Part shown: positions 1-64,000 of the stretch, one piece after another
How the letters are laid out: the number at the start of each line of letters is the position of its first letter
Position numbering within the stretch: the first letter of the stretch is position 1
Assembly: GCA_951640195.1 (NCBI GenBank)
Contig: OX621165.1
Coordinates: 2,480,001 to 2,544,000 of the forward strand
Direction of reading: 5' to 3'
Source of the DNA: Porpolomopsis calyptriformis
Lineage: Eukaryota > Basidiomycota > Agaricomycetes > Agaricales > Hygrophoraceae
Length of the DNA stretch: 64,000 nucleotides
Position numbers and translations under genes: made by a program
The notes under the pieces: generated by a model
The model's database searches: none
Seen by the model: the letters and a program-made list of their open reading frames with translations, nothing else
What the model was told of the DNA's origin: nothing

Positions 1-1
1 C

Positions 2-535
2 TACACTTCCAACCGATCTGCCTACCTGGAGCTTGCCATTTTTTGTGGCAAGGCGGACCTGAAACGCGTTAAAACGATCGAGATTGGTGATTGGGGCACT
101 GAGCTTCTGGGAGAAAATGTCGAGATCCTCCTCTCTGCGACTCCCAATTTGGAGACTCTCAGAGTCTCCCATATCAATGACCTTACCGACATTCTCAAAT
201 TCCTCAAAAACTCCTACCCTTTCGGATTCATGCCTTACCCATGTCCGAAACTCAAAACGCTTACCCTGACTGGTCCGTATCACCCAGTGCCCAATCCCGA
301 AATCCACCCATATAAGGCGTCCCTCGTTATGGATTGCATCAGATTCCGCGTCAAAGGGGGGGGTTCCTCACTCAAAACCGTTCAATTCAATGCCAATTCG
401 GCCCAGACCATCGATGACAAAATGATGAGCAACATGAAGGATTATGTGGAGGTCATTATTGAAGATATTCTTTCTGACTTCGAAGGGCAACGGGTTGAGC
501 ACAATTGCTCGTGTGAGAGCGATTGGCAAACATAA
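2..535 (+). CDS. F-box/LRR-type protein, C-terminal part (5' end outside window)
   Basis: The frame is open from the window edge to a TAA at 533-535, giving about 177 residues. The repeated pattern of leucines and the segment PNLETLRVSH match the end of the F-box protein at 2877-4310 (GLETLRVSH there), so the two are neighbouring paralogues. Agaricomycete F-box/LRR proteins of this type usually recruit substrates to SCF ubiquitin ligases, but the F-box end is not in the window, so that role is inferred from the paralogue. The tail is unrelated to the paralogue and ends in a Cys/Asp-rich stretch. No intron is needed in the visible part. Confidence 0.6.
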   Translation, partial: YTSNRSAYLELAIFCGKADLKRVKTIEIGDWGTELLGENVEILLSATPNLETLRVSHINDLTDILKFLKNSYPFGFMPYPCPKLKTLTLTGPYHPVPNPEIHPYKASLVMDCIRFRVKGGGSSLKTVQFNANSAQTIDDKMMSNMKDYVEVIIEDILSDFEGQRVEHNCSCESDWQT

Positions 536-2438
536 ATATGCACTTTGTTATTCTCATATGGAACCCCGCCATGCTACCCTTTGTTCTGTTGTTTATCGAT
601 AACCAAGATTTATGTGTGGCATCGGCTGGTTGTGATCGGGACACTCCAAACTTTTTGACATCGTATCTCTCAGTTCTCAGCTTATCTATGAGAACTTGGA
701 CCCGATATTAAGTTATGGATGCCTAGTAGTTCAACAGTCTGGAACGATTGCTTATTCATTTTTCATGCAAAACGGGTGCCCGTAACTGCGAGCCCTAAAG
801 CGTGACCAATGCACCAACGAGACGCGCGATGAACGCGTTTGGTTCACGGGGATGCTCTAAGAGGATAGCAGTACCGTCATAAGATAAATCGGTGGAATAT
901 AAGTGCTCATGCTCGCATTGGACTCAACAAGAAGGGCAATTTTTATCGTACATCGCGATTGCAGGTAAGAAAGGCGCTCGGATCATTTGGAACTTCGAGG
1001 CCCGGGCAAAGAGGTCGGCCGGCTGGATAGCCAACTTCTAAGTCTCGGATTTGAGTCCATCGATGACGCTTTGGTGGGGGCTTAAACTTCCGGCTGAAAT
1101 ATTCCAAGTTGGACGTTCAGTACCAAACATGTTCCGTGGGGTTGGACGTCAGCTTACCGCCTGTGGTGCCATTCGCGCCATCAGGACACAAGTGGACTGA
1201 GACCAAGCGTGAAGTTGGATGCGGCAGACCTTGGGGATTGTTAGCATTTACGCGGGACTTGTGACGGACTTGGAAGTAGGGATGATTAGGGGTGGGGGGA
1301 ACCGTAGAACGCCGATGATGGTCTTCTCGTGTCCGCCAACACGGCCTCGATGCAATCAATCGTGGCACTGTTTCGTGCAACAATGTCGCCGAGTACATTG
1401 ACATCGATTTTCGTAGACGTCTTTTATGAGTTTGACAAGCCTAGACCTGTGCGTTACATGTCGACGAAAAGTTATATTCAACTCGGAGGTGTTGTCTTGC
1501 CTCCTTAACGATACCAGCGTCGGAGAGCCGTCGAGTTTGGGTACATTCGTTCCATTTTAATCAATTTGTCTGTCCCATCGATATCGGGTTTGAGAAGAGG
1601 ATTTTGCGTCATACACGACATGACTCTATCCCAATGCCTGAGGCTTTAGGCCAGAGCTCCTTATCCTCTTCATGGCGGCGCTAAGTTTGTCTTCTGGGGC
1701 CAGGCCGACATGTGGTCCCGAATCAAATCTGCGACATTGGGCTCATCATGCCAGGGCTCATGCCAGTTGTTGAGGATGTGCAGATACAGTCGTCCAAACA
1801 GGTCCGGTGTAACCATGTTACTCTGATTACGACCTATGTAGGTGATATTCTGAGCCATCTCGCAACCTATTAAAAACAGAGTTGTCCACAGGAGATATGG
1901 ATGGAATGACGTGAATGACACCGCCTGCAAATCGGATAGCTCCAGGTGAGCATAAATCGCGTTTTGGGTGGTCAATCACTTGGGTGAATGTTTCTTTCAG
2001 TGTGCATGGCCAAGAGCATTCCTATCGCTTACGCCTCATTCCCTCGTCATGCTTCCGCAATATTGGCATCGGAAGGCTGCAGGGTACTTGCTTCTATTTC
2101 CAAGTCGTTTTTGTCACGTCTGAATCCTCAATAAATGGTGCCTTGCACACAGGGTGTGGTCACCGCTCTGGTTGCGTAATCTGTAAATTTTCAAATTGTT
2201 CACTTCGTTTAGACACCCTCTTTTCAAGGTTGGTTTCACCATTTTACCAGTGGCAAACAAAAAGGACTCACCCAAATCGATTGGTCAGGCCCACCAACTC
2301 TTTTCGCCAACCTGTGTCGCTTGAACCATAAAATTGAAGGCTAGTCAGAATTTCTGGCGTAATCCCTATGCGATCGAGTCAACCGGCGCATCAAACACAT
2401 CACTAGCTCCCATGAAGAAAGATTTGAAGATGTGCGAC
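536..2438. other. Intergenic stretch, no supported gene
   Basis: Only short frames without recognisable domains or convincing splice signals were seen. A minus-strand frame at 1670-1975 has a Trp/His-rich end but nothing that allows a call. A perfect palindrome CCTAGGGCCTAGG lies at about 2439-2451, just before the hairpin repeats. Confidence 0.5.
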
Positions 2439-2460
2439 CTAGGGCCTAGGTTGCACATCC

Positions 2461-2575
2461 TCAAATCGAGACATGGTAAAACTATGTAGTGATCGGCAAA
2501 CAATTAATTGATTATGCCCGCCAGACATAATCAGTTGATTGTTCACCGATCACTACATAGTCATGTCTCGGTTTG
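2461..2575. repeat. Inverted repeat / hairpin A
   Basis: Two arms of about 50-55 bases (2461-2516 and 2525-2575) are near-perfect reverse complements around a loop of about 8 bases. The ends read TCAAATCGAGACATG and CATGTCTCGGTTTGA. This is the structure of a small MITE or a hairpin-RNA locus. It is directly joined to hairpin B through the shared segment TCTCGGTTTGA. Confidence 0.85.
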
Positions 2576-2698
2576 AACAAAACCGTCTTCAGCAGCTTGA
2601 CACGACGGGACATAGCACGGGTTACCCATTGTTGAGGGTAGCCCGTGCCATGTCCCGTCGTAAGTTTTCAACCTGCTACGGTTTTATTCAAATCGAGA
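2566..2698. repeat. Inverted repeat / hairpin B
   Basis: The left arm (2566-2626) and right arm (2637-2698) pair with few mismatches around a loop of about 10 bases. The core of each arm is ACGACGGGACAT followed by GCACGGG. The outer end TCAAATCGAGA at 2688-2698 also occurs at 2461-2471, so the same 11-mer punctuates both hairpins. The structure ends about 180 bp before the F-box start codon at 2877. Confidence 0.85.
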
Positions 2699-2876
2699 TA
2701 GTGTGCCTTGGCCAATGCCATGATGCGCGTCAGGGATCCCATGGCCAGGTAGGTCAGCCATCAATTTATTATTTAAACTCGCAAACCTCACGAATATGTC
2801 CCTTCCTTATGTACAGCCCCAGAACAACCTCTATCCAACTTCAAGAAAACACTTTCTCAACATCAATCATCATACC

Positions 2877-4310
2877 ATGTCGACCTCTCAGACTGATGGC
2901 GAACGCGAAGGCATAGGTTGCGAACAACCCGAGAGCACAGGCGATACTTCTCCACATTCCCCACCCTCTTCAATTCTGCCCCCATCCGCAACCTCGCCCA
3001 CGTCACTCATCGGCGCGGTTCCCTTAAAAGTACTACGTACGATATTCCAAATCCACAATGATATGATTGGCCCAGAAGTCACAGTGTCTCTGTGGGCTGC
3101 TCCTAAACTGCTTGTCGTCGGACAGGTCTGCCGATCCTGGCGCAACCTGGCCTTGTCATCGCCGCTTCTCTGGACGTATATCGATATACGCAAGCCACAG
3201 CTTGCTCGAGAATTTCTGTCCCGTTCGAACAGCAAGCCACTTTGGCTGTGCGCACCGGCAATGGACTATCCTTTTTGTAAAGAGACACCCGACCTCTCCA
3301 TGGTATATGGGAATTATCCCCCCTCCTTTCAGGAAACCTTCCGCAACCACACCAGCTGTATCCAAATCATTCACCTCAAGCTCAGACCAATGGGGTTGGA
3401 GCTGGTGTGCTCCCTGGCACCATTTCCAAGGCTTACCGACATGCTCATCAAGAATGCTCACACCAACTACTTTGATTGGAGGGCGTCATTCTTGATTTCC
3501 ATGTCCAGATATCTATTTGTCGGGTATGACGCGTTAAGCAAGTTTTCGTGGTTCGCCAATGACTCCATGAACATAGTCCCGGAGGAGTTGGTTGTTGACA
3601 TGTCTGACTTGCTCCAGTGTCTCGCTCACTCCCCTCAATTGAAGTGTCTCGACTTGAGTGGCATACGTGTATTGTCACGAAAAGGTGTCGACTACCCGGT
3701 GATTCCGTTGCCCAACCTTCGACAACTCTATATTGAAGATTACTACTCCGCTACCATCATGCATCTAATATCCCGACTTTCCACTTCACCATCGACACTC
3801 CGCCTATTCCAAAATATCGACTCAACCAGTCTTCGACCCTTACTTCTCAGTCCAACGCAGTTCCCAAATCTGCAGATTGACGAAACTGTTACACTCCAAC
3901 TTGGCCCCTTTTCCTTGATGCTGATAAAAGAGGCCCGTTGTCCATGGGCTTCCGCTTGGGAAGGCAGGCTACAATTATATCTCCAATATCTCTCCGAAGG
4001 AACTGCTTGCAGGAACTTCCCCGATATCCTCCACAGCCTCAAGCTTGCGTCCATCAAAACCATTGAGATTGACGGGGGTGTTGTTGACTTTATGACGGAA
4101 TCCGATATACGAAATCTCCTCCTCGCCTCTCCTGGTTTAGAGACTCTCAGAGTTTCCCACACCGAGGATATCTACAAAGTCTTCAATGCTCTTGGACATC
4201 GGTACCCCGATGCGCCAAAAGGCCCATGTCCCATGTTAAACACATTCTCTTTGGGTGGACGCGGGGCCAAGTTTGTCAAACCTGATCCCTCCGTAAAAGT
4301 TACCCTCTGA
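2877..4310 (+). CDS. F-box/leucine-rich protein
   Basis: A single exon encodes about 477 residues from the ATG at 2877. An in-frame ATG at 2796 exists, but 2877 has the better context and gives the usual Ser/Thr/Pro-rich lead. After that lead (residues 1-45) comes an F-box-like segment at about residues 45-105, with PLKVLRTIFQIH, VCRSWRNLALSSPLLW and YIDI, the layout typical of agaricomycete F-box proteins. Irregular leucine-rich segments fill the rest. By family knowledge such proteins are substrate receptors of SCF ubiquitin ligases; the substrate is unknown. The end of the protein resembles the partial gene at 2-535, so this is a local duplication. Two hairpin repeats sit in the upstream region. 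Confidence 0.85.
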   Translation: MSTSQTDGEREGIGCEQPESTGDTSPHSPPSSILPPSATSPTSLIGAVPLKVLRTIFQIHNDMIGPEVTVSLWAAPKLLVVGQVCRSWRNLALSSPLLWTYIDIRKPQLAREFLSRSNSKPLWLCAPAMDYPFCKETPDLSMVYGNYPPSFQETFRNHTSCIQIIHLKLRPMGLELVCSLAPFPRLTDMLIKNAHTNYFDWRASFLISMSRYLFVGYDALSKFSWFANDSMNIVPEELVVDMSDLLQCLAHSPQLKCLDLSGIRVLSRKGVDYPVIPLPNLRQLYIEDYYSATIMHLISRLSTSPSTLRLFQNIDSTSLRPLLLSPTQFPNLQIDETVTLQLGPFSLMLIKEARCPWASAWEGRLQLYLQYLSEGTACRNFPDILHSLKLASIKTIEIDGGVVDFMTESDIRNLLLASPGLETLRVSHTEDIYKVFNALGHRYPDAPKGPCPMLNTFSLGGRGAKFVKPDPSVKVTL

Positions 4311-4549
4311 TCAAGCCTGCGCCGAACCCAAGCTGCCTCATCAAGACTATTCACTTTATTTTTTGTTTCTTTGTATTTTTTTTTGTGCTCTAGACTTCTA
4401 ATATAACCGCCAGAAAAAAGCGCCGACTGCGTCGGCAGGTACCTTGCTTAGCATAGGTTATTTATATCATCAATTGATACGAAGTGTACATTTATGGTAC
4501 GAAAAAAAGGGATCGAGAAGTGAGAAGGAAAAAAAAAACTATGTAGATT

Positions 4550-4677
4550 CAGCTGGAGACGGGTGTGGATGAAAAGGGGGACGCAAGGTACAAGGGTGGG
4601 AAGTGGTTCACGCTCGGTGTACCGTTCCCTCCCTCGTACCGTGTGTCCCCCTTTTCATCCACACCCATCTCCAGCTG
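4550..4677. repeat. Inverted repeat / hairpin C
   Basis: Arms 4550-4602 and 4625-4677 (53 bases each) are reverse complements with about six mismatches. The ends are CAGCTGGAGA and TCTCCAGCTG, with a 22-base loop. No clear target duplication is visible. The rest of 4311-5003 (3' flank of the F-box gene and 5' flank of the desaturase) has a short direct repeat, TTTTTCAGCGGAGATTGCT, at about 4747-4790 and nothing else recognisable. Confidence 0.85.
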
Positions 4678-5003
4678 GATATCAGTGATTGCATTGAGCA
4701 TAAATCAGCGATCTGGCTGCTGACTTGAATTAGTGCATGATCACTATTTTTCAGCGGAGATTGCTCACTGTTTTTCAGCGGAGATTGCTGATTTCAAGCA
4801 GATGGATTTTATACTACTTGTCCTCATTAAACGCAGTCCTGGCGATACCGGGTTTTCTGTATGATACCCCACCTTCCTTGAGTAAGCATGCATCTGATGA
4901 CATTTTCCAGACAGACGTTAGGTCAACGAAGCCTCAACGAAGCCTTGCCCGCGTATCCAATCGGAGATTGGACCTAACGGATGGGACCGAGACTACAAAC
5001 GCG

Positions 5004-6472
5004 ATGTCCAGAATGTCAAACCATCTGGACCCAGCACCAAAAGTCGCTGAAAACATTGGTTTGTGACCCCCTGAAAGGACCGTTCGTATTTCTGAGTCAG
5101 CTACAGATTTCAGCTACTTTGGCGGTGCCGAGTCATTGTGGGAGGGTAGGAGATCTCCTCGCCGTACGGTCGTAAACAGTCCTACCGCTCAAGATGATGG
5201 CAAAGGTTATCCGGCCCCCCCTCAAGATCCCTCAGAGTTCCTATGGTTGATGACGGAAGAACCTCATCATTCGAGGAGACAGGCGATCTTGAAGGCTCAT
5301 CCTGAGGTGAGTTTACTCGTTTCACTCTATTATCTGAAACCGAAATATCGCTGAAAGGTTGTAAAACTTATGGGATGCGAACCCTTAACGAAATGGCTTG
5401 TTCTTGGCGTCGTCCTTCTTCAACTGTCGATTGCCTTCCACCTTCGGTACACCCGTCCCACATCTCCATGGTTTATATTCTGTGCATATGCAGTTGGAGG
5501 AACTGCCAACCACAACTTATTCCTTGCCATTCACGAGATAACGCACAATCTTGCATTCAAAGGTGTCAGCGCCAACAAAGCCCTCGCTATTTTTGCTAAT
5601 TTACCTATCGGCATACCCTATTCGGCGGCATTCAAGGTACGCGTATAGAGAACCAGCTGGTCACCATAAGCTGAACCCGGGGGACAGAGATACCACATAG
5701 AACACCATAAACATCTTGGCGAAGATGGGATTGACACTGACCTGCCAACCCATCTGGAGTTACTATGCCTCAACAACGTCCTCGGCAAAACTTTTTTCGC
5801 GTGTGTCCATTCCCAAAGTTCGTCCAAACCAACCTAACGTGAATCACACAGAACGTTCCAAATCGTCTTTTACGCCCTCCGGCCAGGTTTCGTGCGAACC
5901 CAGACGGTTACCAAATGGCACGCATACAACCTTGTCGTTCAACTGACATTCGACTTTTTCCTTTTCAAATCATTCGGACTCGGACCTCTGATCTATCTGC
6001 TCATGTCCAGCTTTTTCGCTGGCAGTTTACACCCCTGTGCCGGCCACTTTATCGCCGAGCACTATCTCTGGGACGGACTGGAACAAGAGACATACAGCTA
6101 CTACGGCTGTTTGAATTGGCTGGCTTACAATGTCCGAGTCCTTTTCTCTCATGATTTATCTTTTCAAACCCCCCGGTTTCAATTCAGGTCGGATACCACA
6201 ACGAGCATCATGACTTTCCTTCAGTCGCATGGACGCGCCTCCCAGCCCTCCACGCCCTCGCTCCAGAATTCTACGAGACACTCCCATCGCACCCGTCCTG
6301 GCCTATGGTCATTGTCAATTTTATCAGAGATGGGGAGGTAGGGTTATTTGCTAGGGCAAAACGGCTCGGGAAAGGAAGCAAGGGCCTTGCGGTTCCTGTT
6401 CGCCAATTTGCGGAAGCGGGCAAGAGGAATATTGGCGACAGTCTTAAAGCGGAAGGAGAAACGGAAGGATAA
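5004..6472 (+). CDS. Sphingolipid delta-4 desaturase (dihydroceramide desaturase)
   Basis: This ER membrane di-iron enzyme places the delta-4 double bond in the dihydroceramide long-chain base. The three histidine boxes are visible: HEITHN, HIEHHKHLG and GYHNEHHDFP, with hydrophobic segments around them. The N-terminal motif EEPHHSRRQAIL and the block VVKLMGCEPLTKW are characteristic of this family. The exons that give an unbroken frame are 5101-5306, 5358-5636, 5688-5800, 5852-6131 and 6188-6472. The first exon is less certain: ATG 5004 to 5058 with a 42 nt intron keeps phase, while the next in-frame ATG is at 5250. The length (about 400 residues) fits fungal homologues. No gene is seen in the 328 bp after the stop, up to the transposon target site. 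Confidence 0.85.
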
Positions 6473-6800
6473 AGGGGAAGATCATAGCCATGCTTTCGGT
6501 TCTTTCTGGTCGAGGAGGGTCAGTTGCTGACTTGTAGCGATAAATTGGTATTGTAGAGGCCATGTGACTTTGTCGTTCCAGAAGACGATTTCCAACCGGA
6601 TGCCATGCAATACCAATGGCGATTATCTCCTTTTGAGCACGATAGAACTGATCGTCGGTCGAGGGAGGCTCATTTTGCCGTTCTTAAAAGAATGTTGACT
6701 CATTCAGAGAGATGGCACCTCCAACATCAGTTCCCTGAGTTTTCAGAGTCACTTTCGGTGGTAATGTTATCAGATGCTCAATTACAACTTGGGCGGCGGC

Positions 6801-6805
6801 GATTG
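6801..6805 (+). repeat. Target site duplication GATTG, left
   Basis: GATTG directly precedes the left terminal inverted repeat and recurs directly after the right one at 12728-12732. Confidence 0.75.
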
Positions 6806-6905
6806 TATGGTTGACGAGAGTGATCAGCCTATAAATTCACAGCTCGGCCAGTTTTTTAAAGCGGCAGCACAATTCGGCAGAGCGGCTGGGTCAGAGACCC
6901 CATAC
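6806..6905 (+). repeat. Left terminal inverted repeat
   Basis: This 100-base repeat matches the reverse complement of 12606-12727. It contains spaced GCGGC boxes and a small hairpin GGGTC-AGA-GACCC near its inner end. It begins TATGGTTGAC and ends CCCCATAC, so the repeat itself has short inverted ends. Confidence 0.85.
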
Positions 6906-7149
6906 ACCTCCTACTTCTCATGATCTAATTTAATAGAGCTGGCGGCAGCAAGTATTTAAGTAGTAGCGAGACTGTGTAGGTATGCCAGTTGGAATACGTT
7001 GACAGTTAGGAATGCAAGTAGAGAACAGCTTTGAGGAAACCGCAATACGCAGCGGATTTCAACGATGAAGAATCATTACTTGCTAAACAAAATATTTGAA
7101 AGTCAGATCATAAAAAAAAACGTCCGTTTTCTACTCTATAACACAAGTA

Positions 7150-9688
7150 ATGGCTGATTTCACAATGAATGGCGACAACTTGGCAGTATGCCAACGATGC
7201 AAAATCTCCTATCCGCCTGGGACGAAGCTCTATTATATGCAGGACCGAAATCCCAATAACCAAGGTAAATATCTATGTTCGGGATGTCATACTTATTATC
7301 TGGAGAAGACCGCATCCTGAGAACTCACAATAGGTGAGAATAGCTCCTTTAGTTGGGTAAAGAGTGGGGTATTCATTTTGCGCACAGCACAAACTGCAAA
7401 CCGGCATGCGGTTCAAAAATCTGTGGCTGTGGCTCAGCGAGATGGTAAAATTTATTCAGAAATGCTGATGCGCACTTACTGTTTAGCATAGGTGTATCCC
7501 ACCCTTTGCGTATCAGACACAAAGTGACTATGCCGCCACCACCAGCGCCTCCGACACCACAGGTCCAGGGGGACGCCACCGCGCTGCTGCAATGGCCGAC
7601 ACGCAACAGCAGTAGGCGTGGAAGCGGACCCAATGTTTTTACTCCGGGACAGAGACTCACGTCCCAAATAATCAATATTCCCGACTTCCTCGAACATTAT
7701 CCATCGAACGCTGGATACCAAGAAGCTCATGAACATTATCATGGGATGCGAAACTTCTTTGCCTGCCAAGCGTATTCCTTGGGTAACGTGGAGTTGGTAG
7801 TCGTGAAGGTCGTCATGAAATGTTTAAAGCCTGCACATAAAAACCCAATGATCGTCTCGGTAAGTTCAGTAATAGTGGTCTAGGATCAAGCTGGCGACAC
7901 TTACCAGAACATATCAGAAACGATTAACAACGTTCCTGTACATATTGGAATAGGTGGTCTCAAAGTCGTCGCATTCATGACGCTTCATCCGCTGTTCCTG
8001 AAGTGGTCGAAGGGTGTCGCGCTTGACATAGATCAGCTTCATCTGCGTGATAAAGATTGGGTAGAAATGTTACCAATACCAGGGGTTCCAGATGTGGATG
8101 CAATTGCATCCAGATTTTTCGTAGCCAGAGGGAAAGGAAAGCAAGTGCAGTTTCATGCTGGTAGAGGCACAGAGATTTCACTTGAGCTGCCGATGGAGAT
8201 ATTTCGAGAAATCAACGAAAGACTGGATGCGGAAGAATTTGGAGACTCTGAGATTTCAAGGCTGGTCTGTATCGTGCATTGCATTCTGTTTGAGCCCTGA
8301 CACGATTCCGTCTTATAGTTGATGCCAGGTGCACGGAAACATACTGGAGCAAAGGTCGTTGATAAAGAAGCCAATGAAGATTCACACGCGCAACAAACAA
8401 TTGGAAGGAAACGTATACATTCAGAGGTGCACATAATACCATTCGGATTTTCAGCTTTCAGAACGCTGACATATTTCCTGCTAGAGTACTACCTGTACCC
8501 CGCCTTCAAAACGCCAACCCACCAATACAGTCCATGAGTCTCCAGAGCACGATGCAGTTCTACGTGCCCTTCAAGCTCAAAGGGCACCTTCAAAAAGATG
8601 TGTTCAATCTCTTCGTGAGTTTTCCATTACTCCAATTCACTTTCCTAACACTATTCATCATAGTGAACACCGTGTCTATTTCTTGCGTTGTGTATCTTAC
8701 TTCCGAGACAACGTATACTGGACTCATTGCCAACCCCAAGGCATTCGATGCAAAGAGGGATAGCACCAATCCTCTTAGATTGGATCTCTTAATTGACCCA
8801 AACGCAAACGCAAAGTATGGGGGATTCAAAAAGGCGTTATTTGGCCACACGAGTCTCCCGATTTTTGGACCGTCCGCCTCCGTGTGTGTCAAACAGTGTT
8901 GGTATAAATGTCCGACTACCCAAGCGCAGCTCTTGTTCAATACTTCAATGCAATTGACCAAGCTCAGTACCGAGATCAATTGTTTTAGATGGGCTTCAGC
9001 TTTGATGACATCCGTCTATGAATTTATGGAGGCTCACGCCAGTTCCTCTCCCCTGCCGTTCACAATCCCAGAGATGCGCTTCGTCAAAACTGTGTTGGCC
9101 ATTCCTGACGATAGACAACACGGTGCATACCTAGTCAAGGAACTCATCAATGAGGCGGTTGAAGGAAAGTTCACAAAGTATATTGGTAATGGTTCAGTCA
9201 AGCCGCTCGGGCGCCTTGACGAAGATCTTCTCCATCGCGCTGAGTTTCTCGCATTCTGCCAACACGTTCAATACCTGAAAACGAAGGGGCTTGCTCTTGT
9301 TGCCGATTTTCAAGGTACGTTCATATAACTGTCAACGTGCATTTATTCATGTAACTACAGGTGGACGAAGCTTGCTGAGTGATCCTCAAATCATTACTGA
9401 ACAGTAAGTGATTACAATTTTAGCCATTTACATTTACTCATCCTTGGCTGTTCAAGTACAACCGGCCACAACTTTGCTGAAGGAAACCTCGCATCAACAA
9501 TCGCTTTGTTCCCTGCTGAGCATGCTTGCAACAAGTTTTGCGAGTTTTTCGACCTTGAACCATTTCCCAAGCCAGATAGTGATGATAGCGACGGCGGCAA
9601 CAATGGGAAGGATGCCAGCCCTCTCTTCAATCCCGATAGAGATGACGAAGGCATTGTATCAATGCAGTTCTCAACTCAAGCTGGCTAG
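7150..9688 (+). CDS. Alpha-type (MHCK/eEF2K-like) protein kinase domain protein, transposon cargo
   Basis: The C-terminal 250 residues read as an atypical alpha-kinase domain. VCVKQCWYKC holds the presumed ATP-site Lys. ALVADFQGGRSLLSDPQI is the catalytic DxQG region. GHNFAEGNLAS is followed by HACNKFCEFFDL, the Zn-binding His/Cys tail of the family. Introns that restore the frame lie at about 7861-7909, 8264-8318, 8428-8490, 8616-8669, 9315-9360 and 9403-9455. A Pro-rich linker (PPPPAPPTPQ) precedes a middle region of unknown function. The first segment, 7150-7320, has CQRC...CSGC, a zinc-ribbon-like pair, but ends in an in-frame TGA with no usable donor before it. The true start is therefore uncertain, and this segment may be a separate 56-residue frame or mark a damaged 5' end. 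Confidence 0.65.
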
Positions 9689-9815
9689 TTAGGGTATTTT
9701 GAATACACCACGCTCGTTACATGTTCATACGAATGGTTATCGTACCATGTCCACTCATTACTTACCAGTATTAGCCAATTTAATTTAATCGTTTTGTATG
9801 TTTAAACCTGAGAAT

Positions 9816-11642
9816 TTAATGCGAGGCAGTTACACTATCGTCATCATTATCTGTAAAATCGGCAAACTCTGGTTCAACCCTTGGTTCCGTGTCTGACTCA
9901 GTATCTTCCTGCGTCAACTCCAAATGACCACGGAGGCCACTTGTCGGAGGTCCGACCAAGCCGCCAATGTACCTCGTCCCTCTTGGCCCAATGACATTGT
10001 CTTCATTTCGAAATGGTTTCATATTTGGCAAAACAGCCATGGCGTCACCCTCATCATCAAGCTGCCTGGTACCTTCAGCAAACATTGTAAGTAAATCTAC
10101 AAGACCGTGACCTAATTCTCGTTCATGGAAGCATTGTTGGAGCTGTTGGTAAATGTTCCAGAATGACTTGGAACAAACGACTGGTTGGCCAAGTGACACA
10201 TAAAATTCATGGGCGCGCTGGTCAAAGACTTTGGGGACAAGTTGAAATACTGGGTGATGGCGAGGTGCGTACTGAGCTTCAACTTCGTCAATCAGCTCTG
10301 GTGGAACAGGAATCTGTAACAGTGTTGTATTGTAAGATAATGATAAGAATGGGAGTGATGTTTACCTTGAAATCAATCGCACGATAGCGATGCGGCTTTG
10401 TCCTGATAAGAAAAGGAATACCGTGCGGGAGCAGTTTGTTTTTGTCCAGTCGCGGAGCACATCGATTCTTGTAACGGACCCATTCGTCGATTTCAGCCTG
10501 AAGCCAGGGGATACCAATCCACCGAAAAACAAAACTGAGACATATACATTAACTTTATGATCACTGGGAATAGGATGATTGCACTTGTCCAGTACATCGT
10601 TCACATCATACCACCCATTTTGAACACCCTGCTCCAAAATGTCCTCGAAACCAGGTGAGAAGTCGCATCGAAAAACAGACCATTTGATTTCAGAGAGGAT
10701 GTTGTTGTGATGGCTTGCGAAGCAGTGTTGAAGTGTGCCAACAAGCGTCAGATCGAGGCGGTGGCGGATAACCGTCTGAGCATTTGCTACACCATTGTTT
10801 TCTGTGCCTAGATCACTTTGGGTGATCACCGGGACAGCTTACAAGACATTAATACAGATATTCAGAGAATGACCGAAAGAGAAAGAAAGATGCTCACCAC
10901 CAATCCTGCGGCAAGTGTGGAGGAAGTAACCAGCGATAAGGACTGGATTTTTGTTTATCCACTATACACGCAACCAATTAATCTCACCACTGAATGCCTC
11001 TAACCCTGCATGAAGCCAAAGCCCAAAGCGGCCCCACTTATCATGCTGATCCTGAGGCCAAATGTCGTTGACGCCAGCTGCCCAAAATCGTCTTCTCTTT
11101 AGACGGCGATTTCGATGCTGTTGAACTTGCTCAGGCTCTACTACCTTGAGAAGCTTTCCAACAAGCTCCCTGAAAATAAACCTAAGCGAAAGCATCAACA
11201 TCAAAACTAGAATAACACACCTCGGTACATGTTCCCCATGCAATTCTCGCAGGTTGTTTCGAATAGACTCTGGGCCACGAGTGGGGAATTGTAGACGAAT
11301 ATTTCGCACCTTCTCATAGATGGTTTCCAAGGTGTGCTTCTGTTGGCGTGTTGATCGAAGGCCCCATTTTTTGCGGAGACGTCGAAGTGTTATTACACTG
11401 TAGAGAATTTGGTTGTACCAAACACAGACTGTAAATGAGTACATACCTCAAGCCATACAGATTAGTGTCATAATGGTCTTTGAGATGTTCAGTGATATCG
11501 ACGTCTGACATGCCAAGTTGAAAGTAACCTTCTAACGGACCACGAATATCCTCGTCTGGTGCTGCAAACACAGTTAGGGCTGTAAAGTGAAGATCAAGAA
11601 CGACGAACGACAAGGCTTATATTGATTCGTTTGACGCGGCAT
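9816..11642 (-). pseudogene. Integrase core (rve, DDE) protein with a nonsense codon
   Basis: This belongs to the basidiomycete integrase-core family. In order it has an HTH-like N-terminus (HLKDHYDTNLYGL, then LRRLRKKWGLR), ESIRNNLRELHG, RRLKRRRFWAAGVNDIW, the first catalytic Asp in QDQHDKW, the second in ITQSDLGTEN, and a Glu about 40 residues on in SEIKWS. After these come IPWLQAEIDEW, LLPHGIPFLI and a Glu/Asp-rich tail. Several introns keep frame. At 10962-10964 the codon after NWLRV is TAG, where family members as I recall them have Trp in a WW pair; the frame continues as WINKNPVLIAGYF. One G-to-A change would explain it. The likely start is ATG 11642. It presumably encoded the transposase of the surrounding element. 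Confidence 0.75.
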
Positions 11643-12149
11643 GGTATTGAATGTAGGGTGTTTCCCACGTGAGTACACAATAACTTCGACTTCAACCACA
11701 CTCACTGACTCAATTGCACAAGCTATTCACCCAACGTATCAAACATTTTCACATTGTTGAAGTTACGCAAATCGCTCATTTGACCAAGGTGTTTCCAACC
11801 AACTATAGATTAGCTGGCTCATCAACAGGTTGAATCACAGTTTTCCTTGCAAGAGCTGACTCTCCATCTCGTCCTCCATCTGGCTGGAAAGATGTAAACA
11901 TCCACCAAGATTCAGGCCAGAAAAGCCTTGATGTCAAGCCCTTGAACACCGCGAACGACATGAAGGAGAGAATTAGGGCAAAGAAGACATCCCTCCCAAC
12001 AAGTAGTTCATTTATTTTTTCCAAAAGCAACTGAAAGATGAGTCTCCTTGCATGCTCACTATCTGAAAGAAGATTGACCTCACTTGTTTTTTGCCGAGTG
12101 TTTTTTTCTTTTTTTATATCTTGTGATGGGATTCCTGTCGTCACTCACC

Positions 12150-12473
12150 ATGTCCACCAGCCCCCAATCCAACAACGTGTCTTTTGAAAGCAGCACGGCT
12201 TCGTTTGCTCAAAACGTGTACCATATTACTGCGTATGCATCTTTCGTGATCATATTCCCCCCGCCCCCGCCCCTAACTATGCCCCCGCCCCCGACTACGC
12301 CTCCGCCCCCACTGGTCTCCGCACGCAACATATGCGTTCCGGGAATGATTTGGAATGCCTTCCGAAGACTTAATTGGTACGTTAATCATTCCCACTACGT
12401 TTTTTTTTGCGCTCACTACAGATCTAGCCGCCTTCGCAATACGCTCCAACATCGTTTCGGATCCCAAGCCTGA
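12150..12473 (+). CDS. Possible small cargo gene, function unknown
   Basis: A frame starting MSTSPQSNNVSFESS is Ser/Asn-rich and runs into a CCCCCGCC-rich stretch. In a second frame the stretch reads as tandem APAPNYAPAPDYASAP followed by GLRTQHMRSGNDLE and a stop. A splice joining the two frames is possible but not proven. A minus-strand frame at 11803-12144 with one hydrophobic segment (FFALILSFMSFAVF) is an alternative. Neither is recognised. Both lie inside the transposon, between the integrase start and the right inverted repeat. Confidence 0.2.
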   Translation: MSTSPQSNNVSFESSTASFAQNVYHITAYASFVIIFPPPPPLTMPPPPTTPPPPLVSARNICVPGMIWNAFRRLNWYVNHSHYVFFCAHYRSSRLRNTLQHRFGSQA

Positions 12474-12605
12474 GGGGTAGCTGACGCAATCTCCATAAGT
12501 CCTTTAATTATTTTATCTCTTGGTACTCATTTTTTCTCGACAAAAATTGACATGCCAGCCTAGTATACCAATAGTTAAGGTGTACATATATTTTTAAAGA
12601 ATACT

Positions 12606-12727
12606 GTATGGGGTCTCTGACCCTGCCGCTTTGCCGAATGGCCCTGCCGCTTCAAAAAAACTGGCGGAGCTATGAACTATGTCTGTGCACGTGTCGCAAT
12701 ATAGGCTGATCACTCTCGTCAACCATA
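12606..12727 (-). repeat. Right terminal inverted repeat
   Basis: The reverse complement of this 122-base segment matches 6806-6905. It has about 22 extra bases after the outermost 28 identical bases. GCGGCAG boxes and the GGGTC-TCT-GACCC hairpin are shared with the left copy. Confidence 0.85.
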
Positions 12728-12732
12728 GATTG
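12728..12732 (+). repeat. Target site duplication GATTG, right
   Basis: This is identical to 6801-6805 and directly abuts the right inverted repeat. Confidence 0.75.
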
Positions 12733-14247
12733 GAAGGATGACCTATTTGAAAGCAAATGTCGCTGCTTAACAGATACGCGTTCATTGAGATTTAGTATAG
12801 AAGCGATTCGGTCCAGCATGGACGATTCTCGTCAATCCTCTCGGCTGTCAGTATTGATCGGGGTATGAGGGGTTGAATACAGGACAAAAATGCGTAAAGT
12901 CGTACCGGAACCAGAGGAATACGAGTACCGTTAACCGTAAGATCAGAGGGAGCGTGGCACAGGTCTAGGACACCCCGGAAGAGGGAGAAAAGATTCGGTC
13001 TAACGCGTTCCGCCATCAACCTCGATGGTTTTGTCAACGAGGCGAAGTCATTGTGACTGAGGTTTTGTCACCATGACTTTGCGCTACATGAGAGACGCTT
13101 GCCTAGTGTTCGCGAAGCTGTGATGATCTCGCGCCTTCGTACGATTCGCGAGCCCGATTTATCAAGTCCGAGCGTACGAAAGTTGGGGTTGGTCGATCCC
13201 GCACATTTGGGCCAAAATAATGGAGAATGAAGGGAGACCGAGGTGATGGAAGGGGGGATTAGGGCGCATGGCGCGACCGAGCTATGAACTCGTGCGTGCG
13301 CGCGCGCGCGCCCGACCATCGATGTTTTTGACACCCACAGGATTACGGCAGTGGAGAAACCCGAGGTGACGATCCACCTCGTCTCCATTCGCTACGCCAA
13401 TTGCGAACAATGAAAGACTGCTCACAGGAAAGCGCTCAAAAAACACAGTATTCTTGATGGACAAGTCAACACGGAAGCACAGCCAATTTTATTCCGTTTA
13501 AACCCGGGCTACGTGGAACACAGGCGGCCCCCTTTCGTATGGGTATACTTTGAGGCAGTCCTGGGAAAATGACAATGACAATGTCGGCAAGTATACGAAG
13601 CCTTCGGATATAATTCCTAGTCAAATCTGAAGGTGAAACGGTTACATAATACGGTATATAGCTGTCAGCGACGAGGATGATCGTCGGGTTCCGAACAGGG
13701 GGGGGATATTGGATGACAGATAATCATTTGGTTCGTAAGAGTCAATTTATTTACCGTTTCGTTATATCGTGACTTTACATCGGTCGATGTAAATTAAATA
13801 ATTTTAGAAAAATATGAGAGGGGGGGGGGAGGGGGGGGTCGCAGAAATGTACAGGCTGTCTACTAGAAGACAGAAGAAGCGAGGGTAAAGCGCCAGGCAA
13901 AAACCCAAGAGAGAATCATCAATTATATGGTAATAAAAAAAAACATTCCTCAGATTGACTTTGAGGGGATGGGTGACGTGAACGGGGGAGAGGTCGTCAA
14001 TTGAAGGAATGTGGGTAGAGTCCGTGAAGAGTTTCGTAACGTTGGGGTATGAATAAATAAGTTGTCGCCATTATAGGCGAGCGGTTTGATTTGTCGTGAG
14101 TGGCGAATATGGGGGGGGGGTTAAATAAGAAATCGAAGGTTACTGAGATGCGAGCGGCAAAGATGCCAGCTACCTACTGGGAATGATGAGTGAGGGAATG
14201 GAGGGAACGACAAGACTCACGTTCGAAGAAGATTTTTTTTTGCCCAG
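12733..14247. other. Gene-poor stretch with simple-sequence tracts
   Basis: No supported gene was found. It holds an alternating CG/TG run at about 13290-13312 and G-runs at about 13821-13840 and 14110-14120. Parts may be transcribed flanks of the minus-strand frames at 14248-15380. Confidence 0.4.
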
Positions 14248-14406
14248 TCATGCGATGAGACACCAAACGTTGTACTTTGAAGAGCTGGTCGCTTCCTTCT
14301 CGAAATCGACGAGGGGTTGCGCGAGTTCAGGGGATGGATGTTTAGGGGATGGATGTTCAGCGACGAAAGTATCGTCGGGAAAGAGGAGGGTGGTGAAGGC
14401 GTCCAT
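14248..14406 (-). CDS. Small open frame, possibly a first exon, unrecognised
   Basis: The minus-strand frame from ATG 14406 encodes 52 residues beginning MDAFTTLLFPDDTFVAEH, with a tandem HPSPKHPSPE and codon use like neighbouring genes (TTC, CTC, GAC preferred). A 5' splice site at about 14223 (GTGAGTCTTG) suggests the real gene may continue in another frame. The function is unknown. Confidence 0.25.
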   Translation of the reverse strand: MDAFTTLLFPDDTFVAEHPSPKHPSPELAQPLVDFEKEATSSSKYNVWCLIA

Positions 14407-14948
14407 TGATGAAAAACGCGTAGATATGGAGGGGAGGGAAGCAGGTTGGGGAAGGACGGCTATTTATGTGAAACCGGGGGGAAGTGAATGGCTGTGCTGA
14501 GACGGGCTACGTGACGACGGAGTCAGAGGGGAGAGAAAATCAGAGGATAGGGAGAGAGGTGGCCCCATTGTGCGAGGGGAAATGTTACGATGGATGAAGT
14601 AGCACGTTGCATGATTTAGGTGATCTGGATCTGTGGATACGGGACGAACAATGGGTTAGTGGACGAAAGGGGAGATGTTAGATAGGTGACGCGTCATTTG
14701 AAGCGAGTCAAAGTAGTATTTATGTGGGAAGTTGTTATGTAACAAAAGAGTTTCGATGAGATCGGGATGATTCTAATTGTTTTTGAAATGTGACGGGAAC
14801 CAAGGACCCCATAGAGAGTTCGCTGAGTTCCCGTCGCGGGAACGCGATAGACGAAGGACCCCGGAGAGCGTTTTCTACCGCGTGTGCATAAGCTATGGCA
14901 ACAAATATAAAAAATACAATATGTTTCAGGTATTCTCGGAACGGTATA

Positions 14949-15380
14949 TCACTCGTCATATTTCGGAGGGCGTCCGTCATTTTCATATGCAGGTAGCTCG
15001 TCATCATCGTTCAGTGGGTATGGGTACGGGCTCGGGTACAGGAATGGGTTATCGACCGTGATCGGCGTCGCGCGTGGGCTCGAAGCGGTGCTGCTTGAAA
15101 TTCGAGTCACTCTTCTTCGACATCTTCGACTCGGGTAGATGGTGTGTAACGAAACGTAGAATAACTCACCTCCAGATCAAGATCGTCAGGAATAGCACGC
15201 ATCCCCCTAACAGAAACAGACATGTTATCACCAGCTGAGGGCGGTCAGGAAGATGACAATAAATTAGAACTGACTGACTCGGGTGATTTTCTCATTTTTC
15301 GAATCATTCCGCACCGGGGGTACCAATGAACTCGGGTATGGGAAAAAAGGTGTATCACTCGAGGTCGTCGAAGTGACCAT
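14949..15380 (-). CDS. Putative single-pass membrane protein with a C-terminal PPxY motif
   Basis: A hydrophobic segment LVITCLFLLGGCVLFLTILI followed by a basic stop-transfer run (CRRR) is read on the minus strand at about 15160-15230. Across an intron (about 15125-15172) the frame continues through a Ser/Thr/Pro-rich tail to DDDELPAYENDGRPPKYDE and a TGA at 14949-14951. The LPAY and PPKY motifs resemble WW-domain ligands in fungal cell-surface proteins. A first exon from ATG 15380 (MVTSTTSSDTPFFPIP) is plausible, but the phase is not fully resolved. A second reading frame across the same exon is also open, so this gene is tentative. Confidence 0.35.
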
Positions 15381-15432
15381 AATAATCACACTCGCACGAA
15401 CGCCACAGTTCCCGTTTCTGGTTGCTTTTCTC

Positions 15433-15793
15433 ATGCGGCCCTCCCTCCTCGTACGCTCGGGTCGCTCGGGTTGGAAAGGTACGAGAGCTCGGCGAGGGTC
15501 ATCTTCACCAGGCTGACGACCCCCAGGTCCCTATTTTGTTGCCTTTCCGAACCTGCGCGATGCTCTGACGAACAACATTCCCATAAAAACACAAGCACGG
15601 GCTTGCACCATCTTGCCCAACTTTATCGGGTGAGCGTCACTTCAACCCAACCCAATATCCTCTCATTCCTCTCAGGATCCGTTTTTTGGTGCACAACGGT
15701 AAAGACTACGTTCCGGTACTGGTGACAGAAAATATGGTCGGACACAAGTTGGGAGAGTTTGCCCACACCAAAAAGAATTTTACTTACAAGTGA
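15433..15793 (+). CDS. RSM19: Mitochondrial small-subunit ribosomal protein uS19m
   Basis: Exons 15433-15478, 15527-15629 and 15676-15793 give an 88-residue protein. Its core, [36 protein letters not shown], is diagnostic for the mitochondrial/bacterial form of S19; the cytosolic form ends differently. The N-terminal [19 protein letters not shown] matches the family start. The protein sits in the head of the mitoribosomal small subunit. It is very close (53 bp) to the start of the minus-strand frame at 15380, so the two may share a promoter. The stop is TGA directly after the final Lys. Confidence 0.9.
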
Positions 15794-15903
15794 GCCCCCT
15801 CGTTCCGTTTGACCTTCGCCGTCGTCGTTGAAGACGATTCCAGGCCGACGAAGAATAAATGAATAATTACCGTAGCTAGTAGAAAATAATACTCCGCCCC
15901 ATC

Positions 15904-16999
15904 ATGTCTGCTTTCAAGCCGTTCCCAGTCGAGATCATCCACCACATCCTTAGCTACTGCGACCAGAAACAGATCCTCGCCTTCACTCGTTCCAGCCGCA
16001 CATACCAAGCCGAGGCAGACCGTCTCCTCTACAGACACATCTCCACCCTCCGCATCAGCCAACCCAATTTCAACCTTTGTCTATGTACCCTCATCAGCGT
16101 CCCCCGGAAGGCCCTCTTCGTCCGCCTCTTCGTCGCCAATCTCGACGGTCTCAACTACCTCCAACGCCCACGGCTCTGCAGCGCCCTCCTCGCCATGCAC
16201 GGTCTCAAGCATCTCCACCTCACCTCATTCACCCGCCCCAGGGGCTACTCCCTCGACATCTTCAACCGCGTCCTGCCGTATGTTCGAGTTATGATGATAA
16301 AACATTTCCACTCATCTCCTATCAGAAAATGCACATTCTCGCTCCGCACCCTACGTATCCCCATCGATCTCGAGCCAGGCTGGATTCCCAAACAGACATC
16401 ACTCCGAACCGTCCTGATCGACACCCATCTGAACTGGTTCCCACACCCACCACAAGTCTCTACATACCAACATTGGCTATCCAACCCCGCGCTCTCCGTC
16501 TTCTGCCTCTCCTTCGACCGTACCAGCATCGTCTCCTTCAACGCGTCCTCTCGCTGGAGCGCGCAGCCGATCAAGGACATGTGTCTCGAGGTCGGCGCGA
16601 ACCCAGCCCGCGTCCATGATTTCACCCTCTTCCTGCACAGCACTGACGAACGGATCGTCTCCGACGTCTTTCACTCACTCGCCCTCCATTTTCCCCAGCT
16701 CCTCCGACTCAAGCTCGTCGTCAAGGAACCCGACGCACACATCGTACGTCACTCTTCTCTCTCATCCCGCAAGCATCTCATCCTCCCATCAGACATTAGA
16801 TCCCATACGCTTGAACCTCTCCCCGTTGAACAAAGTCTGGTTGCTCCAGATCGAAAATTGGGAATCAGATGCCCGGATCAGTCGTGAAACGGCAGTCATG
16901 CTAGCCAGATTGTGGTCTTCAAAGTACCCAAAGCTATGTACCGTCTCGTTTCTGGGCAGAGAGGTCACAAAGGGTGCTCATGCTGGTGTTTGGAAATAA
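15904..16999 (+). CDS. F-box protein
   Basis: The N-terminus MSAFKPFPVEIIHHILSYCD followed by ILAFTRSSRTYQAEADRLLY is an F-box of the PFPVEI.HHIL type. Exons 15904-16277, 16326-16743 and 16793-16999 join in frame and give 332 residues. The remainder has scattered leucine-rich segments (ALSVFCLSF, LLRLKLVVKE), as in agaricomycete F-box proteins of about this length. The predicted role is substrate recognition for an SCF ubiquitin ligase. It is not closely similar to the F-box genes at 2877 or 30846. The next gene starts only 18 bp after this stop. Confidence 0.8.
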
Positions 17000-17017
17000 A
17001 TGTAAATACATAAATCA

Positions 17018-18692
17018 ATGTCAAACCCGAACCATCATGGTGACCCAGTAAGAGCCTCACTCGCCCATTTGCTCTCAAAGGCTTCCTCCCTTCCATGCTC
17101 GGCCGCAGCCCAGGCGTTCTCCCAGTTGGTACAGCCCACTTCGCGTTTTCAGCTCGCCCTCGACGCGTTGTTGCCCCTCCTCGATCTCGACACTCACGCC
17201 GAGGTCAGTCTCTTTCCCCACCTTCGCACTCCCTGACATTCGTTTCCCCCAGCTCTCTCAGAGAATACTCGTCTCCTTCATTCTCTACTCACTCTATGCA
17301 CCCCACCCGCTCGCCATGAACCCGTTCAAGTCCGTCTTGTTCCTCACTTTCATCAAAGAGCGAGATCAGGCGGTCAAGCTCGCCACCGCCGGCGCCCTCA
17401 GCAAGAATGAACAGCTCGTCTGGGTGTTGTGGAAGATACTCAAGGGTGATGGAAACGATGTCCGTCCTCCATTTTCCAAACCCATTCTTTCTCTCATCAA
17501 TTCATAGATCGCTCCCTATTCTCCAACCACTCTCGCCCGCTCACCTCTCCCGCCGAAACTTAGAGCGTCCAATTTAACGTTGGACGAAGATTACACTCTC
17601 GAATCGTTCGTCATTCTCTCATCTATCAACCATCCACTCAATCCAATTCTCCCTTTCTAGAGACGATCTCCCTCCTCTCCGTCCTACCTCACGCGACAAT
17701 CACAAGCCGAGACTAGAGTCTGCCACCCCCAACCTCGATCACCACCCCTCATCCTCCGGAGACCCGCCCGCGACAACGACAACTTCTGCCGCACGTGATG
17801 GCCCATACCATACACCACCACCACCACCACCACCACCACCGCAACCGCAACCACCCCGCACACCTCAAGCGTCTACCGGAGAGGATGACGCCAAGAATGA
17901 GAGCATCGCCCAGGCTATGAAACTCCTCCTGGCAGCCCGCGACCGCGTTCTTACTCTCTCCGAGCAGCGTGTACGTACCACCATCGCGAATGATCGTCCG
18001 CTTATGTAAATTTCTTCTTTCAAACAGTTTCTCATCCCGTTCATTCCGCATTTGACTTCTCCCCCCATGATAACATCAATGGACCTCGCCCCTCTCATCG
18101 CTCACAATCCCACCCTCGCCCATCCGCTTTTCGTCTCCCTCGTTATTTCCGCCACCACTTCTAATTCCCACCTATTATTATCATCATCATCCGTTTCCGA
18201 CTCCCATCACCACCACCACCACCACCCGCACTCCTCCGCCTATCTTGAAGTCTTGCCCTATCTCCCACCGACACTTCCCACCATTGACCTTCTCGGCCGT
18301 CTCCTCCGCGATCACACCATCGTCGCACAGGGAGGAGGAAGCACTACCGCCGTCACTGTAGCCGATCTGGTACGGACGGAGGTATTGGGCAGGTTCATAC
18401 ACGAAAGCATCAACTGGCTTGATCGCGCCGAGAGTGAGGAGAGGGAAGGTACGATCAGCGACGATCGGTTTCCTAAAGGCGTTCAGAATGTACGTTTCTC
18501 AGGCTCGATAGATTAGACTGACATTGACATCGTTCACAGCTTTGCAGGTTTTACAACTCTCTCATCAAACTCTCCGTCGTCAATCCGTCCCTTGATGCCG
18601 ATTCCGCCGAGATGGCCCATTTCACCCTTCGCAACGCTCGCTTCGAAGAGGCTAATGCAGTTTATCGCCTCATTGCCACGTCTAAATTCTAA
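17018..18692 (+). CDS. CCR4-NOT complex subunit 11 (CNOT11-like)
   Basis: The protein has an N-terminal helical region (LYAPHPLAMNPFKSVLF) and a C-terminal CNOT11 domain. The C-terminal domain shows LAPLIAHNPTLAHPLFVSL, LEVLPYLPPTLPTIDLL, LGRFIHESINWL and then YNSLIKLSVVNPSL with FEEANAVYRLIATSKF. CNOT11 docks CNOT10 to the CCR4-NOT mRNA deadenylase. Introns lie at 17204-17252, 17460-17507, about 17607-17660, about 17971-18027 and about 18490-18540, all in phase. The linker between the domains carries a poly-proline run encoded by (CCA)n at about 17812-17840, and a poly-histidine run lies inside the C-terminal domain at about 18205-18228. The His insertion is unusual. The gene follows the F-box gene by 18 bp on the same strand. 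Confidence 0.8.
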
Positions 18693-19270
18693 CCCGCTTT
18701 TTTTTTACTTCATGAAGCATGCTATGTTTACGCTAAGCTGATACGCCATGTCAATTCACAAAACGTCATTCATAATGGTCTTATGCCCTACTCCCATGTT
18801 CCCTAGAGTTTATATAATTTTTTCAGGAGACGTGTCTAGTATTGCCATTGTAGCAAATACATTACCCATTACTGCATGTCCCGTACGCAAAGAGGGAACG
18901 AACGAAGGGCGAGGAAATTAAAAAAAGAAAGGGTCGTGACTCGTGAATGGTAAAAACCCTATAAGGGATGGGCGGGGAGAAAGAAAGAAAGAAAAAAAGG
19001 TTGTTGGAGGAGACATTGTTGAACGGGTAGGGTACAAGTAACTCATTGCCGGGAAGCAGCTTGACATGGAAGGGGGGGTCATACAGATATAAGGGGTGGG
19101 GGCGGGGGGGTACGACGGGTTAGCACGAGAGAAAAATTTGGGATAAAAGGGGGCAAGACAGAGACGTCAACGGTGGGAGGAAAGGGATACGAGAGAGAGA
19201 GAGAGAGAGGTAGGCCAGACGTTTTAACGTGTCCCCAAGATATGCGGGAACCACGCAAAGGATAATCGAA
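18693..19270. other. Intergenic region between convergent genes
   Basis: This is the shared 3' flank of the CNOT11-like and Cla4-like genes. It holds short GA repeats (about 19190-19207) and no supported gene. Confidence 0.5.
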
Positions 19271-22185
19271 TCACGAGGCCTGCCTGTTTTTAAAGCGAAG
19301 AAGGGGAGCCAGACCCGATAATGCACACGACTTCCGCAAGAAATCATGCTAAAGAAAATGAATAAGTTATTGAAGAGGGAGGAAGGGGGAGAAATTGCTT
19401 ACGCCAAGTAACTCATTCGCCGTCGCACGACTGCTCACGTCCACACAAAGACAGACCGCCAAAAATCCCTTCAACTCCCGACTGAGCGCCTCCGGTTTCT
19501 TCAACGTCGGCGTCCCGTTCGTCGCGATCAGGTAGAGCGCCTTGAGCGGTTCCTCGTCGAGGTACGGAGGTTCGTTCTCGATCATTTCGATCGCCATGAT
19601 CCCCAACGACCAAATGTCCACTTTCGCCCCGTACTCCTTCTGCTTCACGACTTCGGGTGCCATCCAGTAGGGTGTGCCGACCATCGTCGCCCTCTTCGAC
19701 TTTTGGTCCGTCAGCTTGGCGCAGAACCCAAAGTCCGCTGTGGGTGCCATCAACAAAGAACTACAACCCGGGGGGGAGATGACGCACTGATTTTAACACG
19801 TCCTTGCGCGTCGAGGAGGACATTATCTGACTTGATATCACGATGAATGATATGTTGTTCGTGTAGGTGACCCAAGCCCTTGCAAGTCTACAGCCAGCAC
19901 AGTTAGAAACGCAATCAGTAATCAGTGCAGAGAAATTTACGGCACCTCCAGGCATATACTAGAAATCTGATCCTCCTCCAATGTGTTGTTCTCGATTATA
20001 TCTGTCAACGCACCTCCCTCCATATACTCCATCACTACCCAAAGCTCGTTGTTTTTCACAAGATACGACTCAAGGAAGTTGACGATATTCGGATGCTGGG
20101 ACTCCTTCATCACGAGAATTTCGTTAACAATTAACTCCTTTCGTGGTTGATGCGAAAGATCCATTTCTTTGATCGCAACCTTCTTTCCCGTGGCCAGAGT
20201 CTTGGCCACGTAGACGTGGCCCGACGCACTGCGAGTCCAAGAAAAGGAATGATCAACGAGCCACTTCAAAAAGAACAAAAGCGATGATATCATTTACCCT
20301 TGTCCAACCTTCTTGATCTTGCTGTACAACAACTTCGGATCGTCATCTGAAACGACAGTCCTCAGCTTCTCCATAATCTGCACCTCCGTCATCGTACTAA
20401 TCCTCTTCTCCTTCTCTTTGGGTTTCTCCAATGCAGCCGCAGCCGCGGCTACGCTCCCCTTCTCTCCTTCCTCCGGCGTGGCAAACGTAACCGCCGGCGC
20501 ATTTGCTGCCTTTTTAAACGGCTGCAGGGGCTTCACACTCGGTGGGCTAACCGAAGTAGCCGCACCCATCGCCGGCTGGGTCTGGAAAGTATTAGCGGGA
20601 GACGATTTTGCAGGTACACCTATGCCAGGTCGCGGTCCAGTTCCTTGGCCTTGGCCCTGCGGTGTTTGTACCTGCCCTTGGCCTTGACCTTGTACCGGTG
20701 TTTGTGCTTGGGTTCCTTGCCCTTGCCCCTGCCCTGACAATGAATCCATCCGGGAAAGCGACGAGGGGCCAATCTTGGATGAATCAGTCGGAGGCCCATG
20801 TGCTTTCTGTCGTGCTCGGAGGTCAGCTGAAGAAGGTGTAAGATCGGGCTTGGGAGGCGCTGGACGGTTTCCCGCCAAGAGCGGGCGTGGGGGAGCGGGC
20901 CGGGTGGCTTGGAGACCTAAATCTGGCTGAATGCCTACACCAGTGCCAACAAGGCCGGGGCGAGGGGATTGTCCGGGTGAGGTCGTGTTAGGACCATTGA
21001 CCATTTCCGCTGCCCGGGCAGCGGCGGAAGATAAATTGTTCGACGAGTTTCCGTTAAGTCCCAATCCCGCGGGAGCCGTTTCCTGCCGCTTAGGCTGTGG
21101 TCGGAGGTTATCCATTGACGCCGAGGATGAAAGTCCGAGTGGCGAGCTTATCATCCCAATGCCAGTTCCGCCTAGTCCGGTGCCCGCATTGAATCGTGCT
21201 GGTGCACCAGAGTCGATATTGGAATACGGAAGGGAAAGCGAACTAGGGCTGGAACCGACTAAAGTGGCGGTAGATGAAGTGAGGATGGAGCCTGAGCGCA
21301 TACCCATTTCCTCCAATTCGCGCTTCTGGTGATCCGTGTAGAACTCCAGGACATCCAGGACAGCTTGGGGATCTTTGGCGTAATCTTCTCGCGTAATTGC
21401 CGATTTAGTGAGAAGTTTACTCCATTGATCAGGCATACCCTATGAGAGGTTGTCAGACGAGACTAAACGGCCACTGAGGGAACGTACGATGAATGCACCC
21501 GAAACTGGATCGAACCCCACATGGACTTTGTGAACAAAATTGGTGGGATTGCTGACACCCATGAGGGGACTTCGTGAATACACGTCATCCTGCCATCCGT
21601 AGAGTTCATCATCGCTTTTGAGAGCAAGATAATACCGCTTGTCCTTGGTCTCAAGAAGTAGACAGTAAGGTTTCAGGTCTGTCCGCTCGATGTTGGTGAT
21701 GTCGCGCAATTGGATGATGCCTTGTGGGGGTGAGGACTGTGGTGAAAAAATCAGTGCTTGCCGGAAAAGGGGAGAGATAAATGCGAGGGGTTGTCCGTGT
21801 ACTCGAGGCAGTTTTTACACGAGCTGCAGTTCATACCAAGCGTTTCGATAGAAAAACTCACCTCGCCCTTGTGAATTGTTAATGACTGCTCTTTCAAAAC
21901 CAGCCATTTTGGCCTCCATAACCAACTCGCGAACCCGTCCTCTTTGACATTAACTATGCCATTCCGCACAACCTGTGCGTCTCCAAAAGGCCGATTAGGT
22001 GAGCCACCGATGCCAGAGTAGGAAGGTACGTAAGAGGAGCCTGAGGCAGAGGAGGAGGGTAAAGCAAAAGATGAACTGTACCCCGATGAAACAAGTGCGT
22101 TGCTAGTGTACATGGGTGATCTTGGGGCCTGAGGAGCAGGCCTTGATGGTGTTAATGAGGTAGCAGTGACTTGATGATATGCCAT
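19271..22185 (-). CDS. cla4: p21-activated protein kinase, Cla4 type
   Basis: The domain order is that of Cla4: PH, CRIB/PBD, Pro/Gln-rich linker, Ser/Thr kinase. The PH domain includes [20 protein letters not shown] and [20 protein letters not shown]. The CRIB is [17 protein letters not shown] followed by [15 protein letters not shown]. The linker has repeated GQGQGQ. The kinase has [39 protein letters not shown] and [10 protein letters not shown], all intact. The C-terminus [20 protein letters not shown] matches the family end. The start chosen is ATG 22185 ([16 protein letters not shown]); an upstream in-frame ATG at 22317 lies in what looks like 5' leader. In fungi this kinase acts downstream of Cdc42/Rac in septin organisation and polar growth. 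Confidence 0.9.
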
Positions 22186-22939
22186 GCTGTATGAGGTGGT
22201 TGTGATCGCTAAAGCGATGTAAATCGAGAAAGCTGTGCGCCCGAAAGAGCTTGTGAGGATATTAATCGTTTCGTAGAGACCGAGGCGGACGTCGTAAGAA
22301 GCTTTGGTCGTTGTCACCGACTACGACGGCCAGAGGAAGTCGAAGGCTGATGGTTTGGCAACTACTTTACCTTGACTCGGATCTATCCGAACTTATTCAA
22401 CTGCCTCCTTATAAGCAGCAGGCACCGTCGACGTTCATCCTCGTCGTCCTTCTCTTGCCATACCGCCTTGGTGCCTAGCGAGGCCGACGCAAAATTTCAT
22501 ATGCCTGCGCAACGGACGATCACCATCAGCACCAGTGGCATCAAACATAATGTCATATTTCCCATGAGCTATGGCATGGCGCTGTTCTACATCGATAGTC
22601 AGTTAGGTGGGCACTTTTGGCCACCCTGAGATCCGCTGATCACTCATGGGAACGGTGCCCAGGACTGAGTCGAACTGACCAGTCCTCCGAAATGAATCAC
22701 ACGCAGGAGTGAATGACCCCGTTGTCATTTCCCATTTATCCTAAGACGATAACAGTCTTATTCGGTTGTCCACTGCCGATTGCTGTGGATCATACCGGGC
22801 ATTGGAGAATTGTTGGAACACTATTTGAATTTCATGTGTCTTCTTCATCCTCGACTAGCTTTCTCCGTGACTTTGGTTCTCTTTATCTCCGGGGGATCAA
22901 GGTTTTTTTAGGCTGGTGGCATAGGTACAGGGAGTACAC
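22186..22939. other. Intergenic region, no supported gene
   Basis: This is the upstream region of cla4 and the 3' flank of the dehydrogenase. Nothing recognisable was seen. Confidence 0.4.
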
Positions 22940-24225
22940 TCATATGTCTTTCACTTGATCTTCCAACCAATCCCAAAGCTTCTTCCCGGTCTCGGGGTCA
23001 TGGGTGTCTGCCCGAGGTTCGCCCACCCGCGCCCAAGGAATAGGATGCTTTCGATTCCGAAGAAAATTTCGTCACCCGGCCAGGACTGAATGCCGATATC
23101 ACGTACCTTTCCGCCGAACTCTGCCCCTTCCGGTGATGTTCCTGCCCATAGTTGCATCAGGGCACCGTACAACGGGTCGTACAAGAACACGTTCTGGGGT
23201 GGAAATAGTTGTTTGTTCAACGTCTACAAGAATAGCTTGCTGGATCCCAGGGAAGTGGCGGTGCAAGTCCGCCTTAAGGTAACCTGCTCCACCGCCTCAA
23301 CCTTAACCGCGCAATTAGTTGTTCAAGGCCTACCTGGATGCAGGGAAGTAGAAACTATCCCTTGATCACTATAACGACGGGCCAGCTCTGCTGAGAATGC
23401 AACATTGCCCTGCTCCATGGAAATCGATACGGATCATTCTAGAGGAAGATGGCACATATAGGGCGCATACAATCTCTCTGGAGACGACTGCTTCCGCTTC
23501 GGTCCATCCTGGAGTGTTTCAAAGTTGATATCGGATATATGATGCATTGACCACTCGGGCCTTGCCGTCGGGCGAGGTTTTGGTGGTGGCTATGTGGATG
23601 GGGAGGAGCAGTTTTGTAAAATAGAAGTGGCCTGAAATAGGCGTTATGACAACAATGCTGGCATGGGAATGTGTATTGCCGTACCAAGTACATTTGTGCC
23701 AAATTGCGAGATCATACCCATCGGTGGTGACTTGGTCGATCGGGGCGAACATCACACCTCTAGTGAACATGGGGGTCTGATTCAAGACCATATTACAACG
23801 AACGTACCCGTTATTGAATAAGACATCTAATCGTGTCTCTTTTCTTCGCTGGAGCCGAGTTGAAGCGTGATGAGCATGCTCACTTCGAGAAAGCTTCGGC
23901 GGCCATTTTGACAGACTTCAGATCTGCAAAATCAAGTCGCAAGCAAAGGGCATCTTCCCCCGTCTGTTCCTTCAGATCTTGAATAGCTTCCTCCACTTTA
24001 TTTTGGTTTCTGGCGGCTATATACACTTTCGCCTTATGACTGAGCAGTGCCTGTCAAATATTCTGGTTGCACGGCCACATCAAGATATGATTTACTTACC
24101 TTGACAACTCCAGAATTTCCCCCAGTGACGATGACCACTTTACCAGACAAATCGGGGATGTCCTCCACTTTGAACTTTGCCTTTGGAGGAAAACTCTGCG
24201 TAAGAAGTGACAGTAAAGTCTTCAT
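22940..24225 (-). CDS. Short-chain dehydrogenase/reductase, probably frameshifted
   Basis: This is an NAD(P)-dependent oxidoreductase with a Rossmann fold. [17 protein letters not shown] is the cofactor TGxxxG motif, and [29 protein letters not shown] and RLDVLFNN follow. [27 protein letters not shown] and the C-terminal [20 protein letters not shown] and [19 protein letters not shown] complete the family pattern. The start ATG 24225 gives [15 protein letters not shown]. At about 23707 one extra base separates VTTDGYDL from QFGTNVLG, and no intron explains it. The YxxxK region near 23450 also reads poorly. It may be a recent pseudogene or a sequence error. Substrate is unknown. Confidence 0.65.
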
Positions 24226-27200
24226 GATCACTGGTTGAATGACAATCCGATGTGGGTGAATAATCACCACGACATTCATGTCCCTAGGTTTAAGTATATG
24301 TCGCAGAGACGAATCGAAGTTCTTTCTCCGGAACACCCATGTTCCTCTGCAAAAAAAAACTCGTGAATAAATATTGACTTGGTGCGCAATGATGGTAGTA
24401 GCACATACTTAGGACGACCAGCGTGTTGGTAGCACCGGCATGCGTGATGACAACCATTCAGCTCACACGCTTTCGTGCATCATGCATATGATTCCCGTGA
24501 ATGTTTGGCAGCAGCCCCGAGGCCAAATAGATCACATAAGCATTTTAATCCACGGGCACTACCTGGACAAGATAAACCAGCAGGTTAGGTATCTCGGGGA
24601 GTGGCAGCTCGGAATAAACGTAGATTGATGTATTAAACCCGACCTGGGGGCTCAATGGTATGCTCATGTTGACTTTCAAACCCTGCTTGTTCATGCGTAA
24701 GCACCATCACTTCCCGGAACCCGCAAACATCCCCTCAGACGCCAAGGGTTGAGGAACCGTCAAGGGCGATTATTCGGATCAATGGATCGTGGTATGACCA
24801 CCCAGAGGCTCGCAGAGGTAAGTATTTTTGTGCATCCCTCTAGTTACTGACCACTCAGCATGCCAGATAAAGGTGAAATCGCATTTGCAAACCAAATATA
24901 TCAACAGCGTAAGCGGGGGGAAACAACGGTAGTAGGATATTTATCATTCTGTGTGTTCAAAACATTAAACTAGTGCCACTCCACAGAACGATAGTCCACA
25001 GCAGCTGCGACTTCCTCAAAAACGAAGCCTGCCAAGATTTTCAGATGACTTGTTTTCCGACACGCGTTCACTTGAGGGACTGGAGCCCTTCAATCCCAAT
25101 GGACCAAGAATCTCGAAGGGCCTTCCTCCATTCTGGTATTTCTAGTTATGGTTCAGGGCTTTATTTTCGACCCTCGGCTCGACTAACACTGAAACAAGGA
25201 TGACTTCTCAAGTGCTGCTCGACCAAGACCCGCTATATCTGGTCAGAATCAACTGGCCGTCTTGACGCACGAATGTCCACGTGTTATGAACCGGGCGCTT
25301 TTGGTCATCTCTCCGGTAGCCGGGCACGCACTGGCGACTCAGGCGGTCAACTTAGCCGTCTGATGTTACCGACTACGGCTATATTAATAAACTTTTATAC
25401 TCTGCCTCGGTGACGTCTCTCTAGGCTTCTCTTTCCGAGACTGCGAACTAGATCTTATGTGACCATGCGGCCCTACTCGTATTTCGCCAGCTAAGGCGTT
25501 CTGTGAACACACGCAAAGGGCTGTATTGCATGACACGATTGTTGGGCGTCCTTCAAGCTTGATTGACGTGTTGACTATAGCGAGCCGAGCCAGGAATTCC
25601 ACAGCCTATCGTCCGTTCCCACAACCAACTACGCCCATCCCCGAGGCTGCAATGCCCAGATTATCCTAGGTTCGCACGGAAAGACACTCCTGATTCCGAT
25701 TGTGGGGTGACATATCTCACTCTTTCTGTCACCCGTTTACCACCTATGTTCCGCGAGAACCTCCGTCCCGTTCAGATATCTCGTTAACAATGTCGGCGCA
25801 GAAGTCTTGCGGGCGGAACGGCGGCAAATCTCGCGAAGCCCGTGTGTCACAGGACATAATGATTGGCAGTATTGCGCCAGAGGAAGTTGCTGATCATCCT
25901 CTCTTTTGACCAAACTTATACATGGAGGGAGGTCAATTATTCGTACTTGATGCTGACTATGGATGCCGACGTATTAAACTCTGATAGCCCATAATCAACT
26001 TCAATTGGGCAACGCGCTTGTCGGAGATGAGCGGATAAGGTAGAGAGATATCGAGTTATACAAGAGCGTCCTGTACTACCTTGTCCCCGAATAAATCTAT
26101 CGTCAGAATCGGCGCAAAGACGCTGGAGATTGACCTCTGATATGTGTACATACAGTCCGGAAAGGACTGAATTTAAGCACTTTAGACTGCCTGTTCATCA
26201 GATTTGAGTTGAACACTAGAATCTACTGATATCTATGAAATCTGTACTAGCTCCCATTTTCATGATCCACTCGCCACCGCACAATGTGGTCCCGCCAAAA
26301 ATGAGGACTAATAAGGCCGGGTTAAGGTCTAACTTTTGATTTTCCCCACACAGATGCTGTACTGATAACCACTCAAACTGCGCATTCAACGATATAGATT
26401 CGAGTCTGGACCATCCGTAATTGGAAAAGTGAACAACTGGATGATGACAGGAGTTGTGCAACCAGTTTAAATGCAGGGCCGCGGCGCTGTGTGAACTGAA
26501 GAGGAGCACCAACATCCGAGACTCGGAGAACGAGTGTCCGGCCCTCGTAAGCTTAACCCAACAAATTGTGGTATGTGATCGACATTGCTAGTGAGGTTTA
26601 CACCAGAAAGACTTGCGGGACGCGCCAAAGTGAGCCTGCAATGTGGCACCAACTTGTGTACTGCCTTCAAATCCGGCGAAAAGCAGCAAATGAAAGTCCT
26701 TTGATAAAATGCCTTGGATGGCAAAACCCCGTGGTCATGTGCATTTGACTAGTGGCCCTCTGGATGGCCAGGGAAAGGTGTAACCAATCGATCGGGATGG
26801 GACAACCATCCGGCGATCATTCGATGCAAGATTTAGTCCTATCCTGAAAAAAATTTGACCCTCAAGACGGAAGGGAAATGGGTATAGCGTAAGTAGACAG
26901 CAAGGTCGATGAAGACAACCCGAACACGATAACAGCAGTCCTGGGATTAATACCTCAGGTGGGTGGGTTAACATTCGTATTGAGATTATCTAGCCCGGGG
27001 GTGATTGTGCGAAGATCAACTTTTCATGTAGTAACAGGTCGAACACCCACCGTCTGATGGTTTTCGAGTACCAAACCCAAAAAAGCAGTGGCCTAGGACA
27101 TTCTTTCAACCTTTTCAATTGTAAGGGTTCGGCAACAACAGGGGTTGGGTTGTCGGCAGTAATAGTTCAACGAGGTGGTGTTCGCGTGGCTCCAATGTGA

Positions 27201-27780
27201 TCTACGCGTAATTCAGAAAGTCAGGTAGAGTTGATGGCTGTTACCTATTATGTAACACCCTCTCTTCCGGCATCTAAATCGAAGCATCTTCTCTCTCCTT
27301 CCTTGGTCACCCCCCCCCCTCCACCTTACCATCCACAGTTCATACAATCGTGCTTGATTCCTTTCAAAAATCGAGCGATGCGCTAGACGTAGAACCCGGT
27401 CACCTGACCGGGTTTATCTCCAGCTTTAAGTTTTTCCTACTGCCGAGAGGCGGTCAACGTGACTGCCCAGTCCCGCACGACTCTCCTCGTGATTGAAATA
27501 CTGAATGGCAAACTAAGATTTTTGGCTACTCTCGCTTTGGCAATCCAAACAAGGCTTGCATACTGTAACTAAGCCGTCTCGGCCTCACACATGATCAATT
27601 CACATCAATCCGCCGTGGGACCAGCTCACCATTTTACCCCACTTTGAACCTCAAATGACAGATATTCGAAATGGATACTGGGGACCATCAGTGTGGCGCA
27701 CATATTTCCTATAATATTCCGCCTTCATCACTTACCGCCCCATATGTGTTTCCCCCCCGAACATTAATCTCCACATCGAC
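24226..27780. other. Long gene-poor stretch (3.5 kb)
   Basis: The frames are short, no domains were recognised and no convincing exon chains were found on either strand. It may contain decayed sequence, but I can identify no parent. Confidence 0.45.
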
Positions 27781-29593
27781 ATGAGCGCAGCATCAACATT
27801 CGGTGCCCTTCTTCTAGGTGGTCTAGCCGCCATTTGGTATGTTCTCTACCTACATCCTCCGATCACCTTACCAATCTCTGGCCAGTCTGTCCGGACTTTT
27901 GGGAGCACAGACATACATATATTTTAAACTCTATCCGACCGATTTACGAAGAATACAGTATGTTGTGAGTCTTCCGACCATTATCCCCTTCATGCCTATT
28001 CATAATGATATTCAGGTAGCTGTAATATGGTCTGATCAGCCCTTTCAAATCGTGTCTTATCGTCTCGCTGAAACTTTTTTAGGCTGGTAGACCTGTTCCA
28101 CTCTTTGTTCATTTGCGCTGGCCTCTGGCGCTATTTTATCACAGAGTATGGAAACTTTTCAGCACACGATCAGTGTCCATGGTGAGCGCACCTTATAAAG
28201 CCATAGTTATCTCGAGAATTGAAACAAGTTGCGTACAGGACTATTTCAGTATGATCCTCTCTCATTTAGATACCCGCCTACTGATACTACCTCTTTCAAG
28301 TCGACAATCTTATGCACGGTATGAGTATCACTTTTTCTATTTTGGTCCTTGAATCCTCACCTTTGGACAGGCAATCATCACCATACTTGTTCAATGGTGA
28401 ACCTCCCATTTTTACGTTCTCTTGGCCTTCTAACAACTGTCTTCAGTTTCTTCGCATACAGAATATACCTATGTAAATCTACATTTCTAGCTTGCAAGAA
28501 ACACGCTAAAATCTTTGGGCAGTCACCAAGTGTAATTGGTATTACCTGGCATTCATCGTAAGTACATTTAGCTCAGGGCTGCGTATATATCTGTTTTTCA
28601 ACTTTCGCTTTGAAGCTTTTTCTCAACGTTCTGCGATTTGGTAAGTAGTAGTTTCGTTTGGTGTGATCACATTAATCATCTTTTCCAGGTGCTGCTGTTG
28701 GCGAGTATTTCCGTATATCAAACACATGCCATGTTTTAATCGAAATACGCGACTATCCCAGCTTCTGCCACAGAGCTGTATGTCCTGTCTCTGCTCCTCC
28801 CCCTTTGACCTCCTTCGACTTATGCTCCCAAGCCTTCGCCTAGGAAGCTTCTCGTCTTTTAGATTGCACGCTGGCGTAAAATTATTCCTTTCCTTGCATT
28901 CGATCTGCCTGACCGTGTGATGATTTCCAGTGGGTAGCCACCCTCGGCCTTTCTCTCTCATCCGGGGTAGACCTTATTGTCACGTTCTCTCTCTGCTACT
29001 ATCTGCGAAAGAGTAGCCTTCAAGTAACATCGTACGTGGGAATCTTTTACGCATTAACTCTACGCCAAATGAGAAGATTGTATTAGTTTGAAGCCTGTTA
29101 TGGATTCCTTGTTTATATACACCTTCGAAGGTGGTAGCCTCACTTGGTACGCCTTTGATTATTCCATGCACTCTCCCAAGCTTACGCGTGGCACTCCCAG
29201 TCTCTCTACGTTTGTCACAGTGATTTGTGTAAGTCGATTCTGCAAATTTTTCTGTTTTATTCAGAATCCGACCACATCTTAATGCGCAGTGGGTTTCAAT
29301 GCCGCAGAATATAATATTTATGGGCTTCCATTTCCTGATTGCAAAATGTGAGTAACCTTGTCCTTGATTACTTCCCGAGGCCTTCATACGCTAGTAAATC
29401 ACAGTATTTGGGAATACCCTATTGGTAACGTGAGTGTTGGGATACATATTCTTGTGAACCGCTCCACAAGTTTTAAGCGTTTTCTCTCGATAGACTAAAC
29501 ACGCGCCAGCAACTTCGAAGTATACGCGGTGACGTGATCAGCGGTTTGCCCATGACATCCATTGACTTCGAGTTCCGCAAGGTGACTTCTTAA
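27781..29593 (+). CDS. Seven-TM membrane protein of the agaricomycete DUF6534 type
   Basis: Many short exons carry one hydrophobic segment each, as usual for this family. The recognisable pieces are MSAASTFGALLLGGLAAIW, LLGAQTYIYFKLYPTDLRRI, LFHSLFICAGLWRYFITEYG then NFSAHDQCPW, FFAYRIYLCK, WVATLGLSLSSGVDLIVTFS then LCYYLRKSS, and VSMPQNIIFMGFHFLIAK. The end is VFGNTLLVT joined to LNTRQQLRSIRGDVISG, with TAA at 29591-29593. Most agaricomycete genomes have dozens of such genes; the function is unknown, and receptor-like roles are only speculated. The exon around 28640-28830 is the least certain. The C-terminal tail carries the usual short basic segment. Confidence 0.75.
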
Positions 29594-30845
29594 TTTCTCT
29601 ATGACCCCGACGCCGGTGCTGATCATTACCGGTGAAGCGTACGCCGCGCCTGACGGAGGCCAATACCGAATTCACTCTGACTTGTGACGCCCCAGCTCAG
29701 GCAAGTCATTCGTGCTATCCCGAGAACTTTTCAAGCTTATGTCTTGTGAATAGCCACTATCACGTCCTCACAGCATCAAATCCGTAGAGGTTACCATACC
29801 TTCCTAGCACTCTCATCATTCTGATATTCACAAGGGCTACGCCAATGGACAATCGGAGATACCAGCCTACAGTCACTTCCGGACGGTACTATTACTATGT
29901 TGTACAAGGTTGATGGTTTTGGCCACCATCGTCTTGTACTCGGCTTGTACTAAAAGAAGTGTCAAGGGGGGTTGAAGACACTTCATTCACAGATGGCGGG
30001 AAGCCCGTTTCTCTGTACTCGTAATGATTACGATTGCTTTTCCTTACCGCTTCAACTTTCCGCACAATGTAGCATCATCCAAACCACCCCACCCTGGCAG
30101 GCCTGTCATTTAACCTCGGATAAATATATGAATAAAAAATTTCATACGTCTTCATTTCAAAGATCGGCAACTTAAGCCCTTGGTTTTTGGTACGTAGCTC
30201 AAGGCACGGCTCCCACCCAGCGTTCGGAACAAGACAGACAACCTCTTCGAGCCAGAGGAGGCCGGAGTAGGTACACATCTGATCAGAGACCGGAGAGATC
30301 CATGGTCCGAATAGATTGCTCCATTACAAGGGTACAAGTATACCTTAAGGAGACGTCAATAACTGTATGTCATCAACTTTTCACACATAGTCAGACCAGT
30401 GTGGGTGAAATCTACGTTAAAAAATGTAATGTCGTGGGATACGTCCATCAAAGCACCAAAAAAAAATCCCCGGGAACTGGGCAAAACAGTCGTGAGGGTC
30501 AGCTTTTAAAACAATCATTGAGTACTGAAACATCATGCCACATTGGATGGTCAAACTCGATTATTATGAAATCTCTCCGAAGCCCGAGGGACGCCGGGCT
30601 GATTGATCGCAACAGACGCGTCCTTTTGATTTACATTTGATTATTGGGCTAGGAGGATAGAAGTGCTCCAATACAGATTTTGATTTTTCGAGAGGCGATC
30701 ATGTGCCTGCCATGTTTTCGGTCTCGACGGGCTGGTGATAGTGGAACTCACAGCTACGGTGGCGCGAAGAAGTGGAGAGATCAGAGTTGTATCCTTGGGG
30801 CATCGATGGGAGGAGAGACGCGAAAAGTGGGATCCCGGATCCCAC
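29594..30845. other. Intergenic region, no supported gene
   Basis: Only short unsupported frames were seen. A small stem (CAAGGTTGATGG / CCACCATCGTCTTG) occurs near 29907-29938. Confidence 0.45.
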
Positions 30846-32012
30846 TTATTTGAAGGTTTGTGAACAATCGAATATTTCTTGAAGTTCCTCCGGAAGTGAT
30901 GTCACGGAAACACGAAGAATGCCGCGCTTATGACAGGCAGTCAACTTTGTCTTGATTATGTTCCTCCAACCTTCAGCCACATTCTCGAAAGGGGTATAGC
31001 CTAACTGGCAATGGACCCTTCGAAGACATGAGAACTGCGGTTGTGTGAAGACGTGCTCCAGGTAACCCCAATCTAGCGAGTTGATATCCTCGAACGAGTA
31101 GAGGTGAAGGCGCAGGATAACTTCCTCCATGACTGGTGACGTGATTTGCGAAAGGAGTAAAGGGGCACCTTGGACCAAGGGGGAGATTGGAAGGAACAGT
31201 TGATGCAATGTCATATCGAGATCGATTGTACGGAGTGCATGGTTGTGAGAGAGGTCGAGGTGGCGACAAAGTTCGGTCCCTGTCATTAGCTCGTTGTGGG
31301 AGAAATGATATTTCAAGGAGAGGTGTTGGAGCGAGGGACCAAGGGCGCGTAGAAAGTACTGGACGCCGAGTAGCCAAGGAGTCGTGAGTCCGCGGAAGCG
31401 AACAGTATGCACCGGTGGAACCGGTGAGGGGGTACATATCCACTTTAAAATACCCCCCACAGGACACAGGTCGAGGTCGATGACTCGTAATGTGGATGGG
31501 GTGGTCCATTGGACAGAAGATGGTGACTCTGTCTTCCACAACAGATGTTTCACCACAAATTTCTCCAACAGCGAGAAATGCGACATGAAATCCACAAACT
31601 GTTGGAAATTGCAAAAAAGGACGTTCTTCAACTCGAGCTCTGCCACCGCTCTGAAGGATTGTGTTATGTTCACACTCGCAGTAGATACGAGCGTGACATT
31701 CTTCAAGTAAAGCGAATTGACAGAGCGGAGAGAACGCAAGGAATACATGGTACTGACGAGTTGTTCTCCTGAGGATATCTGGATCATCCCTAAACGAGAG
31801 ATGTAGAGTGCGATCGTAGAAAACGGGGAATGCAAGAGCTTGATAAAGTCTTCCACATCCTGCGGATTAACGACAACGCTTCCAAAGAGATGGTATCGGC
31901 TAGAGGGTAGCCACCGTTTGCACACCAAAGCACAAGTCGCGAGACTGTCTCTGTCGTCGTATAGATAGTCGATGATCGCATCGCTCAATTCTGCGGGAAA
32001 ACTGGAGAGCAT
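30846..32012 (-). CDS. F-box protein, single exon
   Basis: An uninterrupted 388-residue frame starts MLSSFPAELSDAIIDYLYDD, with LATCALVCKRWLPSSRYHLF, a clear F-box over about residues 3-45. The rest is leucine-rich, with about six blocks such as LYLKNVTL, LELKNVLFCNF, VIDLDLCP and LQHLSLKYHF. The length and single-exon structure are common for agaricomycete F-box proteins. It is predicted to be an SCF substrate receptor with unknown target. It is not a close copy of the F-box genes at 2877 or 15904. About 730 bp without a gene separates it from the next minus-strand gene. Confidence 0.85.
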   Translation of the reverse strand: MLSSFPAELSDAIIDYLYDDRDSLATCALVCKRWLPSSRYHLFGSVVVNPQDVEDFIKLLHSPFSTIALYISRLGMIQISSGEQLVSTMYSLRSLRSVNSLYLKNVTLVSTASVNITQSFRAVAELELKNVLFCNFQQFVDFMSHFSLLEKFVVKHLLWKTESPSSVQWTTPSTLRVIDLDLCPVGGILKWICTPSPVPPVHTVRFRGLTTPWLLGVQYFLRALGPSLQHLSLKYHFSHNELMTGTELCRHLDLSHNHALRTIDLDMTLHQLFLPISPLVQGAPLLLSQITSPVMEEVILRLHLYSFEDINSLDWGYLEHVFTQPQFSCLRRVHCQLGYTPFENVAEGWRNIIKTKLTACHKRGILRVSVTSLPEELQEIFDCSQTFK

Positions 32013-32735
32013 GAGAGGCAGGTGTCAAGTGCAAGGGACCTTCAGTTTCGAGATGTGAAAGATCAAGCTCGTTCCTGAGAGCGAACTGGCTGCGTTGAGG
32101 TGGTGGGCGTTGACAGAGAGCAGTCATGATTGCGTTGGTCATCCTATGTCCCGTTCAAGCCATTTGCCTTTCACACAGCACACGCTTTCAAACTGAGGAA
32201 TCTGAATATAGCGTCCTTGAATCCCCAATCCAACATGTGTGCTACTAGTAACCGGTATAAGCGGAGTGTGGCAGAAGACGGGGACAGCCCTTCAAGCATT
32301 CCTCGAAAGTCTTGACACTGACTTCGAGTCATCCCGGTCGACAATCACCTGCCCCCCCCACGACCGGAGGCCAAGTCGCGGTTAGGTTAGGGCTGAGTAT
32401 TTGATCTGATAGGCGGGATGATTTCGAGATTCGTTAGTTTTGATAACCTATAGATAGGTCCAATAATAAGGGGGACAACAGATACTTGTCTTTATCCACA
32501 ACGATAGACGTGTCAAGCAGGAGAGAGTGGGTGGATACATCAGGTCGCCTGATTAGAACTCTGAGAAGAGAAAGTCAAAGCGAACGTCGCCCAGGGTGAG
32601 TGGATGCCGGGGAGTCAGGGTGACCGGTCGGGTCACCGAATGGGCGGCTTCCAGGGAGGGGTTATGAACAGGAATGAGACCCGAGGGAGGCCATCTTCCG
32701 ACTGTCTTGGTGACCTTTTAATCCCATCACTTGAT
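32013..32735. other. Intergenic region, no supported gene
   Basis: This holds the promoter side of the F-box gene and the 3' flank of the next minus-strand gene. No repeat or RNA gene was recognised. Confidence 0.45.
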
Positions 32736-33616
32736 TTAGTCCAATAAGCCGTCTAGGAACCCCTGCATCTCTTCTTTCGGAGCTTTGCCAGATGATACGT
32801 TTTCTCCAGGGAAGGGGTGAAGTTCCACGTCATCCTTTTCTGCGAAAGGAGAGGGATCGAACGGTTTCGATACGGTTTCAGGCAACGATGAAAACTCACG
32901 ATATCCCCGCCGGCCAACGCCGCCGACTTGTTTGGCTCGTAAACGCGATTTTAAATCTAGGATTGACACACCAGGTCATCAACTTCCTAGGCGACGAGCA
33001 AGGGACTGCGATAATTACCTCTGTAAGCATCCGCAGCATCCTTTTCACGACACAGTTGCTCCAACTCGTCATCCCACTCGATGGAATGTACCTGACCTTT
33101 CCTTGATGTTTGAGCGCTCGGGGCTGGACGCGAGGAAATGTGTGCAAGGCTATGATCGATCTCTTGCTCATCCTCAAGTGTGTCCGATTCCAGCATGGAG
33201 GGTGCATCCAAATCTGATAGCCGTTGTTTTTCAAGGAAAGATGATAGATCCACCTCGGGCTCTTGTATTTCTTCGCCTGTAAACGTGAAATCAGATAATA
33301 GTTGAAAAAGTAACTCGAGCATACCATCTGAATCGAGCTCTGGCTCTGGTTCAACATAACGATCTGCGTTTGTTCCAAGCTTTCTTGTGTGGTACTTTAT
33401 AGCTTGTTCCGCCGCTGCCTCCTTATCATCATCGTTCCCCTCCTCGCCCTCTCCCTCCAACAACAATCGTTTCCCAAATTCAGCGGGTCTCCCTAACCCA
33501 CGACCTCTCCCTCGAGCACGCAAATATTTACCAAGTCCACCACGAGACTTTCCGCGACCTCTACCCCGGACTTTGGATTGGCCAGCTTGAGATGAAGGTG
33601 ATGGCGGTTCTTGCAT
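32736..33616 (-). CDS. RG-rich acidic protein, conserved-looking, function unknown
   Basis: From ATG 33616 the protein begins MQEPPSPSSQAG, then an Arg/Gly-rich block (KVRGRGRGKSRGG, RARGRGRGLG), an acidic block (EGEGEEGNDDDKEAA) and a Glu/Asp-rich middle. The C-terminal part, SIEWDDELEQLCREKDAADA followed by YRDLKSRLRAKQ, looks like a conserved helical motif. Introns at about 33279-33325 and about 32958-33018 restore the frame. RG-rich segments often bind RNA, but no RNA-binding domain is visible. It is transcribed divergently from the Sen34 gene across 179 bp, so both may share control. Confidence 0.6.
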
Positions 33617-33795
33617 TGCTTGCACGTGATCATAGACGATGCCCTCCCAACGCAACCCGAAACTCACAAAGTCACCCAAAGCCCTGGGGCATACCCCTAT
33701 ACGTCCACGACCGCAAGTGATATAGAGTTAACGACCGCGTTATAGCACGTCCGTTTGCTGAATACAAAAAAAACTTAGGGTCATCCCAAACCAAA
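33617..33795. promoter_or_regulatory. Short divergent promoter region
   Basis: These 179 bp lie between the start codons of the RG-rich gene (minus) and the Sen34 gene (plus). They must hold both promoters, or one bidirectional one. No named motif was identified. Confidence 0.5.
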
Positions 33796-34929
33796 ATGGA
33801 TTCTTCTCGGATTCATCTTCGAGTTTCCAACCAAACGGTATATGTGTGGGATGTCAATGGTATGTCATCCAAACCTATCTCAAACTTATGGTAATGTATC
33901 GGTCCAAGGACAGACATTGAAAAGCTCCGTTCAGAACACCATATTTGCGGAATCCTGACCGGAACTCTCCCTCATCTGTCGCAGCAAAATGTATTCCTGG
34001 GTTTACCTTTGGTCCTAATGCCAGAAGAGGTCGTTCTTCTTGTCGAAAAAAGTACGAATTGGTGTATCTACCATTCAGTTTTTATTCAACTTGTCACATT
34101 CCTAGAACTTGCCGTTCTAATAGATGACCCACTATCCCATAGGGGTCCCACAAATGCGGAACTACAACGGTGGGATGATGGCAGAAAGGAAGAGGTGAAG
34201 CACCAGCTGGCCATGGCAGAGGCCAGGGTCGCAAGGGAGGCTTCCAGGGGACGTGCAATGACGGAAGCCGCGACCCAGAAACGAAAAGAGCGCCAAAAAA
34301 AGAAGATCGAAAAGGCTTCTGGAGCCGCCCTTCCGGAGAAAGCAGTTCTCGATTCGCCTTCAGTTGCTTCCCCCGATTGTAGCTCTGCATCACACTCTGA
34401 ACAACCCAATCTCGAAACTTTAACATCAAACTGTCAATCCTCGTTAACTCATTCACAAATTTATACCGTCATCATACCCGCCTCATCGAACTCGTTTGAA
34501 TGGTACGATCCTGTCGAAAGGACGTATTCCGATCTTGCGGCTGCTAAAGCGGCCGGGATATGGTGTTATCCGGAAACACTCCACCAACGAGCAAGGTGCG
34601 GTGTGTTCAGGGGACTGTGGGAGCAGGGATATTTTATAGGAAGCGGTATCAAATTCGGAGGAGATTATCTTGTCTACCCTGGTATGCATCACTCAGTTTC
34701 TGGTTAATCTTGCCCTCACTACCCTCGTACAAAAGGTGATCCCCTACGCTATCATTCCCACTTCATCGCTACCGTTTTAGACTCACCGACATCACCTCTT
34801 CTGCAGATGGAGATCGTCGCTCATGGCCGACTCGGCACAGCGACGAAGAAATCACATCTTTTATGCGGGTGGGATGACGACAAACGTGTTATCTCATATT
34901 TCTCAATCGAATGGGCAGGGTTCGGTTAA
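33796..34929 (+). CDS. SEN34: tRNA-splicing endonuclease subunit Sen34
   Basis: This is a catalytic subunit of the complex that cuts introns out of pre-tRNA at the 3' splice site. Exons are 33796-33859, 33914-34681 and 34736-34929. The N-terminal domain has LRSEHHICGILTGTL and QQNVFLGLPLVLMPEEVVLL. A long charged linker contains a coiled-coil-like KRKERQKKKIEKAS. The C-terminal nuclease fold has YFIGSGIKFGGDYLVYPGDP and RYHSHF, with the presumed catalytic Tyr, His and (in TATKKSHLL) Lys all present. The protein ends YFSIEWAGFG as expected. The TAA stop at 34927-34929 is formed by a TA target site plus the first base of a MITE. Without the insertion the frame would read one more codon, TAT, and then TAG. 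Confidence 0.9.
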
Positions 34930-35158
34930 ATGCTTGAAATACCGTGGTGCATTAGCGCGCCCAATTTATTTAGTAATCCTTTCAAGTTATGACTACTAAC
35001 ACGAAAACGGGCTGTTGTAAATATCCAATGAACGATTGGTATTAGTTACCTTTCCTCAGGGACCCCCTTCAAACAACATCCATCGTGTTGTTAAACGTTT
35101 TCGGAAAGGATTACTAAATAAATTGGGCGCGCTAATGCACCACGGTATTGCAAGCATT
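34929..35158. mobile_element. MITE with TA target duplication
   Basis: The element is 230 bp. Terminal inverted repeats of about 55 bases begin AATGCTTG and contain ATACCGTGGTGCATTAGCGC; the two arms differ at only a few positions. TA at 34927-34928 and 35159-35160 flanks the element, as in Tc1/mariner-type MITEs. The 115-base interior has no coding capacity. Confidence 0.85.
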
Positions 35159-35287
35159 TATTAGCCAAGGTCTGTGTCTTTGGTGTTAACGGGCAGAAGG
35201 TCGTCGCAGTCACCTAACAATTCAGATGCGTGAAGTATCTGACATGCTAGGTGGTCTTCAAGAAGTAAGGGCCAATCACAGTACAGT

Positions 35288-36501
35288 CAGACTGAAACCC
35301 GAGGCACGCCTTCCCTCCACTGCTCCATACGCTGAGTGTTCTCTCTGACTTTCTTGAGACGGCGTTCTTTTGCAGCTGGCGAGTTTCCCTAAAAGAATAA
35401 CATCACATCATCTTCATCCCACACGGCCTGGCCCTCCGATTCCACCAACCCCCCCGATCCAGCTCCAGCCGTGGAACTCCCGGCACCAGCTCCACCAGGA
35501 TCTCGGGCTTTCTCAAGTTCACGAATTACAGCACCCCTATCGCATGTGGTTCTCGATGGTCCTGCTGGTGCTGGGACCGGCACGCACGGACGAGGAGGGT
35601 TGGCGCGGTTCTGAAGGATCTCTATACCACGCCCCCAGCATTTGACAGCTGCGGCACCGTAGTTGTAGTGCATTAAAAGGTCTGACGGTTTCGGCTTCCT
35701 AGTATTTTTCTTGAAAGCGGCATCGCTATTGTTTGGAACAGAGGATGCTACGGTTGCACCCGGGTCTGCCAGCCACTGCAATGTATAATGGCCACGAGTT
35801 GGATAACTGACATCTTCCAACATATGTGTTCGGTTATGGCGTGGGGGAATGTCTTTGGTTTCAAGAATGTGGTTTGGAGTCTGAGGATAGGCGGCAACGT
35901 AGGGATCAGATAAAGGACAAGCAGGTGGACAAATATGACAAACTTTGAGAATGGCTGCGAGGCATGAATTGAATCCGTTATGTATCAAAATGCTTGCGAA
36001 GATACCATTACGGATGTCATTAATATCGCTGAGGGCTGTCACATTCTCCCCGTAGTTTGGACGATTCTCTACGATCAGCCGAAACCACCGAAATAGCCGA
36101 AGGAAGGGAGACAATCAGACATCTTCCCAGCAGAAGATAGTGGAACATACTTCGGAACCCCACTTATAGGGAATGATATGTAAACCAGCTCCAAATCCTT
36201 GCCCGACTCCTGTCCACACACAACAAATATCACGCTCCAGCAAATTGGCGCGAAATTCATCATTTGCTGTCGATTCCGAAGGCACGTCCGTCCTGACCTT
36301 GATGACCCCGAGGTCGACAGCATGGACGAGATCTTCACTGACAGATAGCATGCCATAAGTACATGAATGGCACCACGAAAGAAACATACCCAGGCCTGCA
36401 ACTGGAACATAGTTGTATATCCCCTCATCATCCAGGTTTCCATCAGTATCAATCCTATCACCACCATGCCCGAGAGTCAGTATGCCTTCAATGCTGACCA
36501 A
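35288..36501 (-). pseudogene. HNH-type nuclease family protein, decayed
   Basis: The family is recognisable as a basidiomycete HNH protein. ERDICCVWTGVGQGFGAGLH then IIPYKWGSE carries the first His. DINDIRNGIFASILIHNGFN gives the Asn and the final His. TPNHILETKDIPPRHNR, YTLQWLADPG and SDLLMHYNYGAAAVKCWGRG follow. At 35389-35391 the frame has TAG between DVMLFF and GNSPAAKERRLKK, where relatives as I recall them have Trp. The intron after GSE starts GTATGT, but no AG precedes the continuing WFRLIVENRPNYGENV, so the acceptor looks lost too. The start is not identified; the 5' coding part overlaps an inverted duplication. These are signs of a pseudogene. Confidence 0.65.
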
Positions 36502-36612
36502 GGAAGATAAGATACTTGCGGGGCTTCAGCCCCGCAAGTATCTCATCTTCCTTGGTTGGTGCATCCTTAGCATTGAAGGCGTACTGACTCTTGAACCTGG
36601 TGGTGATAGGAT
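36451..36612. repeat. Long inverted duplication of an HNH-gene exon segment
   Basis: Left arm 36451-36525 and right arm 36528-36612 are reverse complements with few mismatches and a 2-base loop at GCGGGGCT-TC-AGCCCCGC. Both arms encode the same short peptide in opposite orientations (SIEG, then LTL, then GGDRI), so the inverted copy derives from the 5' coding part of the adjacent HNH gene. A transcript through it would form a long hairpin. Confidence 0.85.
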
Positions 36613-36615
36613 TAA

Positions 36616-37283
36616 TACTCTGGCACCCGGAACAAACTGTGCCATCCCGGCCCGTCGATGGAATGTGCCAGGGAGGTGATAGCCATAAAGCTCCATGACC
36701 AAGAGCTTCGAAAATGTGCTATTAAGTGAATTTCCCATTCGCCAGCCACATTTGCAGCAGTTTAGGATATGTACAGTCCTTGGCGGGTGCCCACGTAATG
36801 AGTTACCCCGTAGGTCCTTGCCCCACGTTAGCAACCTAGCAAACATATCCGCTCGTCAATTGATGAGGCGCCATGTGGGTGGAAGGGGGGGTCTGGGTGG
36901 TGTGCTGACGCTCGTCGCCGTCATCGTCTACGTCTGTATGCCGCGTTGTCGTCTGCGCGCTGTGCTAACACCTCGTCGCCACGTCTGCGCACTGTGTCAT
37001 CGCTTGCGGGCCGCCCGCGTTAAGGCCTCCGCGTCGCCGTCTGTGTGAAGCATCGGCGCCGTCGTCTGCGTGCCCGCGTTGACACATCTTCGTCGTCTTT
37101 GTGCACACAGGCACTTGTTGCTGATAAAAACCTGTAAAACAATATGTTAGCTAGAATTTCATTTCAGTGGTGGTGGCGGTAAAAGACAGTCACGGATCAC
37201 AAAACATGTATGGGTGGTGGTTCCGAATCATGGAAGGAGCGCTAAAGCAGCCTTTCTGTGCTCATGAAATAATGATAAGTGGA
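36616..37283. repeat. Low-complexity CGTCGCC/GTCTGCG degenerate repeat in an intergenic stretch
   Basis: Between about 36900 and 37110 the sequence is a degenerate tandem array of CGTCG, CGTCTGCG and TGCGC units with strong C+G bias and no stop-free biological frame. The flanks (36616-36890 and 37110-37283) show no supported gene, although 36620-36850 may be remnants of the HNH gene 5' region. Confidence 0.5.
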
Positions 37284-37460
37284 TTATAAAAGACGGTTGG
37301 TGATAGCTCTCAGTTCGCGAGAATCATCACCGCGTGTGGGGCCAACCCTTGAAAGAATTTCTTCTCTGAGACGAGAAAGAACAGCGGGATAAATTGAGAG
37401 GAAATAAATTACGAGGGTCAGCGTCGAAGTAATAGAAATTATTCGATCCGAATGGCGTAC
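37284..37460 (-). pseudogene. Cytochrome P450 fragment
   Basis: The minus-strand peptide [20 protein letters not shown] followed by ILSRVGPTRG is nearly identical to [20 protein letters not shown] and [10 protein letters not shown] in the complete P450 gene at 45535-48124 (exon at about 47061-47210). A preceding relic, IVIAERAT, corresponds to IMIAGRDT of the I-helix. No heme-binding or N-terminal exons are nearby. The fragment runs into an unrelated sequence upstream. Confidence 0.75.
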
Positions 37461-37717
37461 CGTAGCCCGTTCAGCAATCACAATACTGTGTCTTGTCTCT
37501 AATAAAACGCCCTTCTGCACCTGGAAGGACGTTGAGATCACTTATATGGTACAAGTGAGGAATGATAGGCACGCCGAGTTCAGCGATGTTCGTCGATACC
37601 TTCCCGCGACGCTGAATGTAATCAACAGCGAATTTTTCTCGAGGTTTGAGTAGTAGTCGGAGCGATTGCAAACATCCACAACCAAAACTGTCAAGTTCAC
37701 ACGTCTCCTCTCGTCTA

Positions 37718-38630
37718 ATGTTCCGGCTTCGTCTGGTAGGCTCATTCTGACTTGAAACGCAGCAAAGCCTCAGTATTTTCACGTCTTAGCCACGTCGGTT
37801 GGTTGCGGTGTCTGCGATAACCGCTGCGACTCTTCCGAATCATGACAAGGTACGATTGCTAAAACAAAAAACAAAAAAAAGGTATTCTACTTATGCTTGG
37901 CCGGGTCAGCTCCCGATATACGAAGTCCCTACGCCACCCATCATCGTCCTCGAAACCCCATCGCGGCTGGAGACGCAGATCGGCACAGCACGGCGAGCGG
38001 TGGTGGGCACATGCAAAGACGTGCACGCCAGTGTGCAAACCGTCGTCAGTAGCTGGATCGGTATCGAGCATGCCATCGAAAGTGCGCATAACTATATCGC
38101 ATTCCCTTCCTCAAAAAAAAAAGCTTATAACACAATGTCCCTTAGACCGCGTCAAATCTATTCTCTCACCTAGTGAACCCCTCACGCCAGGCATCCTCTA
38201 TGCTGGAATCGCCACGCTAACGGGCTCCATCCTATCACGCACTCGCGGTCTCCCTACACGTCTCCTCCTCCCTCCAGCCCTCCTCCTTGCGTCCGTACAT
38301 CACTTCCTCCCGCAGACAACCGGGAATCTCGGTGCGTACGTTTTCTCGCTCGAGGAGGCATACATCCCGGCGGTGGCGGAACGGCATGCAGTGTTGGATT
38401 CGTGGGCGAGGAATGGGTGGAGGAGCGTGAGGGAAGGCATGGGGCAGGGGAGGGCCACGGTGATGGGCGCTGTTGAAGGGTTCGTGAGCAGGATGCAGGG
38501 GGCGACCGGGTTGAAGTTGCGGGAAACCTTTGGCCCTGTGCGGGTTGAGCAGGGCGGCGACGACCCTCATACTACACAAGAGCAAAAAAGTACAAGAGTA
38601 GATGATAGATACCAGATGCCTCGGCAGTAG
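37718..38630 (+). CDS. MICOS complex subunit of the MIC26/MIC27 (apolipoprotein O-like) family
   Basis: This inner-membrane protein helps to organise crista junctions. Exons 37718-37735, 37790-37849, 37910-38081 and 38146-38630 join in frame: MFRLRL, then the presequence-like PRRLVAVSAITAATLPNHDK. The family blocks LPIYEVPTPPIIVLETPSRL, SWIGIEHAIENRVKSILSPS, EPLTPGILYAGIATLTGSIL and GLKLRETFG are all present. Two hydrophobic segments, LYAGIATLTGSIL and RLLLPPALLLASVHHFLP, fit the two membrane spans of the family. The N-terminus with a 6-codon first exon is inferred from splice phase. The stop lies only 8 bp from the stop of the convergent minus-strand gene. Confidence 0.8.
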
Positions 38631-38638
38631 TGAAATGT

Positions 38639-40269
38639 TTATGAACTAGACTTGCACTTCATCCAATCCATCGCGTTCAGTGGTACTGTACAGGGGAAAC
38701 CACATCTAACGATAAACTTGATCATTCTGCTCCAGATCTTTTGGTCTTCAGCATCCCCCACCAAAGTTTGAGACGTTATGAAATTGCCCTCCTTCTCCTC
38801 GGGAACAACAAACACCACTGCCCATTTATCTTTCGTTGTTGGTAGAAGCGGCTGGTGCTCCTTCGTTCCAAGGTGGCGCTGAATAAGCTGAAGGCCTTTG
38901 ACACGGAGAGGGTGCACATTGGTTGCCATTTGAAGAAGGATAAGTGGAGAGAGGGCTTGGGTCGGAGGGGTAACACCACAGATCGGCGAATCAACCGCGG
39001 GATATGTTTTCGAAATGGGCTGGAGGTGCTTGCGATCCACAAAAGGAGCAAGAGCTTGCTGAAGGTTACCGGTCATAAACTCAGTAAATCGCTGGTCGAT
39101 GTTGATCGTCCAGTGTAGTGTTTTGGGCTCTTTTTTCGTCAGGATCGAGTGTCACATTGAAGGGGTCCTTGAGTTGCCGAAAGAATGAATGCGCCTGCAG
39201 CTCCCAAAAATCCGCCAGTGACTTTAGGGTTCCTGGCCCGCGATGGCCCGATGAAGCTGGTCCCTGTCATGCTGATCCTTGACCCGAAGCACCCCTAGCA
39301 GCTGTTCAAGAACCCAGTCTGATCGAGGTCGAAGATATGAGCACTGGTGATCACGATTTTCCATGGAGGGGAAGACGTTGAAGATGCGATGACATGACGA
39401 CGATTCACTCCTGAATTGCGATCGAGCATCTGGACGAGGTGCTTTGTGCCTTTAATGTCACTACTTGACATGGTTCATACGCTCCACGAAATCTTGGTCC
39501 CCTTTGACAGCGGTAAGACAAAACCTTGGGTTGTGCTCAAAATGATAGATTCCATCGTGAATGCTTGAAGCGAACTGGTTGAGCCAAGTAGGGGCAAGCA
39601 TAGGGCTGGGTGGTGTTGCAACGATGACATTGATATCGGGCCATTGGAGAAGCGTCGAGAGAGACAGGCGCCTTAACTTCTTGGCAACAGTGCAAATCGA
39701 CCAGTGCCTCAGACACCTTGCCAAACTTTGACTCGTCTGCCCCACGCGTAGGAACTGAGACAATCTCATCAGCAATGTGGAATAGGGTTCCAATGGAGTC
39801 TTGGAAGTGACATGGTGTGGCATCCAGGAGGTGTTGCAGGAGCAGTCGATACAAGAACACTGTTTTGCCTGGACCAATAATACTAATTCAACAGGAATAA
39901 TGCCAAGGATAACAAATCGCACCCATTCTAGGTGTCCCTGTCACGAAATAGAAGTCTGCTGCGGGCCGATCAATTGGTAAAAGCTTATCAAGCTCTCTGT
40001 ACTCTGATCGCACATAGATAAGCTTGGGAATACGATGGCAAGACCAAAGTTCCGTGAGATCGATATACTCAAGCTGGAAAGGGAAGAGGGCCTTGAGACA
40101 TCGGTTATCTCGGCTGACTCGCATACCCATCCGGAATATCAACATCCATATCGGCATCCTCATTCGCACCAGCCGCGGTGGTGCCAGGCGATAAAAGGGT
40201 TGAATCCTTGAGTATGTTCTTTTGAATGCAGAGGGGAGCACCCAAATCGTCATGAGAAATCTCGCTCAT
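38639..40269 (-). CDS. P-loop NTPase of the RHS/Crinkler-like type
   Basis: The core is KLIYVRSEYREL, then DRPAADFYFVTGTPRMGKTV and FLYRLLLQHLLDATP. GTPRMGKT is a complete Walker A motif, created only when the intron at about 39858-39900 is removed. Downstream are QWPDINVIVATPPSP, HFEHNPRF, SLADFWELQAHSFFRQLKDP and a C-terminal domain with LLQMATNVHPLRVKGLQLIQ, VVFVVPEE and FPCTVPL near the end. This layout is that of the large basidiomycete RHS/Crinkler-type NTPase family, often transposon-associated. The exon chain in the middle (39080-39470) is not fully resolved. The start at 40269 (MSEISHDDLGAP) is tentative. Confidence 0.45.
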
Positions 40270-40966
40270 GCCTTGGCAAAAGCTTATCATAATAGTGTGC
40301 AGTTGTGAGAGTAATGAGTGGGAAAGTGGCCTTTTGGAACCACAACCCCCCAGAGTTGACGATGCCAATCATTGAGCCAATTCGGGACAGCGGACGGGGC
40401 AGTCTTTGTAAAATAATAGCTTGATTGTGATTTGATAAACCGGGAGGTGAGAGTCGGTAGGGGGGAGGGAGGCAGCAAAGGGATTGGAAAAGCCAGAACT
40501 TGTAGAGTTTGAGGGAGAAATGAGTGCACGAGTGAAAGACATCGTTTTCGGCACAAGCGCATGTGGTGCATTGGCTTAGCCTCTCTGATTTCCGCCAGAT
40601 CGTTGACACCTCGTGGGCTCTCTTCGATCTGAAGATATGGGATGGATACCTGTCCGGCGAGTGTAAGCTTGTAAAACCAGCAAAAAGTCAAAACCACTCA
40701 CTTTGGCAAGGGCGAGTACAAGAGTTGATTCTTTCTCTCTCTTAATTGACCAATGGTCTCTTCTTCACCTTTCATCCGGGGAATCGCCAAGAAACAAGCC
40801 ATTGAGGTTGAACATGTTGGGGTAGAGTGGTTCAAGTGAAATCCATCCCATTCATAGGTAGGATTTTAATTTTCGCTGAATTCTGTCATAAATTTTGTAA
40901 AAAATGGGTTGAGAAAGGGAGAGGACAAGGGAGTACGAGAGTATAAACACCAGATGCTTAACTAAA
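40270..40966. other. Intergenic region, no supported gene
   Basis: It may hold the 5' part of the NTPase gene on the minus strand (frame MPKTMSFTRALISPSNST at about 40554). Nothing else was recognised. Confidence 0.35.
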
Positions 40967-41332
40967 CTAGCCTTTTTTGCCACCACCCTCCATCCAATCC
41001 ATCACGTCCGCCCCAAACTTACTCTTAAATCTCCCCAACCCGCCCTTAGCCTCTTCCTCGCTCTCTCCTCCCCCCTTCCTTCCACCCTCTTTCGTCCACG
41101 CGGCGGCGGAATTCCATATCGGGTGGTTCGTGACGTCGCGTGTGAGGCGGAAGACTGAGCGCGGGGAGGTGGTCCAATGGGTGAATGTGGAACCGTCGGA
41201 GCGGATGACGAGTTGTGGGAATTGGGGTACTATCGGTGCTGGGAGGGTGGGCGGACGGCGACGCCAGACATGGGTGCGGCCGTAGGGAGAGGTTGATACG
41301 GTTCTTATGGTGGTGAATGGTGGGCGGAGCAT
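40967..41332 (-). CDS. Mitochondrial large-subunit ribosomal protein bL31m
   Basis: A single exon encodes 121 residues from ATG 41332 (MLRPPFTTIRTVSTSPYG, a presequence-like basic start). The block FPQLVIRSDGSTFTHWTTSP followed by RSVFRLTRDVTNHPIWN is the fungal bL31m signature. A Lys/Glu/Gly-rich extension and FKSKFGADVMDWMEGG close the protein. It is expected in the mitochondrial large ribosomal subunit (yeast Mrpl36). Its promoter faces the stop of the methyltransferase gene, 91 bp away on the same strand. Confidence 0.85.
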   Translation of the reverse strand: MLRPPFTTIRTVSTSPYGRTHVWRRRPPTLPAPIVPQFPQLVIRSDGSTFTHWTTSPRSVFRLTRDVTNHPIWNSAAAWTKEGGRKGGGESEEEAKGGLGRFKSKFGADVMDWMEGGGKKG

Positions 41333-41423
41333 GGTCACACACGGCTTTCATAAGAATTGATATATACGGGTATACATAGCTATCCAACACGAAATATTTT
41401 CCGCGTCTGTTCTTACCTCCTGA

Positions 41424-42719
41424 TTATTCAGTGAGGGTGTCATACTTAGTGTAGTCATCAGACGGATCTTTAATGAAGATGTTGTCGCCTTTGACGTTGA
41501 TGAACGAGTACTACAGAAGGATGAGTGATGAACTCGGAAGACGAGAGGAAAGGTGTACCTCGGCAAGATCGGTGGTGCCTTCTCGATTATAATTCTGGTA
41601 TACCAGATTAGGCTGGAGACAAAGGTTAGAAGAATGGTCATCGAGATGGTTGGAGACGGACCTCATTCATGAACGGGCGGAGGCCGGCCTTCTCAAGCAT
41701 CTCCCACCAGGTCAACATATCGGCGAACGACTTTTTCCAAGTGTGAATCTCGAGCTGGAGTTGGCCGAATGGGAGTGATTGCTCGGCGGTAAGGTAGGTT
41801 TGCACGAGGGTTTGGAGAGCGTCGAATTCCCAGCCCTCGATGTCAATTTTGAGGATGTCGATGTGGGTGTGACCTAGGTAGTGTTAGAGCAGGGAAAGTG
41901 CCAGTCAGAGAGCGTTTCAGATACCATTCAACCGCATAAGACTGTCCAGGGTGTACATCTTGGGAGAGTCATTGGGGCCATGCTGATCGCCGCCGCCGAG
42001 ACCATAAGGGAAGAAATGGGTGCGAGAGAGTTGGCTTCCTGGAATCTGTGGGCCGAAGGATTTAACGCTAAAGTCGTAGCCCCAAATTTCGCAGTATCGG
42101 GTGCTCTCAAGGACTTCGGCCTCAAACGTGGATTCCCCGTTGATACCTGTGGCGAAAGGGCTGAGTGGCAAGGTCAAATTAGGGGTTGACGACTTGCCAA
42201 AGGAGTATACGACACAGCCTGGCTTTTCCGACACGCGCGACAACCCGCAAACCCATTTACCACCGTCTCCTAGAGAACCGATTCGCTCCAACTCATGGGG
42301 ACAGTTGAACGAGGGCGGGAAAAAGTCCCCTTGGGGTGAACGGTTTGTGAAATGAGTAATAAAAAAGACATCGACGTACAGACGGTATACGGTGGCCAGG
42401 GCGAGACGGATGGCGGGAACCTAATAATCTCATGTCAGGGCCGGAGATTCGAAGGAAGCGGTCAAAGTTCTCACATGGCCACGTCTTTTGGTGACGGGCC
42501 GAATCTCTGGATGAGCCGTTTTCGTTGGTCAAGTACCTTCTGGTACCTCTCCTCCGAGCGTGCTAACCGAGAGGGAAGGGTGAGATCGGTGATGGGGGTA
42601 CGGGAAGGGATGAATGGAGGTGGTGGCTGGGAGTAGGGGTTGAGGAGGTAAATTGTCGTGAAAAGTACAGCAAAAAGGATAATGGCATAACGGGGGTGAC
42701 GTTGCCATCCCAGAGGCAT
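41424..42719 (-). CDS. Membrane-anchored methyltransferase-domain protein (FkbM-like)
   Basis: From ATG 42719 the protein starts MPLGWQRHPRYAIILFAVLF, giving a signal anchor at about residues 11-28, then a Pro-rich stem. The catalytic-type domain has RIGSLGDGGKWVCGLSRV, KPGCVVYSFGINGESTFEAE, YCEIWGYDFSVKSFGPQI, KMYTLDSLMRLNGHTHIDIL, KIDIEGWEFDAL and PNLVYQNYNREGTTDLAEYS. The GDGGKWVCG and DILKIDIEGWE motifs are those of the basidiomycete methyltransferase family related to METTL24/FkbM. At least five introns keep frame. A Golgi or ER lumenal location is likely from the type II topology. The substrate is unknown. Confidence 0.75.
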
Positions 42720-43546
42720 GACTGTCGCTGTTGAAGATGATGAATACGAAAATAGTAATAAATACAGCCAAATGGTTATGGTAAAACACGACATACACTG
42801 CGGGCTTACAAATCATGCATGGCAAGAAGCCAACGACAAAAGTGCATTGCGATTGAACATAGGGAAAAGACCAGCACTCGGATTACCAGGGAAATCGAGC
42901 AGACTTTGTACACAAAGCACTGCTTCTTGACACACCTGCTAGCCTCAGCCGTAATTTCACTTGGAAACTTTTTCATAAGATGAGTATGACAGTCTTCAAA
43001 TACACAGCCAAAATCACTAAAATACATACAGCCGGACAAAGTGTCGCATCAGGTAGCGAACGAGTCCTACTTTATGGCTGCTAAACACACTCGTGTCCCG
43101 CACTTGTTGTGAAGAGGATCAGACAAATTATTGATAAATCGTATTTGCCAACGGCTTTCGCCACTGGATTTCACCCGCCGGTGTGGGAAGCCTGTTGGGA
43201 TCTTTGTCAACTTGTCGGGGAGTATGAAATTAGATGCCTGCGTGATCAGCAGGCACTGGGATGGGTATGGACACGAGATTGCGGGGCTGGTGGAATTCGA
43301 AATGTTTGATGAGTTGCGGTTTGACAACAGGTGTTAGGAGACAGAGGAAACAGGAGCAGCAGACGGCCTTGTGACCGTCTTTCACTTGAAATTACACTCC
43401 AGATGCTCGCATAAAGTCTGATCGGTTTAGACCCTGATTCTCCAGGAGCTGGTCTCTTCCCTCTTCATCAAGTACTGTACGGACATATTCCTTGCCATCC
43501 TGGTCATAACCCAGCAACTTACCTATCTTGACGGTCCTCAATCACA
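42720..43546. other. Intergenic region between divergent genes
   Basis: This is the shared upstream region of the methyltransferase (minus) and the secreted-protein gene (plus). No gene or repeat was recognised. Confidence 0.45.
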
Positions 43547-44200
43547 ATGCACTTTTCTCGTTGTTTTCTTGCCATCTTAGCTGGTCTTGCAGTTGCCACC
43601 GTCACGTCGCTTCCCTTAGTGGGGTCTAGTTATGCCGTGCACGATTTGTACGCCCGCGCTGTGAGTCCACATTCGTTTTCTGCGATATTCTTACCAATAT
43701 TCATTTAGCCCCTTGAAGTCCAGATCAAATATGGAATCCCTGAAGACCGTCGTTCTGCCTTGGTGCAGAGGGTACAGGACTACCATAAAAGCTTGCCTCG
43801 AACGGACCCTGCCAAACATGCCACACACGCAGAAATTGTCGAGGATTACCATGATAAAGATGAAATGGGCAAGCTGCCTCGTCACATGACAGTCGAGTTT
43901 TACACTGGATTTCGTCATCCTATGGGCGGCGAGCTGAGAAAGCATATCTATGCCAAACATCACATTTCTGAGAACTGGGACACGGGGCGTTTGACCGATG
44001 AACAATTACAACGTATGATCGCTTCAGGCAGCCATCGAGCCACGAGTCCAGCCGATCCATCTTCAGCCAATCCATCTTCATCCAATCCATCTTCAGCCAA
44101 CCCACGAGAAAAGCCGAGACGGAAAAAGTCAGGTGGGGGAATACAGAAAAAGCGAGCACCAAGAGGGGGACGCGGAGGGGGACGGGGAGTGGTACAATAG
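43547..44200 (+). CDS. Small secreted protein with Asn-Pro-Ser repeats and a basic Gly/Arg tail
   Basis: Exons 43547-43660 and 43709-44200 give 201 residues. MHFSRCFLAILAGLAVATVT followed by SLPLVGS is a signal peptide with likely cleavage near residue 20-25. The middle has HDLYARAPLEV, a charged helical region (QDYHKSLPRTDPAKHATH) and HMTVEFYTGFRHPMGGELRK. The C-terminus holds tandem (A/S)NPSS units and then RKKSGGGIQKKRAPRGGRGG. An internal YARA (just after a dibasic-free site) and the lack of cysteines in the mature part make it unlike typical cysteine-rich effectors. Unrecognised; fungal small secreted proteins of this class are often lineage-specific. Confidence 0.65.
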
Positions 44201-45534
44201 CGGGGCCGACCATAGTATACAAATCTTTGTCTTTCTATCTCATTTTGAATGTTCACTCATCTACAGCAGAAGATGTCCGCCAGGCGGTCACGAGTTAGAC
44301 GTTTTTACATTATATCCCTAGGCGAAACCGCCCCTCAAAATCTGTTCAATTGTGAGTGCAATAGTTTATCATTATTCTGAGAACCCGTCGTGGTCGGTAG
44401 GATGTTACCATGCTATTGCTGTTGATCCATCACTATGCCTAGTACCCGGAACGCGGGTGTGGATGGCCGACCGCTGAATGGAAGAAACTTTGACGAGCTG
44501 GTTATATCCTCACAGAGTTCCGCGCACTGCTAATTGGTCCAGTAAGGCCTCTGTTTGCACGGTTGCTGCTGGCGCCACCACGGGATACCAAGAATGAATC
44601 TGACAGTGCTTGGGCAGTCGTGGTCGAGGTCGTTGAGTCCGTTTCTGTGACAGAGACATTGTGGTGGTCGTGGTGGCCAAAGGATCGATAGGGTTGGCAC
44701 CGAGAGAAGGATCAATAACACTGTGGCCTTTGATGAGTTGTTCAGTCCAGACTCTGGCAGGAATCGAGGGCTTCTCCTTGCATAGATGGTCACTTAGTTG
44801 CACGGTATGCTGGAGCTAACATCGTGAGTCTTGGATCTACCAAGGCCGGCTTAGGATCTGTGTGAGCCCCCGGGATATCGAAGGTGATTGGTGATTCCCA
44901 TGCTGCATTGGGAACGCGCTGAATGATTGTAGCAGCCGGACCCGAACCTGTATCCACTACTGTCAGGTGATGAATATTCCGGAGCGAGGCAAGTGTGGCA
45001 ACACCTCCGACGGTCCCGAGGGTTTTCTCGGGGAGATCTGCCTAGAGTCGACGGAGATAACCGAGCATCAGCCGAGATCATTGAAAAGATTATGTGAATA
45101 GAGGCTTTTGCACGTAACAGGGCTGGACCATGAAGTCACGGCATTCAGTGATCTGTTGCATACGTCTATGCGAAAAAGTGTAATATTCACTGCGAAGAGA
45201 GAGATTAACGGAAGGCTGACGGTAATAATATGCTTGCCAGCATGCGTGTCGCTCTTCTGCCAAGACAGCATTGGCCCGGCTATCTTGCTGCCAACACCGG
45301 GCTGCCCGCTATCGCCTCGAGTTGCTATTGAGAGCGACAATAATACCGCCCATGAAGCAGCAAGCCTGGTTGCCCCATACCGCGACTTCTCGTGGTCCTC
45401 TTGGACGAGTAAGCCGATTCCTGATGAGTGCCCCTAACCCCAATGCTAGGTCATCTCGGTGATATCATGTGGTTCGGTCACGAAATCCATGTATAAGTTA
45501 CCAAATGAATGTCTATGATCCCTTTTGAGCTGCC
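44201..45534. other. Intergenic region, no supported gene
   Basis: Several frames exist, but none shows domains, a signal peptide with support, or consistent splicing. Confidence 0.45.
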
Positions 45535-48124
45535 ATGACGCCAGGCCTGATACTCTTTGGCCGCTGGCTCCCCATCCTCTTCGTTCCTGTCTTCCTCATC
45601 GTCATCCTCCATCGACTTGCACCACACATTCCTGTTCCAACATGGGTTTACGTGATCCTAGCAACGCTAGGCATCCCCTCCTTTGCTGCACTGCGAATCA
45701 CACTTCGTATACTGTCCGAACATCGTGAGGCCGCAGCGGTGGGTGCTCGGCTTCCCCCCGTCATCCGTGGCAAATGGCCTGGTAACATTGACGTCTTGCC
45801 AAAAATGATTCGGCACTTCAAATACGGATATTTAGGTCAGGAACAGTGTCTTAGCTTTTGGATGCTATGGTAACGGCACCCCTTCCAGGCGACGGTATTT
45901 GGGAATATACCGAAGAGCTTGGACCAGTCTGCAATATGCGGATTTTGTGGGAAAATGTGGTTGTGACCAGTGAACCTCATCATATCAAAGTCATTCTGAG
46001 AGCTCTCTTCTTGAAAGCGAACTAAGATTTTTAAAATCTTCTAGCTTATACTGGCCACCGACTTTAATAACTATGTCAAAGGTATTGCCACCATCTTATC
46101 CATTCCGCGCATCTGAAACCTGGCTTTGAAGGAGAACGGTTTCGCCATGTGATGAACTCTGTACTTGGCACCGGCGTATTCAATTCCGATGGTATGCTTT
46201 CTTCCCTCTAGCTTCCTCCTACTCCGATCACGTTATGCGCAGGCGAAATGTGGAAGTGCGCGAGTTTCGCAACATCCTTGACTCAGGAAAATCAACTCGT
46301 TAATATGACAGATTCCATCGGTCAATGACAAAAAAGTTCTTTACCAAAGATCGAATCAGTCATTTCGACATCTTCGGGCGCCACGCTGACGAGGTCATTG
46401 CACAAATGAAATCGCGTCTTCGAGCCGGTTACTCTATTGATTTTCAGGTATTCCGCCTGTTATTCCCCGTACGCTGCTCACGACATTTCCAGGATGCAAT
46501 GTCGCGTTTCACACTGGACTCAGCCACCCAGTTCCTTTTCGGGTCTTGCGTGAACAGCCTTTCGGCTGGCTTACCCTACCCTCACCACGTCACATCACCA
46601 GAAGCACGCCGGCGTGGAACTAATTCTGCAGATGTGTTCGCAGATGCATTTTCCAGAGCGCAGTATCAGATCTCTGAGCGCGAGCGCAGTGGTCCCCTTT
46701 GGCAACTTTCCGAGATTTTTAAGAACAAGACGGACGAACCGATGAAAGTGGTGAACGCTTATATAGAGCCAATCATCAAAGATGCGGTCACAAAGAGACA
46801 GAAAGCTTGTCCTATGGATCAAGAGGGGGTGGACGATGATGAAACACTACTTGATCATTTAGTCAAGATGACATCCGGTGAGCACGTTTGCTCGAAAACT
46901 GATCTGAACATTATAAATATTATCAAAATATAGACCCCGTTCTTCTCAGAGACGAAACACTCAATATTATGATCGCTGGTCGGGATACAGTACGTCGTTC
47001 GTCTGGACTCGCGTTTTGGATCGAACAAGTTCTTATGTACCGCTTTCATTGTTAGACTGCTGCGACACTAACCCTCGTAGTTTACTTCCTCTCAGTCTAT
47101 CCGGCTGTTCTTTCTCGTCTCAGAGAAGAAATTCTTTCAAAAGTTGGCCCCACACGCAAGCCAACTTACGATGATATTCGCGAACTCAAATATCTGAGAG
47201 CTGTCCTCAACGGTTCGTGTCGCTTGTGTTTCACCATCCAGCATCAATATATCATTGTTTCATGACCGCAGAGACGATGAGGTTGTACCCTGCAGTGTGA
47301 GTTTCTTAGATCTGCTTTACGTTCTTTATGTGATTTAGATGGCATGCTGTTTAGACCGTTCAACATTCGGTGAATCGACTTCTGTTCACCCAACTCCGTC
47401 TCCAGGCTTGCTGATTTCCTTGTCAGGGAAACTGTTCAAGCGACAACCTGGCCATCACTCGATCCCACTGAAAAACCAATCTATCTTCCAGCGGGGACAA
47501 AGTAAATTTATTGTCCCTTCATTCTAAAATCTAAATGCCAAGTGTTGTCTATCAAAAGGATTACATACTCGGTGCTTGTGATGCACCGCCGGAAGGATCT
47601 CTGGGGACCGGATGGTAAGTCCTGCCCCTACAATCATCAATCCATATGACCGATCACCGCTCACAGCCCAGGAGTTCGATCCGGATCGCTTCCTCGACGA
47701 GAGGCTCAAAAAATACTTGATCCCTAATTCATTCATATTCTTACCATTCAATGCTGGTCCTCGCATTTGCCTTGGGCAACAGGTCAGTTGTGCCCGAGCC
47801 TCCCATAAATCACAATCCATGCATATTCAGCTTCTCATATTCCTCTTCCAGTTCGCATACAACGAAATGTCGTTCATGCTCATCCGTCTGCTACAAAGCT
47901 TTTCAAGTATCTCACTTGACCCTCACTCTCAACCACCGGAGACCCGACCACCTCCATCTTGGGCACACGCGAACGGCCGGAAGGCCATCGAACAGTTCTT
48001 CCCGAAAAGCCACTTGACGATATATTCGGCTGTTCGTTCGGTTCTCTTCTCGTCTGTTTATTGGCTAATCATTGTTGCGTAGGGTGGCTTGTGGGTGAAA
48101 ATGAAAGAAGCGGTGACTTCCTGA
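45535..48124 (+). CDS. Cytochrome P450 monooxygenase, CYP63-like
   Basis: This is a heme-thiolate monooxygenase anchored to the ER by the N-terminal segment [17 protein letters not shown]. Landmarks in order are [20 protein letters not shown] (C-helix), IMIAGRDT joined to [13 protein letters not shown] (I-helix), ETMRLYP (ExxR), [15 protein letters not shown] and the heme loop [12 protein letters not shown] with its Cys. Thirteen or so short introns all keep phase, including the last one before [13 protein letters not shown] and TGA 48122-48124. The closest family by pattern is CYP63 of wood-decay fungi (CYP52 clan), linked to alkane, fatty-acid and aromatic oxidation. The gene looks intact. 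A broken relative lies at 37284-37460. Confidence 0.85.
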
Positions 48125-48338
48125 TCCATGTGAGTTGACAAGCGGAAGGTTGTCAATTTATAAGTGTATCTAAGATGGTGGATGTTTTCGTTCTTGGGAC
48201 CCCCATAAGCGGATGGTCCCAACCCGATTGTAGTGTGTACAAGGTTATCTATATTTCAGGAATCCAGTCAAGGGCTACTCATACATGCACTGAATTCTGA
48301 GTAGAGCCAGGAAACGATAGCGGGATGTCTGCCTTGGT

Positions 48339-49156
48339 TCATGCCTGGTAGAAACTGACTCTCGGATCCCATCGGCCGTGCAAAGGCTCGTTCCATGCCT
48401 TATTTGCGATGGAGAACATCAAATTCAAGAAAAACAGGACGAAGACGACTAGCCAGCCGAGCCACGCAAAAGCGACCAGTGCCATGAGAAGTCTGCAGGG
48501 GTTTTCTTGTGTACACCAGGGGAGGTTGCCCCAGAATGACTGGAAGGAAGTCCGAAACCCGATAAGTCAGAGGACAATGAAACGAGAAGAGAGAAAGGAG
48601 GGAAGGGCTTTTGGAAGTAGAGAATTGCGTACTGAGGAAACGCTTGCCCCCGACAGCCACAAGAGGAAGAGGAAAGCGAGACTGGCGAGCTCTCCAAGGA
48701 AAGTGCAGATGAAGCGGAACTCAAATCTTCCGCGGATGGCGCATATTCTAATGGTGGTCCGTTATGTGAAGAACTATGATAGCCTGTTTTTTTTTTTTTG
48801 GAACATACGCGAATAACGACCAGCCCAAGGTAAACAGCGACGTCACTAGCAGTTCGGCGACGATAGGGTCTGGGAGCGGTATGTGGGATGAGATGGCGAA
48901 AGAAGGTGGGAACAAAGAGCCGTCTTGCTTACCATAATAACCCGTATCGTTGTCGAGAGTCTCTCCTGCAAGAATTTGGGTGGTGTAGTTCAGTCTTGCC
49001 GCTGTCAAAGCAAGCATAATGAAGGAGATGACACCCTGAAGGTGCCATTGCCCCAGTGTTGCCTTTCGTTGAGCGTTTATATCAACAAAAGGACCGTGAG
49101 GTGCTGACCAAAACGCTGTAGAGGATGATGCGGACGGTGGATAAATTCAAGGGCAT
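48339..49156 (-). CDS. Four-TM, MARVEL-like membrane protein
   Basis: From ATG 49156: MPLNLSTVRIILYSVL, then an intron, then ATLGQWHLQGVISFIMLALT and AARLNYT (TM1-2). LPDPIVAELLVTSLFTLGWS is TM2-3. FRFICTFLGELASLAFLFLL then WLSGAS is TM3, and LLMALVAFAWLGWLVVFVLF then FLNLMFSIANKAW is TM4, preceded by NLPWCTQENPCR, which carries two Cys in a predicted extracellular loop. The protein ends RWDPRVSFYQA. The four-helix pattern with a WLSGAS-type third helix is common in basidiomycete MARVEL-like proteins. The function is unknown. Confidence 0.65.
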
Positions 49157-49758
49157 GTCGTCGGCAGCGGGTGAGGACGGGAAGGTGGGTCAATGCAACC
49201 ACGATGCACTGTATATAAGAAATAGAGGGAACGAGGATGCCAGCGGGAAGCCTCGTTTGCGGGATTGGAGTTCGCAGCAAATGGCCATTTTCATTTTCAC
49301 GTCTTCGATATCAAATCGGAATGGTTGGATCATCGTTGGCGGAAAGTAGGAACTCCGTTCAACGCTCGTTGGTAAATCCCGAGCGCTCGCACAGGAAAGC
49401 GCGAGTAAACACTTATACAAGACTCCTCCCAATCCAAGACGTTGATCAACAACCCCAGAAGTGATGTTCATTGGTTCGCCGAGCGAAGTTCTTGGATTCC
49501 TCCTGGTCCACAAGGACACCGGGGAACGAGTAAACGGAGAAAAGAAGGTCGTCTACATATCCACGGGCATCAATGAAATCTTCGATTCGGCATCCATCAA
49601 ACGCAACCGAACACTATGTCTGAAGTTTTATGTGTCTGGTGTTGACTCTTCTTCGATACCGTTGACTGGCATGTGTATGAGAGTCGTAGCGTGCTTGTTG
49701 GTGATAGCTTATGTAAAGAGCCGTCTTTCCACATTTATATTCGGCGCTTTCAGAGAAG
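49157..49758. other. Intergenic region between divergent genes
   Basis: An open plus-strand frame at 49461-49805 runs through it and overlaps the presumed start of the next gene in a different frame; I found no support for it as a gene. Confidence 0.35.
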
Positions 49759-52700
49759 ATGCAGGAGTCCGACGCAAATATGGAGGAGGATTCGGATTTT
49801 GGTAGGTTGGACATTTAGCACATTACCCCACTCCGATCGACTTTGATAAAGACGAGAACGCACACGATTTTGATGAACCCAATTTTCGGCCAAGTAATCA
49901 TTCCGAGGAGAACGAGAGCGAAGAAGGGACTGGCGATGATAACAATGAAGGCCCCGGTGATGAAACCTCAGATCATGTCATTCATGGGGCCAGCGCCGAA
50001 GTAGAAATTGAGGGTGATTTTGAGTGCGTTCCGTCTACATCTCTTGTTTATTGTATTTTCGTATGCTGCTTTACAGCCGCCTTGTCCAGAATATCCGCCT
50101 CATAGATGGTGTCCCCGGTTCCGGGATGCTGAGTAGAGTGTGGGATTTCAACATCGAGGAGAAGGATGCAGAATTTCGCGATGACTTGCGTGAAGCTTCT
50201 GGTATAGGGCGCAGGCGAAGAAAGGTGACGTTTTCTATTCCCTTCCACTAAAATCACCCCTAACATGGTCTCCTTTGCCAGAATGCTCGTCGTTCTGGTC
50301 CTGCTCTGTCCATGCAAGTTCGTAACCTCATTGGCGATGGTAACAGCGCGTATGTCGATAACAACATACCTGAGGCGATGCGTATCATGCAAGAAGTCAT
50401 TCGAATAGAACCTCGTGCCGAGTCTGCTTGGTCTGTCCTTGCGCAGTGCTATGTGGATTTGAGTGAGCCCGCAAAAGCACTTCAATTGCACATCATGGCC
50501 GCACATTTGAGTCATGACGCAGAAGAGTGGCATCGGTTAGCTCGACAATCGAAGTGCGTGTATAGCGCATTTTGTGCCATCGCCTTTCCCTAATCCTGCG
50601 TCCTTGCAACGTTAGAGAACTTGGTTATAAGCAACAAGCTCTATATTGCTACCGCAAGCTTCACAGCTTGGATCCCAACAATGTTGATGCACTGTGGGAT
50701 CGAGCCTCACTCGCTAAAGAATGCGGAGACTTGCGGACCGTTAGTTATTTCTCTGGTAGTTCAATACCATGTTGGCCTCTCACCCATATTACTTAGGCTC
50801 GTCATTCACTCATGGCCATTCTCAAACGCTTTCCGCATGATCTTACAGTCTTGAACGAGTTACGCCCCGTTTTGATCGAGTTATCAGACCTGGCGACATG
50901 CACTACCCTTTTTCAAAATGCATTCGAGCACTATCGGGCCCTTTACCCAACCGGCTACAGTGTGGACGCTGAACCGCCAAGGCGGACCCTTGGAGGCGGG
51001 TTTGGTCTGATGGAGATTCTTGTTCTGGCTGATTTATATAATACAATCGGGGAACATGACCATGCTATCGTTACCATCCGCCGAGGGTGTCGTTGGCTAC
51101 AAGGCCGCGCGGAGCAGAAGTACTGGGATGTCTGTGTTGATGACAGGGAATACGATTTATCACTGGAAGGGAGGGGTGCTTCCGGAAGAGAAAACGAAGC
51201 GCAACCCGGAATGTTTCCCTTGGACGTCAATGCACGTCATCGATTGGCTGTTGCCAGACTCAAAATGGAAGAAATAGACGAAGGAAAGGTTCGTTAACAT
51301 TGCCACTAGCATTTCCAGCTCTCTTTAAACTTAACCCATTGCAGTTTCATGCCAACATCGTCCTCTCTCAAGATGTTCTGGATTATGCACCACTATTCGC
51401 GGAGATTGCAGATGCTTATTTTGAGCGCGAGTTGTATGTAGAGGCGTGCCCTATTTATGAAGTCCTCGGGAGTGATGCAGCGGTGCGTTTATCGAAAATT
51501 TCGTGGTGGTTAAAGAATCCAATATTCGCGAATGGATAGACAAGTAGTCTTTACATTCTTTTGCAGACTGCGGCCTGTCTTCGCATGCTGGGGGAGCTGC
51601 GGGAAGCTGCGGAGGTTTATGAGCATGGTGAGCACAGTGCCGTACTGGCTGGGGGGCAGGGCTTGTCTTAAACCATTCCAGTACGAAGTGCCGATCCCGC
51701 TCACAATGACGCAAAGATGAAGCTGGCAGAAATTTATGAGATTCTGAACGAACCACGAAAGGCGCTTGAATTGGTCTACGAAGGTAACCCTTCTTGTTGT
51801 CTCCGATCTCTTTTGTTTTTTACCTAGTGTGCATTGTAGTCATCGATTCTCGCAAAAAGAAACCCACTCCAAAAGAAGGAAGCACCACAGAAAACCTCCA
51901 GAGTTCGTCATTGTTTGAAGAAAAGACGAAAGGAAAGGGGAAGGCACCGTCGGGGAAGGCACAGAATCGGTTGACCCCCACTCAACTTCGGGAACTTGAG
52001 GAACAGAAGGAGGCGGAAGTCTTGATGGGGTACCGGAGAATGACAGAATTATGGTCTCGCGTACTAACTGAAGGAGAGGGACAGGAGGAAGCTGAGAGGG
52101 AGTGGATGTTTGAGGCAGAGAAGCTGGTCAATACGTTCAGGGAAACGAGGAATTTATTCTTGACTACTCGGGTGCGGTCCTTGGTTTCGATTCTCTGGAG
52201 GCCCTAACCACAGTTTTCGCTCAGAACCATCCATTCCGCGGAATGTTCCCTAAAACTCATGCAACGAAGCAGAGTAATGAAGCGGATGAGGACCATATGG
52301 CGTTTCGTCTTCACCTTGATCTTGGTCTGTTTCTGTTTGGTCATGGAGAGGGACACTCTGATCACTTTACTGCAATAGCGCATGACAGTGTTACGAGGAA
52401 GCCCAAAAACGGTGACACAAAAACAGGCCGGGTTGAGATATTCCGCGGAATCCGATTCGAAGACTGGTTGAAGGTCTTCATGCAGGTTTGCATTTCCTAT
52501 TTGATTGTGTTAGTCGCTCAAACTGAGTAACATTAGTACGCCTTTTTACTTACGAAACGCAACCGTTATGACGCTGCAGACGAAGTTCTTCGACATATTC
52601 TTCTATCCAATGCGTACCAGACGCGACAACTCCAAGATACAATACGACTTGCTTTGATCAGTAAGTTGTCTAAAAGATTTTTATACTCTGACGCCTGGTT

Positions 52701-53781
52701 CATTGCCTTTCAACTAGCGTGTGCGATAGCGACCCATCAGTACCCTATCGCTGTAGAACAATGTCGAAAATTGATTGGCGTCCATCAGTTCAATAACGAG
52801 CCACAGCGGATAATGCTTGCAGTACTGGCAAGCGGTCTGCGTCCGACTGACTCTTTCATCGTGTCTACGCTCCAAAAACACCTTTTTCGGGAATTAAAGC
52901 TTGCCGATACCGCAGTTAAGAACAAGGAACTTTTAAGGTGGAACCCCCTCAGTCGACGATATGTTACTGGGACGTCGGCGAAAACAGGGGAAGCCGATGA
53001 TGCACCCGTGGACGAAGTTGAAGATACAGATATTATTGTGCCAGATGAATCCACGAGTGACAAAGCAGATGTGCCCGGTGTTCCGAACAAGAACAACCCG
53101 TTAAATGTTGCTGTATACGGCCAGATCTGCATTGCCGCGAGGAGCTATCAAAGCGCAATATGTGAGTCTTTCGATTGCACTTTGAACTCCAAATGACATG
53201 CAACAAATCCTGTTCAGTCTACCTTTTGCATGCATACGATTACTGTCCAGAAGATCCGATGATATGCCTTTGTTTGGCGATAGCATCGCTGGGGCGCGCA
53301 ATGCAACGTCAAGCAGATAATCGACACCATCTCATGGCGCAGGTATGTCTTGCGAATGTCTTGCGTACTTCGCTGATCGGGCACCCGAACCAGGCTCTGG
53401 CGTTTTTGTCCCGTTATCGGTCGCTGCGAGGTTCAGCTCCTGACGAGTTGGAAGAAGTTGAATACAACTTTGGGCGAGCGTTCCAACAGATAGGTCCGTC
53501 CGAACTCCTAGCCATTTTTTGACCGTCGATTGAATGAAGGCGTGGAAAAGGTCTGTATACCCTTGCTGTGCGGCACTACGAGCGCGTTCTGGAGCTAGCA
53601 GAATGCAGAGGACCAGATGTGAGAACTCGAGAACGAGTGCTGTCGAACCTGACTGACTGGGACCGTAACTTAGGATCATGGTCCTGCTCGAGAAGCTGCG
53701 TATAACTTGTCTCTAATCTATGTGATGACGGGCGCGGCACCCTTGGCTGAAGCACTCTACGGACGGTGGCTCTCGTTTTGA
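49759..53781 (+). CDS. TFC4: TFIIIC subunit Tfc4/Sfc4 (TPR protein, GTF3C3-like)
   Basis: This RNA polymerase III factor binds the A-box side of tRNA genes and recruits TFIIIB. An acidic N-terminus (about 100 residues) is followed by TPR units: RNLIGDGNSAYVDNNIPEAM and RIMQEVIRIEPRAESAWSVL, QALYCYRKLHSLDPNNVDAL, then FGLMEILVLADLYNTIGEHD in the second array. The C-terminal TPRs include YLLHAYDYCPEDPMICLCLA and LAVRHYERVLELAECRGPD. The last exon reads AREAAYNLSLIYVMTGAAPL and ends LYGRWLSF, TGA 53779-53781, the usual family end. Many introns are in phase. The start is uncertain: ATG 49759 is in frame only if a very short (17 nt) intron at about 49802 is assumed, so the true first exon may lie elsewhere. 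Confidence 0.8.
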
Positions 53782-54018
53782 ATTGTATCGATATGCTCGT
53801 AGTGTATTTTTATTCTCAGACGACTGATCTACAGCTCGGGGGGAAGGAGTGTGTGCTCGGGTGATGGCTGACGGGATTCTTGAGGTTGACATTATTCGAA
53901 TTTGGACTGGTTCATGAGAAGTGCTTATAAACGCGACAGGTCCTGGGATTGGCGGTTGTCCACCTTTGATTTCCCTCCACAAATCCTATACTTTTTGCGT
54001 TCAATTTCTCTTTTCGTA

Positions 54019-55432
54019 ATGATCCAATTATCACCGACGCTCTCGAGGGTAAAGCGCACTCTCGATATTCTGCTCAAAGAGAGCTGACCATTACCTCTAG
54101 GGAGGTCATTTCTTCCGACGCGATTCCGCTGAGACCGACGACTCGCCATTTTCGTCGGGCCTCACCACGCCCGCTGACGAAGAGGCGCTGCAGCCATTTG
54201 ATCGAATAATACTTCCATGTGAAGATGTAAATCACCTCACGACCCACGCGTTTAACACCCCTAAGCTATTCGAGCCCACGACTCCCAAACCGCGCTCGTT
54301 GTCCAGGGCGGTGGTCAAAGCCAAACAATTCGTTCAAAACTTGGGCAAGTCGACTGAATCGGGGAAGGTTTGTCGTCTCACCGTTCGCTTTTCACAATTA
54401 GATGATTAAATTGAGTTCAGAGGAAGAATGTCACGCCGCTGGTTTCACCAAGATCGGCTTCCATCGAAGAGTATGATATAGTACAGAATCTGCCAATAGA
54501 TCCACCTCTCGTGGATCCTCAGCTCGGAAATGATCTCAGCGGCAAACCTAGAACGGTGGGTGTCCTTGTCGTTGCCTGTATTGCAGTTGTTTTGACTTTA
54601 ATCAGACGATTTTCAATCTTCCCAACGAGGATATAGAAAACAGGTCTGTTGAAGCGATGCCAGAGAATGTTTGTTGCTCTCAAAAAAAAATCTTTCTCGT
54701 GGCTGACGATCCTTGATCACCGATCTGCAGTCAACAAACCCAGAAACAGAATTGGTGACAATCCCAAGCACGGACAACGTCGCTTCAGATCTGCAATCTG
54801 ACATTCTCGAGTCTAGCAGTCTTACCGGAAGAGATGCTACGGATTCCGCTCCAGAAGGGTATTTTCCCGAACCACGCTCTAGCACTGCTCAAGACGCGAG
54901 TGGACCCTGTGTGGACCTCGACGCCTTGGACACACCGCTCTCGCTGGAATGGCCAGAGCGGACGGTGGACAAGGTGCTTATTCTCGCCAAAGTCATTTGC
55001 TTCCTCCCATGGTGTATCGCCGTCGGTGGCGTGATCATACTCTGCCCGAGCAAGTTAGAACTCATCGCGTTCAACACCGGATACCACCCGTCTCCGCTGA
55101 GAGGGATCCAACGCTTTGCTTACTGGGCCGACTGCGCCATGCAACACGTCGCCATCTTCTGTGCGTTTGTCCTCGGTGTGGGGTGGTGGAATAAGCCTCT
55201 AGGCATGCTCTTTCTTGCCGGGATCCTGGCCGGGTTCTGTTTCGCTTGGGGTGACTTTGTTCTCGACAGGAGTCTTCCGCTGGGGGATGATGACCGACAG
55301 ACGATATTCTTGGTGGCCACGGACTATGGGGTCAAGAATGATCGTTCGGTCGTTTTTCAAAAGACTCCGGAAGGATATCTGGTTCTGGAGAAGGGTGTAC
55401 CGTCCGACGCTGGCGTCACGGAGGCGTCCTGA
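54019..55432 (+). CDS. Predicted multi-pass membrane protein with a long acidic N-terminus
   Basis: Exons join in phase from ATG 54019 (MIQLSPTLSR) through RRDSAETDDSPFSSG, TPKLFEPTTPKPRSLSRAVV, PLVSPRSASIEEYDIV and STNPETELVTIPSTDN to the final exon. The N-terminal half is Ser/Thr/Pro-rich and acidic, and probably cytosolic and phosphorylated. The C-terminal half has three to four hydrophobic helices: KVLILAKVICFLPWCIAVGG, VAIFCAFVLGVGWW and GMLFLAGILAGFCFAWGDFV. The protein ends FQKTPEGYLVLEKGVPSD and a short tail. I do not recognise the family. The gene is 238 bp downstream of TFC4 on the same strand. Confidence 0.6.
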
Positions 55433-55939
55433 CTTGTCTTTTTCCTTATTTTCCTCATGTCATTTATGTGATCGAACCAACATACACACAGAATCTAACG
55501 ACCTTTGGAATGGGTCACTGTTGGACACGGTTTACAACGGAATGTTACATTACAACTAAGGATAACGATACAATTCAAGTATCCAATGTCACCGGAACAA
55601 CTTGAATGCACATGTGTAAGAGGGAATGTCTGGCAACAAGGTAGCGAAACCTGTCACGGCTCCCGTCCAGTCGAGAGAAGACAAGGAATTTTAGTGTCAC
55701 CGGGGTTGCTCTATTCAATGATTGAAGAAGAAAAAAATGAGTGCGAATTTTGAAGTCTTCAGTATGTCATGGTGTCGTTGATGGGTGGGGATGGCAGTAA
55801 ATGATGAGGATGCAAACAACAACAAAAAATTAACGAATGGAATTGAAAAAGGAGAGATCATTGGGTAATCCAAAAATGGAGAGTGGGGGGGAGATTTCAA
55901 GGGCAGAATTAGAGGAATTCGATTAGGGTAAGAAGAATG
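55433..55939. other. Intergenic region between convergent genes
   Basis: This is the 3' flank of both neighbours. No gene was seen. Confidence 0.5.
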
Positions 55940-57256
55940 TCACCGTCTCGCGACGCGTTTCCTTTCGCGACCGCCGTCCTCCTCTACATCCATCGCCTCG
56001 GCCGATTGGCTGGCAGAGAGAGTTTGATGATGGTGGTGGTGGTGATGAGAATGGGGCCCTCTCGAGCTCCGCGTTCTCTTGCGGCTTCCGCCAGGGCCGG
56101 CCACCCCATGATGACCCGCTAGGTTAGTTCCGGGACTCGGTAATGGCGGATGGGGATGGGAAGTAGCCCCTCCGCCACCGCCACCGCCTCCTGAAGGGGG
56201 GGAGCTAGCGAGGGATACGGCTGGCGGTGCCGAGTCCATCATCATCATCATCGCGTGCCGCCGTTTGGCGCCGGCCGAAAGGTCAGTGATGGGGAACGGT
56301 TGTGTCGAGATGCTCGATGTCAGCGTCGGCATGGGCGGGAGATTGGGCGGGGCGAAGGTGAAGCTGGCGTGGGGGAGGAGGGGACTGAGGAGATTCGTTT
56401 GGGGTGGTGGAGGATATGAGTGGTGGGCCTTGTCCGAGGAGTCTTTGTGTAGGCACCCTGGGCGAGATTTGATGCGCTGTGAGAGGTTAGGGGGGTGGAT
56501 GGGGCGGAGAGCGGCTGGTGGTGGGGGTGATGGGGATGGTGGTTGAGAAGGGGTTTGGGTATTGGATTGGGAGGGTGGGGAATTCGAAGATGGGGGTCGT
56601 GGTGCGGCCTGTGTGTATGTAAAAAATAACGAAGTGCGTGGGATAAGTTAAATAAATAAATAAAATAAAAAAGAGATCTGACCTGATCTTTGCGTCGGGG
56701 TGCGGCCATAGCAGCATTGGAAGCGCTGCTTCTGGGTATGGATGGTGTGGACGGTTTTCTTGCTACGCCATCATCTGATTTAGTGACGCCAGATGTTGTC
56801 TTCCCCCGTTCTGTCTCTTTCTCCTTCTCCTTCTCCTCGTCCTCAGCCTCTTCTTCCTCTCTTGACTGTATCGCTTCTAGCCTGGCCTCTATCCAGTCCA
56901 TGATCTTCCCGATCGTCATTCCGCCTCCCTGGGGGTCGATCGAGGAACCACCACCGATGTCGCCGGCAGACACAGCCTGCTGGATCATCAAGAGGAGATC
57001 CTGACATGCGGCACCGTACCCAGCATTGTACGCTCTCTTTGAGGTGTCTCGCGATGAGCGATATAGTGTTGTGATGCTAAGTGCGGCGGCTGTAAGTGTG
57101 GCCATAAAGCCGGGGGAAAGGTCGGTCACGGGTTTTCTGCGGAACGAGTAGATTTGGGAGGAGAAATGTACCTTTGAAGTTGTTGAGGAGCTCCTTCTCT
57201 GCGTTCTGCAGGTTTGCTGTGGGTAGGGAGCTTGCTAGAGTGTTAAGGGACTCCAT
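55940..57256 (-). CDS. HAPSTR1-like (C16orf72/UPF0472-type) protein
   Basis: From ATG 57256: MESLNTLASSLPTANLQNAE, then an intron, then the conserved block FMATLTAAALSITTLYRSSR and RAYNAGYGAACQDLLLMIQQ, with IGKIMDWIEARLEAI. This matches the pattern of animal HAPSTR1: an alanine/threonine helix ending in LY-S, an A/G-Y-G segment, and a D-W/EW helix. A Glu/Lys-rich stretch, a Pro/Ser-rich region, an MMMMM run, poly-Gly (56170-56190) and poly-His (56030-56050) runs follow. The tail SRKRTRSSRGP and RERKRVARR is nuclear-signal-like. HAPSTR1 binds the ubiquitin ligase HUWE1 in stress signalling; whether the fungal protein does is inference. Confidence 0.55.
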
Positions 57257-57532
57257 CAGGTTGCGATTGAGGTGATGCGGCGAAGGGGGGCAAATAGAAT
57301 TATATAATCACTGATGCTGATTTGGTCACAGCCACAATGGGATCGACAAATCGATGCCATTGCAGAGACGGCGGGACACGTCCGTCGAACTTGGATTAGG
57401 TGCCACGGCATTGATTCATCGGTTAGTGCGACTGTCGTACCCTTTTTTTGACGAATGGTGGTGATCACTCAAGCTCGGAATATTTTCTAAAACAGGTTTA
57501 CATTGGGAAAAATACGACAATTCAGCGGGAGA

Positions 57533-58433
57533 CTAAAGCCACTTTCGGTTCTCTCCAGAGTAACTTGCAGCGCCACCTTTGGTGTTCAACCACGCATGCC
57601 TGGTCGAGATATCCTTCCACCACCTGAAACATATCAATATTAACGTTGTGAACAAGCGACAACTGAACCGAGTTACCTGGAGACATTGGGATACTTGGAG
57701 AATATATCATATCCAGCATTGACGAGCTCAGTGCCACACGCAAGGTGCGTCAAGTCGGCAAGGGTGATCACCTGTGTATTTAACCGGGCAGAAGTAATTG
57801 GTTAATACCTGGGCAAGGAGAAGACGGGATGTTTCTTTTCTTACATCGCCAGCGAGATACTTTTGCTTGCCTAGGATTTGATCGTATACCTCTAATTTAG
57901 CCGACAACTTCTCAAGATTGTCATCGAGGACAGCTTGATCCGTTTCAAGGCCAAAGAATCTATCGTAAGTATTTCAGATCAGAAACACCCTGGAAGTAAA
58001 GAGGTGAGCTCACTTCTTGAACACAGCCTCCATGGCAGCATCTCTTGCGAACGGGTGGAAGTAGCTGGCTCCGATAGACATCGCTTGCTCAAACAAGGCG
58101 TTTGCCTTGAGACCGTTGGGGATCAAGGATGTCCCTTGCGAGGCATATTTGGCTTCGATGTAACGAGCAATGGCAACGCTCTCATACAAGATGAAGCCGT
58201 CATCGTTCTAGGTTGAAACCCAGAGGTGAGTACATGGAAGTGGAGAATGATGGGAGACACACAAGATATGGGACGACGCCGAAAGGATGATACTTGAGGT
58301 ACTCGGGTTTCTTGTGTTCGCCCGTCTTGAAATCGATCGGGACAAATTCGAAAGGCACGCCTTTCTCTCTGAGGGTCACCGCGACGAGGCGGGTGCAAGT
58401 CGAGACTGGGACACCGTAAACTTTCAAGACCAT
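57533..58433 (-). CDS. Glutathione S-transferase, phi class, copy 1 of 3
   Basis: This cytosolic enzyme conjugates glutathione to electrophiles. The thioredoxin-fold N-terminus MVLKVYGVPVSTCTRLVAVT has the phi-class Ser in STCTR. HPFGVVPYL precedes the cis-Pro turn, and NDDGFILYESVAIARYIEAK is the ES glutathione-binding motif. The helical domain has LFEQAMSIGASYFHPFAR, KLEVYDQILGKQKYLAGD and ITLADLTHLACGTELVNAGY. Exons are separated by four or five short introns. Where copies 2 and 3 stop with TGA after SGEN, this copy has CGA and continues RKWL to a TAG at 57533-57535, so the tail is four residues longer. Confidence 0.85.
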
Positions 58434-59391
58434 GGTAGGATTTAATAGATGTAGAGGATGTGCGCTGTTCTGGGAGGATCGTTGGGACCATGGTGTCTTT
58501 ATATACCTTCTCAAAGGTAATTTAATCTTATTCTGGACGATTTATCATCTTGCTGAGCATTGCTATAAAATACTTACTTATGAATCGGCCGCGAGTCATC
58601 GTAGTGACACGCTTGCTGTCGGTTGCGATGGCGTTCCACATGCCCGCAAGGAACGTATCGATATCGCTGAACTCGGCGTGTCATGTTCACATCTATCACA
58701 CACTGGTTCATTCGACGCATCGCTGAACTCGGCGTGTACCATTCCTTGTTCCATTTAGGTGCCCCTTCATATCAAGCCCAGGGGAGTGGTTTGCAGAGGA
58801 TCCAACGGTCCATAATCAATGATCTCGGTATCTAGTACTCAGTCTTACTCCCGAAATGGTCAACTCACATCACGTTGAGTTGACAACAGATGCTGTGCTA
58901 CTCGCCTGCGCTTTCCAAGCCAGATTCAACCTCACTCCTTAGCGGATTCCCAGCTGGAAACCGTGTCCTTGATTTGTGAGCCTGTTAGTGACAGACTCGA
59001 TTATCTCCTTAATCCTAAGGCTCCGATTCTCCTTCTACTCAAGATTCCAACAAAGATCTTTCAAGCTTCTTTCAAGATCGACTTGGATCTGAAGCCATAA
59101 CCAGCAACCCTAAAGGACAAATTGTTGTCCAAGAAATCAAAATTAGGGAAGTAATTCGTTCATAATTGTTTATTGCGAGATCTGAAAGAGTTCTATTCGA
59201 ATGATGGTATTAGCTTTGTTGCTACCCATTTGATTTACTGGTGCTGGTGAATAACCTCAACCCCACGACACTCACTCAAGCTCTCAACTAGACAGACCAA
59301 GCTCTGGACGTTAGCTAAAACAGGTAATTTTCCTTCCACATTTGGCAAAACTGGTATTACACGAAACGAATAAAGTCACTTTCAGTTCTCT
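58434..59391. repeat. Tandem-duplicated GST intergenic segment, copy 1
   Basis: This is largely repeated between copies 2 and 3 (60272-61236), including the promoter-proximal part GGATTTAATAGATGTAGAGG and stretches such as TTCAAGATCGACTTG. It holds the dispersed 18-mer ATCGCTGAACTCGGCGTG at 58663-58680 and 58719-58736. Confidence 0.75.
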
Positions 59392-60271
59392 CCAGAGTAA
59401 CTTGCAGCACCACCTTTGGTGTTCAACCACGCATCCCTGGTCGAGATATCCTTCCACCACCTGGGGTATATCAACATTAATCTCATGAATAAGCGACAAC
59501 TGAACTGAGTTACCTGGCGACATTGGGATACTTGGAGAATATATCATATCCAGCATTGACGAGCTCAGTGCCACACGCAAGGTGCGTCAAGTCGGCAAGG
59601 GTGATCACCTGTGTATTTAACCGGGCAGAAGAAATCGGTTAATACCTGGGCAAGGAGAAAACGGGATGTTTCTTTTCTTACATCGCCAGCGAGATACTTT
59701 TGCTTGCCTAGGATTTTATCGTATACCTCTAATTTAGCCGACAACTTCTCAAGGTCGTCGTCAACGAGGGCTTGATCGGTTTCGAGGCCACGATATCTAT
59801 TCCAAGCATTTCAGATCGCCAACAGGGTTGGCAGGAGAGAAGTGAATTCACTTTTTGAACACAGCCTCTGCGACAACTTCTCTTGCGAACGGGTGGAAGT
59901 AGCTGGCTCCGATAGACATCGCTTGCTCAAACAAGGCGTTTGCCTTGAGACCGGTGGGGATCAAGGATGTCCCTTGCGAGGCATATTTGGCTTCAATGTA
60001 ACGAGCAATGGCAACGCTCTCATACAAGATGAAGCCGTCATCGTTCTAGGTTGAAAGCCAAAGGTGAGTACATGGAAGTGGAGAATGATGGGAGACACAC
60101 AAGATATGGGACGACGCCGAAAGGATGATACTTGACGTACTCGGGTTTCTTGTGTTCACCCGTCTTGAAATCGACCGGGACAAATTCGAAAGGCACGCCT
60201 TTCTCTCTGAGGGTCACTGCGACGAGTCGGGTGCAAGTCGAGACTGGGGCACCGTAAACTTTCAAGACCAT
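59392..60271 (-). CDS. Glutathione S-transferase, phi class, copy 2 of 3
   Basis: This is the close paralogue of copy 1 (start MVLKVYGAPVSTCTRLVAVT, then EYVKYHPFGVVPYL). It has the same exon layout and the same motifs: STCTR Ser, ILYESVAIARYIEAK, and HLACGTELVNAGYDIFSKYP. The end is GGAASYSGEN and TGA. Differences from copy 1 cluster in the second helical exon (REVVAEAVFKK versus RDAAMEAVFKK). The nearest copy is only 958 bp away, and the duplicated unit of about 1.84 kb includes the promoter, so expression control is probably shared. Confidence 0.85.
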
Positions 60272-61236
60272 GGTAGGATTTAATAGATGTAGAGGATGTG
60301 TGCTGTTCTGGGAGGATCGTTGGGACCATGGTGTCTTTATATACCTTCTCAAAGGTAATTTAATCTTATTCTGGACGATTCATCATCTTGCCGAGCATTG
60401 CTATCAACACTTACCTATGAATCGGCAGCGAGTCATCGTAGTGACACGCTTGCTGTCGGTTGCGATGGTGTTCCACATGCCCGTAAGAAACGTATCGATA
60501 TCGCTGAACTCGGCATGTCATGTTCACATCTATCATACACTGGTTCACTCAGGGAACATCGTAAATCACGCATCGCTGAACTCGGCGTGTACCATTTAGG
60601 TGCCCCCTCATATCAAGCCGACGGGGAGTGGTCTGCGGAATTTAATCAGGATCCAACGGTCCATAATCAATGATCTCGGTATCTAGTACGGCATATTTTC
60701 GTCATCATTCGCGGCACCTATGTTTTCCTTTGTATACGTTTATACTCCTGAAATAATCAACTCACATCATGTCGAGTTGACAACAGATGCTGTGCTACTC
60801 GCCTGCGCTTTCCAAACTAGATCCAACCTCACTCCTTAGCGGATTCCCAGCCGGAAACCGTGTCCTTGATTTGTGAGCCTAGTGACATCTCCTTAATCCC
60901 AAGGCTCCGATTCTCCTTCTACTCAAGATTCCAACAACGATCTTTCAAGCTTCTTTCAAGATCGACTTGAATCTGAAGCCACAATCAGTTATCCTAAAGG
61001 ACAGATTGTTTGTCCAAGAAATCAAAATTAGGGGAGCAACTCGCTCACCATTGTTCATTGCGATATCTGAAAGAGTTCTATTCGAATGATGGTATTAGCT
61101 TTGTTGCTAGCCATTTGATTTACTGGTGCTGGTGTCCCACGACACTTCAACTAGACAGACCAAGCTCCAAACGTTAACTAAAACAGGTAATTTTCCTTCC
61201 ACATTTGGCAAAACTGGCTATTACACGAATTCGCTT
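60272..61236. repeat. Tandem-duplicated GST intergenic segment, copy 2
   Basis: This is the counterpart of 58434-59391. The 18-mer occurs at 60572-60589, and with one change (CATG for CGTG) at 60500-60517. Confidence 0.75.
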
Positions 61237-62127
61237 TCAGTTCTCGCCAGAGAAACTTGCAACGCCGCCTTTGGTATTCAGCCACGCATCCCTGGTCGAG
61301 ATATCCTTCCACCACCTGAAACATATCAATATTAATGTTGTGAATAAGATACGAGCAAACCCAGTTACCTGGCGACATTAGGATACTTGGAGAACACATC
61401 ATATCCAGCATTGACGAGTTCAGTGCCGTACGCAAGGTGCGTCAAGTCAGCAAGAGTGACCACCTGTGTATTTAACCAGGCAGAAAAAACAATGAGTCAA
61501 TGTATAAGGTGAGAAGAAAAGACTTTTTTCTTACGTCGCCAGCGAGATACTTCTGCTTACCCAGGATTTTATTGTATACCTCTAATTTAGCCGATAGCTT
61601 CTCGAGGTTGTCGTCAACGACGGCCTGATCAGTTTCGAGGCCATGATATCTATTTAAAGCAGTTCAGATTGCCAACAGGGTTGGCAGGAGAGAAGAAGTG
61701 AATTCACTTTTTGAAAACAGCCTCTGCGACGGCCGCCTTTGCGTATGGGTCGAAGTAGCTGGCTCCGATCGACATCGCTTGCTCAAACAGGGCCTTGGCT
61801 TTGAGATCGGCGGGAATCAAGGGCGTTCCTTGCGAGGCATATTTGGTTTCGATGTAGCGAGCGATGGCGACGCTCTCGTACAGGATGAAGCCGTCGTCGT
61901 TCTAAGTTGAAAGCGAGAGGTGAGTAGATGGAAGGAGAGAGTGGGGGGAGACGCACGATGTAGGGGACTACACCGAAGGGTTGATACTTGAGGTGCTCGG
62001 GTTTCTTGTGTTCGCCACTCCTGAAGTCAATTGCGACTAATTCGAAAGGCACGGCTTTCTCTCTGAGAGTCACCCCGACGAGGCGGGTGCAAGTCGAGAG
62101 TGAGACACCGTGAACTTTGAAGACCAT
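61237..62127 (-). CDS. Glutathione S-transferase, phi class, copy 3 of 3
   Basis: This is the most divergent copy: MVFKVHGVSLSTCTRLVGVT, with KAVPFELVAIDFRSGEHKKP in place of KGVPFEFVPIDFKTGEHKKP. The glutathione-site motif ILYESVAIARYIETKYASQG is kept. The helical domain has ASYFDPYAKAAVAEAVFKK. It ends GGVASFSGEN and TGA at 61237-61239. The sequence distance suggests that this copy split off first and copies 1 and 2 arose later. The upstream 1.2 kb (62128-63308) contains no supported gene and only a weak version of the shared 18-mer at 62442-62459. Confidence 0.85.
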
Positions 62128-63308
62128 GGTTGGATGGTAATATTGTTGGGAGGTATTGGATGTAGACGGAGTGTGGAAGGGACATCTTTTTATATTAATC
62201 TAATCTAATCTACAAATCTTGATTACGTCTATTTCTCCTTATTCTGGACGATTTATCATCTGCTTGGTGAGCGTTCTCACCGAATGTTCTATTCCAGCAG
62301 CAGCTAGGAACAAGTGCTCATCACAATGACACGTTCGCTGACAGTTTCATTGGTGCCTCCACACTGACCCTGCAAGGCTTATCGATATTTGATCATATCT
62401 ATCACTCTCCTTCGTGATCAACCTTGCGGGAAAACATCGCTACCGCTGAGCTCGGCGTGTCGCGTTTATTATTGTTCCACCCGGTGGCCTTTCTCCCTTC
62501 AGATTAAGTAGACGAATTGGTCAACACACGGGCTTGCGGGTCTAGGTGGGCACAATCGTCCATTTCGGTATCTCACGATACGCAGTCATCATGTACAGCA
62601 CCTTTGTTTTCTTTTTACAGGTCTTACTCCAGTAACTATCAACTCTTATGAAATATTCTGGACCCTCCCATGAGTTGACAACGCTCGTCTGCGCTTTCTA
62701 AGCCAGATTCAACCTCACCCTTAGTGGGTTCCCAGCTGGAAACCTTGCCCTTGATTTTTGAGTCTGCTGCCACTACCGAGGCGACGATATCATCTCTCCT
62801 TTTCTGCATGCACTTGTTCAATGCGTTGTTTGAAGATGGAAGACGGCATCAAGTCAACCATCTGGTTTATTGTAACGGGTCTTACAGTGGAGTGCACGGT
62901 GCCAAAGAGCAGAGATTTCTTGATGGAGACGTTCAGTCTCGAGGCTAGTGAACATAGTCTTCCAGTCAACAGTCCGTTGGCTCGCGTAGATTCAGCATAT
63001 CGGAGGGATGACTTCTATTTCCTGAGAGATAAGGGCGGAGAACCTTGACTTGAGCCTTCTCCAGTTCCTCCCACTACTACTCAGAAGCGTTGTCCTGTGA
63101 GGATGACTACGACGAGGAAACTTGATCGATAATGAAACATTTTCAGTGTGCATATCGATCCTGGGAACAGCAAATGATGAAAGCGCCTGTGTGCAACTGT
63201 GAAAGATTGCCGCCTACCAGCGGCGCTCTTTGGCATCTCCCCTTTTGTTCCACACCTACAATCTGCTGTTCATCACCTTATCCCAAGTGAGGAAAGACCT
63301 GACTATCG
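62128..63308. other. Intergenic region upstream of the GST array
   Basis: It shows partial similarity to the duplicated GST intergenic segments around 62230-62470. The rest, up to 63308, shows no supported gene. Confidence 0.45.
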
Positions 63309-64000
63309 ATGATGGCAAAGCGAAGGGTCTTCGTCGCATTCGAGGAAAATGATCCAAGTTCCCAGTCTCAACAGACTCCTGCTACTAAACGTCAAAAGAA
63401 AATCGTGGTCAGCCTTCAGCTGGCCTCTGTTCATCCTCTCATTCGCAGAACTCACAGAGCTTGTAGGTCTCGGTCGACGGCACAGCTACAAACGCCGATC
63501 TTGCCAACGATGTTGCAAAATCTTTCAACATGGACTCTAATATGTTTGTCCTCGAGCTTCCTGGTGGATTTGAACTTCGACCGCAAGAGTGAGTCTCCTT
63601 CCATCCATACCCTTTCGCCATTAAGATAACGATCCGTTGGAAGTCTTGTTCATGATATAATTCACGATGATGAGGTTGTTACCTTAAGAGTAATCTCGAC
63701 AAGTCCGAGTCACATTCCAGACCTCGCCAACCCTGTCAAGCGGACCCCTCAGTCATGGTCATATCTGCCTGAACGGCGGTATGTTGCTGAACCCGACGAG
63801 CCCAGTCGCATTCAAATTCGTCTGGTCTCAGCTGAACTGGCTCAGCGTCATGCCTCTGTTGTCAAAAATGGCACCTCTGCTGTCGATGGCATCTTGGCCT
63901 TTGACGGTGAATTTATCAGCGGGAATACTTCTTTGGTGGCTATCCGATACAATGTAACCACACCCATTCTCACTCTAACACCTCGTTTCTTTCAGACTGC
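63309..64000 (+). CDS. Unrecognised protein, N-terminal part, possible beta-grasp domain (3' end outside window)
   Basis: ATG 63309 begins MMAKRRVFVAFEENDP with a basic run KRQKKIV. Splicing 63408-63463 and 63591-63645 gives VSVDGTATNADLANDVAKSF, then NMDSNMFVLELPGGFELRP, DLVHDIIHDDEVVTLRV. Strand, helix and D-DxE/V-x-L order resemble a ubiquitin-like beta-grasp fold such as the coilin N-terminus; this is inference. The chain continues through SWSYLPERRYVAEPDEPSRI to the window end, with one more possible intron at about 63954. There is no close match that I can name. Confidence 0.5.

Follow-up and report, generated by a model that had tools for sequence, protein, structure and literature searches.

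The window analysed here, a stretch of 64,000 nucleotides of contig OX621165.1 of Porpolomopsis calyptriformis, contains at positions 6806-12727 a DNA transposon of the integrase type with an alpha-kinase gene inside it (5,922 bp). Its ends, its target duplication and the domains of its two genes support this part of the reading given in the earlier note and confirm it as a real element. It is best explained, and we hold this with considerable confidence, as a two-gene cut-and-paste transposon of the IS3EU type that encodes an alpha-kinase convergent with its transposase and that inserted at a 5-base stagger. Within IS3EU it is probably a variant with 5-bp duplications and without a TET gene, a placement made from published descriptions.

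The termini of the element are TATGG and CCATA, in inverted orientation. The outermost 28 bp (6806-6833 and 12700-12727) had been described as identical and are indeed 100% complementary; from the base composition, ~3e-8 perfect inverted 28-mers would be expected by chance in 64 kb. Further inward the inverted arms agree for 91% (6836-6857 and 12655-12676) and 89% (6852-6906 and 12605-12659), and in total the inverted repeats extend to ~100-120 bp. The inner part of the left repeat holds GCGGCAG-type boxes and a GGGTC..GACCC palindrome, and this repeat is ~95% identical over 111 bp to three further ends in the genome. The perfect GATTG claimed directly outside both ends is also there (Table 1), and it is read as 5 bp and not 6, because the left side has CGATTG and the right side GATTGG. 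Two of the three ORFs tested to the left of the element (~5.4-6.5 kb) match the fatty acid desaturase family PF00487, one above the curated cut-off and one under it, and neither of the two ORFs tested to the right matches a family; the insertion site is read as intergenic. A search of the genome with the joined flanks, as an empty site would present them, returned only the window's own two flanks.

Table 1. Features of the transposon in window coordinates.
Feature	Position	Strand	Basis
Target duplication GATTG, left copy	6801-6805	.	direct sequence reading
Left terminal inverted repeat, begins TATGG	6806-6906	+	direct reading and inverted-repeat comparison
Alpha-kinase gene, nine-exon model	7150-9688	+	spliced model; PF02816
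Alpha-kinase exons 1-5	7150-7333, 7388-7444, 7492-7859, 7908-8264, 8319-8426	+	
Alpha-kinase exons 6-9	8455-8614, 8664-9314, 9361-9403, 9457-9688	+	
Transposase gene, seven-exon model	9816-11642	-	spliced model; PF24764 rva_4
Transposase exons 1-4	11642-11619, 11561-11447, 11397-11221, 11169-10898	-	
Transposase exons 5-7	10837-10585, 10534-10366, 10313-9816	-	
Right terminal inverted repeat, finishes CCATA	12605-12727	-	direct reading and inverted-repeat comparison
Target duplication GATTG, right copy	12728-12732	.	direct sequence reading

The kinase gene, previously called alpha-kinase-like, is confirmed as such by its spliced model, which matches PF02816 well over the curated cut-off (E 4.1e-15; 56.8 bits, cut-off 21.3). 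It also matches an eEF2 kinase chain (E 6.1e-9), and its DxQG, DPQI and HACNxxC stretches, which are characteristic of the eEF2 kinase/alpha-kinase family, align with the eEF2 kinase chains; we take these stretches to be catalytic and zinc-binding. The window kinase differs from that family in being encoded by a transposon and in its N-terminus, where a zinc-ribbon-like CxxC..CxxC segment precedes the C-terminal alpha-kinase domain; the portion in front of the PF02816 domain matched no Pfam family. Exon 1 contains an in-frame stop (7318-7320) that had gone unmentioned, and the kinase domain itself is open. A structure model of a relative of the kinase was poor (mean pLDDT 40.7) and was set aside.

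The transposase gene lies 127 bp from the kinase gene and is convergent with it, as had been claimed. The broken rve/DDE integrase of the earlier note can now be specified as a match to the integrase core family PF24764 (rva_4; E 3.1e-6, 27.5 bits, cut-off 26) that is interrupted by one in-frame stop (10959-10961); in addition, the first intron is without a clear GT donor. The residues D, D and E are invariant across 13 relatives. The closest full-length named relative of the transposase is P0055 (54% identical over 97%). Because Foldseek with the transposase model gave nothing at E <= 0.001, the support from the fold comes from a second look at 176 weak candidates, among which IstA, TnsB and retroviral integrases came closest to the model of P0055. 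When solved structures were searched by profile, the sole matches were an acyl carrier protein (E 0.13) and an integrase (E 0.85). Scans of viral contigs for relatives of the transposase and the kinase gave 36 and 120 pattern matches, respectively, and none of these was confirmed.

A kinase as cargo of an integrase-type transposon had been thought not to be a described arrangement. This is wrong: PMC12730594 reports TET-carrying IS3EU transposons from seven rust species, and one family from Tuber indicum, in which transposase and alpha-kinase genes are oppositely oriented, and for the rust elements it gives 6-bp duplications, TAYGG..CCRTA ends and inverted repeats of over 30 bp. Among open-licence PubMed Central papers, "IS3EU" and "alpha-kinase" co-occur in this paper alone; no other title listed suggests that an element of this kind contains a kinase, and no report of a form without TET and with 5-bp duplications was found among these papers. 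For the IS3EU/GingerRoot superfamily, PMC10045372 states that TA..TA termini are found in all complete IS3EU families, and that their duplications are usually of 6 bp. The ends of the window element fit both TA..TA and TAYGG..CCRTA exactly, its inverted repeats with their 28 perfect base pairs and 89-91% arms exceed 30 bp as those of the rust families do, and its transposase is of the DDD/E kind of IS3, IS481 and integrases, as judged from PF24764, the invariant D, D and E and the P0055 model. It also has the kinase opposite to the transposase, as in the TET-carrying fungal elements. However, it differs from these (PMC12730594) in its 5-bp rather than 6-bp duplication and in that its transposase and kinase have no TET/JBP gene between them; all 45 Tet_JBP matches in the genome fall outside the element. 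Since 6 bp is given as the "usual" length in PMC10045372, we treat the 5 bp as a variant trait and membership of IS3EU as probable. What is new relative to the reported IS3EU elements is thus the length of the duplication and the gene content. Styx of Zymoseptoria, which was derived from IS3EU, is likewise a fungal element of several genes with an IS3EU-related transposase, but it has a 6-bp duplication and, as described, its other genes are two with DNA-binding motifs and one DUF3577, with no alpha-kinase (PMC10853768).

The same terminal repeats exist at other loci. The outer 24-mer, with at most 3 mismatches, occurs at eight sites in 33.5 Mb (reversed-pattern control: 0), of which two bound the window element, three are single ends (one each on contigs C1, C10 and C11) and three belong to one element on C14. 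The single ends lie 23-108 kb from the contig start, border satellite arrays of ~158 bp and have a common outer flank; they are taken as one insertion that was copied along with its surroundings. They yield no duplication, because a second end was not found in the 20 kb around each of them. The satellite arrays (L006, L008 and L010, on C11, C10 and C1, respectively) have a higher-order period of ~476 bp. The C14 element is ~2.1 kb long, consists mostly of an inverted duplication and has ends of the window type; TGAGG terminates its outer left flank and starts its right flank, again 5 bp and not 6. We infer that both ends derive from a single insertion, since rearranged, which is read here through the presumed inverted duplication. 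The element (C14:534525-536655, L042) is a foldback: its ends surround a nearly perfect palindrome of 2 kb, into which a part of its own right flank has been incorporated. A 5-bp duplication is therefore found in both insertions of the window family with two readable ends (GATTG and TGAGG). The expectation that copies with the same ends would be found elsewhere thus held for the ends and, on C14, for the duplication, but the combination of kinase and transposase was found in the window copy only.

For the kinase, as for the ends, the genome-wide counts are lower bounds. A search with its exon gave 36 matches: the window copy, seven near-identical copies of a group A (at least 98.4% over 3.7 kb; all seven read), 26 of a group B (at least 99.88% alike in the 12 read, the other 14 being placed by match), one on C2 that is related to group A but older (~93%), and a diverged one on C7. 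The corresponding exon search for the window transposase found two places, the window and a paralogue on C2 at ~990 kb, which is 43% identical in the query exon and contains stops. This nearest paralogue is uninformative on gene content, because the 13 kb around it contain neither a match to the kinase nor clear terminal repeats. A search for the rva_4 family gave 38 matches; since the window transposase and the C2 paralogue are both missing from them, diverged copies can escape this search. With both searches combined, a transposase of the window kind lies within 150 kb of the window kinase only, and 35 of the 36 kinase matches are without one. The multiplied copies share long flanks and have therefore spread as larger segments.

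Two of the eight copies in the group of kinase-only elements were read at both ends. The element on C8 (group A; 2089560-2092102, 2,543 bp) has no transposase and is bounded by inverted repeats of ~90 bp, 85.7% alike, that start exactly with TATGG and finish with CCATA; its right flank no longer shows a 6-bp duplication. The older element on C2 (597848-600612) shares these ends and is flanked by CTGTAT, a perfect duplication of 6 bp. The kinase-only element is thus an IS3EU-type insertion with a kinase and without a transposase, which came in by transposon and was then multiplied by segmental duplication. The suggestion that a shared mobile vehicle explains the expansion of the kinases is supported only in part: the TATGG..CCATA bounds on C8 and C2 speak for it, the spread as larger segments and the 35 of 36 kinases lacking such a transposase do not. 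The left end of group B is cut off, because its homology to group A starts inside the kinase exon. In the stretches read on C1 and C5 the left end is present without the kinase; that on C1 is inverted and ~17 kb away from the kinase, as would result if the unit had been rearranged internally before it multiplied. On C5 the left end of the kinase element recurs at a spacing of exactly 29,310 bp in six places, from 15624 to 162174 (array region to 162256). This suggests another large tandem array; the kinase is absent from the one stretch of it that was read.

TET/JBP-like matches occur within 6 kb of 32 of the 36 kinases, in repeats that have been multiplied and are mostly close to contig ends, at 23-30 bits and so under the Pfam cut-off of 34.9, and mostly as open frames of 250 aa. 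A single element containing both kinase and TET, as in the rusts, was ruled out at C8, where the TET-like gene lies outside the inverted repeats. For 30 kinases the length of the contig is known; 27 of these have a contig end at no more than 320 kb, and 19 at no more than 150 kb. These contig ends would correspond to chromosome ends. C16 has five kinases, paired with TET/JBP-like matches, in tandem at a spacing of exactly 49,281 bp (2610, 51891, 101172, 150453, 199734), and on C1 pairs of a kinase and a TET/JBP-like match follow each other in tandem (114381 to 318559) in units of ~47-53 kb. These tandem units are either large arrays near contig ends or an effect of the assembly. Between groups A and B (L023 and L028) the kinase exon has 10 synonymous and 8 non-synonymous differences, at 129 and 453 sites, respectively (pN/pS ~0.23); five other pairs range from ~0.05 to 0.46, and the degenerate C2 copy gives 0.54-0.58. 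One of the 19 kinase exons read, on C4, has an in-frame stop. These values suggest purifying selection on the multiplied copies, with small counts and copies that are not independent.

Relatives of the two genes probably occur together in another fungus as well. The best-scoring full-length relative of the kinase, P0174 of Hygrophoropsis aurantiaca, resembles it in N-terminus and layout. Its contig is 6,044 bp long, and the same length is given for the contig of P0060, a relative of the transposase from this species. Because the two lengths are equal, P0174 and P0060 presumably share one contig, of about the size of the window element. The four named kinase relatives are from Tricholoma (one), Hygrophoropsis (one) and Russula (two), and only the Hygrophoropsis contig size recurs among the transposase relatives. 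With the full-length kinase, only 7,996 candidates were scored and three proteins obtained, a search that barely informs on how widely the pair has spread.

These observations bear on what the kinase is to the element. It could be plain cargo, a host gene that was caught once and has no role for the transposon, and both the 35 kinase matches without a transposase of the window kind and the lack of a Pfam match in front of the kinase domain would agree with this. Yet the same opposed pair is reported for the TET-carrying IS3EU of rusts and Tuber (PMC12730594), relatives of both genes are on equal-sized contigs in Hygrophoropsis and ends of this kind also bound a separate kinase element, which makes cargo unlikely. 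A purely accidental association, in which an unrelated kinase gene came to lie within or next to a transposon insertion and nested repeats mimic one element, is hardly credible: only one copy in the genome was found with both genes, but there perfect 28-bp ends and a perfect duplication enclose the two genes at so short a distance, and the pair recurs in other fungi. It is also improbable that the element represents a new superfamily next to IS3EU, with an integrase fold and 5-bp duplications. In favor of this are the 5-bp duplications in both readable insertions and the 6-bp duplications and different ends of the other rva_4 transposon in the genome (see below); against it, the termini agree exactly with TAYGG..CCRTA, the gene orientation fits, a 6-bp duplication flanks the kinase-only element, whose ends are of the same kind, and 6 bp is the "usual" and not the invariable length in PMC10045372.

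For the IS3EU-type transposon that we favor, the ends of the element would have been joined to target DNA cut at a stagger of 5 bases, leaving GATTG on both sides, and the terminal boxes are most likely binding sites of the transposase. Most likely, too, the alpha-kinase would be a regular partner gene of the lineage and not chance cargo, since it recurs in another fungus and in published IS3EU families. Such a kinase might modify a host or element protein and so improve expression or movement of the element, a tentative proposal. It may, equally tentatively, serve the element itself, with the transposase, translation or host silencing as its target; translation is suggested by its relationship to eEF2 kinase. 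The window copy itself is probably unable to move on its own, given the in-frame stop in its transposase, and a transposase from elsewhere might move it, as its ends look intact.

IS3EU-type transposons are thus at least one mobile source of fungal alpha-kinase genes. Two stages are seen in this genome: in one, kinase and transposase share a transposon; in the other, a kinase-only derivative has multiplied within larger segments, mostly near contig ends. One could speculate further that the kinase belongs to the core of a widespread fungal IS3EU lineage, as its second gene and not as cargo, that it can also travel alone between IS3EU-type ends, and that one such kinase-only element was retained by purifying selection after it had inserted, multiplied to ~34 copies and may have been taken over by the chromosome ends of this fungus, a joint reading in which most of these copies adjoin a TET/JBP-like gene in units near chromosome ends. 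Why a cut-and-paste transposon retains a protein kinase has in this way become a testable question.

The other rva_4 transposon of this genome is ~8.0 kb long and occurs on C4, C11 and C13 (L046, L047 and L048) at >99.8% identity. Its ends, TTTGAGGGGC..CCCTTCATA, are unlike those of the window element, and the two copies read at both ends have 6-bp duplications, CAATTC on C4 and GGATCG on C11. It contains additional ORFs besides its transposase and looks recently active.
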